IMG/VR virus record: IMGVR_UViG_3300031963_000365
Coordinates: 1 to 39,489 of that record
Direction: 5' to 3' (one strand)
From: a virus
Length of the DNA stretch: 39,489 nt
Made by a program: the position numbers and the translations under genes. Below are positions 1-39,489 of this stretch, piece after piece (within the stretch, counting starts at the first letter, position 1; every line of letters begins with the position of its first letter). The notes under the pieces are model-generated. The model had not been told where the DNA came from. It ran no database searches and saw nothing but the letters and a program-made list of their open reading frames with translations.

Positions 1-260
1 CATCGGCGGGGTCGCCGCTCGCGCCACCGGAGCCGCCTGAGCCGCCCCAGCCGGTGCGTTGCCCGCCAAGTGGATGTTCGTGAACGTCTTGCCGTCCTTC
101 TTGATCTGCTCCAGCGTCAACCCCTTACCGATCGCGGTTTCGGGGGTCAGGTTGAGCCGCGCTAGGCCCTTGGCCCCGCTCATCTCGCTGATGAATACGA
201 TGTCGTCGGCGTTGCCCTTGAACACCATCTGGGGGCCGAAGTTGCCCTCGGCGGATTCAA
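1..260. repeat. Terminal redundancy, left copy (assembly overlap)
   Basis: Bases 1-260 match 39230-39489 end to end except at 120, 122, 127 and 133. The repeat lies inside one reading frame and closes it exactly, so it looks like an unmerged overlap of a circular assembly rather than a packaged terminal repeat. Confidence 0.9.
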
Positions 261-315
261 TGGCGGTGACAGGGTTCAGCGTGATCGGGCCGTTGGCGAG
301 CTTGTGAATCGGCAT
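1..315 (-). CDS. Putative ssDNA-binding protein, N-terminal part (gene spans the circular junction)
   Basis: The gene starts at ATG 313-315 behind a GAGGA ribosome site and runs off the left edge. It continues at the right end of the window to a stop at 39080, so the closed gene would encode about 154 residues. The N-terminus reads MPIHKLANGPITLNPV, followed by a beta-rich stretch with MVFKGNADDIVFISEM. It then has a flexible Ala/Pro/Gly-rich linker (NAPAGAAQAAPVARA). An OB-fold-like beta domain plus linker at the head of a replication operon suggests a single-stranded DNA-binding protein. This is inference from size, composition and context; no diagnostic motif is visible. A tandem TTGACA promoter lies just upstream at 354-382. 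This copy of the overlap carries Gly where the right-end copy has Ala (IGKGLTLEQ against IGKALTLEQ). Confidence 0.6.
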   Translation of the reverse strand, partial: MPIHKLANGPITLNPVTAIESAEGNFGPQMVFKGNADDIVFISEMSGAKGLARLNLTPETAIGKGLTLEQIKKDGKTFTNIHLAGNAPAGAAQAAPVARAATPPM

Positions 316-353
316 ACATCCTCATGGGAAAGTGTGTGGGGACTTCGTGATGC

Positions 354-382
354 AACCTATGGCAGCTTGTCAATCTTGTCAA
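354..382 (-). promoter_or_regulatory. Leftward promoter for the replication operon
   Basis: On the minus strand, TTGACA (377-382) is followed after 17 bases by TAGGTT (354-359). A second TTGACA lies 9 bases downstream (368-373), giving a tandem TTGACAAG. The promoter lies between the gene at 379-753 and the SSB-like start at 315. The -35 is perfect but the -10 is weak. Confidence 0.55.
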
Positions 383-753
383 TACAGGGGTCTATCAAAC
401 GATGGATCTTTCAGCACGATGCGAGCTTTCGAGCGCACCCCCGGCTTGGGCTGGTAAATCTCCACCGCGATGTCCTCCATGCGCCTCGCGTAGTACAGGA
501 TCAGCTCCTTCGTACACCGCTCGCTCTTGGCGATCTTGAGCGGGTCGGACTCCCCTCGGCGCACATACGCTCGGATGATGTCCTTGCGAATGTCCCCGGC
601 CTTGCGGACGAACTTCGGCAGTCGGGGCGGTTCTCCGTAAGGTGGCATCGGGGTCACGCGCACCTCGGGGTCACGCGGGTCGATCCGGTCCTGCTCGGTC
701 GGGTCCACCTCAGACACGGGGAATCCGTCGCTGAATCGGACGGCCTCCGGCAT
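379..753 (-). CDS. Hypothetical early protein, HTH-like basic region
   Basis: 124 residues beginning MPEAVRFSDGFPVSEV. The first third is Pro/Asp-rich. The C-terminal two thirds is basic and helical: a stretch PKFVRKAGDIRKDIIRAYVR, then KIAKSERCTKELILYYARRM, ending in DPSFDRPLY. The helix pair resembles a helix-turn-helix, but no family is recognised. The start chosen is ATG 753, inside the end of the upstream gene (44-base overlap), because longer upstream readings look like out-of-frame sequence. No strong ribosome site is visible, so translation is probably coupled. It is the last gene before the internal promoter at 354-382. Confidence 0.6.
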   Translation of the reverse strand: MPEAVRFSDGFPVSEVDPTEQDRIDPRDPEVRVTPMPPYGEPPRLPKFVRKAGDIRKDIIRAYVRRGESDPLKIAKSERCTKELILYYARRMEDIAVEIYQPKPGVRSKARIVLKDPSFDRPLY

Positions 754-1054
754 ACGGATGGACCCAGATGTTGCGCTGGCGCGGATCCCACTTGTCGAGG
801 AACACATCAATCGTGTGGAACCAGCCGTAGGTGGCGCTGCGGTCAGTGATCGTGCTGTCAATCACGGCCACACGGCGCACCATCTCCACGGGGATGCGCT
901 TGCGCCCCATGTTGTACATCCAGCAGAACTTCTCGGCGTTCCACACGCCTTTGGTCTGGGTCTTGTGCTTGTCTCGCAGTTCCAGCTTGTACTTGGTGCC
1001 GTGGGTCAGGTACAGGCGGCGGGCCTTCGTGGTGGTGGGGGTGTCGGGTGTCAT
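710..1054 (-). CDS. Hypothetical early protein
   Basis: 114 residues. It starts MTPDTPTTTKARRLYL and is rich in basic and aromatic residues (GVWNAEKFCWMYNMGRKR, TYGWFHTIDVFLDKW, RQRNIWVHP). The start overlaps the previous stop as ATGA, so it is translationally coupled to the gene at 1051-1374. No signal peptide or membrane segment is seen. The compact, charged and aromatic make-up could suit a small nucleic-acid or inhibitor protein, but I do not recognise it. Confidence 0.6.
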   Translation of the reverse strand: MTPDTPTTTKARRLYLTHGTKYKLELRDKHKTQTKGVWNAEKFCWMYNMGRKRIPVEMVRRVAVIDSTITDRSATYGWFHTIDVFLDKWDPRQRNIWVHPYAGGRPIQRRIPRV

Positions 1055-1374
1055 TTGTTGGGGGTGTTGGTGGTTGGTGAAGCGGCCTTCGTGGTCGCTT
1101 CGGGTGGCGTCCCGCCCAAGATTCGGATGTTGGCGCGGGTGAGTCGATCAACTTCTTCGCGGCATCTGGCGATGATGTCCACATACATCCGTTTCTCGTC
1201 AGGCATGATGCCAATGGTCTGTGCGATCTGGAGGCAGGACCGTTCGATCCGGTTGATGGCTTGGTCGCGCCGTCGCTCGTTGGGTTCTATGCGATACTCT
1301 TGAATCGCTCGCAGCACTGTGTAGCACTGCACTTCCATCTGCCGCAAGATCCTCGGCAGCTCCTCGTCGCTCAT
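1051..1374 (-). CDS. Hypothetical helical early protein
   Basis: 107 residues from ATG 1374, which has GAGAGGA about 5 bases upstream. The sequence is strongly helical and charged (LPRILRQMEVQCYTVLRAI, ERRRDQAINRIERSCLQI, ARCREEVDRLTRANIRIL) with a disordered Thr/Pro tail. It overlaps the neighbours on both sides as ATGA. The make-up suggests a coiled-coil oligomer. Function unknown. Confidence 0.7.
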   Translation of the reverse strand: MSDEELPRILRQMEVQCYTVLRAIQEYRIEPNERRRDQAINRIERSCLQIAQTIGIMPDEKRMYVDIIARCREEVDRLTRANIRILGGTPPEATTKAASPTTNTPNK

Positions 1375-1598
1375 GGATTCCTCTCGCGGTGGATGACTCG
1401 TTGCGCGTATCGCTTCCACCAGAGAAACGCGCCATAGGATGCCATGTGAGATGCGGTGTGCATCGCGTCCCACTCCTCGTTCGTCATCAGCTCTGGCAAT
1501 GCTCCTGCCTCTGCCTCTGCGGTGGTCAGTCGTCGCCGGTTTGCGCCGGTCCCGGTCATGATGCGGTCGCCAGAGCGTAGCCCCTGCTTTGCGCTCAT
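1371..1598 (-). CDS. Small hypothetical early protein
   Basis: 75 residues from ATG 1598, which overlaps the upstream stop as ATGA. A strong AGGAGGG ribosome site is embedded in the last codons of the upstream gene. The protein is basic, with LTTAEAEAGALPELMTNEEW in the middle and GAFLWWKRYAQRVIHRERN at the end. The final codons (RERNP and stop) contain GAGAGGA, the ribosome site of the next gene. Not recognised. Confidence 0.65.
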   Translation of the reverse strand: MSAKQGLRSGDRIMTGTGANRRRLTTAEAEAGALPELMTNEEWDAMHTASHMASYGAFLWWKRYAQRVIHRERNP

Positions 1599-2068
1599 GC
1601 GCCCTCCTGCGTCTCAAGCGCGGCTGCGAGAATAGCTCTGGCATCTTCGTAGTACGTCTCCTTGTATCGCCATATCTCCTGTTCCCACGTTCCCCAATGG
1701 GACAGATCACCGCGCAGATACAGCGCCTCCGCCGCCCGCTCCACCATCTCATCCGTCACCCGTGTCGCAGCGGCGAGCCGTTCGCGCAGCCGGTCGATCT
1801 CCTGCACCGCAGCGTCACGCTCATTTTCTAGATCGACCCTCTTGTATCGTGCCGCAGACCATCCCCTGACCATGCCAAGTGCCACATCTGCCGTAAGACT
1901 GTCGTGGCACAACCACGATGCAAACATGGAGCGTGAGTATTCGCCCCACATTTCTTCGATGTCTGCATCGCTGAGGTACTCGCGGTCATGTTCGTCAGGG
2001 AGCAACGCATGAAAGTATTCAACTGTCTCACGCTCAAGGCTTTTGAGGTACTTCGTTTCGTCGGTCAT
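1595..2068 (-). CDS. Hypothetical coiled-coil early protein
   Basis: 157 residues, starting MTDETKYLKSLERETVEYF at ATG 2068 with AGGAGGG upstream. A central coiled coil (DLENERDAAVQEIDRLRERL) is followed by VTDEMVERAAEALYLRGDL and an aromatic C-terminus. The pattern coil plus VTDEMVERAAEAL resembles small accessory proteins of many phages whose function is not known. It ends in QEGA and stop, a sequence that doubles as the ribosome site of the next gene. The gene upstream ends in exactly the same way. Confidence 0.75.
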   Translation of the reverse strand: MTDETKYLKSLERETVEYFHALLPDEHDREYLSDADIEEMWGEYSRSMFASWLCHDSLTADVALGMVRGWSAARYKRVDLENERDAAVQEIDRLRERLAAATRVTDEMVERAAEALYLRGDLSHWGTWEQEIWRYKETYYEDARAILAAALETQEGA

Positions 2069-2352
2069 GCGCCCTCCTGCGCCTTGCATGATTCTGACTG
2101 TTCCCATTCCCACTCACTCGCGCAGGGACCGTTAAGCGCAGCCCCCTCAAAGAACGCCATTCTCACTACCTCGCGCAGCCGGTCGATCTCCTCGCACAAA
2201 ATCGCCCCCTCTCCGGCGTTCAACGTGCCGCCCTTCCGTGCCCACTTCTCGGCGTTGGCGAGTCTGTCTCCGTATCCGGCGCGGTGATTGCCTCCCGCGC
2301 TCCCGAAGTTGCCATCAGCTTTCGCGTCGGTCGGATCTGGTGTCGCACTCAT
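2065..2352 (-). CDS. Hypothetical early protein
   Basis: 95 residues from ATG 2352, coupled to the stop of the repeat-protein gene (ATGA). The start MSATPDPTDAKADGNFGSAG is disordered. It continues as a helical segment with GAILCEEIDRLREVVRMAF and ends SCKAQEGA. The EEIDRLREVVRMA segment resembles the EIDRLRERLA coil of the next gene, so the two may be related or interact. Function unknown. Confidence 0.65.
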   Translation of the reverse strand: MSATPDPTDAKADGNFGSAGGNHRAGYGDRLANAEKWARKGGTLNAGEGAILCEEIDRLREVVRMAFFEGAALNGPCASEWEWEQSESCKAQEGA

Positions 2353-3143
2353 GCGCTTGCATCCCGCCCCACCGCACACATCCGGCGCACCAAGTCCTGC
2401 GCGGACGCTTGCAGTGTCGTGACGGTGGGCGCGAGTGCATCCCTAGCCGCAGAAACACTTACCGCATCCCTTGCCGCAGCCCTTGCCGCAGCCCATGCCG
2501 CAGCCCATTCCGCAGCCCTTACCGCATCCCTTGCCGCAGCCCCTGCCGCAGCCCTTGCCGCAGCCCCTGCCGCAGCCCATGCCGCAGCCCTTGCCGCAGC
2601 CCCTGCCGCAGCCCATGTCGCAACACTTACCGCAGCCCCTGCCGCAGCCCATGTCGCAGCCCATGCCGCAGCCCATTCCGCAACACTTACCGCAGCCCCT
2701 GCCGCAACACTTGCCGCCGTGATGACCAACTGACTGTCCCGAGCGATAGCAGACGACATGATCGGTGGAAGCGCCCGAAGTGCCGCCGCGTGGGCCTCAA
2801 GCCACGGCGTGAGGTCCAACCACGCCGGAGCATTGACCCTCACCAGCCAGTCCGTCGCCATCCATGCGCGAGTCTCGTCATCGGCATCGGTGGTGCGCGT
2901 TCCGATCACATCAGGCAACAACGGGAGCAGCAGCCGCGCACGATCAGCATCGGGGAGCGCATCATTCCATGATCGCATAAACGCCGCGATCACTGGTGAG
3001 GCACACTGCGGGGCATCGTTCCACGGTTCGCCAGCGAGCCACGCGACCGCTTCCATCGCGCACATCGCCTCGCCTTCGTCATGCTTGCCACGCGCTAACG
3101 TGGTGATCTGTTCCAGCTTGTCGTGCAAAGTATTCGCGCTCAC
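2349..3143 (-). CDS. Ala/Trp-repeat phage protein
   Basis: 264 residues from GTG 3143, which overlaps the upstream stop as GTGA. The N-terminal half (about residues 1-135) is well ordered: MEAVAWLAGEPWNDAPQC, SPVIAAFMRSWNDALPDADR, ARAWMATDWLVRVNAPAWL style segments, then HAAALRALPPI. From about residue 140 to 232 it becomes a tandem AAWAAA/AAGAAARA tract made by a 12-base DNA repeat. I recognise this two-part layout from uncharacterised proteins common in actinophages and related genomes; no function is known to me. All reading frames of the repeat are open, but only this frame joins the conserved N-terminal region. Confidence 0.8.
   Translation of the reverse strand: MSANTLHDKLEQITTLARGKHDEGEAMCAMEAVAWLAGEPWNDAPQCASPVIAAFMRSWNDALPDADRARLLLPLLPDVIGTRTTDADDETRAWMATDWLVRVNAPAWLDLTPWLEAHAAALRALPPIMSSAIARDSQLVITAASVAAGAAVSVAEWAAAWAATWAAAGAAVSVATWAAAGAAARAAAWAAAGAAARAAAGAAARDAVRAAEWAAAWAAARAAARDAVSVSAARDALAPTVTTLQASAQDLVRRMCAVGRDASA
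2448..2722. repeat. 12-base tandem repeat tract within a CDS
   Basis: Many near-perfect copies of a 12-base unit of the type CCGCAGCCCATG, with CTTG, CCTG and ATTC variants at the variable bases. A few CCGCAACACTTA units interrupt the run. On the coding (minus) strand it gives Ala-Ala-Trp/Gly/Arg-Ala repeats. The tract is open in other frames on both strands. Confidence 0.9.
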
Positions 3144-3553
3144 TCTAAGGCTCCCGCGTCGAGGATTTGGGCACAGACGGCGCAGCATAGCGTCCCGTCG
3201 TCGTGCAGTTCGATGAAATACAGGTGATCGGCTGGGGTATGACAGAGGCCACAGCGCCAGCCGTCGCGCTCGCCTACGGTTTCAATGTCGTCCATGCGTT
3301 GCTGCACCGTGGTGTCCCATTGCGCGGGGTCGTCTGGGAGGCCGGGGATCTCGCCCCATATCTCCACCCACTCCTCCTCGGCAGGTTCAAGGCACGGCAC
3401 CGGCAGGGGCACCGCCTCCCGTGCCGGTGGGGACCGCCACTTGGATCTCCACGAGCGCCACTGGGCCGATATCCAGCCGTCCTGCCACAGCACCCACACG
3501 GTCGCGGTCCCAGCCACGGCCACGAGCGCGAGACACAGCGCGAGGAGTTTCAT
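3140..3553 (-). CDS. Membrane-anchored protein with cysteine-pair zinc-site candidate
   Basis: 137 residues from ATG 3553, coupled to the upstream gene (4-base overlap). Residues 1-24 form one hydrophobic segment (MKLLALCLALVAVAGTATVW) fit for a signal anchor. Next come a basic Trp/Arg stretch, an acidic Pro-rich middle, and a C-terminal domain with CGLC and CCAVC about 25 residues apart, which could bind zinc. Small anchored Zn-domain proteins occur in phage early regions without known roles. Possibly host-membrane directed; this is inference. Confidence 0.7.
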   Translation of the reverse strand: MKLLALCLALVAVAGTATVWVLWQDGWISAQWRSWRSKWRSPPAREAVPLPVPCLEPAEEEWVEIWGEIPGLPDDPAQWDTTVQQRMDDIETVGERDGWRCGLCHTPADHLYFIELHDDGTLCCAVCAQILDAGALE

Positions 3554-3813
3554 GTGGCATCGGGGTCGGCGACCATTGCTTCCGCGAACGCTACCGCTGC
3601 CGCGAAGTTGCCCCGAAAGACCGTCGCGGACCCAATGGCGACATCCCCCGGGCGCGGAGCGTCAATGAACACGGCCACGGGGAGGCACGAGCGGGGCAGC
3701 ACCCGCCCGACCGTATGCCGGACGGGGAGGAAGCGCGAGTCACGGACAGAGGACACGATAGCGAGCTGTCCGGACGGGCCACGAACTTCACGGGTGCGGA
3801 TCACGGCGCTCAC
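3550..3813 (-). CDS. Hypothetical early protein
   Basis: 87 residues from GTG 3813, overlapping the upstream stop as GTGA. It reads as a compact beta-rich domain (VSAVIRTREVRGPSGQLAI, LPVAVFIDAPRPGDVAIG) ending in an Ala-rich helix (NFAAAVAFAEAMVADPDAT). A longer reading from an upstream ATG exists, but the GTGA coupling used by its neighbours favours this start. Not recognised. Confidence 0.6.
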   Translation of the reverse strand: MSAVIRTREVRGPSGQLAIVSSVRDSRFLPVRHTVGRVLPRSCLPVAVFIDAPRPGDVAIGSATVFRGNFAAAVAFAEAMVADPDAT

Positions 3814-4016
3814 TGGGCCAGCTCCATGTGCTCGGCGTTGCTGAACAGGGTGGATAACAGCACGGCGTTGAGCCATTGGGCCTCCATATCCTCCTCCTCG
3901 GCCTCGGCCGGCTCGGTTGGCTGGTCATACAACGCGGCGCAACGGTCACACCAGCCGAAACGGTCGGTAGCGGGTTCAACGGCACAGATACAGCAATCGG
4001 CGGCGGTTTTGGACAC
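3810..4016 (-). CDS. Small cysteine-motif protein
   Basis: 68 residues from GTG 4016 with AGAGGA about 10 bases upstream. CCIC near residues 8-11 and WCDRC near 22-26 form a short paired-cysteine motif typical of a minimal zinc-binding domain. An acidic linker (PAEAEEEDMEAQW) and a helix follow. No DNA-binding residues are obvious. It belongs to a group of small paired-Cys proteins here (also 3140-3553, 4065-4340 and 8145-8321). Confidence 0.65.
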   Translation of the reverse strand: MSKTAADCCICAVEPATDRFGWCDRCAALYDQPTEPAEAEEEDMEAQWLNAVLLSTLFSNAEHMELAQ

Positions 4017-4064
4017 TGGCGGGAATCCTCTAGGTATTGGGGTTGGGTTCTTGCGTTTTGCGTA

Positions 4065-4340
4065 TTACTTGGATCGCTCTTGATCCATGTCCATCACCTG
4101 CACCAGCCAGTCGTAAATCGCCATCCCAACGGACGGGGGCGCATTTGTATCACCGCAATACCAGCACACGCACCCCGACTCGCCCGGACATTCCGGTATT
4201 TCTCTCATCTGCCACCGTTGCCAATGGTTTACGGTATCGCAGCTATCGCAGCGGACCTTAATCGAAACGTTCTCCACTCTAGGGGAGAGGACATTGACTA
4301 GCAGTTCGTTGCGCTCGCTGTCGGTTGTGTCTACTGGCAT
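4065..4340 (-). CDS. Small zinc-finger-like protein
   Basis: 91 residues from ATG 4340 (MPVDTTDSERNELLVNVLSP). It carries CDSCDTVNHW, then about 25 residues later CVCWYCGD, a four-cysteine zinc-ribbon arrangement in which the first pair is CxxC and the second CxxC. The C-terminal part is GMAIYDWLVQVMDMD. It lies directly downstream of a leftward promoter at 4388-4415 and shares the CCCAAC...GGAACCCCGCCC leader with other early genes. Function unknown. Confidence 0.7.
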   Translation of the reverse strand: MPVDTTDSERNELLVNVLSPRVENVSIKVRCDSCDTVNHWQRWQMREIPECPGESGCVCWYCGDTNAPPSVGMAIYDWLVQVMDMDQERSK

Positions 4341-4387
4341 GGGCGGGGTTCCTATCGTTGGGGTAGGGTGGCGCGGGAACGTGTACG

Positions 4388-4415
4388 AAAGTAACACGCC
4401 CCGCTGCCTTGTCAA
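4388..4415 (-). promoter_or_regulatory. Leftward sigma70-like promoter
   Basis: Minus strand TTGACA (4410-4415), 16-base spacer, TACTTT (4388-4393), continuing TACTTTCG. It sits between the gene ending at 4426 and the one starting at 4340. The same TACTTTCG follows the TTGACA of the promoter at 4958-4986. Confidence 0.6.
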
Positions 4416-4425
4416 TAGGCTGGCG

Positions 4426-4713
4426 TCACGAATTTTCGCGAGTGATAAAGACAATGCGCGGGGGATTCATATTCGTCGCGAGGCGTTGCGCGAATTGGTC
4501 GGGGTGCGGCTCCCAATCCCAACATTCCGCCCCACCGCCCCGCTGGTCCATGCGGGCGAGTTCGGCGCGAGTGGCGACCGTGATAAATCCGTCATCAGCG
4601 GACCAAACGGGGACATTGTAAAAGCGGGTGGGCTGGTATCTGGCGTCGGCCATCTCGGCTGAGTCCCACCCGAGGGCGGTGGCGGCAATGGTGGCGCGGG
4701 AATAGCGGGGCAC
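4426..4713 (-). CDS. Hypothetical early protein
   Basis: 95 residues from GTG 4713 with AGGAGA 7-8 bases upstream. It starts MPRYSRATIAATALGWDSAE and has an aromatic middle (YQPTRFYNVPVWSADDGFIT) and GAECWDWEPHPDQFAQRLAT. An internal ATG at residue 21 would start the best-ordered part, but the GTG has the better ribosome site. Not recognised. Confidence 0.6.
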   Translation of the reverse strand: MPRYSRATIAATALGWDSAEMADARYQPTRFYNVPVWSADDGFITVATRAELARMDQRGGGAECWDWEPHPDQFAQRLATNMNPPRIVFITRENS

Positions 4714-4744
4714 GGGCGAGTCTCCTGGGTGTGTCTGAGTGGCG

Positions 4745-4921
4745 TTATGACGCTGGCGCGAGTTTCTTGCTCAGGCGGGCAATCTTTTCGTCGCACTCGG
4801 CAATGAGTCCGTTGCACATCATGACCGACAACCCGTGTCCCATGCGGACATACTCGGCGCGAGTCTCTACGATGTTCGCCCTGCGAGCTTCTAGCTTTTC
4901 GATCTTCTGTGCAGTCGTCAT
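4745..4921 (-). CDS. Small coiled-coil early protein
   Basis: 58 residues from ATG 4921 (MTTAQKIEKLEARRANIVET) with GGAG upstream. Almost entirely charged helix (EKLEARRANIVETRAEY, CDEKIARLSKKLA), so probably a coiled coil. It is the first gene downstream of the promoter at 4958-4986. Longer upstream readings lack support. Function unknown. Confidence 0.6.
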   Translation of the reverse strand: MTTAQKIEKLEARRANIVETRAEYVRMGHGLSVMMCNGLIAECDEKIARLSKKLAPAS

Positions 4922-4957
4922 ACCGGCTCCGTGAAAGAGTGAATGGCCTACCACACG

Positions 4958-4986
4958 AAAGTACAACCGGCTATCTAGCTTGTCAA
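4958..4986 (-). promoter_or_regulatory. Leftward sigma70-like promoter
   Basis: Minus strand TTGACA (4981-4986), 17-base spacer, TACTTT (4958-4963) continuing TACTTTCGTG. It lies 37 bases upstream of ATG 4921. The -35 is perfect and the spacing canonical. Confidence 0.65.
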
Positions 4987-5420
4987 TGGCCCAGGGTTAC
5001 GAAACTATTGCCGGCAATGGCGCGGGCGCGAACGGTTCCCCTTGCGCGGGCATTTTGCGCTTGCCCAGGCGCGGGCCATTGGCGCTCGCGTGTCCGTTGC
5101 GTTGGCTGGCGCGGGGACATATCGTTGGCGCGGGTGTCTGACACCGTTACCCTCCGGGCCGTCCACAGCGGCGCGAGAAACAACGGGAAGAAGGCTTGCC
5201 GCGAATACAATCCCCGCACTGCTGGAGAGCAACGGGGCCGGTCACCAATGGCAAGCTGGCGGGACTGGTTCATGCGTACCAGCGGACAGGCGAGGGCGGC
5301 AGCGTGAGAACCTGACCGGGTAGCCCCTCCGGAAACGTAGTCACTGTGCTTGAGTAGGCTCGCCCACGGTTACCCCTTTGGTGACCGGGTAAACTCTCTC
5401 ATGGGCACAGGTGAATAGTT

Positions 5421-5439
5421 CGGGAGCTGTGGACTCCCG
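5421..5439. other. GC-rich hairpin
   Basis: CGGGAG (5421-5426) pairs with CTCCCG (5434-5439) around a 7-base loop. It is paired in tandem with the larger hairpin at 5449-5478. No T-run follows on either strand. Confidence 0.5.
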
Positions 5440-5448
5440 GACATCGCG

Positions 5449-5478
5449 CCCCCCGACCGGCTTAAGGCTGGCGGGGGG
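5449..5478. terminator. Strong GC-rich hairpin, possible terminator after the 5506-5733 gene
   Basis: CCCCCCG-A-CCGGC and GCTGGCGGGGGG pair around TTAAG with one bulge and one mismatch. It lies just past the stop of the leftward gene ending at 5506 and before the next leftward promoter. No clear U-tract follows, so the terminator role is inferred from position. Confidence 0.4.
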
Positions 5479-5505
5479 TTGCGTGTTTCTAGGCGCGGGC
5501 CAGCC

Positions 5506-5733
5506 TTACCGTTCCCACGGCCACGGTTCAGGGCGGGCCACCATCTCCTGTTCACAGTTTAACATCACGCGGCGGCAATGCTCGGGGCCCCCAAATGTGT
5601 CTAACGTCCCAAGTCGTGCCGCTCGGAACCATTGCACGTTTTCTACGCGCCGATATATGTCTTGGTGGCGATCTATAAATCGCGTAAAACTGGCATTTAG
5701 TAAGTATTCTAGGCGCTGCATGGCGGGGGTCAT
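5506..5733 (-). CDS. Hypothetical early protein
   Basis: 75 residues from ATG 5733 (MTPAMQRLEYLLNASFTRFI). Its leader GGAACCCCGCCC is shared with other early genes. Helical and basic-aromatic, with FIDRHQDIYRRVENVQWF, two cysteines not arranged as a metal site, and a Trp/Pro-rich end. Its coding DNA is locally less GC-rich than its neighbours. Not recognised. Confidence 0.6.
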   Translation of the reverse strand: MTPAMQRLEYLLNASFTRFIDRHQDIYRRVENVQWFRAARLGTLDTFGGPEHCRRVMLNCEQEMVARPEPWPWER

Positions 5734-5753
5734 GGGCGGGGTTCCGGTTTGGG

Positions 5754-5885
5754 TTAGCGGGTGACGCGACGAATGAGCGAGCAGAGCAGATAAGCCAGCG
5801 ATATGGCTAGGCCAGCTTGCAGGGCGAACGTAACCGCTAGCGTTAGTTCGCGGCGTACTATCGGGTCGTTTAAGAAATCGATCAT
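5754..5885 (-). CDS. Small single-pass membrane protein
   Basis: A 43-residue frame from ATG 5885 (MIDFLNDPIVRRELTLAV) to TAA at 5754-5756. Residues about 15-38 are one hydrophobic helix (LTLAVTFALQAGLAISLAYL) followed by a basic tail (RRVTR), which fits the positive-inside rule with the C-terminus in the cytoplasm. A GAGG lies 9-10 bases upstream within a GGCCCCGCCC leader like those of neighbouring starts. It fills an otherwise empty gap between two early genes. Function unknown; small membrane proteins of this kind are often host-directed. Confidence 0.6.
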   Translation of the reverse strand: MIDFLNDPIVRRELTLAVTFALQAGLAISLAYLLCSLIRRVTR

Positions 5886-5914
5886 GGGCGGGGCCTCAAG
5901 GGAAGGGTGGAGCC

Positions 5915-5941
5915 CCCAGCGTGGGTGCTAGGGGCGCTGGG
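5915..5941. other. Hairpin between early genes
   Basis: CCCAGCG (5915-5921) pairs perfectly with CGCTGGG (5935-5941) around a 13-base loop. It lies between the stop of the DUF7249-like gene and the start of the 43-residue membrane protein, so it could end or modulate transcription between them. Confidence 0.45.
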
Positions 5942-5976
5942 CGGGGTTAGCGGTATTCGGTCAGTTCTTCGGCCAT

Positions 5977-6279
5977 CTAATCGTTGATCTTGTGAGCGGC
6001 AATGTTGCGCCAATCCACCCGCGACAGGAACGCGAACGCATAGTCACGGGCGATTCCTTCCGTGCTGGTTTCATGAATTAGATCTTCGGCCTGCTCGCGC
6101 AACATCTCGCCAAGCACCCCTTCCGCCACGGGGACGCTGGCATAAAGCGACAGAAAATCAGCGGTGTCATCCGTGCACGCAATGTCGGCCACGGTCAGGC
6201 CGTCGAACATCTCCAAGTTGACACGCCACGTTTCGTAGTTCGGCCAGCCGTTGTAGGTAGTGTCGGTTGCGTTCGTCAT
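5977..6279 (-). CDS. DUF7249-like phage protein
   Basis: 100 residues from ATG 6279 with GAGGAA about 9 bases upstream. The stretch NGWPNYETWRVNLEMFDG (residues 10-27) is the signature I associate with DUF7249, a widespread small early phage protein of unknown role. The rest is acidic and helical (DTADFLSLYASVPVAEG, LREQAEDLIHETSTEGIA) and ends ARDYAFAFLSRVDWRNIAAH. Second gene of the leftward early operon, and the one early protein here that I can place in a family. Confidence 0.8.
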   Translation of the reverse strand: MTNATDTTYNGWPNYETWRVNLEMFDGLTVADIACTDDTADFLSLYASVPVAEGVLGEMLREQAEDLIHETSTEGIARDYAFAFLSRVDWRNIAAHKIND

Positions 6280-6314
6280 GGTGGGGGTTCCTCTGGTTGG
6301 GTTGGGGGAGGGGG

Positions 6315-6509
6315 TCAGGCAGGGATCATGCAGCCGTTCGTGAACCGCACAGGGAGCCCCAGCGTGGCGGCGAGGCTTGCAATGGCGGCGGCGTCCTTCG
6401 TGGTGGCCGCGCTGCGGTGCATGGCGGCGAGGGTCGCCGCTGCCCAGTGGGGGTCGGTGGCGGCGGCTGCGGTGGCCTTCTCAAGTTCGATACGGTCGCG
6501 CTTCGTCAT
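6315..6509 (-). CDS. Small Ala-rich early protein
   Basis: 64 residues from ATG 6509 (MTKRDRIELEKATAAAATD). A helical Ala-rich protein with HWAAATLAAMHRSAATTKDA and a short C-terminal strand region (LGLPVRFTNGCMIPA). It is the first gene of the leftward early operon, about 47 bases from the strong promoter at 6556-6583. Its leader has AGAG and the CCCAACCCAACG element shared by other early starts. Function unknown. Confidence 0.65.
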   Translation of the reverse strand: MTKRDRIELEKATAAAATDPHWAAATLAAMHRSAATTKDAAAIASLAATLGLPVRFTNGCMIPA

Positions 6510-6555
6510 GGCTAGAGTCTCTGGCGTTGGGTTGGGTGCGACAGTGAACACTAGG

Positions 6556-6583
6556 AATATATCCCGTCGCGAAAGTATGTCAA
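6556..6583 (-). promoter_or_regulatory. Strong leftward early promoter
   Basis: Minus strand TTGACA (6578-6583), 16-base spacer, TATATT (6556-6561). It lies about 47 bases before ATG 6509 and is the best sigma70-like promoter seen in the window. The TTGACA is followed by TACTTTCGCG, an echo of the -10 region of the other two leftward promoters. Confidence 0.75.
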
Positions 6584-6694
6584 GGGGCAATATGAAAATA
6601 TTTTTCGTGTCGCTTGCCATATCTACGGATAGGGGACAGCGATCGATCGCGCCAGGCGAAAGTAGAGGACGTGATCGCGCACCAGGGCGAACTA

Positions 6695-6737
6695 GGGGGG
6701 AAGCTAGGGGGGACATGAGAGGGGGCGACGTGGGGGG
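6695..6737 (+). other. G-run cluster (G-quadruplex candidate)
   Basis: Four runs of 6, 6, 5 and 6 G are separated by AAGCTA, ACATGAGA and CGACGT, and a further GGGG follows at about 6744. This is enough for a G-quadruplex on the plus strand. Confidence 0.55.
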
Positions 6738-6793
6738 ATGGAAGGGGTGCCGCCTACCATTGCGGCGGCCAGCTCCCGTGCGCGTCTCATTAG

Positions 6794-6814
6794 AGTTGAG
6801 AACCGTTCTCATCT
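6794..6814. promoter_or_regulatory. Palindromic operator candidate
   Basis: TGAGAAC-C-GTTCTCA (6797-6811) is a perfect inverted repeat, extended on both sides by AG/CT after one mismatch. It overlaps a possible rightward -35 (TTGAGA, 6796-6801). No phage repressor that would bind it is identified. Confidence 0.45.
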
Positions 6815-7068
6815 AGCATTATCGGTCATTTTGTCCGCTCACTTGCCAAGGAACTAGAGGCAAGAGGGCGTAAGTTATTGCAATTCAACGGGTTAGCTAA
6901 AGTGGTAAAGACCCCCCCTATACCCCGCCGAGCGCCGTCTGGATTCCTATACCACCTCCTCACGGTCAGATCGCACGGGTACAAGTCAACGCACAAGCAA
7001 GGGTGTACTTGTCAAGGGCGCAGAGGGGGGCTAGGTTGTGGGCACACTTTCACCCAAAGGGGCGGGAT

Positions 7069-7626
7069 ATGGCGCGGACGAGCCGGTGGACGGAGGCGGA
7101 GCGGCGGGAGGCCGTGGAGATGGTGCTGGACGGGATGGCGGAGGGGAAGACGCTGGCGGACACGGTGCGGGACATTGCGCGGCAGCAGCGGAAGGCGGGG
7201 AAGACGGGGGAGCAGGTCTTGTCGCAGGGGCAGGTGCGGCGGTGGGTGGTCGAGGACGAGCAGCAGTTCGCCCAGTACCAGCGCATGAAGCGGATGCTGG
7301 GGCAAGCGTTCGCGGAGGAGGCGCTGCACATTGCGCGGGAGTCTACGACCAGCACGACGGCGCTGGATCGGGTGCTGATTGACACGCTCAAGTGGGCCGC
7401 GTCGAAGGCGAACCCGAGCGAGTACGGCGAGAAGCAGACCGTGGAACACCAAGGCGCACAGACGTTGCAGGTCAAGATCGTCGAGGATGACGCCCCGTTG
7501 CGGAACCCGAAGGCGGCAGAACAGATCGGGAACGCCGTGGCGACCGCGATGACCACGCCGGTGATCCTGAGCCTCCCTGCTGCTACGCCGATGGCGCTGA
7601 ATCCGTCCGAAGACGACGACGAATAG
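7069..7626 (+). CDS. terS: Terminase small subunit (putative)
   Basis: 185 residues from ATG 7069 behind AAGGGGCGGG. The N-terminal part is a basic HTH-like domain (MARTSRWTEAERREAVEMVL, then KTLADTVRDIARQQ). The C-terminal part has DTLKWAASKANPSEYGEKQT followed by VEHQGAQTLQVKIVEDD. The phrase LKWxxxKxxPxxYGxKQ...VEHxG is typical of phage small terminase subunits, the DNA-recognition partner of the motor. An acidic tail (NPSEDDDE) ends it. It is the first rightward gene, although the large subunit lies 2 kb further on, separated by a tRNA and accessory genes. Confidence 0.8.
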   Translation: MARTSRWTEAERREAVEMVLDGMAEGKTLADTVRDIARQQRKAGKTGEQVLSQGQVRRWVVEDEQQFAQYQRMKRMLGQAFAEEALHIARESTTSTTALDRVLIDTLKWAASKANPSEYGEKQTVEHQGAQTLQVKIVEDDAPLRNPKAAEQIGNAVATAMTTPVILSLPAATPMALNPSEDDDE

Positions 7627-7755
7627 CAGAGAATCCTGTCTGCGCCAGTCTAAGCGCGAAAATCCTGCCCTGCACCCATCTCCCTTGCAGCGCAGGGGAT
7701 TGGCTGGAGAACCATCTCTCTTGCGCTGAATTACCGGCAAAAACGTCCTAAGACC

Positions 7756-7771
7756 ATCGGGCTTGCCCGAT
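7756..7771. terminator. Hairpin downstream of terS
   Basis: ATCGGGC and GCCCGAT form a perfect inverted repeat with a very tight loop (CTTG once the closing pair opens). It is followed by GGCGGTTTGG rather than a clean T-run, so termination is only possible. Confidence 0.35.
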
Positions 7772-7800
7772 CTGGCGGTTTGGAGCGCAGGAACAGGGCA

Positions 7801-7821
7801 AATAGGACTGAAAGTCCTATT
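7801..7821. promoter_or_regulatory. Perfect 9-bp inverted repeat
   Basis: AATAGGACT-GAA-AGTCCTATT. It overlaps the expected -10 region of a minus-strand TTGACA at 7838-7843, so an operator is as likely as a terminator. No U-tract is present. Confidence 0.45.
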
Positions 7822-7925
7822 GACTAGCCTAAAAACCTGTCAAGCCCTTGTTACAATAGGCTAACGTGTGCAAGCGCAACGAGTTAGCGAGAGCAACATT
7901 GTGATGTGTACTTGTCAACATATAT

Positions 7926-7963
7926 ACTGTAGTTAACGAGTTAACGAGTTTACTGTAGTTAAC
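7926..7963. repeat. Direct repeat ACTGTAGTTAAC, two copies
   Basis: Copies at 7926-7937 and 7952-7963 with GAGTTAACGAGTTT between them, so GTTAAC-like units recur within 40 bases of AT-rich DNA. Could be an iteron or operator array. Confidence 0.5.
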
Positions 7964-7983
7964 TCTAACGCGCTTCGCTTGTT

Positions 7984-7999
7984 CTGTGCTAACGCACAG
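7984..7999. other. Hairpin CTGTGC-TAAC-GCACAG
   Basis: Six-base perfect stem with a TAAC tetraloop about 75 bases before the tRNA. No T-run follows. Confidence 0.4.
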
Positions 8000-8043
8000 G
8001 GTTAGTGTGTATATGTCAAAGCAGAGAACAAGCAACGAGCAAC

Positions 8044-8067
8044 AGATCTCTCGGTATCTAGAGATCT
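8044..8067. other. Hairpin just upstream of the tRNA
   Basis: AGATCTC (8044-8050) pairs with GAGATCT (8061-8067) around 10 bases, ending four bases before the tRNA 5' end. It could separate the tRNA precursor from upstream RNA or help its processing. Confidence 0.45.
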
Positions 8068-8071
8068 AGGA

Positions 8072-8143
8072 TGCGGGGTGGAGCAGTGGTAGCTCGGTGG
8101 CTTCATACGCCACAGGTCGTGGGTTCGATTCCCACCCCCGCTA
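8072..8143 (+). tRNA. tRNA with CAU anticodon (Met or Ile2)
   Basis: A 72-base cloverleaf. The acceptor stem has six pairs plus a U1-U72 mismatch (TGCGGGG with CCCCGCT). The D stem is GAGC/GCTC. The anticodon stem is GTGGC/GCCAC with loop TTCATAC, which places CAT at 8104-8106. The variable loop is AGGTC. The T stem is GTGGG/CCCAC with loop TTCGATT, and the discriminator is A at 8143. CCA is not encoded. The three consecutive G-C pairs of a bacterial initiator are absent, so it is an elongator Met tRNA or, if the C34 is modified to lysidine, an Ile(AUA) tRNA. Sequence alone does not settle which. Confidence 0.92.
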
Positions 8144-8144
8144 T

Positions 8145-8321
8145 ATGACGCCCCCTTTACGCCCCCAGTCGCAGTCGTTGCACCGCTGTCAGTGGTGCAA
8201 GGAGTGGGGCCGTCCGGTGAACGGGGTGTGTGGAAAGTGTGGTGAGCCGTATATTGCGGTGCCCAACGAGGGGCCACCCCGCGTAACCAACCCGGAGGCG
8301 TGTGCGGACGGTCTGGACTGA
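8145..8321 (+). CDS. Small zinc-ribbon protein
   Basis: 58 residues from ATG 8145 (MTPPLRPQSQSLHRCQWCKE). CQWC and CGKC, spaced 13 residues apart, make a classic four-cysteine zinc ribbon, followed by a disordered tail. The start codon lies two bases after the tRNA discriminator. No ribosome site is available, because the upstream sequence is the tRNA acceptor strand. It overlaps the metallophosphoesterase gene by 20 bases. Possible DNA/RNA-binding or phosphoesterase partner; function unknown. Confidence 0.65.
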   Translation: MTPPLRPQSQSLHRCQWCKEWGRPVNGVCGKCGEPYIAVPNEGPPRVTNPEACADGLD

Positions 8322-9390
8322 TGACGAGGTGAACCGGCTGACCGAACTGACCGAAGCCGGATGCACCATCGCGCAGATCGCCAAGCTCATGGGGCGGTCC
8401 ACAGGGTCAATTCACAACAAGCAAGAAGGCCTCCAGATCGGGGTCGTTCGCAATCGTCGGCCCGAGGTCACGCCGCTCAACAAAGCGATGTTTGACCCCA
8501 GCACGAAGATCGACGCGGACAAAATCCCCGAGTGGCTGGACAGGCTGCGTCCTGTCGCGCTCCCTGCGCCGGAAAAACCGACGCGGACGGTCGAGGCGAA
8601 CGGGTTTACGCTGGTCGCGGGCGACTTTCACTTCCCTGCGCAGAGCAACACGGCGGTCGCGGTGCTGCTGGAAACGATCCAACTCCTGCGCCCACAACGA
8701 CTTATCCTGAACGGCGACACCGTGGACCTGCTGGCGGTGAGCCGGTATCCCAAGGATCAGCGGTACACATGGGATTTGCGGCAGGAAGTCACCGAGTTTC
8801 ATAAGTTCCTGCACTTGGTCCGCGAGATTAGCGCGGCGTGGAACATGGACATCGTGGAAACCGAGGCCAACCACAGCGGGAACGGCACCGCCAGCCGATG
8901 GCACCGCTACCTCAGTGACCGTGTACCCGTGCTGTACGGGCACCCGAAGGCCGAGGAACTGCTGCGGTACGAGACATGGTTCTACCCGGAGTGGTGTCCG
9001 ATCCGGCTGCAAGACCATGCGCTGATCGCGGACGAGCTGCTGGTGATTCACGGCGACATGGTACGGAAACACGCGGCGTATTCAGCCCGAGGTCATGCCG
9101 AAAAGTGGCATAGCAGCGTGATGCATAGCCATACGCACCGGATGGGCAGCAGCCTGGAGCGCATCCCAGCGGTCGGGCTCCGGCCTGAACAGGTCCGCCG
9201 CGCTTACGAAATCGGCTGTATGTGCGACTTGAACCCCAGCTACGTCAGCGCCCCGAACTGGACCAACGGGTTCGCCATCGTCAGCCACGGCGAGGAGACT
9301 GGCCTGTACGGGGTGGAGCTCGTCAACGTAGTTAACGGCCAAGCGTCCATTGCGGCGCTGGGCAAAACCGTCACCGCGCAGCCCCTCTAA
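8302..9390 (+). CDS. HTH-metallophosphoesterase fusion
   Basis: 362 residues from GTG 8302 with a GGAGG site 5 bases upstream. Residues 4-40 form an HTH of the GcrA/SANT-like kind (WTDDEVNRLTELTEAG, then IAQIAKLMGRSTGSIHNK). After a linker comes a calcineurin-like phosphoesterase domain. Metal ligands appear in the family order: GDFH (D108, H110), NGDTVD (D139), ANHSGNG (N190, H191), VIHGD (H250) and HSHTH (H277, H279). This family cleaves phosphodiesters in nucleic acids or nucleotides using two metals. It sits between the terminase genes, so a role in DNA or RNA processing is possible. The exact substrate cannot be read from sequence. Confidence 0.8.
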   Translation: MRTVWTDDEVNRLTELTEAGCTIAQIAKLMGRSTGSIHNKQEGLQIGVVRNRRPEVTPLNKAMFDPSTKIDADKIPEWLDRLRPVALPAPEKPTRTVEANGFTLVAGDFHFPAQSNTAVAVLLETIQLLRPQRLILNGDTVDLLAVSRYPKDQRYTWDLRQEVTEFHKFLHLVREISAAWNMDIVETEANHSGNGTASRWHRYLSDRVPVLYGHPKAEELLRYETWFYPEWCPIRLQDHALIADELLVIHGDMVRKHAAYSARGHAEKWHSSVMHSHTHRMGSSLERIPAVGLRPEQVRRAYEIGCMCDLNPSYVSAPNWTNGFAIVSHGEETGLYGVELVNVVNGQASIAALGKTVTAQPL

Positions 9391-9391
9391 C

Positions 9392-9712
9392 ATGGCCCCG
9401 TCCAAGAAGTCGGTCAGTTTCCCGGCGCTGCCCAAGGGCATCATGGCTCCTGGTGGGGATGTCGCGGTCGTTCTGTCGCCCAAGATCAAGCATCCCGATG
9501 GGGACGAGTGCTGGGGCATCTGGGACGAGTCCACGCGGACCATCACGCTCGACAAGACGGCCACCAAGCGGCACCAGTGGCGCGTCCTGTTCCACGAGTT
9601 GTGCCATGTGGCGCTTGATGATGCCGGATTATCAAATGGCATGAACTACGAGCTAGTCGAGGCGGTCTGTGATGCGATCGCCAGCGCCCGGATGCGGGAG
9701 CGGTTCGGCTGA
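9392..9712 (+). CDS. HExxH putative zinc metallopeptidase
   Basis: 106 residues from ATG 9392, one base after the previous stop. The core is RVLFHELCHVALDDAG with HELCH as the HExxH zinc motif at about residues 67-71, followed by an acidic helix ELVEAVCDAIASARM that could give the third ligand. The layout resembles small ImmA/IrrE-like (DUF955-type) phage peptidases without the HTH partner. The start has no clear ribosome site, so coupling with the phosphoesterase gene is likely. Its stop overlaps the terL start (TGATG). Substrate unknown; a repressor or capsid protein is possible. Confidence 0.7.
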   Translation: MAPSKKSVSFPALPKGIMAPGGDVAVVLSPKIKHPDGDECWGIWDESTRTITLDKTATKRHQWRVLFHELCHVALDDAGLSNGMNYELVEAVCDAIASARMRERFG

Positions 9713-11049
9713 TGGCGAGCGCCAAGGGCAAGCACAAGGGCGGGACAGAAACCGTCGTGCGCCTCCACCGCCGTCATCCGGGGCAAGCGGCCATTGCCAC
9801 CCACCCCGCACGGTTCCGCGTGGTCATGTGCGGGCGTCGGTGGGGTAAGTCCGCCTGTGGCATCCGAGAAATCTGCGATGTGGCGCTGGCAGGGAACCCC
9901 GCTGGCTGGTTTGCCCCCAGCTACAAGCTCGCGTTAGAGGCGTGGCGGGAAATCGTGGACCGGCTGGCCCCCGTCACGGCTCGTGTTTCCGAGCAAGACA
10001 AGCGGCTAGAGCTCGTCACGGGCGGCATTATCGAGGTCTGGACGCTCGACACGCCCGATCCGGCCCGTGGGCGTAAATATTCGCTGGTGGTGATCGACGA
10101 GGCGGGGATTGTGCGCGATTTGCTGGAGGTCTGGCAAGCCGCAATCCGTCCGACGCTCGTAGACTTGAAGGGTCGGGCCTTGATTTTGGGGACACCAAAG
10201 GGCCGTCGCCACGGATTTGTGGTCCTATTCAACCGAGGACTGGGCGAAGATGCGGATTGGCAGAGCTTTCGCGCTCCGACACTGGAAAATCCATACATCC
10301 CAGCGGAAGAAGTGGAACTGGCGCGTAAGGAACTTCCCCCAGAGATCTTCGCGCAGGAGTTCGAGGGCGTTCCGACAGATGATGGCGCGAACCCCTTCGG
10401 CTTGGACGCCATCCGACGCAGCATTGCCCCCGACGATGGACAGCCCAAGGCCGAACCCGTCGTCTACGGCGTGGACTTGGCGCGTTCGTTGGACTTCACC
10501 GTCGTCGTTGGCCTCGACGCCTTCCGCCGAGTCGTCACACTAGAGCGGTGGCAAGCGCCGTGGGCGACGACTAAGGACAAGATCCGCCAGATGGTCGGCC
10601 AAACCCCGATTGTGGCGGATGCCACGGGCGTCGGCGATGCGATTGTGGCGGATTTGCAGCAGATGGGGGTGAATGTCAGCCCCCATGTGTTCACCCAGCC
10701 GTCCAAACTGCGTTTGATGCAGCGATTGGTCGCCGCGTTTCAGAGCGATGAGCTAAAACTGCCCGATGGCTGGCTGATTGCCGAGCTAGAAGCGTTTGAG
10801 TTCACCTATACCGCCTCGGGCGTCCGCTATGAAGCGCCCTCTGGCTTCCACGACGACGGCGTGATGGCGTTAGGGCTGGCATTGCACGGGTGGGACCGTG
10901 TGCAAGGCGTTCCGCCAGCAGAGTTTACGCCATTCCCATTGCGCGAACGGGGACGGGACGGTAACGTGGAGGATGGCGAGTCAGGACCGCCACGGTCTTT
11001 GACGGCGGTGGGCAATTTTACGTCACAACTCCCGTCTGACGGGTGGTAA
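9712..11049 (+). CDS. terL: Terminase large subunit
   Basis: 445 residues; ATG overlaps the previous stop. The packaging motor has all ATPase parts: Walker A CGRRWGKS (residues 40-47), Walker B YSLVVIDEAG (D129, E130), and coupling motif LILGTPKG (158-165). The C-terminal RNase H-like nuclease has GVDLARS (D255), VADATGVGD (D303) and GFHDDGVMAL (D381/D382). The length is normal for the family. It converts ATP hydrolysis into DNA translocation through the portal and cuts concatemers. The last 40 residues are a disordered, Pro-rich tail. Confidence 0.97.
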   Translation: MASAKGKHKGGTETVVRLHRRHPGQAAIATHPARFRVVMCGRRWGKSACGIREICDVALAGNPAGWFAPSYKLALEAWREIVDRLAPVTARVSEQDKRLELVTGGIIEVWTLDTPDPARGRKYSLVVIDEAGIVRDLLEVWQAAIRPTLVDLKGRALILGTPKGRRHGFVVLFNRGLGEDADWQSFRAPTLENPYIPAEEVELARKELPPEIFAQEFEGVPTDDGANPFGLDAIRRSIAPDDGQPKAEPVVYGVDLARSLDFTVVVGLDAFRRVVTLERWQAPWATTKDKIRQMVGQTPIVADATGVGDAIVADLQQMGVNVSPHVFTQPSKLRLMQRLVAAFQSDELKLPDGWLIAELEAFEFTYTASGVRYEAPSGFHDDGVMALGLALHGWDRVQGVPPAEFTPFPLRERGRDGNVEDGESGPPRSLTAVGNFTSQLPSDGW

Positions 11050-11060
11050 GAGGAATTCAG

Positions 11061-11429
11061 ATGCCGAAACGTGGAATGGAAGCGGTCGCCAACAAGCAAC
11101 AGGACATGAAGAACAAGCTCGCCGCCAAACTCAAGCGGAAGCCCGTCATGCAGCGCAAGGGCAAAGGCCCCGGCGTAGCGGTGATGATTGCCATTGGGAA
11201 GCCGAAGGGCATGGGTGGCCCGATGGGCGGTCCGATGGGCAAGGGCGAAGACGAGCAGGACGAGAAGATGTCCAAAGCGGACAAGATTGCCGCGCTCGAA
11301 GAAAAGATCGGCTATCTCAAGGCGGAACTCGCGCTGCTCAAGGACGAGTCCGACGAGATGGACGACGAAGACATGAACGAGTCGGAAGACGACTCGGAAG
11401 ACGAAGAAGACGAAGACGAGTACGAGTAA
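11061..11429 (+). CDS. Hypothetical protein with basic head and acidic tail
   Basis: 122 residues from ATG 11061 with AGAGGA about 6 bases upstream. It has three clear parts: a basic N-terminus (NKLAAKLKRKPVMQRKGKG), a Gly/Met-rich linker (GGPMGGPMGKGEDEQDEK), and a coiled coil (ADKIAALEEKIGYLKAELAL) with a very acidic tail (EDDSEDEEDEDEYE). The strong charge split suggests a protein that binds a partner near the terminase or portal, such as a head-assembly factor. No family recognised. Confidence 0.65.
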   Translation: MPKRGMEAVANKQQDMKNKLAAKLKRKPVMQRKGKGPGVAVMIAIGKPKGMGGPMGGPMGKGEDEQDEKMSKADKIAALEEKIGYLKAELALLKDESDEMDDEDMNESEDDSEDEEDEDEYE

Positions 11430-11692
11430 TGCCGAAGTCTCCAGCGTGGCAACGAGCTGAGGGGAAGAACCCCGAGGGTGGCCTGAACGCCAAAGGCCGC
11501 GCCTCGCTTCGCGCTGAGGGCCGAGACATTAAGCCGCCCGTCAAGAAGGAAGCGGCAGCACAGTCGCCCACCAAGGCCAAGCGTCGGGTGGCGTTCTGTC
11601 GGCGCAGTGCTGGTCAGATGAAAATGTGGCCGGAAGCAGCAAAAAACCCAGACAGCCGTTTGAGAAAAGCGAGGCGTCAATGGGACTGCTAA
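11429..11692 (+). CDS. DUF6321-like protein with exchanged C-terminus
   Basis: 87 residues; ATG overlaps the previous stop. It matches the small phage proteins I know as DUF6321: [20 protein letters not shown], then a basic middle, and a C-terminus of the type [19 protein letters not shown] with final WDC. Family members end in one of two alternative C-terminal types. Here one type is in frame and a second copy of the other type (GMKEKLTSAKTANDP ... WDC) survives 400 bases downstream, beyond an HNH gene. The gene therefore appears to have been hit by an insertion that supplied a new 3' end. Function unknown; genes of this kind often lie near packaging genes. Confidence 0.75.
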
Positions 11693-12102
11693 CATGCACT
11701 CGGTGCAAAACGGAAAAACCAGCTACGGTTGAGTTTTTCCCGTTGCACAACAAAAAGAAAAGCGGATTTGATTCGTGGTGCCGAAAGTGCCGCAGTGATT
11801 ACAAGGGACGCAATATGTTTCCCAAAGGCATTACTGACAAGGTTCGGGCAAAAGAAGCTCGTATGCTTGACGAGTGCATAATTTGTGGAGAACCAAAGGG
11901 GAAATCATTTGCGGTAGATCATGACCATAAAACCGGCCACGTTCGCGGTGGTCTTTGTATGAGATGTAACATGGGGCTTGGGCAGTTTCGAGACAATCCA
12001 GAACTGCTTAGGTTTGCAGCGTTATATCTTGAAGGATCATGCGCTTGTGGTGATTGCGATGTGTACTGGGGAGGAAACATTGCTCCAGAGGACATTTCGT
12101 AA
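11680..12102 (+). CDS. Endonuclease VII-type HNH endonuclease
   Basis: 140 residues from ATG 11680 ([20 protein letters not shown]), with GAGG upstream, overlapping the DUF6321-like gene by 13 bases. A first Cys cluster (CTRC, then WCRKC) leads into a recombination-endonuclease-VII-like core: CIICG (C66, C69), [17 protein letters not shown] (D80, H81, D82, H83) and MRCNMGLG (C93, C96, N97). It ends with a further CACGDC. This family includes T4 gp49-like resolvases and many free-standing homing-type nucleases. Its DNA is visibly more AT-rich than its neighbours and it splits a host gene, so a mobile HNH element fits better than a housekeeping resolvase. RusA already provides a resolvase. Confidence 0.88.
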
Positions 12103-12197
12103 TGAAGGGCATGAAGGAGAAGCTGACCAGCGCGAAGACGGCGAACGATCCGAACTCGCGGATCAACAAGTCGCTTCGGGCATGGGACTGTAACTGA
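12102..12197 (+). pseudogene. Displaced original 3' end of the DUF6321-like gene
   Basis: A 31-codon frame reading [20 protein letters not shown], then INKSLRAWDCN and TGA. It matches the alternative C-terminus of DUF6321-like proteins but lies after the HNH gene. Its ATG overlaps the HNH stop (TAATG) and a GAGGA lies about 10 bases upstream, so it could still be translated as a short peptide. Confidence 0.75.
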
Positions 12198-12221
12198 CCA
12201 CGAAGACTGAGGAGGTAGGCG

Positions 12222-12560
12222 ATGTCCGTTGGCAACCAGATGCGCAACAGTGTGACGGTGGCAGCACAGAACGATGCCGCGACACTGGTAGGCTTCCCGT
12301 CGAGCGGGAACGTGTCGGTGCAGATCGCTGGCTCGTTGAGCGCGACGATCACCTTTGAGGCGACCTGCGACAACACGAACTGGGTGGCGCTGCATATGCA
12401 GCCGGTCGGGTCGGCTCCGGCGGCGACGACTGCCGTAACCACGGCGACGGCAGCAGGGATTTGGAACGCCAGCACCCAGGCGTACTCCGGCGTCCGAGCG
12501 CGGTGCAGTGCTTATACGTCCGGCTCGCCCGTCATCACGCTCAAGTATAATGGCGTCTGA
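12222..12560 (+). CDS. Beta-rich virion protein (head decoration or tail-related, putative)
   Basis: 112 residues from ATG 12222 behind a strong GAGGAGG. The sequence is Thr/Ala/Ser-rich and beta-type: NVSVQIAGSLSATITFEATC, DNTNWVALHMQPVGS, and RARCSAYTSGSPVITLKYNG. The VSVQIxGxxSxTITFEAxxDxTNxVAL phrasing is common in small phage structural proteins. Its place between terminase and portal supports a virion role. The specific role is uncertain. Confidence 0.65.
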   Translation: MSVGNQMRNSVTVAAQNDAATLVGFPSSGNVSVQIAGSLSATITFEATCDNTNWVALHMQPVGSAPAATTAVTTATAAGIWNASTQAYSGVRARCSAYTSGSPVITLKYNGV

Positions 12561-12561
12561 T

Positions 12562-12840
12562 ATGTCCCTCCTCGCACACGGAATATGGGCAGCGGTCGTT
12601 CTCGCGTCGGTATCCCGTGTGTGCAAGGTGGCCTTGGCGTTTGCGCCACATCGCGCAACGGCAACGGCGACAGCGTATGATGAGATTGACGTACCAGAAG
12701 ACCTCGTGGCCTACGCGATGCAAGAGCGCGAAGCATGGGCGCAGGAAGAAGTCCTCCGCGCTGTGCGTGAGCGGTTTGAGGAGTTGCGTGACTGGAACAA
12801 GGTCCGCAGCGCCGTAGGCATTGGACGCATTGACGGGTAA
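12562..12840 (+). CDS. Small protein with N-terminal hydrophobic helix
   Basis: 92 residues. It starts MSLLAHGIWAAVVLASVSRV at ATG 12562, one base after the previous stop. An upstream ATG at 12550 would add four residues and overlap the preceding gene. A hydrophobic segment covers about residues 2-30, followed by a highly charged helix (AYAMQEREAWAQEEVLRAVR, ERFEELRDWNKVRSAV). Not recognised; may be a minor virion or membrane protein. Confidence 0.55.
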   Translation: MSLLAHGIWAAVVLASVSRVCKVALAFAPHRATATATAYDEIDVPEDLVAYAMQEREAWAQEEVLRAVRERFEELRDWNKVRSAVGIGRIDG

Positions 12841-12845
12841 GACAC

Positions 12846-15074
12846 ATGACGCTGCCGCTGACGCCAGAGTTAGAAGAAGGGATGAACCTTGAGCAGATGA
12901 TGGTCGATCTGCTAAGTGCGGAAACGCCGCGTGATCCGAACGCGGAAGTCGCACCGAACGCGCCAGAGGATACGGGCGCAACGCCGGACGAAGATCTCTC
13001 CGCGCTCCAGAAGGCGATGTACGGCGCGGACTTCCCCCTTGCCACGCCAGACATGGCGGAGTCGATGCAAGCGTGGGCGTCCTGGTGCCACGGCCTATGG
13101 GTGAGCCGCCGCGAGTCGGTGCAGATGCACTTGCACCTCGTTGAGCGCAACCGCTTGTTCCGCGCTGGGCAGCAGTGGATCTCGGCCTCGGGCCTTGGGC
13201 CGTGGCGTGAACCGGCCCGTCCGCGTGACGCTGCCCGTGTCGTGTACAACATGATCGACAAGGCGCTGGACCAGCGGCTCCAGATCATGATGGATCAGAA
13301 GCCGGGCTTCGCGGTCACGCCCTCGACGCAAGACCCTGACGACAAGCGCAAAGCCACCGCGCAGCAGCTCGCGCTGGAGTACCAGTACGAGCAACAGCAG
13401 ATGCAGCGCATCGGACGCGAAGCCGCGTTCTGGGCGCAGACGGACGGCCTGAGCTTCTGGCATATGTTCTGGGATCCCGACCGTGGCCCGTGGGATGAGC
13501 GCCTTGGCGAGCGGCCCGGTCAGCGCAAGCCGCTGGGCGACATCGGCTGTCAAACGTTGCGCGTGGAGCAGGTGCGGGTCAGCCCGAACGCGACCGCTAC
13601 GCAAGCGCCGTATTGGGTCATCATCCGCGAAGTGATCTCGCGGTCAGAAGCCAGTTTCCGGTATGGCGTGACGGGCTTGGATGCGTCGGACACGATGCAG
13701 TCCCCCGGCAATGCGCCGACCTATTCGGGTGCTGAGGGTATCGGGTCGTGGGTGTTGACGCAAACGACCATAGGCGAAGGCCAACGATTACGGAACGAGG
13801 ATGTGACCGAGCGCCTCACCGTTTACGTTGCGCCCCATCCCGATGCCCTCCCCGAAGGGTTGCAGATGGTGGTGGTGGGCAACAACGTGGTCTTTGGTCC
13901 GTCCCCGTTGCTCTGGGGCGTGATCCCTGTTGTGGCGGTGCGTGATGGGTCCAGTGATCCGTCGTACTATCCGCGCCCCATCATGGAGCAGTGGCTTGAC
14001 CATCAGATGCGCGTCAATGCGCTGCTGTCCAAGTGGGTTGAGAACATTCGCGTGAACGCGGGTGGGCGGTTCCTCACGCGCCCGAACGCGATCTCCACGG
14101 AAACCTTCATGGGTGGCGTGACCTCCATGATCGAAGTCCGTGGCGCAGGACCGATGAGTGATACCATCCAGCCGGTGCAGGGTTTCAGCGTCGGGAACGA
14201 CGTGAAGGAAGCCTTGGCGCTGGAGAAGACGGCGTTTGAGGATGCGTCCGGCTGGAACGCGGTCAGCCGTGGGCAGGTCACTGGCGAATCGGGTCGAGCG
14301 ATCATCGCCAGCCGTGAGCAGTTGGAGCGCGTCTTCTCGCCGCCCATCACGGCCCTGTCGTATGCCTACACCGACTGGTGCAAGGTCACGATGGCTGCGA
14401 TGGCGTGGGGCTATTCTCTACCCCGGTCACTGGGCGCGATTGGGAAGAATCGCCCCGACTTGGCCCGTGCGGTCAGCGCCAGTGACTTCGATGGACAGTC
14501 GGATGTGCGCGTCGAACCGGCGACACTGATGCCGATGCCGATGGCGTTCCGCCTCTACCTGCTAGACAACTGGCTCCAGACGGGCGTGATCGACCTCAAG
14601 GAATACCGTCGTCGCCAGATGTTTGCGATGGCGAAGGACATCGGGACGCCCGACGAAGATCAAGAGGCGCGAGCCAAGCGTGTCGCTGATGCGATCCGCT
14701 CTGGCGAACTCGTGCCCGATATGCGCTGGCAGGACAACGAAGCGATCCACCAAGATGTGTTGGAGCGCGAGATCCTGCTGCAAGACGACTTGTCGCCGGA
14801 GATCATCCAAGCCGCGCAAGAGCGGTGGATGGCCTTGGCGAATCAAGCCACGCAGAAACAGGGAGGGATGCCACCGCAGGGCGGCGCACCCGCCCCTGCT
14901 CCTGCCGGTGTGGGGCCAGCCGCAAGTGTGCCCGCCATTTCCCCCGGACAGATGCCGCTGGCGTCTGGGAACCCCCCAATCGGTGTTGTTGGGATGCTCC
15001 AGCAGCAGTTGACGGGAACCCCAGAAGCGGAACAGGCCGCGCAAGCTGCCGATGCCCTGTCGGGTCAACCCTAA
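12846..15074 (+). CDS. Portal protein
   Basis: 742 residues from ATG 12846. The portal forms the dodecameric ring at the packaging vertex. Evidence is position (between terminase and scaffold), length in the podovirus range, and portal-like stretches: HLVERNRLFRAGQQWISASG, VVYNMIDKALDQRLQIMMDQ, SKWVENIRVNAGGRFLTRPN, and SRGQVTGESGRAIIASREQL in the stem/wing region. The C-terminus is Gln/Pro/Ala-rich (MPPQGGAPAPAPAGVGP), as often seen in portal tails. No other window gene competes for this role. Confidence 0.9.
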   Translation: MTLPLTPELEEGMNLEQMMVDLLSAETPRDPNAEVAPNAPEDTGATPDEDLSALQKAMYGADFPLATPDMAESMQAWASWCHGLWVSRRESVQMHLHLVERNRLFRAGQQWISASGLGPWREPARPRDAARVVYNMIDKALDQRLQIMMDQKPGFAVTPSTQDPDDKRKATAQQLALEYQYEQQQMQRIGREAAFWAQTDGLSFWHMFWDPDRGPWDERLGERPGQRKPLGDIGCQTLRVEQVRVSPNATATQAPYWVIIREVISRSEASFRYGVTGLDASDTMQSPGNAPTYSGAEGIGSWVLTQTTIGEGQRLRNEDVTERLTVYVAPHPDALPEGLQMVVVGNNVVFGPSPLLWGVIPVVAVRDGSSDPSYYPRPIMEQWLDHQMRVNALLSKWVENIRVNAGGRFLTRPNAISTETFMGGVTSMIEVRGAGPMSDTIQPVQGFSVGNDVKEALALEKTAFEDASGWNAVSRGQVTGESGRAIIASREQLERVFSPPITALSYAYTDWCKVTMAAMAWGYSLPRSLGAIGKNRPDLARAVSASDFDGQSDVRVEPATLMPMPMAFRLYLLDNWLQTGVIDLKEYRRRQMFAMAKDIGTPDEDQEARAKRVADAIRSGELVPDMRWQDNEAIHQDVLEREILLQDDLSPEIIQAAQERWMALANQATQKQGGMPPQGGAPAPAPAGVGPAASVPAISPGQMPLASGNPPIGVVGMLQQQLTGTPEAEQAAQAADALSGQP

Positions 15075-15083
15075 GAGGATCTT

Positions 15084-16166
15084 GTGGATATTTCCGAAGC
15101 GATTGCCAGTGCGGTAGACTCTGCGCTGCCTCCCACCACTCCCGACGTAGACGACACGGAAGCCCTCGTGACGGACACGCCGGAAGTGGAGGCGGCACCA
15201 GACATCGACCCCACGACCGACGCAGACGAAGCGGTAACGTCTTCCGACGACGAGACAGCAAACGAAGCAGCCGTCGAACTCCCAGAAGGGTATGTCGCGG
15301 TCCCCGTGGTGAAGGATGCGCTGGCGACCGAGTTCACCCTCAAGGACGCGGAAGGCGAAGTCGAAATCCCCGATCTGGTCGTAGAGTACAAGGCCAACGG
15401 AAAGGTGCGGCAGGACCGGCTTGACCAAGTGGTGAAGCTCGCACAGTGGGGCGTGTACAACGCCGAGCGCGAACAGCAGATCAAGCAGGTGGAACAGCAA
15501 GCGCAACTCACGCAGCAGGAGTTGGAGCAGTACGCGACCGTGTTGCAGGAGCGCGAAGCGCAGATCGAACGACTGCTCACGGACGAAGACTTCTTGTATG
15601 CCGTGCGTGAAGCGTATGAAGTAGAGAACTCGCCGGAGAAACGTGCCGAGCGAGCGATGCGGGAAACAGAAAACTTGCGCGTTCAGTACCAGATGGCCGA
15701 TATTGAACGCAGTGGGGCGCAGTTCTACGAGAGCGAAGTGTCGCCAGCCATCGACATGATTGTGACTGCACTGCCGACAATCGCTCCAGACGAACTGTTA
15801 GAACGGTTTACTTACGCGATGCAAGCGCACGTCGAGGTGGCTCCCAATGGGCAGCCATACATTCCGGCGTCACGTTACGATGCGGTGCGGAAGTACATCG
15901 TGGATGACTTGGCATCATGGGCGCAATTCCAGCATAGCCGTCGTGCCCAGCCCGTTGCGCCTTCGCCCGTACAAGCGAAGGAGAGCAAGGAACTGGAGCG
16001 AGCGCGTGTGGACGCACAGAAGGCCAAGCGGGTGGTCGGTCAGGCCACCAAGCCTATTGGACGCTCTGGCGGAACATCGACAGAGAAGCCACGGGCATCA
16101 CGAATTGCTTCGGTTGACGATGCGGTGTCCAGTGCGCTGGACGAAGTGTTGTCATCCATCCGGTAA
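15084..16166 (+). CDS. Capsid scaffolding protein (putative)
   Basis: 360 residues from GTG 15084 with AAGAGGAT upstream. A long acidic, disordered N-terminus (VDDTEALVTDTPEVEAAPDI) leads into a coiled coil (EREQQIKQVEQQAQLTQQEL, EREAQIERLLTDEDFLYAVR) and a basic, disordered C-terminus (RVVGQATKPIGRSGGTSTEK). This acid-coil-basic pattern immediately before the major capsid gene is typical of phage scaffolds that guide capsid assembly and leave before maturation. Confidence 0.8.
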   Translation: MDISEAIASAVDSALPPTTPDVDDTEALVTDTPEVEAAPDIDPTTDADEAVTSSDDETANEAAVELPEGYVAVPVVKDALATEFTLKDAEGEVEIPDLVVEYKANGKVRQDRLDQVVKLAQWGVYNAEREQQIKQVEQQAQLTQQELEQYATVLQEREAQIERLLTDEDFLYAVREAYEVENSPEKRAERAMRETENLRVQYQMADIERSGAQFYESEVSPAIDMIVTALPTIAPDELLERFTYAMQAHVEVAPNGQPYIPASRYDAVRKYIVDDLASWAQFQHSRRAQPVAPSPVQAKESKELERARVDAQKAKRVVGQATKPIGRSGGTSTEKPRASRIASVDDAVSSALDEVLSSIR

Positions 16167-16192
16167 CTCACTCTCGTAACAGGTACTAACTT

Positions 16193-17503
16193 ATGCCGAA
16201 TCCTACGGTTATTACGGATGCGGAACTTACTGGCCTCCTGAAGAACGTCTACAGCCAGTTCCGCGAGAAGGTGCAGAACCTCGTGACCCCGCTGCTCGCG
16301 CAGCTTGAGAAGGGTCGCGCTGGCGGTCCCCGCAACATGCGCTGGGGCGGTAACAACGTGTTCTTTGACGTCGTGGTTGGCCGTCCGGCTGGCGCGACGT
16401 TCTCGTCCGCTGGCTACTTCCCGCCCGACACCACGGCGCAGGAAGTGCAGGGTAACGTTGGTGTCGTCCGCGCCTACACGACCCGTCAGATCGACGGGCT
16501 GGCGTTCGTCGGCACCCAGAGCAAGGACGCGGCCTTCACGACCATCGCCAAGAAGACGATGGAAGAAATCAAGGACGCCTCCTCGCTGCTCATGCAGCAG
16601 GCCTTGCACAACAAGCAGGACGGTATCGTGGCGCTCATTGGCTCCGTGACTAGCACCACGGAAATCGTCGTGTCCTCGCCCTATGGCGTGGCGTCGGCGG
16701 GTCAGGGGTCGCTCCTCCTCTCGGTGGGCGACTACATCGCGGTGCTGGACACCTCCTCGTCCAACGCCGTGCTGGGTCGTTCGGCGATCACCGCCATCAG
16801 CAACAGCGGCGACAACGCCACGCTGACGCTGGGCACGGCCATCTCCAGCATGGCTGCGACGGACAAGATCGTGAAGGCGACGGCGAGCGACACCTCGTTC
16901 AACGCCGCCATGAACGGTCTGATCAACATCACGAACCGTGGCGGGGCGTATGCTTCGCTGCACAATGTGTCGGCCAGCACCTACAGCATTTGGGATGCGA
17001 CCCGACTGGTGGCGGGGACCGATACGCCGGACGCGAACACCCCGACCGAATCGGACATCTGGGATCTCATTCAGAAGATCTCGGGTCGTTCCGGTAAGGA
17101 CGCGATGACCCGTCCGAAGGACTTCCTCCTCATGACGACCCCGGGCCTTGCCAAGAAGCTCATGGAGAGCATGGTCGGCCAGCGTCGGTTCACGGCGAGC
17201 GAGTTCAGCACGACGATCAAGGGCGGCTACAAGGCCATTGAAGTCTGCGGTATCCCGTGCGTGACGGACTACTACGTTCCGGCTGGCACCATCTATCTCC
17301 TCCACCTCCCGTCGCTGGCGTGGGTGGACGCGAAGGATTGGGGCTTCGTCGAGTTCGAGGGTGCGGGTCCGTGGCGCTGGATTCAGGGCCGCGATGCGTT
17401 CGAGACGACCTACGGCTGGTACGGCAACCTTGCCTGCCTTGCCCGTAACGCTCACGGCAGCATCACGGGCTACACCGACACGGCGCGTTACAGCCATGTC
17501 TAA
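16193..17503 (+). CDS. Major capsid protein
   Basis: 436 residues from ATG 16193 (MPNPTVITDAELTGLLKNVY), placed directly after the scaffold. The protein has an N-terminal helix, a long beta-rich body, internal repeats of hydrophobic and small residues (TSTTEIVVSSPYGVASAGQG, VGDYIAVLDTSSSNAVLGRS), a Gly/Pro-rich E-loop-like stretch (WGGNNVFFDVVVGRPAG), and a C-terminal WGFVEFEGAGPWRWIQGRDA. Size and order fit an HK97-fold capsid subunit. It is followed by a strong hairpin at 17507-17548 that may set its mRNA level. Confidence 0.9.
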   Translation: MPNPTVITDAELTGLLKNVYSQFREKVQNLVTPLLAQLEKGRAGGPRNMRWGGNNVFFDVVVGRPAGATFSSAGYFPPDTTAQEVQGNVGVVRAYTTRQIDGLAFVGTQSKDAAFTTIAKKTMEEIKDASSLLMQQALHNKQDGIVALIGSVTSTTEIVVSSPYGVASAGQGSLLLSVGDYIAVLDTSSSNAVLGRSAITAISNSGDNATLTLGTAISSMAATDKIVKATASDTSFNAAMNGLINITNRGGAYASLHNVSASTYSIWDATRLVAGTDTPDANTPTESDIWDLIQKISGRSGKDAMTRPKDFLLMTTPGLAKKLMESMVGQRRFTASEFSTTIKGGYKAIEVCGIPCVTDYYVPAGTIYLLHLPSLAWVDAKDWGFVEFEGAGPWRWIQGRDAFETTYGWYGNLACLARNAHGSITGYTDTARYSHV

Positions 17504-17506
17504 GTA

Positions 17507-17548
17507 ATGGATCGGGGGGCGGCTCACTCTGGGTCGCTCCCCATCCAT
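17507..17548 (+). terminator. Strong hairpin after the capsid gene
   Basis: ATGGAT-GGGGGGCG pairs with CGCTCCCC-ATCCAT around a 13-base loop with one bulged C, about 14 pairs in all. It begins four bases after the capsid stop. The following GCCCTTGATC lacks a U-tract, so it may protect the 3' end of capsid mRNA or only partly terminate. Confidence 0.55.
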
Positions 17549-17573
17549 GCCCTTGATCCCATCGGAGACTTAC

Positions 17574-18014
17574 ATGAGCGTAGGCAATATCTTTGCGCCG
17601 TTGCCGGGTCGGTTTGGGGTGTTCCCCAACCTGCTGGCTGGTCGCTGCGATGCGGCCATTGGCAACAACACCACGACCACCTACAGCTTTGGTGGTCATC
17701 CTGCGGTATGCCTCATCAACCGCGCCGTCGTGTCTGCTGGCACGGTTCCGGCTTCGACGAGCGGGACGATTCTTGGCGTGTTGCAGAAGTACGATGCGTC
17801 GGCTGACGCAGCGGTGGCGCTGACGGGCAACGTCGATCTGGAGGCGCTGGTCGCGCACGAAGGAACGGCGGTGACGCTGCTCACCACGCTGACGGACGCG
17901 CAGAAGACGCTGGACGTTGGCGATACGGTGCGCTTTGTCGTGACGACGAACAACACCGTGACGACGGCGGCAGTGGATTTGCAGGTCAACGTCGAGCTGC
18001 TGGTGCAGGGCTAG
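17574..18014 (+). CDS. Putative head decoration protein
   Basis: 146 residues from ATG 17574, which has CGGAGAC upstream. A second ATG at 17547 lies inside the hairpin and is less likely. The protein is beta-rich, with NLLAGRCDAAIGNNTTTTYS, TVPASTSGTILGVLQKYDAS and VGDTVRFVVTTNNTVTTAAV. The GVLQKYDAS...AVALTG pattern and the position after the capsid resemble small decoration (capsid-stabilising) proteins of the lambda gpD/SHP type. Assignment rests on context and composition. Confidence 0.65.
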   Translation: MSVGNIFAPLPGRFGVFPNLLAGRCDAAIGNNTTTTYSFGGHPAVCLINRAVVSAGTVPASTSGTILGVLQKYDASADAAVALTGNVDLEALVAHEGTAVTLLTTLTDAQKTLDVGDTVRFVVTTNNTVTTAAVDLQVNVELLVQG

Positions 18015-18451
18015 TGACATCTCCGGTCGTTCTCTTGAACGCCCTTGGCTCTCCTGAGCCGTCGCCCACGATTGAGCGGCGGCTTCGGGAGATCCATTCG
18101 GGCCTCCATCTCCGATTCGTCCAAGGCGCATGGGGTGTGTGCCTGACATGGACGGACGACGATACGCGGCGGCAGTGGATTCAGAACGAGTCCTACAGTC
18201 CCGCCCAAGCGTATGACATCATTGGCTACCTGCCGATGGACTGTCCCCCCGACTCTGCGCCGGGGTATTTGTCCAAGATGTTCCGCGAGTTCCCTCGCAC
18301 CGATGTAAACCGGATGCTTGATGCGCTCGACGCCTTCAACGCGCAGCCAGCACAGGCGGCGGTGGAAGCGGCGATTGCCGAAGTGTTGGATGGCGCAGAC
18401 CCGTCTGGCACCGCCAAGCGCGGTCGTGGTCGCCCCCGCAAGAACTCCTAA
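18014..18451 (+). CDS. Hypothetical protein with AT-hook-like C-terminus
   Basis: 145 residues from GTG 18014, overlapping the previous stop as TAGTG. A compact N-terminal region (LLNALGSPEPSPTIERRLRE, then RFVQGAWGVCLTWTDDD) is followed by an Ala-rich helix and the basic end KRGRGRPRKNS, which contains the GRP core of an AT-hook. It could contact DNA in or near the head. Placed among head genes; no family recognised. Confidence 0.6.
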   Translation: MTSPVVLLNALGSPEPSPTIERRLREIHSGLHLRFVQGAWGVCLTWTDDDTRRQWIQNESYSPAQAYDIIGYLPMDCPPDSAPGYLSKMFREFPRTDVNRMLDALDAFNAQPAQAAVEAAIAEVLDGADPSGTAKRGRGRPRKNS

Positions 18452-18460
18452 GAGACTGTC

Positions 18461-19147
18461 ATGCCATCAGTTACCCTCCAGCAACTTGTCACGGACACAC
18501 GCGAGTACATGGACGCGGTGGGATCTACGCGCTGGTCGGATAACACGATCAAGACGGTACTCAACAACGTGTTTGACAACGAGTGGTCGAACATCCTGAA
18601 CGCTGCGCCGTACTACACCTTCGGGTTGCGGCAGGTGACGACGGATGTGAACGGCCAGTTTACGTTTGCCTCCCTCAACGCAGGGTCGGGCGACACGCAG
18701 CAGAACTTCTATCGCGTCATGTCGGTCAGCGACGGCAACGTGCTGTACGACCAGACGCGATTCCAAGATGTGCCGCTGGCGACGACGACGAACTATCTGC
18801 CGACCTACCCGCGCCTGTACTACATCATCGGGCAGGGGGTCCAGATCCTTCCTGTCGCCTCTGGCACGGGGCTGTACGTCGGGGTGAACTACAAGCCGAC
18901 CGCGCTGCTGGATCTTGCCAGCGATACGTCGGTCGTGGATTACCCCGACAACTGCCACCTCATTCTTGTCTGGAACGCGGCGGCGCAGTTGCTCCTCAAG
19001 GGCGGCACGGAAGCGGCAGCGGCAGCGAACCTCAAGGCGCTGGCCGATGACGACCGCAAGACGCTGCTGGACGACATTCGCCGCTACACGATCAACCCGA
19101 CGCGCATGGCCTACCCCGACCAGAAGTATGACTGGAGCGGCGGCTAA
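18461..19147 (+). CDS. Head-tail adaptor/connector protein (putative)
   Basis: 228 residues from ATG 18461. Its start (TLQQLVTDTREYMDAVGSTR) and the phrase RWSDNTIKTVLNNVFDNEWS are characteristic of podovirus head-tail adaptor (gp4/gp11-like) proteins that attach below the portal. A beta-rich middle (YYTFGLRQVTTDVNGQFTFA) is followed by a helical C-terminus (ALADDDRKTLLDDIRRYTIN). It sits directly before the hub gene, as in P22-like modules. Confidence 0.75.
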   Translation: MPSVTLQQLVTDTREYMDAVGSTRWSDNTIKTVLNNVFDNEWSNILNAAPYYTFGLRQVTTDVNGQFTFASLNAGSGDTQQNFYRVMSVSDGNVLYDQTRFQDVPLATTTNYLPTYPRLYYIIGQGVQILPVASGTGLYVGVNYKPTALLDLASDTSVVDYPDNCHLILVWNAAAQLLLKGGTEAAAAANLKALADDDRKTLLDDIRRYTINPTRMAYPDQKYDWSGG

Positions 19148-20682
19148 TGGCGGCGGGGCGCGAGAAGGTCGTTGACCAGCAACCCAAGTTTGACGGGGGG
19201 TTGAACAATGTGTCCGATGACGCCGCGCTGCTCCCGAACCAGTTGCGTCGGGCTGACAATGCGCGGCTGACGGACTACGGGGCGATCACGAAGCGCGGGG
19301 GCACCAAGCGGACCTCGACGAGTCCCCTTGCCAGTGCCGCCGTGCTGAACGGCTACACATGGCGCAAGGACGGCGGGACGCAGCAGTTGATGGCGGTCTG
19401 CAACGGGACGCTCTACACCTCCACGTTCAGCGCCACCTACCCGTGGACATGGGTTGCGCAGTCTGGAAGCCTGTCCACGACGGTCCCGCCCTCGTTTGCC
19501 CAGTTCCAGAATGGCAGCGCCGATGTGGTCTATATCGCAGACGGCGGGACGCTCAACGTCTGGACGGGCAGTGCGCTCAACACCAACCTCGCTGGCACGA
19601 TTGCGGTGGAAACCATCGTCGTGCATAACGAGCGGCTATGGGGGTGCGGCAACAGCACCTTCCCCGATTCGATCTTCTACTCGGCGCTGAACAACGGTGA
19701 TACGTTGGGCGTGGGCGCGTCAGGCGGTGGGCAGATCATTGTCCGCACGTTCTCCGACGAAACCGTGGTCGGCCTCGCGTCAATCAATACCTCGCTCTTG
19801 ATCTTCCACCGGCGCGGTATCTCGCGCTTGACGGGCTACGGGCAGGACGACATCAACGTGGCCCCGCAAGGCTTGACGGCAGATGTCGGAACCATCGCGC
19901 CCAAGTCCATCGTCAGCATCGGCAACCTTGGCTTCTTCATCTCGGAGCGCGGGTTGTTCCGCTGCAACGAGGCGGAGGTGGCTCCGGTCGGCACGGTCGA
20001 TACGCCAGACCCGACGCTGGCAATTATCCGCAGCCTGTCGGCCAGCGACTTTGCCAACATCCGCGCCACGTTCAATCGGGCCACCCGCGAGCTGCTGATT
20101 AGCTTCCCGAACTACGGCGTGTTCGCGTACCACACGATCCTGCAAGCGTGGACCGGCCCGTGGGATACGGGCTATGTCTCGCCCTCCACGACCGCCCTGT
20201 TCGACTCGGTGGACTCCAACGGCCTCCCCGCCACCCTCAAGGGCGATGCGGACGGGTATGTGACGGTCTGCGATGCCAGCGGGGTGTTCGTGGACAACCA
20301 GTTGGCGGACGGGACGGGCGGCACCACCTACACGCTGACGGCGCAGATGCACCGCCTCTACTGCGGCGATGATGCGCTCGCCAAGTCGCTGCGCTGGGGC
20401 TACCTCACCGCCCAGCTCAAGGGGTCGCTGTCCACCAGCGTCACATGGAGTACGGAAACGGACGCGGGAGCCTACACCCTGCCGACCGACTTTTCGAGCG
20501 CCGGTATCTGGGGCGCAGGAACGTGGGGGTCAGGAACGTGGGGCGGGGCCAGCAGCCGCAACTATCGTATTCCTATGGGCGGAACGGGCTATTATGTCGA
20601 TATGTACATCATCGACTCGGGCACCGCTGCGCCGATCTTTAGTCGGTTCCAGTTGGAAACCTTTGCGCTGGGGAGGCGCTAA
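19147..20682 (+). CDS. P22 gp10-like tail hub/stabilisation protein
   Basis: 511 residues; ATG overlaps the previous stop. It begins with FDGGLNNVSDDAALLPNQLR, the typical opening of phage hub/stabilisation proteins that close the portal channel, followed by ARLTDYGAITKRGGTKRTST. The body is a long series of beta strands (VETIVVHNERLWGCG, TSLLIFHRRGISRLTG, FFISERGLFRCNEAEV), consistent with the beta-propeller-like fold of this family. The end contains WGAGTWGSGTWGG. Together with the adaptor it implies a short, non-contractile tail. Confidence 0.85.
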   Translation: MAAGREKVVDQQPKFDGGLNNVSDDAALLPNQLRRADNARLTDYGAITKRGGTKRTSTSPLASAAVLNGYTWRKDGGTQQLMAVCNGTLYTSTFSATYPWTWVAQSGSLSTTVPPSFAQFQNGSADVVYIADGGTLNVWTGSALNTNLAGTIAVETIVVHNERLWGCGNSTFPDSIFYSALNNGDTLGVGASGGGQIIVRTFSDETVVGLASINTSLLIFHRRGISRLTGYGQDDINVAPQGLTADVGTIAPKSIVSIGNLGFFISERGLFRCNEAEVAPVGTVDTPDPTLAIIRSLSASDFANIRATFNRATRELLISFPNYGVFAYHTILQAWTGPWDTGYVSPSTTALFDSVDSNGLPATLKGDADGYVTVCDASGVFVDNQLADGTGGTTYTLTAQMHRLYCGDDALAKSLRWGYLTAQLKGSLSTSVTWSTETDAGAYTLPTDFSSAGIWGAGTWGSGTWGGASSRNYRIPMGGTGYYVDMYIIDSGTAAPIFSRFQLETFALGRR

Positions 20683-21545
20683 TGGGACAAACGGTTGGGC
20701 AACACGGCGTTGCCGCCTTTACCAACCCATCGAACGGCGACCCGCTCAACGCCACGGTGGTCAAGGCCAACGACAATACAGTACGCAGCGCCTACGTCGA
20801 TCACGACAACGACGGCGGCATCCACCTCCAGTCCTCCACGCTGGCTACTCGCCCCGTGGCAGGGTCGGCGGGGCGCAAGTGGCTCACGACCGATACGGGG
20901 TCGGTCAAGCTCTGGTTTGACACCGGCTCGGCGTGGGAGGAGATCAGCTATCTCAATAGCTCGTCAAACCTGAACGCCAGCAACCTGAGCAGCGGGACGG
21001 TGCCCGACGCACGGTTCCCCTCGGTCCTGCCAGCGGTCAGTGGTGCGAACCTGACCAACATCCCCGCTGGGGCGGCAGGGACGCTGACGGGGACCACGCT
21101 GGCCTCCAATGTCGTCACCTCCTCGCTGACCACCGTGGGGACGCTGACGGGCCTCACGCTGGGCGGCACGGCGAACTTGCAGGACAACACCTTGCAGCGC
21201 CCGACCCTCCGAGACTACGGGGAAACCCGCACCGCGCCGACCATCTCCACCGGCACCTTGACGTTGAACTTGGAGAACGGCAATGTCTTTGAGGTGTCGC
21301 TGAACGCCAACGTGACCACGCTGACGATTAGCAATCCTCCGGCCAGCGGGACGGCAGGATCGTTCACGCTCAAGCTGCAAGCGGACGGCACGGCCCGGAC
21401 GATCACATGGGGCGCGGCAGTCAAGTGGCCCGGTGGGACGGCCCCGACGCTGACATCCACCAACAACAAGGTGGATGTGCTGGTGTTCGTGACGATGGAC
21501 GCAGGGACGACATGGTACGGCTTCGTTGCTGGACAAAACTTGTAA
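20682..21545 (+). CDS. Tail fibre protein (module-sharing)
   Basis: 287 residues; ATG overlaps the previous stop, with GGGGAGG upstream. The N-terminal module (NATVVKANDNTVRSAYVDHD to LWFDTGSAWEEI) is paralogous to the central part of the protein at 24402-25790. The middle (LASNVVTSSLTTVGTLTGLT) and the C-terminal domain (TLNLENGNVFEVSLNANVTT, KWPGGTAPTLTSTNNKVDVL) are paralogous to the gene at 22005-22931. Ser/Thr/Gly-rich triple-beta-helix-like repeats and late position indicate a fibre or receptor-binding part. Confidence 0.8.
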   Translation: MGQTVGQHGVAAFTNPSNGDPLNATVVKANDNTVRSAYVDHDNDGGIHLQSSTLATRPVAGSAGRKWLTTDTGSVKLWFDTGSAWEEISYLNSSSNLNASNLSSGTVPDARFPSVLPAVSGANLTNIPAGAAGTLTGTTLASNVVTSSLTTVGTLTGLTLGGTANLQDNTLQRPTLRDYGETRTAPTISTGTLTLNLENGNVFEVSLNANVTTLTISNPPASGTAGSFTLKLQADGTARTITWGAAVKWPGGTAPTLTSTNNKVDVLVFVTMDAGTTWYGFVAGQNL

Positions 21546-21562
21546 CCACTGAGAGATGACCT

Positions 21563-21979
21563 ATGGCTTCGTTTAACAAGTTCAACGCCTTCGTCGAAGC
21601 GGTCGCGGAAAAGAAGCACAACCTCGGCTCCGACACGCTCAAGATCATGTTGACCAACACCGCGCCGTCGTCGGCCAATAGCGTGAAGGCGGACATCACG
21701 GAGATCTCGGCGGGCAACGGCTACACCGCTGGTGGCGCGACCGTCACCATCACCTCGTCGGCGCAGTCGAGCGGCTTGTACAAGCTGGTCGGCAACGATG
21801 TGGTGTTCACGGCCACGGGTGCGGTGGGTCCGCTTCGTTACGCCGTTTTCTACAACAGCACGGCAACCAACCAGGACCTTATTGGCTGGTGGGATTACGG
21901 GTCGAGCGTGACGCTGGCTTCGGGCGATACCTTCACGGTGGACTTTGACGCCACGAACGGCATCCTCCAGTTGTCCTAA
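21563..21979 (+). CDS. Putative tail fibre/virion-associated protein
   Basis: 138 residues from ATG 21563. MASFNKFNAFVEAVAEKKHN and LGSDTLKIMLTNTAP are followed by a beta-rich part (AGGATVTITSSAQSSGLYKL, GDTFTVDFDATNGILQLS). I recognise this type as a common small protein within phage tail-fibre modules, usually annotated only as hypothetical or virion protein. It lies between two paralogous fibre genes. The precise role is not known to me. Confidence 0.7.
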   Translation: MASFNKFNAFVEAVAEKKHNLGSDTLKIMLTNTAPSSANSVKADITEISAGNGYTAGGATVTITSSAQSSGLYKLVGNDVVFTATGAVGPLRYAVFYNSTATNQDLIGWWDYGSSVTLASGDTFTVDFDATNGILQLS

Positions 21980-22004
21980 GTTCTCTCTCTGACAGGACCG
22001 CCTT

Positions 22005-22931
22005 ATGCCAGCATTAGCAGATCGCGTCAAAGAAAGTACGACAACCACTGGCACCGGAACGCTGACGCTTGACGGCGCAGCCACAGGCTTCCAGTCGTTC
22101 ACGACCGCGTTCGGCAATGGCGTATCGGTCTATTACGTCATTGCTGGCGGGAGTGAGTGGGAGGTCGGGATCGGCACGACCGGCGCAGGGACGCTTTCAC
22201 GGGACACCGTGTTGCAGTCCTCCAACGCAGACGCCAAGGTGGTGTTCTCGGCGGGGACTAAGGATGTCTTCTGTTCCTATGTCGCGGATCGTGCCGTCAC
22301 GACGGTCGATGCCGTCACGCTGACGAACAAGACGATCAGCGGGGCCAGCAACACGCTGTCCAACATTGGCAACGCTGCGCTGACCAATAGCAGCGTGACG
22401 GTCAACGGCACCGCGATTGCCCTTGGCGCAAGCGGGACGGTGGCAGCGGCGGCTGGCACACTAACGGGCGCAACGCTTGCCAGTGGTGTTACGGCGTCCT
22501 CGCTGACCAGCGTGGGCACCCTTACGGCGCTGACGTTGGGCGGTACGGTGTCGATGGCGGATAACGTCATCAGCCGTCCGCGCTTTACGGACTACGCCGA
22601 GACGTACACCACGCCAGCGATTAGCAGCAACACGCTGACGCTGAACTTGGAAAACGGCAACGTGTTCCGTGTGACGCGCAATGCGAACATCTCGACGCTG
22701 ACGATTAGCAATCCAGCCGCCAGCGGCAACGCCTGTAGCTTCACGCTGATCTTTGACGCCAACGGCACGAGCTACACGATCACATGGCCTGCGGCGGTGA
22801 AGTGGCCGGGTGGGACTGCTCCGACGATCACGACCACGAACGGGCGCTCTGATATGTTCGTGTTCTACACCAACAACGCGGGTACGACATGGTACGCCAT
22901 GACCGCTGCCCAAAACTTCGTGACGACCTAA
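22005..22931 (+). CDS. Tail fibre protein paralogous to the 20682-21545 gene
   Basis: 308 residues from ATG 22005 with AGGA upstream. The N-terminal part (MPALADRVKESTTTTGTGTL, SEWEVGIGTTGAGTLSRDTV) is a typical fibre N-region found in many phage proteins. The middle LASGVTASSLTSVGTLTALT and the final 110 residues (NTLTLNLENGNVFRVTRNAN, WPAAVKWPGGTAPTITTTNG) match the upstream fibre gene closely in protein and DNA. The duplication suggests the C-terminal domain is a reused receptor-facing or trimerisation domain. Confidence 0.8.
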   Translation: MPALADRVKESTTTTGTGTLTLDGAATGFQSFTTAFGNGVSVYYVIAGGSEWEVGIGTTGAGTLSRDTVLQSSNADAKVVFSAGTKDVFCSYVADRAVTTVDAVTLTNKTISGASNTLSNIGNAALTNSSVTVNGTAIALGASGTVAAAAGTLTGATLASGVTASSLTSVGTLTALTLGGTVSMADNVISRPRFTDYAETYTTPAISSNTLTLNLENGNVFRVTRNANISTLTISNPAASGNACSFTLIFDANGTSYTITWPAAVKWPGGTAPTITTTNGRSDMFVFYTNNAGTTWYAMTAAQNFVTT

Positions 22932-22932
22932 G

Positions 22933-23889
22933 ATGCTGGCAGATCGACTACGGATGACCAACAAAGCTGCCGTAGCTGGGCAGCAGTTGTACACCACGCC
23001 GGGGACGTACACGTTTACCGTTCCCGCTGGCGTGACGAGCGTTGATGTCTGTTGCATTGGTGGCGGCGGCGGGGCAATCTCGCGCTCCGATAGCACTGTG
23101 TCGCAAGCGCAATGCAAAGGTGGCGGGGGCGGTGGTCTGGCCTACGCCAATGCCATTAGCGTTACGCCGGGGGCGAGCATTACCGTGATCGTTGGTGCTG
23201 GATCAAGTGGCACAGTCAATGGCGGCGCGTCAAGTTTCAACACCACATCCTGCGCTGCGTCTGGTGGGCAGTCTGGATTTAACGGCGGAGCTGGCGGCTC
23301 TGTCACCTATGGGACTGGCGGCTCTGGTGGCGCTGGCGGCACATCCAATGTTGGGTATAGCGGCTCTGGTAGTGGTACTGGCAACGGTGGCGGCGGCGGA
23401 GGCGGCGCTGGCGGGTACAGTGGCGCTGGTGGTGCTGGCGGTAACAACAATAGCGGCAATACCACTGACAGTGGTTCTGCTGGCGGAAGCGGCTCTGGCG
23501 GTGGTGGTGGAGGAGGTGGTGGTGGGGCAGGGGTATTTAATAGTACGCAATACTTTGAGGAGTATTACTCCAACGGTGGCGGCGCTGGCGGAGGAACTGG
23601 CATAAAGGGCACTGGGAGTTCTGGCTCTGGTGGGGCTGGTGGCGTGTACAACGACAGCACCGGCTCTGGTGGCAATGGTGGGTCTGGCGGGGTCGGTGGA
23701 AGCGATGGTACTGGTGGAGCCTATGGCGGCGGGGCCGCATCGTGGGTTTACGGGTGGAAATGGGACCCACCGGGTGATTCAGGTGGCACACTTTTGCAAC
23801 TGGATTATGACAGAAGTGGCGGCAACGGCGCAGTTCGTATCATGTGGGGAGCTGGTCGATCCTATCCTTCTAACGCAGCGGACGTATAA
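22933..23889 (+). CDS. Glycine-rich adhesin-like protein
   Basis: 318 residues from ATG 22933, one base after the previous stop; ATG 22954 (MTNKAAVAGQQLYTTPGTYT) is an alternative start. The N-terminal part is a beta domain (TYTFTVPAGVTSVDVCCIGG). From about residue 44 the chain is mostly Gly/Ser/Ala/Asn with long poly-Gly runs, ending GGNGAVRIMWGAGRSYPSN. The poly-Gly sandwich domain capped by VRIxWGAGRSxPS is characteristic of phage receptor-binding adhesins (the pattern also seen near T4-type gp38 adhesins). It most likely sits at the tail fibre tip. Confidence 0.8.
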   Translation: MLADRLRMTNKAAVAGQQLYTTPGTYTFTVPAGVTSVDVCCIGGGGGAISRSDSTVSQAQCKGGGGGGLAYANAISVTPGASITVIVGAGSSGTVNGGASSFNTTSCAASGGQSGFNGGAGGSVTYGTGGSGGAGGTSNVGYSGSGSGTGNGGGGGGGAGGYSGAGGAGGNNNSGNTTDSGSAGGSGSGGGGGGGGGGAGVFNSTQYFEEYYSNGGGAGGGTGIKGTGSSGSGGAGGVYNDSTGSGGNGGSGGVGGSDGTGGAYGGGAASWVYGWKWDPPGDSGGTLLQLDYDRSGGNGAVRIMWGAGRSYPSNAADV

Positions 23890-23892
23890 CCG

Positions 23893-24390
23893 ATGAACAT
23901 TCTCTCTGATTCCGATCTGCTGGTCATCAAGGAAGTGGACGGCCACGCCGAAGGCTTCCCGATTACCTACAGCAACTTCCGACTGATCCACCCGCAGACT
24001 TCGTTCCCTGAGCTGCCAGACAATTCGTTTTTGGTGGACTACGGCTTCAAGGTGTTCAAGCACACGAACCAGCCACCGATCCCGCAGTTTGAGAACTGCG
24101 CGGACGGACCAATCGTCTGGGACGCGACGGAGGACGCCTACACGAACACCTATATCCTGACGCCGTACACGCCTGAGCAGATGGAAGCCGTCAAGCAGCA
24201 GCGTATTGACGCACTGCGCGGGAAGAAGAACGCCCTGCTTACGGCCTGTGACTGGACGCAGTTGCCCGATGTGACGCTGACGCCGGAGCAGGTGGCCGCA
24301 TGGCGCGTCTATCGTCAGCAGTTGCGGGACTACATGGGCAGCGTGACCGATCCGTTCCATCCTCCCGCGTGGCCGCTTCCTCCCCGCTAA
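23893..24390 (+). CDS. Tail fibre assembly chaperone-like protein
   Basis: 165 residues from ATG 23893. The C-terminal region RKKNALLTACDWTQLPDVTL-type stretch (here GKKNALLTACDWTQLPDV, then TPEQVAAWRVYRQQLRDY) is the signature of the phage tail assembly chaperone (Phage_tail_APC) family, whose members help fibre proteins fold and assemble. The N-terminal half (NILSDSDLLVIKEVDGHAEG) is less conserved. Its location between an adhesin and another fibre gene agrees. Confidence 0.8.
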   Translation: MNILSDSDLLVIKEVDGHAEGFPITYSNFRLIHPQTSFPELPDNSFLVDYGFKVFKHTNQPPIPQFENCADGPIVWDATEDAYTNTYILTPYTPEQMEAVKQQRIDALRGKKNALLTACDWTQLPDVTLTPEQVAAWRVYRQQLRDYMGSVTDPFHPPAWPLPPR

Positions 24391-24401
24391 GGGACTAGCC
24401 G

Positions 24402-25790
24402 ATGCTTTCTGGGTTCCCGATCAGCGGTGCGCCACTCTCCTCGACGGGGGTGGCGCGAGTCCTCATCGCCGCCGTGGGCACATTTACGCTGAGTGGGCAG
24501 GATGCAGCCACCAGCGCCTCGTTCAGCCTGTCTGCCGCGCACGGGTCGTACACGCTCTCGGGTGAGGCGGTCACGTTCCTCAAGGGCGCTCGCCTTGTCG
24601 CGGACCACGGGACGTACACGCTGGATGGGCAGTCCACGGCCTTCGGGCTGGGCTATGCCTTTAGCCCTGTCCACGGCACCTTCACGCTGTCGGGCCAAGA
24701 CGCTACGCTAACCAGCAGCCGCACGTTCCCCTTGGACCACGGGACGTTTGCGCTGACGGGACAGGACGCTGGCTTCCCTGTCACTCGCCTCGTCACGGCA
24801 GACCACGGCACGTTCACGCTGGACGGCCAAGCGACGGCGTTCGGCAAGGGCTACGCCTTTGCGCCGGATACGGGGCACTTCACCTTCACGGGCGAAGCGG
24901 CTGGGCTGATCCCCGCTCGACGGGTGGCGGCAGGCTATGGCGCGTTCAGTCTAGCAGGGCAGACAGCGGATCTCCGCAAGGGGCCGCTGCTGGTCGCCGC
25001 GCATGGCAGCTATACGCTGACCGGCCAGACCGCCGATGTCATCTACACGCAGTCGCAGATCGGGCGCAACAAGGTCGATCCGTTCCCCTCGCCGGTCAAC
25101 CAGCAAGGGCCGGTCGATGCCAATATCGTCCGCGCCAATGACAATCTGGTGGGGTCGGCCATCACCGCGCATGACGGCAACTCGCTGATCCATGTGCAGT
25201 CTGGGACGCTGGCGCTCCGTCCTGCGGTCCTGCCCAACGGCGGGATGTACGTCGGCACGGACACGGGGCTGATCTACTTCTACGTCAATGGCGCATGGAT
25301 CACCATTGGCGATACGGGCCAGAGCGGACGGCGCTGGGGCGCGTTCCAAGACTTTACGGACCAGTCGCACACCTCAATCAACACGGCCAAGCTCATCACG
25401 TTCGACACGATTGATACGGCCTATGGCGTGTCGATTGATACGGGGCTGACCAACTCCAAGATCACGGTCAGTCAGGCGGGGGTGTACAACTTCCAGTGGT
25501 CGGGGCAGTTCACCAATTCCGACACGCAGATCCATGACGTAAACATCTGGCTGGCAAAGAACAGCACCTACGTCACGGGGTCGAACGGCGTGGTGTCCGT
25601 CCCTGAGCGGCACGGCGGGGTCAACGGCCATGTGTTGCCGGGGTGGAATTACTACGTCGAACTGGCCGCGAACGACTACCTCCAGTTGTACTGGGCCGTG
25701 AGCGATCTGGATGTGACGCTGGAGTTCCTGCCGTCCACGGCGGTCCACCCGTCCACGGCATCTATCATCTGCACCATCTCCAAGGTCTAA
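24402..25790 (+). CDS. Repeat-containing tail fibre protein with C1q-like end
   Basis: 462 residues from ATG 24402. About nine imperfect 22-residue repeats of the type HGTFTLSGQDA cover residues 24-215. Next is a module shared with the 20682-21545 gene (VDANIVRANDNLVGSAITAH, then TDTGLIYFYVNGAWITIGD). The final 135 residues (WGAFQDFTDQSHTSINTAKL, ITVSQAGVYNFQWSGQFTNS) look like a trimeric C1q/TNF-type jelly-roll head. This suits a long repeat stalk carrying a receptor-binding tip. Confidence 0.8.
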   Translation: MLSGFPISGAPLSSTGVARVLIAAVGTFTLSGQDAATSASFSLSAAHGSYTLSGEAVTFLKGARLVADHGTYTLDGQSTAFGLGYAFSPVHGTFTLSGQDATLTSSRTFPLDHGTFALTGQDAGFPVTRLVTADHGTFTLDGQATAFGKGYAFAPDTGHFTFTGEAAGLIPARRVAAGYGAFSLAGQTADLRKGPLLVAAHGSYTLTGQTADVIYTQSQIGRNKVDPFPSPVNQQGPVDANIVRANDNLVGSAITAHDGNSLIHVQSGTLALRPAVLPNGGMYVGTDTGLIYFYVNGAWITIGDTGQSGRRWGAFQDFTDQSHTSINTAKLITFDTIDTAYGVSIDTGLTNSKITVSQAGVYNFQWSGQFTNSDTQIHDVNIWLAKNSTYVTGSNGVVSVPERHGGVNGHVLPGWNYYVELAANDYLQLYWAVSDLDVTLEFLPSTAVHPSTASIICTISKV

Positions 25791-25792
25791 CC

Positions 25793-25969
25793 ATGCCTAA
25801 GCGTAAAGCCGTGTTCTGGCGCAAAGACAATCCGCTGCCCAAGAAGGAGCGTACAAAGCTCTCCCCTGCACAGAAGCGGGAGGCGAAGGCGCGAGCAAAA
25901 GCTGCCGGAAGACCCTTCCCGAATTTGGTTGACAACGCCGCCGTTGCGCGTAAAACTAAGGAGAGCTAA
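25793..25969 (+). CDS. Small basic protein
   Basis: 58 residues from ATG 25793, two bases after the previous stop. Very Lys/Arg-rich (MPKRKAVFWRKDNPLPKKER, SPAQKREAKARAKAAGRPFP) with a short NLVDNAA segment. Highly basic proteins at this position, before the putative internal proteins, are common in phage genomes and may be DNA- or capsid-associated. No family recognised. Confidence 0.65.
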   Translation: MPKRKAVFWRKDNPLPKKERTKLSPAQKREAKARAKAAGRPFPNLVDNAAVARKTKES

Positions 25970-26146
25970 ATGCCTATAAAGAGTCGTAGTCAGCAGCGTT
26001 TGATGTACGCCGCTGCCGCTGGCACCGTGAAGAACGGCCCATCGCGCAAGGTTGCGAAAGAGATGATCGAGGCCACGCCGAAGAAGGCGTACGGCAAGAT
26101 GCCGGAAAAGAGCAAGCCTCGCACCGCCGTTATGAAGCGCAAGTAA
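25970..26146 (+). CDS. Small basic DUF3008-like protein
   Basis: 58 residues from ATG 25970 immediately after the previous stop, with AAGGAGAG 5-6 bases upstream. It opens MPIKSRSQQRLMYAAAAGTV and continues RKVAKEMIEATPKKAYGKMP, a pattern close to small phage proteins of the DUF3008 type (MPxKSxxQQRLM...). The end is basic (SKPRTAVMKRK). Function unknown. It was identified by reading the gap between two annotated genes. Confidence 0.7.
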   Translation: MPIKSRSQQRLMYAAAAGTVKNGPSRKVAKEMIEATPKKAYGKMPEKSKPRTAVMKRK

Positions 26147-26167
26147 TCTTCACGGGAGACTCAGATC

Positions 26168-26806
26168 ATGGCACGAAAGCGTGGTGGGCTGGCGGGGTTG
26201 TACGACCGCAACAAAGGATTGATCCGCACGGGGGCGACCATTGGCGCGTCACTTCTCGGTGGTCCGTTGGCTGGCGCGGCGACAGGCGCAGCGTTCCGTG
26301 GGTTGGACCGTGAAGGCAAGCGCGGCATTGGCTTTGATATCGGACAGGGCGCACTCGGTGGCATTGAGGGCTATGCGCTCGGCAAGGGGACGCAGGGCGT
26401 CAAGGGCCTCCTGACCGGCGCAAAGACGCTGCCCCCTGCGCTGATGAAGGTGGGCGTTACTGGTGGCCCCGAAACGATGGTGACGGGCAGCGGTGGCGCT
26501 GGCACCCTCACGGAGCGGGCCAAGCAGTTGTTTAGCCTTGCCAATCAGAAGACGGGCAACAAGCTAGGGTCGTCCGAAGTGCTGGGCGGGATTGCCAAGG
26601 GCTTGTATGGCGAGCGCCAGGCGAACCGGCAGATGGACTTTGAGCGCGAGAAGATGGAGCAAGCGCAGCGCCAGTTCGATGCTACGCTGGGCCTCAAGAC
26701 GCGAGAGGCGGACATCCTCGCCGCGCAGGAAGCCGACCGGAAGCGCCGTGAAGACGAACTGATGGCGGCTCGCGCAGCGGTTCGTGCCATGTTTGGGGGT
26801 GCCTAA
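26168..26806 (+). CDS. Putative internal virion protein with glycine-zipper region
   Basis: 212 residues from ATG 26168 with GGGAGA upstream. Residues about 15-45 are Gly/Ala-rich and hydrophobic (RTGATIGASLLGGPLAGAAT), suitable for membrane insertion. Later parts are Gly-rich and then a highly charged helix (FEREKMEQAQRQFDATLGLK, EADRKRREDELMAARAAVRA). Membrane-active N-terminal segments plus coil fit ejection proteins of podoviruses. It is the first of four consecutive genes of this kind. Confidence 0.6.
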   Translation: MARKRGGLAGLYDRNKGLIRTGATIGASLLGGPLAGAATGAAFRGLDREGKRGIGFDIGQGALGGIEGYALGKGTQGVKGLLTGAKTLPPALMKVGVTGGPETMVTGSGGAGTLTERAKQLFSLANQKTGNKLGSSEVLGGIAKGLYGERQANRQMDFEREKMEQAQRQFDATLGLKTREADILAAQEADRKRREDELMAARAAVRAMFGGA

Positions 26807-29556
26807 TGGCAACCTTTAACACCGCGTTTGGTTCGCTCCCCAGCCCAAAGACGCAGCTCTTTGGCAATCGTCCCCAGCCCCGCACGGGTGGTGGCACAGC
26901 GGGTACGGGTCAGATCGAACAGCAGCAAGCGCCGGGGACGGTGGGCGGCGATACGTTTGCCGACCTCCAGAAGCAGGGCCGTGCCCGTCCTGCCCCGCAG
27001 ATGGCGCAAGCGCCACAGGCGTTCCAAGAGCAGCCCCCGATGCTTGGCGCACTGAGCGCCCAGTTGGGACAGACCGCGACTCCGGCCACGATGTTCCAGC
27101 CGGAGATGGCTCCGACTGCTCCGACTGCTCCAGCTGCTCCAGCTGCGCCGACTGCGGCCCCGCAAGCAGCAGCAATGGCTCCGAGTGCAGCGGCTCCGGT
27201 CCCGATGCTGTCCACTCTTACCTCGCGGCTTCGCTCGGCAGAGGACATTGAGGAGGAGCAGCGCGGTGGCGGTGGGCAGGACACGGGCGGTGCTGGCGGT
27301 GCGGGTGGTGCCGGTGGTGCTGGCGGTGCTGGTCCGACCACTCCCGTCGTACCACCAGCTCCCGCTGGCATGGGCTATAGCGCCACGGGTGGGATCACGG
27401 GTACTCCGCAGATCGACCGGACGACCAACACGGCGACCTACTCCAACGTCGAAGTGCCGGTGGCGAACGCCCCGCGCTTTGGCCCCGGTAATCCGCCTCC
27501 TGCCACTGCCCCGAACGGCTCAACGTTTGTGGCGGATACGGGCGTCACATGGACGAAGCGTGGTGGCGTGTGGACGGTTGAGGCACGGGCTGGCGCTCCG
27601 AACGATGGGATGCCTAGAGGGTACGCTGCGCTGACGCCGCCTGAACTGCTGGCGCAGACGCAAGCCAATCTCCCCGAGGGCTTTAGTGCAGGAACGCTTG
27701 GCCCCAGCGGGGTAGAGATGTTCCTCCGTCAGTACGGCATCCCCGCAAATGAGTCGCAGTACTTCGCGCTCGCACAGCAGTCTGGTATGACGGTGGATGC
27801 CCTCAAGAACTACATCGCCTCGGTTAGAGGGCCGCTGCGGTTTGAGAGCCAGCGTGACATCCAAGTTCGCGCCGAAGAACAGGCGTGGAAGGCGCAGAAC
27901 AACGTCGGTGAGATCCCGTACAACTACGCCTTCGTCCCGGCCAGCGAGGGCGGTCCTCGCCTCCGCAAGCTGTCGTATGACGAAGTAGTGGCGCGTGGGT
28001 TCCAGCCGTATGGCGGTCGTGCCGCGTATGACAATCTGGCGAACGATCTTGCCGCAGCGCAGCAGACGGGCACCCTCGGCCTCCTCACCCGCTTCGGTGG
28101 GCTGACGGCTCCGACTGGCGGTGGGACGCCTGGAGCGGCTGGCGCGGTGGATCTCCTCACGGGTGGGACTACGCCGGTCCTCAAGCAGACGCCGACGACC
28201 ACCTCGTTTGCGCCGAACGATCCGAACGGCCCGTGGTCCTACGACAAGGACAACTGGCTGGAGATTGAACCCGGGTCATGGATTCCCCGTGGGCCGGAAG
28301 CGAACCGTTGGAAGTTTGAGAACGGGCGCTGGGTATCGACGATGGGCACGGGCAGCAATGTCCCCGGTCCCTTTGGTCCGTTCCCGCCGACGAGTGGCCC
28401 CACGGGTGGTCCGACTGGGACTCCTGTCAGTGGACCCACGGGCGGTGGCGTGACGGGTGGTGGCACTCCTGCGACGGCTGGTGGTGGGCTGATCCCGAGA
28501 ACGCCTATCCCGACGCTTCCCCCGTTCTACACTGCGCCTACTGCGCCGACGGGAGCAGTACCTCCCGCGACGATGAACCTGTCGAACGCGGCGCGAGATC
28601 TTCGCACGAAGCTTTTGGAGCAACTGACCAAGCTGGAAGGTCCGTCCGAGATTCAGGGCCAGGCATACGAGGCGCTGCGGAAGGCGAAGGCCGATGAACT
28701 GGCCGCGCAGTATGGGGCCGAACGCTCACGGCTGGAAGAAGAACTGGCGCGGCGTGGCTTGAGTGCGTCCACGATTGGCGGCGGTCGCTATGGTGATCTG
28801 GCTGGGCAGCAAGCGCGAGCCATTGCTGGCTTTGAGGCGGAGTTGTTGCAGCAGCAAGCCGAGGCGGATCAGCGCCGTCAGCAGATGTACTTCACCGGCC
28901 TCAGCGATCTGACCAAGACGGAATCGGACATCGAACTCCGTGCCGCACAGTTGCAGCAGGAAGCCGCGCTGCGTGGGCGGGAGTTGGATCTCCAGAGCGC
29001 CCGTGATATGGCAACCTCGGAGTACCAGCGTGGGCAGTTGGGCCTCGGGTACGCTGAGATGGGAAGCCGTGAGCGCATCGCTGGCGCACAGCTTGACGAA
29101 CAGAAGCGCAGCGCCGAGGTCCTGGAAGGGATTCGCACGGGCGAGCTGACCCTGAGCCAGGGGGTGCAGATCGCGCAGATCCTCCGTGGGATGTACGCTG
29201 GGGAGATTCCGGTGGAAGCGTGGGAGTCCCTGCTCCGTTCGCTGGGTGTGGACCCGACGAAGTATCCGCGTCCGAACGTCACGCGTACCACAACGACCAC
29301 GCCGACCACCACGACGACGAACACGCCCACCACGACCACAACGACCACGCCGACCACGACCACGCCGACGACCACCAATCCGAGGGGTCCGACTGACACG
29401 ACGAACCCGAACACGCCGATTGCAATTACGCAGATCCCGAACGATCTCAGCGGGTACGCGAACGGGCAGAAGTTCTCCTACTTCGGGGTGACGTTGACGC
29501 TCCTGAATGGCGTGTTGCGTGACGATACGGGTCGCGCCTACCGCACCGGCGAATAA
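26806..29556 (+). CDS. Large internal/ejection protein (putative)
   Basis: 916 residues; ATG overlaps the previous stop. The N-terminal 170 residues are Pro/Ala/Gly-rich and disordered. A middle part holds folded segments (LRQYGIPANESQYFALAQQS, YNYAFVPASEGGPRLRKLSY). A long alpha-helical/coiled region (ADELAAQYGAERSRLEEELA, RGRELDLQSARDMATSEYQR) precedes a Thr/Pro linker made by ACC/ACG repeats. The last 35 residues (IAITQIPNDLSGYANGQKFS) form a short beta unit. Size, helix content and place suggest a DNA-ejection protein. It has no transglycosylase motif that I can see. Confidence 0.6.
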   Translation: MATFNTAFGSLPSPKTQLFGNRPQPRTGGGTAGTGQIEQQQAPGTVGGDTFADLQKQGRARPAPQMAQAPQAFQEQPPMLGALSAQLGQTATPATMFQPEMAPTAPTAPAAPAAPTAAPQAAAMAPSAAAPVPMLSTLTSRLRSAEDIEEEQRGGGGQDTGGAGGAGGAGGAGGAGPTTPVVPPAPAGMGYSATGGITGTPQIDRTTNTATYSNVEVPVANAPRFGPGNPPPATAPNGSTFVADTGVTWTKRGGVWTVEARAGAPNDGMPRGYAALTPPELLAQTQANLPEGFSAGTLGPSGVEMFLRQYGIPANESQYFALAQQSGMTVDALKNYIASVRGPLRFESQRDIQVRAEEQAWKAQNNVGEIPYNYAFVPASEGGPRLRKLSYDEVVARGFQPYGGRAAYDNLANDLAAAQQTGTLGLLTRFGGLTAPTGGGTPGAAGAVDLLTGGTTPVLKQTPTTTSFAPNDPNGPWSYDKDNWLEIEPGSWIPRGPEANRWKFENGRWVSTMGTGSNVPGPFGPFPPTSGPTGGPTGTPVSGPTGGGVTGGGTPATAGGGLIPRTPIPTLPPFYTAPTAPTGAVPPATMNLSNAARDLRTKLLEQLTKLEGPSEIQGQAYEALRKAKADELAAQYGAERSRLEEELARRGLSASTIGGGRYGDLAGQQARAIAGFEAELLQQQAEADQRRQQMYFTGLSDLTKTESDIELRAAQLQQEAALRGRELDLQSARDMATSEYQRGQLGLGYAEMGSRERIAGAQLDEQKRSAEVLEGIRTGELTLSQGVQIAQILRGMYAGEIPVEAWESLLRSLGVDPTKYPRPNVTRTTTTTPTTTTTNTPTTTTTTTPTTTTPTTTNPRGPTDTTNPNTPIAITQIPNDLSGYANGQKFSYFGVTLTLLNGVLRDDTGRAYRTGE

Positions 29557-29568
29557 CCAGAGGACACG

Positions 29569-30873
29569 ATGGCACTACTTGACTATCTCTTGGGTGGCGC
29601 GGCTGGTGGGTTTCAGGGCTACGAAGCGAAGAAGGCCAAAGACCTCCAGGCGCAGAAGGACGAGGAGGACCGGCAGATTAAGCAGTTGGCAATGCTGAAT
29701 CAGTTGGGCTTCCGAGCGACCGGCCCCGTGCGTGAAACGCCGGATGAGGCGGCACGGAACATCGTGGGCGACATTAGCGCCGAGGTGCCGAAGCCAGCCT
29801 TCGACACGACGATGGGCCGTGCCTTTGGCGCAGCACAAAAGCGGGGATTTGGCGTAGCGGAGCAGCCGACCAGCCCGTTGACCTCGCCAGTATCGCTGGC
29901 GCTAGACTCCTCAAAGATCAGTCAGTTTGAGCGAGCGAAGGGGATGCAGCCAGCAAGCCCTGAAACGCGAGCGACAATCAAGGGCATTGGGACGCTCGGC
30001 TTCCGTCCGCCTGAGACAGAGGAGGAGAAATCGCAGCGCGAGTACAATGCCTTGATGCGAATTGAGCAAGGCAAGCGAGCGCTCTCCGCGCAAGATGCAC
30101 GACTCAAGGCTGAGGCAGATGCAGCAGCGAACAAGGCCAAGGTTGACTTTCTTGTTGCGTCTGGCATTGAACCAAAGCGAGCAGCGCGTATCGTAGCGCT
30201 TGAAGCGAAGTATGCCGATGTGGAGGAAACCCCATCCGTCGCGGCGACTAAGCGTGGGCAAGATATTAGCGCGGCTACGGCTCGTCGTGGGCAAGACTTG
30301 GCTGACAAGCGGAAAGACGCGGAGGGTGTCAATGAGATTCAGAGTGGGCTACAGGCAATGGGCGTGGCTCGCGCTTCGTCGTCGCTGAATCTATTGGAAA
30401 CAAACACAAAGCTCATGGACCGCTTTGAGAAGGACGTACTTGACGGGAAGGCGCAGATTACCGCACTCCAACTTGAGGCAGCGCGATTTGCGTTGTCTGG
30501 TGGGAAGGGGTCGGCAGTTGCGGAAGATCGGTTGGCGAAAGGCATACCTGGTGTGATGCCTCCGAATCCAGCGCTTCTTCGGTATGTCCGTGCGGGTAAG
30601 GGGATTTCTGGTGCAGTGCGTGAAATCACGCCTCGTGGTGGCTCCAACTTGATGATGCAGATGGAGCAGACGCTAGCTGGCATCGGTCCTGCTGGCACAG
30701 ATGCGGAGTCCATTGGACAAGTGCAGACGTTCCGCAACGACATTCTTGCTGGTGTGCGAGAGGGTGTGGACGCCATGCGCGGGAAGCAACAGCCTGCCAC
30801 TGGCGGTGCTATGCCGTCTGCGGCTGAAGCACTGCGGCGTCTGCGTAAGGGAACCACCACTGGAGGAAAGTAA
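29569..30873 (+). CDS. Internal virion protein (putative)
   Basis: 434 residues from ATG 29569 with CAGAGGA upstream. It starts MALLDYLLGGAAGGFQGYEA, a short Gly-rich hydrophobic head, and continues as charged helix throughout (KKAKDLQAQKDEEDRQIKQL, EQGKRALSAQDARLKAEADA). The C-terminus is GGAMPSAAEALRRLRKGTTT. This composition, with few cysteines and strong helix, fits podovirus inner-core/ejection proteins. No enzymatic motif is visible. Confidence 0.6.
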   Translation: MALLDYLLGGAAGGFQGYEAKKAKDLQAQKDEEDRQIKQLAMLNQLGFRATGPVRETPDEAARNIVGDISAEVPKPAFDTTMGRAFGAAQKRGFGVAEQPTSPLTSPVSLALDSSKISQFERAKGMQPASPETRATIKGIGTLGFRPPETEEEKSQREYNALMRIEQGKRALSAQDARLKAEADAAANKAKVDFLVASGIEPKRAARIVALEAKYADVEETPSVAATKRGQDISAATARRGQDLADKRKDAEGVNEIQSGLQAMGVARASSSLNLLETNTKLMDRFEKDVLDGKAQITALQLEAARFALSGGKGSAVAEDRLAKGIPGVMPPNPALLRYVRAGKGISGAVREITPRGGSNLMMQMEQTLAGIGPAGTDAESIGQVQTFRNDILAGVREGVDAMRGKQQPATGGAMPSAAEALRRLRKGTTTGGK

Positions 30874-30875
30874 CG

Positions 30876-32261
30876 ATGGCGATGCAACCCCCTAGCGCCG
30901 CCGAGCGGAAGAAGCTGATTGAGATGGGCTACAAGCCCGAAGATTTGGACAGAGAGTTCGGCTCATCGCCAGAAGTGGCTGTTGCTTCGCCACGACCTGC
31001 TGCTCAGAAGACGGAGACTCCCCGGCGCACTGGCACCACTGCCCGAGAAGATGTTGTCGGTATGACGCGACAGGCGATGAACGCCGTTACGTTCGGCCAG
31101 TATCCGAAGATGGTCGGAGCGTTGTCATCGCTATCTGGTGGCGATGGGAAGGCTGACGCCGAGAAGCTGGCGAAGTATATGAGTGAATACCGACAGGCCG
31201 CTCCTCGAAAGTCTGCCGTTGCCGAATTCGCTGGAGAGATTGCTCCATACTTTGCCTCAGCCCCAGCAGCCGCTCTCAGTAGCATCCCTGGTATGGCTGG
31301 CGCTGCTGCACGAACTGGGAAAGCCTATCAGTTCGCTCGGGCAGCGGTTCCGTTGGCGAGCAAGGTGTTGCCGAAAGCTGGGAAGACAGTAGCGCAGATC
31401 GCCGCGATTGAGGGGGCGCGTGGGGCATCTCAGGCAGAGGAAGGCGAGTCGCCGTTGGCCGAAGCCCTGAAATCTGCTGCTATTTCTCTGCCATTCGGTC
31501 GGCTTGGCGAAGTGGCTGGCACCTATGCTGCTGGGCGATTCGGCAAGTCCATTGATAAGATGGCGGCTAAGGCGACCGCCAAAGCGCAGGAAGCTGGGCA
31601 GATCATTAACCAATGGCGCGAGATCGGCCAGCTTGAAGTGACTCCGGCACTCGCCAAGTTGTATGAGCGGTCACAGCCGTTGCGTCAGGCTGTTACGGAA
31701 GCCGCCGAGTCGCTTGGGCTTCCAGCAACGGACCCAAATGTTTTGACAGAAGCGTATAGCAAATTGGCGGCTACTGGGTCGCCAGTCTTCAAGAAAACAA
31801 TCCTCTCGCCGTTCCTGTCAGCCATTGATGAAGCCGCACAGCCGTTGATTGGGAACTCCAATATCAGCCCGCTGTCTAAGGGGATTCGTGGGTATGCTGA
31901 GGCAATGGATGTTGGCAAGGCAATTACCCGTGGACGACAGACTGGCGAATATCTTCGCACTGGGGCTGGCGCTCCAGAGCAGGTCGGCGGGGAAGTCCTC
32001 GTAGAGCGCATGAGTCGTCCCTATGTTTCGCAAGCTGAGCGGGAAGCTGCTGCACAGGCGCTCATCGCGTCAATCCGTGAAGCGAATACGGCTATGCCAA
32101 GTACGCTTCGTGGAGCCGTAGCGCAGGGCGCTCGCACACTGCTGACTGGTGGTCCCCGTGGTGTAGGGGACATTGCCGACATTGCGGCACGGCTAGGCGG
32201 CGGATCGTTCGGTCAGCGCATGGCACAACGCGCTGGCACATCAATCGGCGCTTCACGCTAG
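30876..32261 (+). CDS. Internal virion/ejection protein (putative)
   Basis: 461 residues from ATG 30876 with GGAGG about 10 bases upstream; a second in-frame ATG is at 30882. It starts MAMQPPSAAERKKLIEMGYK and contains Ala-rich hydrophobic blocks (GEIAPYFASAPAAALSSIPG, MAGAAARTGKAYQFARAAVP). These are framed by polar helices and end in GGGSFGQRMAQRAGTSIGAS. Hydrophobic helices inside a helical protein are typical of proteins inserted in the host envelope during ejection. The codon use here is visibly less GC-rich than in the tail genes. Confidence 0.6.
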   Translation: MAMQPPSAAERKKLIEMGYKPEDLDREFGSSPEVAVASPRPAAQKTETPRRTGTTAREDVVGMTRQAMNAVTFGQYPKMVGALSSLSGGDGKADAEKLAKYMSEYRQAAPRKSAVAEFAGEIAPYFASAPAAALSSIPGMAGAAARTGKAYQFARAAVPLASKVLPKAGKTVAQIAAIEGARGASQAEEGESPLAEALKSAAISLPFGRLGEVAGTYAAGRFGKSIDKMAAKATAKAQEAGQIINQWREIGQLEVTPALAKLYERSQPLRQAVTEAAESLGLPATDPNVLTEAYSKLAATGSPVFKKTILSPFLSAIDEAAQPLIGNSNISPLSKGIRGYAEAMDVGKAITRGRQTGEYLRTGAGAPEQVGGEVLVERMSRPYVSQAEREAAAQALIASIREANTAMPSTLRGAVAQGARTLLTGGPRGVGDIADIAARLGGGSFGQRMAQRAGTSIGASR

Positions 32262-32271
32262 GCAGTAGGCT

Positions 32272-32559
32272 ATGACCACTGAATCAGCCTCCCTCAAGAT
32301 CAGCGCCCTGTTGGGTGTCAGCAGTGCCGTCCTCCAGAACGCTCCCCCTACTGGGATGTCCATGACTTCGCTCTTAGTGCCGATTATTTCAGCGGTGGTC
32401 GGGGGGCTGATGAGCTACGCGGTACTCAAGACGACCGTGCAGAAGATGGAACGCGATGTGCGTGATATGCGGAAAGACATGAGCGACATTTATACGCTGG
32501 TGCGGGAAAGCCTCACCAAAGTCGCCAAGCTGGAAGGGCGACTGGACTCTCATTCCTAA
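32272..32559 (+). CDS. Single-pass membrane protein, holin-accessory candidate
   Basis: 95 residues from ATG 32272. One hydrophobic helix (MTSLLVPIISAVVGGLMSYA) lies around residues 31-50, followed by a charged coiled coil (QKMERDVRDMRKDMSDIYTL, ESLTKVAKLEGRLDSHS). One membrane helix plus a coil resembles XhlA-like holin helpers and similar lysis-cluster proteins. It lies next to the holin candidate and two genes before the endolysin. Confidence 0.6.
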   Translation: MTTESASLKISALLGVSSAVLQNAPPTGMSMTSLLVPIISAVVGGLMSYAVLKTTVQKMERDVRDMRKDMSDIYTLVRESLTKVAKLEGRLDSHS

Positions 32560-32571
32560 CGTGGAGTTGTG

Positions 32572-32877
32572 ATGAACAAGCTCTTGCTGTCGGCCACCCT
32601 CCCCCTGTTCCTCGGCCCGATCACCTTCGTCCTGATGCAGGGCATCAAGGCGCTATCGAAGACGGTCGATGCGCTGCCGATCACGGCCAAGCGGTTCGCG
32701 GTCGCGGCCATTGCCGTCCTGCTGACCGTCGTGGCGCAGGTGACGGGCGTGGATGTCTCGTGTGATCCGAATGGCGTGGAGAACTGCCTCAACACGCTGG
32801 ACGCTGGCGCGGTGAAGGGCATCCTTGCGGCGGCCGTGGCCTACGTCCTGCACTTCGCCAAGCAGAAGAAGGGCTAA
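32572..32877 (+). CDS. Putative holin
   Basis: 101 residues from ATG 32572, with GGAG 6-7 bases upstream (a GTG three bases earlier is possible). Three hydrophobic stretches are visible: LLLSATLPLFLGPITFVLM (N-terminus), FAVAAIAVLLTVVAQVTG (centre) and GAVKGILAAAVAYVLHFA (C-terminus), with a basic end KQKKG. Size, membrane helices, charged tail and proximity to an endolysin fit a holin that permeabilises the inner membrane. Family not assigned. Confidence 0.7.
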   Translation: MNKLLLSATLPLFLGPITFVLMQGIKALSKTVDALPITAKRFAVAAIAVLLTVVAQVTGVDVSCDPNGVENCLNTLDAGAVKGILAAAVAYVLHFAKQKKG

Positions 32878-32883
32878 CCTCTC

Positions 32884-33921
32884 ATGATCCCTCCGCGCCG
32901 TTCTCTCAAGGGTTTGCTTGTCCCCCGTGACGCTACGGAAACGGCGCGGCAGGGGCAGGGGATTGGTGATCTAGAAGCCATCATGCAGATGGCAACAACG
33001 GCCATCCCAGAGGCGTTGCGTGTTGCCCCAGCGACAAGCACTCCGATGGGCCTGTTTGATACAGCGAACGCTCTTGCCGACAGAGACTATGCTGGTGCGG
33101 GGATGGCAGCACTCGGAGCAATTCCGTTTGCTGGCGCGTTGAAGTACGCGGACGAAGTGGCTGATGTAGCGAAGTCTGCGATGCGCGGTGCGAAGTCGTT
33201 GCCTATGGATACGCCAAGTCGTATGGCGCGGGCAGCAGAGCAGGGATTTAGTTCGCCTGTGTATCATGCAACTTCTCGCACGACCCCTATTGACGAGCTA
33301 AAGCCATCCAACGGATTGCTGATGGACTTAAATGCGATCCATGTTGGCACGAAGAAAAGCGCGAACGACAGGGCTGGGGCTGTCCATGTGCTTTCCACGC
33401 CAAGCGGGTTGCAAATGCAATCCGCGAAAGCAGCAAATACACGGCGCGGATGGTCGCCAGATAATGCGGCTGCTTCAGCACAAGGAGGTGTTCTCCGTGA
33501 AGATTTTGCCCCATCAATCATGCCACTGATGATGAAAGCGGAGCGCCCGTACTTAAACCCTGCCACTGGCGCTCCGTGGACAGAGCGAGAGTTCCAGAAG
33601 CACGTTGGGGAGTGGATTAGAGAGAACGCCCCGAAACTTGGAGAAACAGATCGTCTTGCCGCTAAGCAGCTAATGAAGCAAGATCTTCTTGAGCAAGGGT
33701 ATGATGTTATTCCTTACGTTAACGCAATCGAAGGCGGACAGCGGTACAAAAGCGGCCATGCAGGAGATGTGAGTTACATGGTACTAAAGCCAGAGAACTT
33801 GCGCTCCAGCTTCGCAAAGTTTGACCCCGCTAACGTCGGAAAGGCGGGACTTATGGGCGCACTTGCTGGTACGCTTGGGATGTCTGCTGCGAATAACCGC
33901 AACGCAAAAGGCTCAAAGTAA
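32884..33921 (+). CDS. ADP-ribosyltransferase-like virion/effector protein (putative)
   Basis: 345 residues from ATG 32884. The N-terminal 100 residues are helical and hydrophobic (AGAGMAALGAIPFAGALKYA). From about residue 120 the chain has an ART-like opening VYHATSRTTPIDELKPS, then NAIHVGTKKSANDRAGAV. Near the end it has MVLKPENLRSSFAKFDPANV, matching the tail of phage polyvalent-type ART domains (the typical niR..FDP phrase). A basic end follows. The catalytic H/Y-E arrangement is not clearly readable, so activity is uncertain. Such domains occur as injected phage effectors that modify host proteins. It sits between holin and endolysin and is somewhat AT-richer. Confidence 0.6.
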   Translation: MIPPRRSLKGLLVPRDATETARQGQGIGDLEAIMQMATTAIPEALRVAPATSTPMGLFDTANALADRDYAGAGMAALGAIPFAGALKYADEVADVAKSAMRGAKSLPMDTPSRMARAAEQGFSSPVYHATSRTTPIDELKPSNGLLMDLNAIHVGTKKSANDRAGAVHVLSTPSGLQMQSAKAANTRRGWSPDNAAASAQGGVLREDFAPSIMPLMMKAERPYLNPATGAPWTEREFQKHVGEWIRENAPKLGETDRLAAKQLMKQDLLEQGYDVIPYVNAIEGGQRYKSGHAGDVSYMVLKPENLRSSFAKFDPANVGKAGLMGALAGTLGMSAANNRNAKGSK

Positions 33922-34401
33922 ATGCCAAAGCGCGGAACGCTCCCTCGGGCGGTGGCGGTGGTCAAGAGCCTTGACGTACTGGCTCCCGCCTTCCGCGCCA
34001 AGATCGAACGGGTGCTGGAGGCGGTGCCGTATGCGACCGTGGCGGAAACGCTGCGGACGGACGCACGGCAGCGGTATCTCTATGGCTTTGGGCGGCAGTA
34101 TGACGACGGGCGTGGCATCGTCACCCACAGCGAAACCGCGCTGGACACCTGGCACCACTACGGGCTGGCGGCGGACATCATCCACCAGGCGAAGGGCTGG
34201 GAGGCTCCGATGCAGTGGTGGCAGCAGCTCGGAGCCGCCGCCAAAGCGCAGGGATTGGTCTGGGGTGGTGACTGGACGTTCCGCGACTACCCGCACATTC
34301 AGTGGGGTGCCCCGATGCGTCGGAGCCCATCCCCGAGTGCCGCCAAGCTCCTAGAGACTGGGGGCGTGGAAGCCGTCTGGAAGGCCGTCAACGCGATCTA
34401 A
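33922..34401 (+). CDS. M15-type endolysin (D-Ala peptidase-like)
   Basis: 159 residues; ATG immediately follows the previous stop. It carries the zinc-peptidase signature of the M15/VanY-like group: WHHYGLAADI gives HxxGxAxD (H78, D85), and WGGDWTFRDYPHIQW gives the acid and third metal ligand (D117, H125). This cleaves cross-links or D-Ala bonds in peptidoglycan and is the likely lysis enzyme. It has no signal peptide, consistent with release through a holin. The N-terminal half lacks a recognisable cell-wall-binding domain. Confidence 0.9.
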   Translation: MPKRGTLPRAVAVVKSLDVLAPAFRAKIERVLEAVPYATVAETLRTDARQRYLYGFGRQYDDGRGIVTHSETALDTWHHYGLAADIIHQAKGWEAPMQWWQQLGAAAKAQGLVWGGDWTFRDYPHIQWGAPMRRSPSPSAAKLLETGGVEAVWKAVNAI

Positions 34402-34427
34402 CGGCACTTGGCAGTGGTAGGTAGCAC

Positions 34428-34457
34428 AAAGCCCCCGGAAGACAATCCGAGGGCTTT
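34428..34457. terminator. Bidirectional rho-independent terminator
   Basis: AAAGCCC-C-CGGA pairs with TCCG-A-GGGCTTT around a six-base loop (AGACAA), one C/A mismatch. The flanking A- and T-runs make it functional on both strands. It lies between the rightward endolysin gene and the leftward replication operon, where converging transcripts need to end. Confidence 0.85.
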
Positions 34458-34519
34458 GGCACACCCACCCAAGAGGATGCTATGGGAAACCCCGCCAGAG
34501 ACTACCCATGCCCGACAAC

Positions 34520-34921
34520 TTATGGGGCTGATACTGGCGTGTCAAGGACGGCAATGGTGACAACCGCCCCCGCCTTGGTCTTGTCCCGCTCGTTCAGGTC
34601 GTCGAACTCCCACACCGCTCGCCGGATCTGGCTGTCGTCGTGCCAGATCGCCTCGCTGTCGGTGATGCCGTCCAAGAACGCCTTCTGGTAGTTGAGATCC
34701 CGCCGCCTCCTGTCTGGCTCCCGCACCACCACATCAATCAGCAAGCGCCCCTCCTGCCGCGTCCAGCCCGCCTTCTTTGCAGCGGCCATCGCCAGTTGCC
34801 CGATGAGCGTCTTGGCCTCGCGGTACTCTTTGCTCAGAATGTAGCCGGTAACGTATTTCCGGTTGTCGGAAATCAGTGCCGCCCACGGGACGCTAAAGGT
34901 CATGGTCCGCACCGCGCTCAC
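34520..34921 (-). CDS. RusA-like Holliday junction resolvase
   Basis: 133 residues from GTG 34921, overlapping the primase-helicase stop (GTGA). It starts VSAVRTMTFSVPWAALISDN. The core shows RLLIDVVVREPDRRRRDLNY followed by QKAFLDGITDSEAIWHDDSQ, the DxxN..K..xDGL..gxxxDD pattern of RusA resolvases that cut four-way DNA junctions. The first part of the motif reads RRRDLNYQK, so one position differs from the usual RDLDN. It is the last gene of the replication operon and would resolve replication intermediates for packaging. Confidence 0.85.
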   Translation of the reverse strand: MSAVRTMTFSVPWAALISDNRKYVTGYILSKEYREAKTLIGQLAMAAAKKAGWTRQEGRLLIDVVVREPDRRRRDLNYQKAFLDGITDSEAIWHDDSQIRRAVWEFDDLNERDKTKAGAVVTIAVLDTPVSAP

Positions 34922-36654
34922 TTGTCCTTTCTCCCGATCCGGGCGCTCCAGCCGTCCTTCTCCGGCGGGGCCACCCGTGGCTCCAGTCTGAGGTTCTGAT
35001 AGTTCCACCGCACGGGGATGTCCTCCACGCTGCCGTGGCGGTTCTTGTCGATGATGAGAAAGGTGTCTGCCGTGAGGCCGTTGCGGATGAAGCGGGAGTG
35101 GTCGAATAGCAGGACTTGGTGGGCATCGTTCTCCACCGCGCTGCCACCCATCAACCCTTGCGCCACCGGACGCTCCTGCCGATTGGCCGAGGTCTGGCGG
35201 TTGAACTGCGAGAGGGTCACGAGCGTCACCCCGAGCGACAGGGCGGCTTCCCGCAGTTGGTGCGACACCAGCTCCATCCGGTCGTGGATGGCTTGGACGT
35301 TGGGTGCCCAGATGAGCTGCAAGTAGTCCACGATGAAATACTTGCACCCCGCATGGTCGTGGTGGTAGCGCATCGCGTGAACGATGTCGTCGATCTTGCT
35401 GATGGGGAGGCGGTTCACGATCAAGTGCCCACCCGTTTCCCGATGGATGGCGTCCACGGCCATCGCCGCTTTCGTGAACGTCAGCGGATCGAACGTGCTG
35501 CCCTGCTCTAACTGCTTGACCGGCAGATCCGCCGCGATCGCCAAGAAGCGGGTCGCCAACTCATCGCGTCCCATCTCCAGCGAAATAAAAGTGACCACCT
35601 CGCCGTGACGGATCGCGGTGTTCGCTAAGTTCAAGGCAATCAACGACTTACCCGTGCCGGTGTTTGCGCCGATGACGATGTTCCACCCTCGCGCCAACCC
35701 GATCCCGCCACCACCGCCCCCACAGCAGAGGTTCCACAGCGCCAGAGGCGTAGGCACCGCTTCAATCGGCGCTTGCTTCTGCTCAAAGATCCGTTCGAGC
35801 GTCAGGCCCGTGATGCTGTCGAACGCGACCACGGGCGGTTCTGCCCCGATAGGCGTGGCGGTCTTGAGCAGCGCCGTCCAGATCGCGGTCCAGTCCTCGC
35901 CCAAGTCGCTGACCGCCCCGTGCAGGTCACACAGGTCTTTGATCCCCGTTCCGCCCACCGTCACATCCCGGATCACCTTGGCCTTGGGGAGCGACTTGGC
36001 GACGGAGGCAATCAGCGTGGCCCCGCCTTGATCCGGCTCCTGCCACACATACACGGTGCGGTTGGCGAGCAGGGTCGCATACTCAGGACGCCACTGGGAC
36101 GCCCCCGGCAAGCCGACCGCGCAGATGCCCCGCTGCCACGCGGCGTGACAGTCGGACTCGCCCTCTACAAGTAGGACGGGCGCATCCTTCGGTGCTGCGG
36201 CCAATACCTGCTGGCCGTAGAGCGGTGCGCCTTCCCCGTCCTTGTCCCAGAACGTGCCCTTGCGGGTCCGCAGCTTGGTTCGCAGCACGGTGCCGTTCGC
36301 GTCATAGTACGGAATGACCACCAGCGGCTCCCCGTACTTCCCTGTCCGTTCGGTGACGCCGTACTTCGCCAGCGAGTCGAGGGCCAGCTTCTTGTGTTCG
36401 GCGTAGTCGAACAGGGTCAGGCCGTTGCTGCCCGTCGCGGCAGGGAGGTCAACGTGCAGCTCCTCGGCCAGCGAGCGCAGCGGCTCGGTAAAGCCACAGG
36501 CCGAGCAGCCCCACGCATGGTCGCCCATCCACGCGGACGCATTGCTATCCGTATGGCGTGGGCAGCAGAAGGCGAGCTTTGCGCCCGACTTCTTCGTGCC
36601 CTTCCGACGCAACAGCGCGGACTTCAGCAGCCCGTGGGCGTCGAGATGGTTCAC
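34918..36654 (-). CDS. Primase-helicase (DnaB/Twinkle/T7 gp4-like)
   Basis: 578 residues from GTG 36654, overlapping the upstream stop (GTGA). Three parts appear in order. First, a zinc-binding primase segment (CCPRHTDSN, WGCSACG; C30/31, H34, C50, C53). Second, a TOPRIM-like segment (VLLVEGESDCHAAWQRG, E164) with VYVWQEPDQGG. Third, a RecA-like helicase with Walker A IGANTGTGKS (329-337) and the DnaB motif YFIVDYLQLIWAP (D443), and SQFNRQTSANRQERP, the arginine-bearing region. It both primes and unwinds DNA. The linker has a run of six Gly (residues 312-317). No phage DNA polymerase is present, so it presumably works with a host polymerase. Confidence 0.92.
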   Translation of the reverse strand: MNHLDAHGLLKSALLRRKGTKKSGAKLAFCCPRHTDSNASAWMGDHAWGCSACGFTEPLRSLAEELHVDLPAATGSNGLTLFDYAEHKKLALDSLAKYGVTERTGKYGEPLVVIPYYDANGTVLRTKLRTRKGTFWDKDGEGAPLYGQQVLAAAPKDAPVLLVEGESDCHAAWQRGICAVGLPGASQWRPEYATLLANRTVYVWQEPDQGGATLIASVAKSLPKAKVIRDVTVGGTGIKDLCDLHGAVSDLGEDWTAIWTALLKTATPIGAEPPVVAFDSITGLTLERIFEQKQAPIEAVPTPLALWNLCCGGGGGGIGLARGWNIVIGANTGTGKSLIALNLANTAIRHGEVVTFISLEMGRDELATRFLAIAADLPVKQLEQGSTFDPLTFTKAAMAVDAIHRETGGHLIVNRLPISKIDDIVHAMRYHHDHAGCKYFIVDYLQLIWAPNVQAIHDRMELVSHQLREAALSLGVTLVTLSQFNRQTSANRQERPVAQGLMGGSAVENDAHQVLLFDHSRFIRNGLTADTFLIIDKNRHGSVEDIPVRWNYQNLRLEPRVAPPEKDGWSARIGRKDK

Positions 36655-37220
36655 TCGTTGCTCCGAATCACCGACTGACGCTTGATCTTCGGAATCCCTT
36701 GCACATCGGTAAACGACTTGTCATGCAGCAACAGTTGGTCTTGTGGGAGCCACATAAACTCTCCAGTCTCCACGGCCACGACCCACAGGTGCTTGTGTTG
36801 CGCGGGTTCCATGCTAAAGCCGTCTTTCTTGTGATCCACGGCGAACCACAGCGATCCACGCACTGACGTTTCCTTGTGGTCCGCGCACAGAATGGTCACG
36901 GGCATCTGATCCAGATAGTCACAGGACACGATCTCCGCATCCCACCCATAGCAGTCCCATGTCGCGGAGGCGACATCTTCCTGTACGGTTCGCTCGTTCT
37001 CAAAGAGCGGATCAACCCACCGCAAGCAGTCGAGCGGGAGATCCACCACCATCGCGCCGTTCTCTAGGACGACATGACAGGCCAGCGTTCGGTTCGGGGT
37101 GACACTGACCCCCCACCACACGGCTGGCGTTCGTGCTTGCAAGTCAAACTCGTCGGACAGGACGCTTTCGCTTTCCACCCACACATAGCGGTGGCGCGGC
37201 AGACTGATGTTGTGCGGCAT
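36651..37220 (-). CDS. Hypothetical replication-operon protein
   Basis: 189 residues from ATG 37220 with a GAGGAG site about 9-10 bases upstream. Mixed alpha/beta, acidic and aromatic: VWVESESVLSDEFDLQARTP, LDCLRWVDPLFENERTVQED, TWDCYGWDAEIVSCDY. The last part has VVAVETGEFMWLPQDQLLLH. It has several scattered cysteines but no clear metal site. It is embedded between replisome genes with short gaps, suggesting a replication or recombination accessory role. No family recognised. Confidence 0.6.
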   Translation of the reverse strand: MPHNISLPRHRYVWVESESVLSDEFDLQARTPAVWWGVSVTPNRTLACHVVLENGAMVVDLPLDCLRWVDPLFENERTVQEDVASATWDCYGWDAEIVSCDYLDQMPVTILCADHKETSVRGSLWFAVDHKKDGFSMEPAQHKHLWVVAVETGEFMWLPQDQLLLHDKSFTDVQGIPKIKRQSVIRSNE

Positions 37221-37223
37221 AGG

Positions 37224-37442
37224 TTAGCACTCCTCGTCAACGGGAGCGCCCAGCGCATCCCACTCGTAGTCCGTGATCCCCAACACGAGGAACCACTGGT
37301 CCGCACGGGTGAGGTTGGGCACGATGGCGTCCACCTGCGCCGGATCGGTCAGGTGACGGATCGCGTCCACCTGCTCCTGGGTGATCGGGATATGGCGGGA
37401 CCGCTCCTCGCCGGTCACACAGGATGTGCGCGTGATCTTCAT
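37224..37442 (-). CDS. Small hypothetical protein
   Basis: 72 residues from ATG 37442, overlapping the upstream stop (ATGA). It reads MKITRTSCVTGEERSRHIPI and then acidic helix-rich sequence (QEQVDAIRHLTDPAQVDAIV, ADQWFLVLGITDYEWDALGA). No metal or HTH motif. Function unknown; probably a small accessory of the replication genes. Confidence 0.6.
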   Translation of the reverse strand: MKITRTSCVTGEERSRHIPITQEQVDAIRHLTDPAQVDAIVPNLTRADQWFLVLGITDYEWDALGAPVDEEC

Positions 37443-37834
37443 ACGCCACCTGCCAGTCGGTCGAACTCGGCCACATCCTGCCCAGACCGTGCCCACTCCT
37501 CGCGGGTGCGGCCATGTACGGTCACGAGATTGAACTGCTGCCAGATCCCGTCGCGGTAGAAGCGCGTCGAGCCGATCCGGTACTTCGGTGGGGTGCCTTC
37601 CTTCTCGCAGTACGCGGCGTAGTTCCGTGCCGCACGGAGCAGGTCCATCGGCTCCACGCCTTCTTTCAGCAGGTCCAGCACGGCGGTACGGGTCGGGACA
37701 TGGGGATGCGGCACATCGCGCTCGGGGTACAGGTCGTGGATGTCGCCCACCAGCAGGTTGGCAAACGACAGGTGTTCCTTGCGGGTCGGCCCGTAACGGC
37801 GCAGCGGGTTGGGTGTCATGGCGGGGTGGGTCAT
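37439..37834 (-). CDS. Replisome organizer-like protein (putative)
   Basis: 131 residues from ATG 37834 (a second ATG at 37819 is possible). The region LLRAARNYAAYCEKEGTPPK followed by YRIGSTRFYRDGIWQQF resembles the C-terminal domain of phage replication initiators and replisome organizers (NYxxYxxxxGTxPxYxxxxSTFFxRxxxW). The N-terminal part is short, so the DNA-binding portion may be provided by the small HTH protein just upstream. This pairing is inference. It is placed before the primase-helicase. Confidence 0.6.
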   Translation of the reverse strand: MTHPAMTPNPLRRYGPTRKEHLSFANLLVGDIHDLYPERDVPHPHVPTRTAVLDLLKEGVEPMDLLRAARNYAAYCEKEGTPPKYRIGSTRFYRDGIWQQFNLVTVHGRTREEWARSGQDVAEFDRLAGGV

Positions 37835-37838
37835 CGGG

Positions 37839-38039
37839 TTATTTCTTGCGGCGGGAGTGACTGCCCATGTTGCCGCCACGCGGACGGCGGGGGATGTCGA
37901 GGCGTTGCAACATCTGATGCACGGCTTGATAACTAATGCCGAGCCGTTCGGCAATCTGTCTGGTCGTTTGTCCCTGGGCATAGAGGGACGCGATCAGCGC
38001 ACGGCGCTCAGGGATACTGAGCTTTGGGGGGTTATCCAT
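37839..38039 (-). CDS. Small helix-turn-helix DNA-binding protein
   Basis: 66 residues from ATG 38039 with AGGAGA 8 bases upstream. A tidy HTH occupies about residues 12-47: ERRALIASLYAQGQTTRQIA then ERLGISYQAVHQMLQRLDIP, as in MerR/Sigma70-r4-type or resolvase-type HTH. A basic tail (RRPRGGNMGSHSRRKK) helps DNA contact. It could be the origin-binding part of the initiator or a regulator of the operon. Confidence 0.75.
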   Translation of the reverse strand: MDNPPKLSIPERRALIASLYAQGQTTRQIAERLGISYQAVHQMLQRLDIPRRPRGGNMGSHSRRKK

Positions 38040-38865
38040 GTCCAGTCTCCTGTGCTTGACGGCAGAAGTGCCGCACCTCGCAGTGGGACGCACAGCGGCG
38101 GTACTCGCCCGGGCGCTCCTCTACATGGTGGCCTTCTGGAATCTCGGTCGGGCGCTCGTCGAACAGCTTGACCGCTCGCTTGCCGCCCTCCTTCATCAGC
38201 GCGAACTGCGTCCCGGTGTACCACCGCTCCTCGTTTGTGCAGTCTACGCGCCCACCCTGCTGCGCGTACTGGTGGAGCTGCACCCGATCCAGAATGTACT
38301 CCTCGGCCTCCTCCAGCGACCAGAGCGGGATCTCCACCCGCACAATCGGCGTCTGCGGGTAGGAGTCGGGCTTGCGCTCGGCCTTCCCCTTCTTCCAGTC
38401 GCGCAGGAGGGCAATGATCTCCAGCGAGGTCACGGCAATGCCGTTCTTGTGGGCCAGCCAGCGCAGCACGTTGAGCTGCTGCGTCCAGCCGTCAATGTTC
38501 TGGAGCTTGTACACGGTCGTCACCTTGTAGTCGCTCAGGACGCCCGTATCCATCTGTATGACATCAAACTGCCCAGAGACCTGCCACCCCGCGACCTCGG
38601 CATACAGGCGATCTTCTGCCACCATGCCCTCCTGCCGGAGTGCCGCCCGTTCTAGAATTGTATGCACCGCCTGTCCCAGCAGCGACCAGATCCGCTCCGA
38701 GACATCGGTGGTGATCTTATCCTTGTGCTGCGCCATCAGCGTCCGAATCTGTGGGGCGTCGATCAGCTTGGTCACACTGATGTCCCCGCCCCCCACATAC
38801 GGGTCCGCCGTCACAGCTGCCACGATACTCTGTGGCAAGCCGTGGACGTTGGTGATCGTGCCCAT
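38032..38865 (-). CDS. RecB/Cas4-like nuclease with four-cysteine site
   Basis: 277 residues from ATG 38865, which overlaps the upstream stop (TGATG). PD-(D/E)XK features appear in order: LGQAVHTILE (H68, E72), VSGQFDVIQ (D101) and SDYKVTTVYK (D112, K114). The C-terminus has C209 and RRCASHCEVRHFC (C258, C262, C268), a four-cysteine arrangement like the Fe-S cluster of Cas4/AddB-type exonucleases. Such enzymes degrade or process DNA ends. In a phage replication operon it may support recombination-dependent replication. Metal content is inferred. Confidence 0.85.
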   Translation of the reverse strand: MGTITNVHGLPQSIVAAVTADPYVGGGDISVTKLIDAPQIRTLMAQHKDKITTDVSERIWSLLGQAVHTILERAALRQEGMVAEDRLYAEVAGWQVSGQFDVIQMDTGVLSDYKVTTVYKLQNIDGWTQQLNVLRWLAHKNGIAVTSLEIIALLRDWKKGKAERKPDSYPQTPIVRVEIPLWSLEEAEEYILDRVQLHQYAQQGGRVDCTNEERWYTGTQFALMKEGGKRAVKLFDERPTEIPEGHHVEERPGEYRRCASHCEVRHFCRQAQETGHG

Positions 38866-39080
38866 CAGGACTCCAAGTGGAGCTTCGGCGGCTCCTGCGG
38901 CATCAGCGGTGCCACCAGCTTGGTCAGGACGGCCTCCGCTGCCTCCTCTACGCCGGGCGACGAGAGGATGCCGATATGCTCCTTCCCGCGCTCCTCGTCG
39001 TTCTGCATGACCGCAATGCCCAGCGCGGCCAGCGATATCAGCGTGGCGTGTTCCATCGGGGTGAAGTCGAGGGTCGGCAT
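38865..39080 (-). CDS. Small hypothetical protein
   Basis: 71 residues from ATG 39080, overlapping the SSB-like stop (TAATG). Acidic and helical: MPTLDFTPMEHATLISLAAL, NDEERGKEHIGILSSPGVEE, ALTKL-type stretch, then PKLHLES. No motif is recognised. Position between the SSB-like and nuclease genes suggests a recombination or SSB-linked accessory. Confidence 0.6.
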   Translation of the reverse strand: MPTLDFTPMEHATLISLAALGIAVMQNDEERGKEHIGILSSPGVEEAAEAVLTKLVAPLMPQEPPKLHLES

Positions 39081-39489
39081 TAGCGGGTCGCCTTGATAAA
39101 GAGGGTGGCCGCTGCCGCCTGAATCGCGCTGGCATCAATCGGAAGGCCCAGCGCCTCGCACTTGACGCCGAGGGTTGCCATCGCCTGATCGACGCACTGG
39201 TTGTAGATCGCGCCCAGTGCCGCCACATCCATCGGCGGGGTCGCCGCTCGCGCCACCGGAGCCGCCTGAGCCGCCCCAGCCGGTGCGTTGCCCGCCAAGT
39301 GGATGTTCGTGAACGTCTTGCCGTCCTTCTTGATCTGCTCCAGCGTCAGCGCCTTCCCGATGGCGGTTTCGGGGGTCAGGTTGAGCCGCGCTAGGCCCTT
39401 GGCCCCGCTCATCTCGCTGATGAATACGATGTCGTCGGCGTTGCCCTTGAACACCATCTGGGGGCCGAAGTTGCCCTCGGCGGATTCAA
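39080..39489 (-). CDS. Putative ssDNA-binding protein, C-terminal part (gene continues at 1-315)
   Basis: The frame enters from the right edge, where the sequence equals positions 1-260, and ends at 39080. After the beta region it has the linker (HLAGNAPAGAAQAAPVARAA) and a helical end: MDVAALGAIYNQCVDQAMAT, LGVKCEALGLPIDASAIQAA, then ATLFIKATR. The closed gene is about 154 residues. The short helical C-terminus replaces the acidic DDxPF tail of bacterial SSB, so if it is an SSB it lacks the usual protein-docking tip. Confidence 0.6.
   Translation of the reverse strand, partial: ESAEGNFGPQMVFKGNADDIVFISEMSGAKGLARLNLTPETAIGKALTLEQIKKDGKTFTNIHLAGNAPAGAAQAAPVARAATPPMDVAALGAIYNQCVDQAMATLGVKCEALGLPIDASAIQAAAATLFIKATR
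39230..39489. repeat. Terminal redundancy, right copy (assembly overlap)
   Basis: The 260 bases match 1-260 with differences only at the positions equivalent to 120, 122, 127 and 133. Closing the circle here restores one intact gene. Confidence 0.9.

Follow-up and report, generated by a model that had tools for sequence, protein, structure and literature searches.

How can a phage gene keep a complete reading frame when a nuclease gene has been inserted near its 3′ end, and why do two endings of the same protein family lie on either side of that nuclease? The question arises at a DUF6321 locus in the window, by which we mean the whole 39,489-nucleotide stretch of viral DNA analysed here (IMG/VR record IMGVR_UViG_3300031963_000365). 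A first-pass annotation had proposed that an HNH-type gene was inserted near the 3′ end of the DUF6321 gene and brought a replacement ending with it. This is still the best reading of the locus, and a check of the sequence and open reading frames of the window recovered every feature that had been described, at the positions given. The features are the following.

11429..11692, + strand: chimeric DUF6321 gene, with a native 5′ part to ~11606 and a replacement 3′ end (PF19846, E=6e-16)
11606..11692, + strand: replacement 3′ end of DUF6321 (SAGQ...WDC plus stop), the left part of the insert; absent from the relative L220
11607..12101, + strand: inserted mobile unit of 495 bp, from the L220 alignment; ends uncertain by 1 bp (shared A)
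11680..12102, + strand: EndoVII/DHHRN-type nuclease gene, 140 aa (PF02945 Endonuclease_7, E=2e-18; phrog_2633 endonuclease VII, E=2e-28)
12102..12197, + strand: displaced native 3′ end of DUF6321, 31 codons (amino acid match to L220 and L223; phrog_727, E=8e-15)
11595..11606, + strand: left half of the predicted cut/recognition region, TCTGTCGGCGCA, proposed from the right junctions of three lineages
from 12102, + strand: right half of the predicted cut/recognition region, ATGAAGGGCATGAAGG

The insert and its empty counterparts

The nuclease gene had been placed directly after the DUF6321 gene. The two are indeed adjacent, but they do not follow one another: the nuclease ATG lies inside the last DUF6321 codons (TCAATGGGACTGCTAA), and the genes overlap by 13 bp (11680-11692). 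At the other end, the last A of the nuclease stop TAA is shared with the native ATG of the 31-codon ORF, which is the TAATG overlap already noted. The GC content is 46-48% over the nuclease versus 57-68% in most flanking windows, in agreement with the AT-richer composition attributed to this gene. The match of the 31-codon ORF to PHROG profiles of DUF6321-type phage families covers their C-terminal 30 positions. DUF6321 can make up a small protein by itself or form the C-terminus of far longer phage families (phrog_727, 450 positions; phrog_3477, 928 positions), and no mention of it was found in the literature searched.

Close relatives were retrieved by a search with the next downstream gene (12222-12560). 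In L220, the DUF6321 gene is uninterrupted and reads through in one frame, with near-identical flanks, as had been predicted for relatives of this phage; its protein is the N-terminus of the window protein joined directly to the stranded peptide. Positions 1-2130 of L220 align to 9480-11606 of the window and positions 2130-5585 to 12102-15557, with nothing between. Relative to L220, this is a clean insertion of 495 bp, with zero bases lost and one A shared, and the alignment maps the insertion point, earlier estimated near 11605, to the base (11606/12102). The native junction in the L220-type DUF6321 3′ region is TCGGCGC/ATGAAGGGC, and the 5′ part of the window gene shares 98% identity with its uninterrupted counterpart in L220. 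L223-L225 are likewise empty. Over the terminase gene and the first part of the portal gene, L223 and the window share 97% identity, and the insertion is therefore recent. A DNA search of named phages retrieved no record covering most of the locus.

The uninterrupted genes of L220 and L223 end in exactly the amino acid sequence of the stranded peptide, and the replacement end does not match them. The 31-codon remnant is thus the native C-terminus, left behind as the annotation had supposed, and its reading as an independent conserved gene was rejected since the same peptide ends the uninterrupted gene. Both ends are widely found as DUF6321 endings, which excludes the case in which no relative would show them as alternatives of one gene. 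Carriers and empty alleles were each found in several independent samples, and an assembly artefact (or chance) is therefore excluded.

The nuclease consists of an N-terminal CxxC...CxxC zinc ribbon followed by CIIC-DHDH-R-CMRCN. The EndoVII motif occupies residues 64-118 of 140, in the C-terminal half behind an N-terminal region, which is the arrangement of the endonuclease clade and not of resolvases. It carries the CX2-4C, DHxH, R, CX2CN motif of the DHHRN family, and F-CphI, a proven phage homing endonuclease, is of the same type (PMC6083498). Endonuclease_7 was the only Pfam match, with none to intein-like, LAGLIDADG or GIY-YIG families. The zinc ribbon was present in 36/36 nucleases checked and the catalytic motif (CxxC-DHxH-R-CxxCN) was kept in 40/40 distinct nucleases among the matches listed. 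Both the nuclease and the replacement tail look functional from their conservation: close nuclease pairs have a dN/dS of 0.05-0.15, and the tail is conserved as a protein, under purifying selection in carriers with the same tail type (pN 0.18 versus a saturated pS of 0.78).

Recurrence and movement of the unit

Searching IMG/VR with the nuclease retrieved at least 80 loci, of which L081-L129 are the closest 49 among the matches listed. In these, almost every nuclease starts on the W-x-C-stop of a DUF6321 gene. The unit of replacement end and nuclease was found at the same place with ~40 distinct nuclease genes among the IMG/VR matches listed, and the nuclease start lay exactly 13 bp before the DUF6321 end in 38 of 40 of them. 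Further pairs of carrier and empty alleles, interrupted at the same codon, are L228/L227, L093/L246, L083-L086/L011 and L107/L328, and the left edge was at the same codon in the SAGQ-tail pairs read base by base. On the right, counted from the native ATG, the recipient sequence resumes at −3 in L228, at 0 in the window and at about +5 in L093. All three independent junctions lie inside a stretch of about 8 bp that has no homology to the insert, and their clustering points to a site-specific break.

The window and L228 are 78-92% identical in the surrounding genes but only 73% in the nuclease, while the L228 nuclease is 88-91% identical to those of L087, L093 and L096, whose flanks are only about 73-76% identical. 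The nuclease data reject the window, L228 and L226 as one clade (AU p=5e-6), and the portal data reject the nuclease grouping (AU p=1e-4). Given this significant conflict between nuclease and flank (portal) trees, the unit moves between phages, and this phage group has therefore been invaded at least twice, by different element lineages.

The fate of the displaced end differs among carriers. The window, L088, L090-L092 and L089/L093 retain it whole or almost whole. In L104, L119 and L125, it continues the nuclease C-terminus in frame, and in L096 and L099 only its last few bases are left. In L112, the nuclease is extended by reading the native DUF6321 tail in the wrong frame, and the tail itself can still be read in another (DPNSRINKSLRAWNC). 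No trace of it was detected in L087. Ten of 40 nucleases among the matches listed end in Cys-stop (P=5e-9 at 2% Cys, ignoring relatedness), an excess that fits capture of the native W-x-C-stop.

L107 can be compared with a near-identical empty allele, L328 (flanks 97-98% identical). Its new tail is of the MSGH type, and no native tail is left downstream. Relative to L328, 25 of the 31 positions (stop included) are unchanged in the replaced tail. Of the 22 codons for unchanged residues at which a silent difference was possible, 13 are recoded. A cut-resistant version of one and the same ending would be expected to have this appearance.

A homing model and its alternatives

We consider it likely that the locus holds a homing element composed of a replacement 3′ end of its target gene, putatively cleavage-resistant, and a nuclease gene. 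The nuclease would cut DUF6321 genes with the common MKGM-type ending, at or next to the point where codon 59 meets the ATG of MKGMK. The break would be repaired from a carrier genome, presumably by a double-strand-break repair route, so that the alternative ending and the nuclease gene are copied in together. The new ending would keep DUF6321 readable and remove the cut site, pushing the old ending downstream. As happens when introns or inteins home, the predicted cut site would then be split, with one part in the left flank and the other in the stranded end. Ribosomes probably re-initiate at the overlapping ATG and yield small amounts of nuclease, a mode of expression also proposed for T4 seg/mob genes, whose overlaps are 11-24 bp (PMC2988022).

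The association of nucleases with particular endings was counted in loci deduplicated by 200 bp around the gene end; since retrieval was biased by the query and relatedness was ignored, the counts describe an association and do not estimate frequencies. Among the loci in these query-biased matches listed, an EndoVII gene adjoins 0/153 MKGM endings, 19/52 SAGQ endings, 17/71 MPG endings and 4/5 MSGH endings. Its absence beside MKGM endings is suggestive that the replacement end may confer resistance. An apparent case of an MKGM ending with a nuclease, L051, was rejected as a false motif match, and in L064 the EndoVII gene lies further downstream without overlapping the DUF6321 stop. Alternative endings without an EndoVII nuclease were found at 33 SAGQ and 54 MPG loci among the matches listed, so these endings exist independently of the nuclease or outlive it.

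A possible extra role of the stranded end is an addition to homing with a replacement end: it may still be translated as a short peptide, or serve as a right-hand homology arm for the next homing event. The copy in the window encodes the exact native peptide, the end is intact and ATG-initiated in three lineages, and the FBA1 fragments of yeast WHO elements have been proposed as homology (PMC7282813). Nevertheless, several carriers within the same nuclease clade (L087, L095-L100) retain a decayed copy or none, related elements differ in their right junction, leaving no fixed inherited arm, and the insertion in the window may be too young for decay to show. Such a role is possible but rather unlikely, and the stranded end appears dispensable because it is eroded or lost in other carriers.

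Ordinary allele replacement would need no active nuclease: a block of SAGQ tail and nuclease would have recombined through homology in the 5′ part of DUF6321, with an illegitimate crossover on the right, and the nuclease would be a passenger. Phage genomes recombine freely, alternative tails also occur without the nuclease, and the complete loss of the native tail in L107 relative to L328 resembles a plain double crossover. What this account leaves unexplained is the placing of three independent right junctions within about 8 bp, where there is no homology to the insert, together with the strict absence of the nuclease beside MKGM endings and the retention of the catalytic motif in all 40 distinct nucleases among the matches listed. 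We therefore regard it as improbable. A self-splicing intron with an HNH ORF, whose 495 bp would be removed from the RNA so that the MKGM ending is still used, was rejected as scarcely credible: exact removal would restore the uninterrupted frame, but a comparison of 11000-12700 with Rfam gave no match up to E<=5, and hence no group I/II catalytic RNA core, nearly all of the insert is coding sequence, its first 86 bp are a tail under purifying selection that leaves no room for an intron core, and the supposed second exon is lost or scrambled in other carriers. An intein was rejected because DUF6321 stops at 11692, inside the insert, and the nuclease is in another frame.

Other genes were also observed at the 3′ end of DUF6321. 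The SAGQ endings of L260, L266, L268 and L274 adjoin a nuclease of another type, again with its start at −13; in L260, this protein has matches to NUMOD4 and HNH_3. The site seems to attract unrelated homing nucleases. In L003/L270 and L168, small CxCxCG...SCGxCG zinc-ribbon-like proteins, with only sub-threshold Pfam zinc-ribbon matches, start over the DUF6321 stop and may be nuclease-less relics of other homing genes. Directly 3′ of DUF6321, L012/L292 encode a candidate HNH-like VDHxDN protein and L348 a candidate GIY-YIG-like protein, both recognised by eye and with weak or absent Pfam matches.

A broader reading can be offered tentatively. The 3′ end of DUF6321 might be a standing homing hotspot at which unrelated nucleases (EndoVII, NUMOD4-HNH_3) repeatedly pair with recoded, cut-resistant endings, and the SAGQ, MPG and MSGH endings would be the "rescue" components, live or ghost, of natural homing-and-rescue drives. 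If this were true, selfish genes would have shaped the C-terminal diversity of the DUF6321 protein.

Comparison with known systems

No phage or virus precedent for a nuclease with a replacement 3′ end was found in the searchable literature, which covers few subscription papers. The closest parallels are eukaryotic. The WHO elements of Torulaspora and Lachancea yeasts target FBA1, and their unit is a nuclease with a resistance-conferring 3′ end upstream (Coughlan et al. 2020, PMC7282813). In both systems, the nuclease lies downstream of the target gene, the foreign 3′ end lies upstream of the nuclease and the old 3′ end is left downstream as a fragment. Both have repeatedly invaded one locus, and the WHO nuclease cuts alleles without the element, as we propose for the phage enzyme. 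However, WHO nucleases are intein-like with zinc fingers, their hosts are eukaryotic and the FBA1 fragments are about 400 bp, whereas the window unit has a 140-aa EndoVII-type enzyme, a phage target, and a replacement tail of <30 codons within which the nuclease start codon lies.

Fungal mitochondrial mORFs with C-terminal replacement are known from Allomyces atp6 and from Glomus atp6, atp9, cox2 and nad3 (PMC3630166). They show the same order of inserted C-terminus, nuclease and displaced native C-terminus, and their native end is likewise closest to that of sister species while the inserted end is foreign. They differ in their mitochondrial setting and LAGLIDADG or GIY-YIG enzymes, and for mORFs hybrid transcripts were detected by RT-PCR. 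With WHO and mORF-type elements, the window unit shares a foreign 3′ end upstream and a native 3′ end downstream of the nuclease, polymorphic empty alleles and horizontal spread. As its nuclease matches Endonuclease_7 only, and no intein-like, LAGLIDADG or GIY-YIG family, the unit is analogous to these elements and not a member by descent.

Among phage systems, F-CphI of cyanophage S-PM2 is likewise a small protein whose C-terminal half holds the EndoVII motif, and it has a homing role (PMC6083498), a role that is putative in the window. F-CphI, however, is a neighbour of psbA, and an intron blocks it (collaborative homing), whereas the window nuclease interrupts a gene and brings a coding replacement. 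The free-standing seg/mob endonucleases of T4 also lack an intron and overlap the end of the upstream gene, by 11-24 bp, but their cut sites lie hundreds to thousands of bp away from where they are inserted, and the in-gene insertions (mobE in Aeh1 nrdA, mobA in gene 60) split the protein and do not replace its end (PMC2988022). The ShiLan insertion, with its out-of-frame HNH in phage methylases, is similarly a non-intron, non-intein nuclease insertion in a tolerant phage gene (PMC11855218). It is read through in the host frame, unlike the window, where the host gene terminates on the replacement end inside the insert.

Homing by a nuclease plus a replacement 3′ end, known from yeast and fungal mitochondria, would be extended to phages, in a unit of 495 bp. 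The locus also suggests that selfish elements maintain the alternative C-termini of this widespread, uncharacterised phage protein. The matched empty and occupied alleles are ready material in a fast system, and the unit is a natural counterpart of engineered home-and-rescue gene drives.
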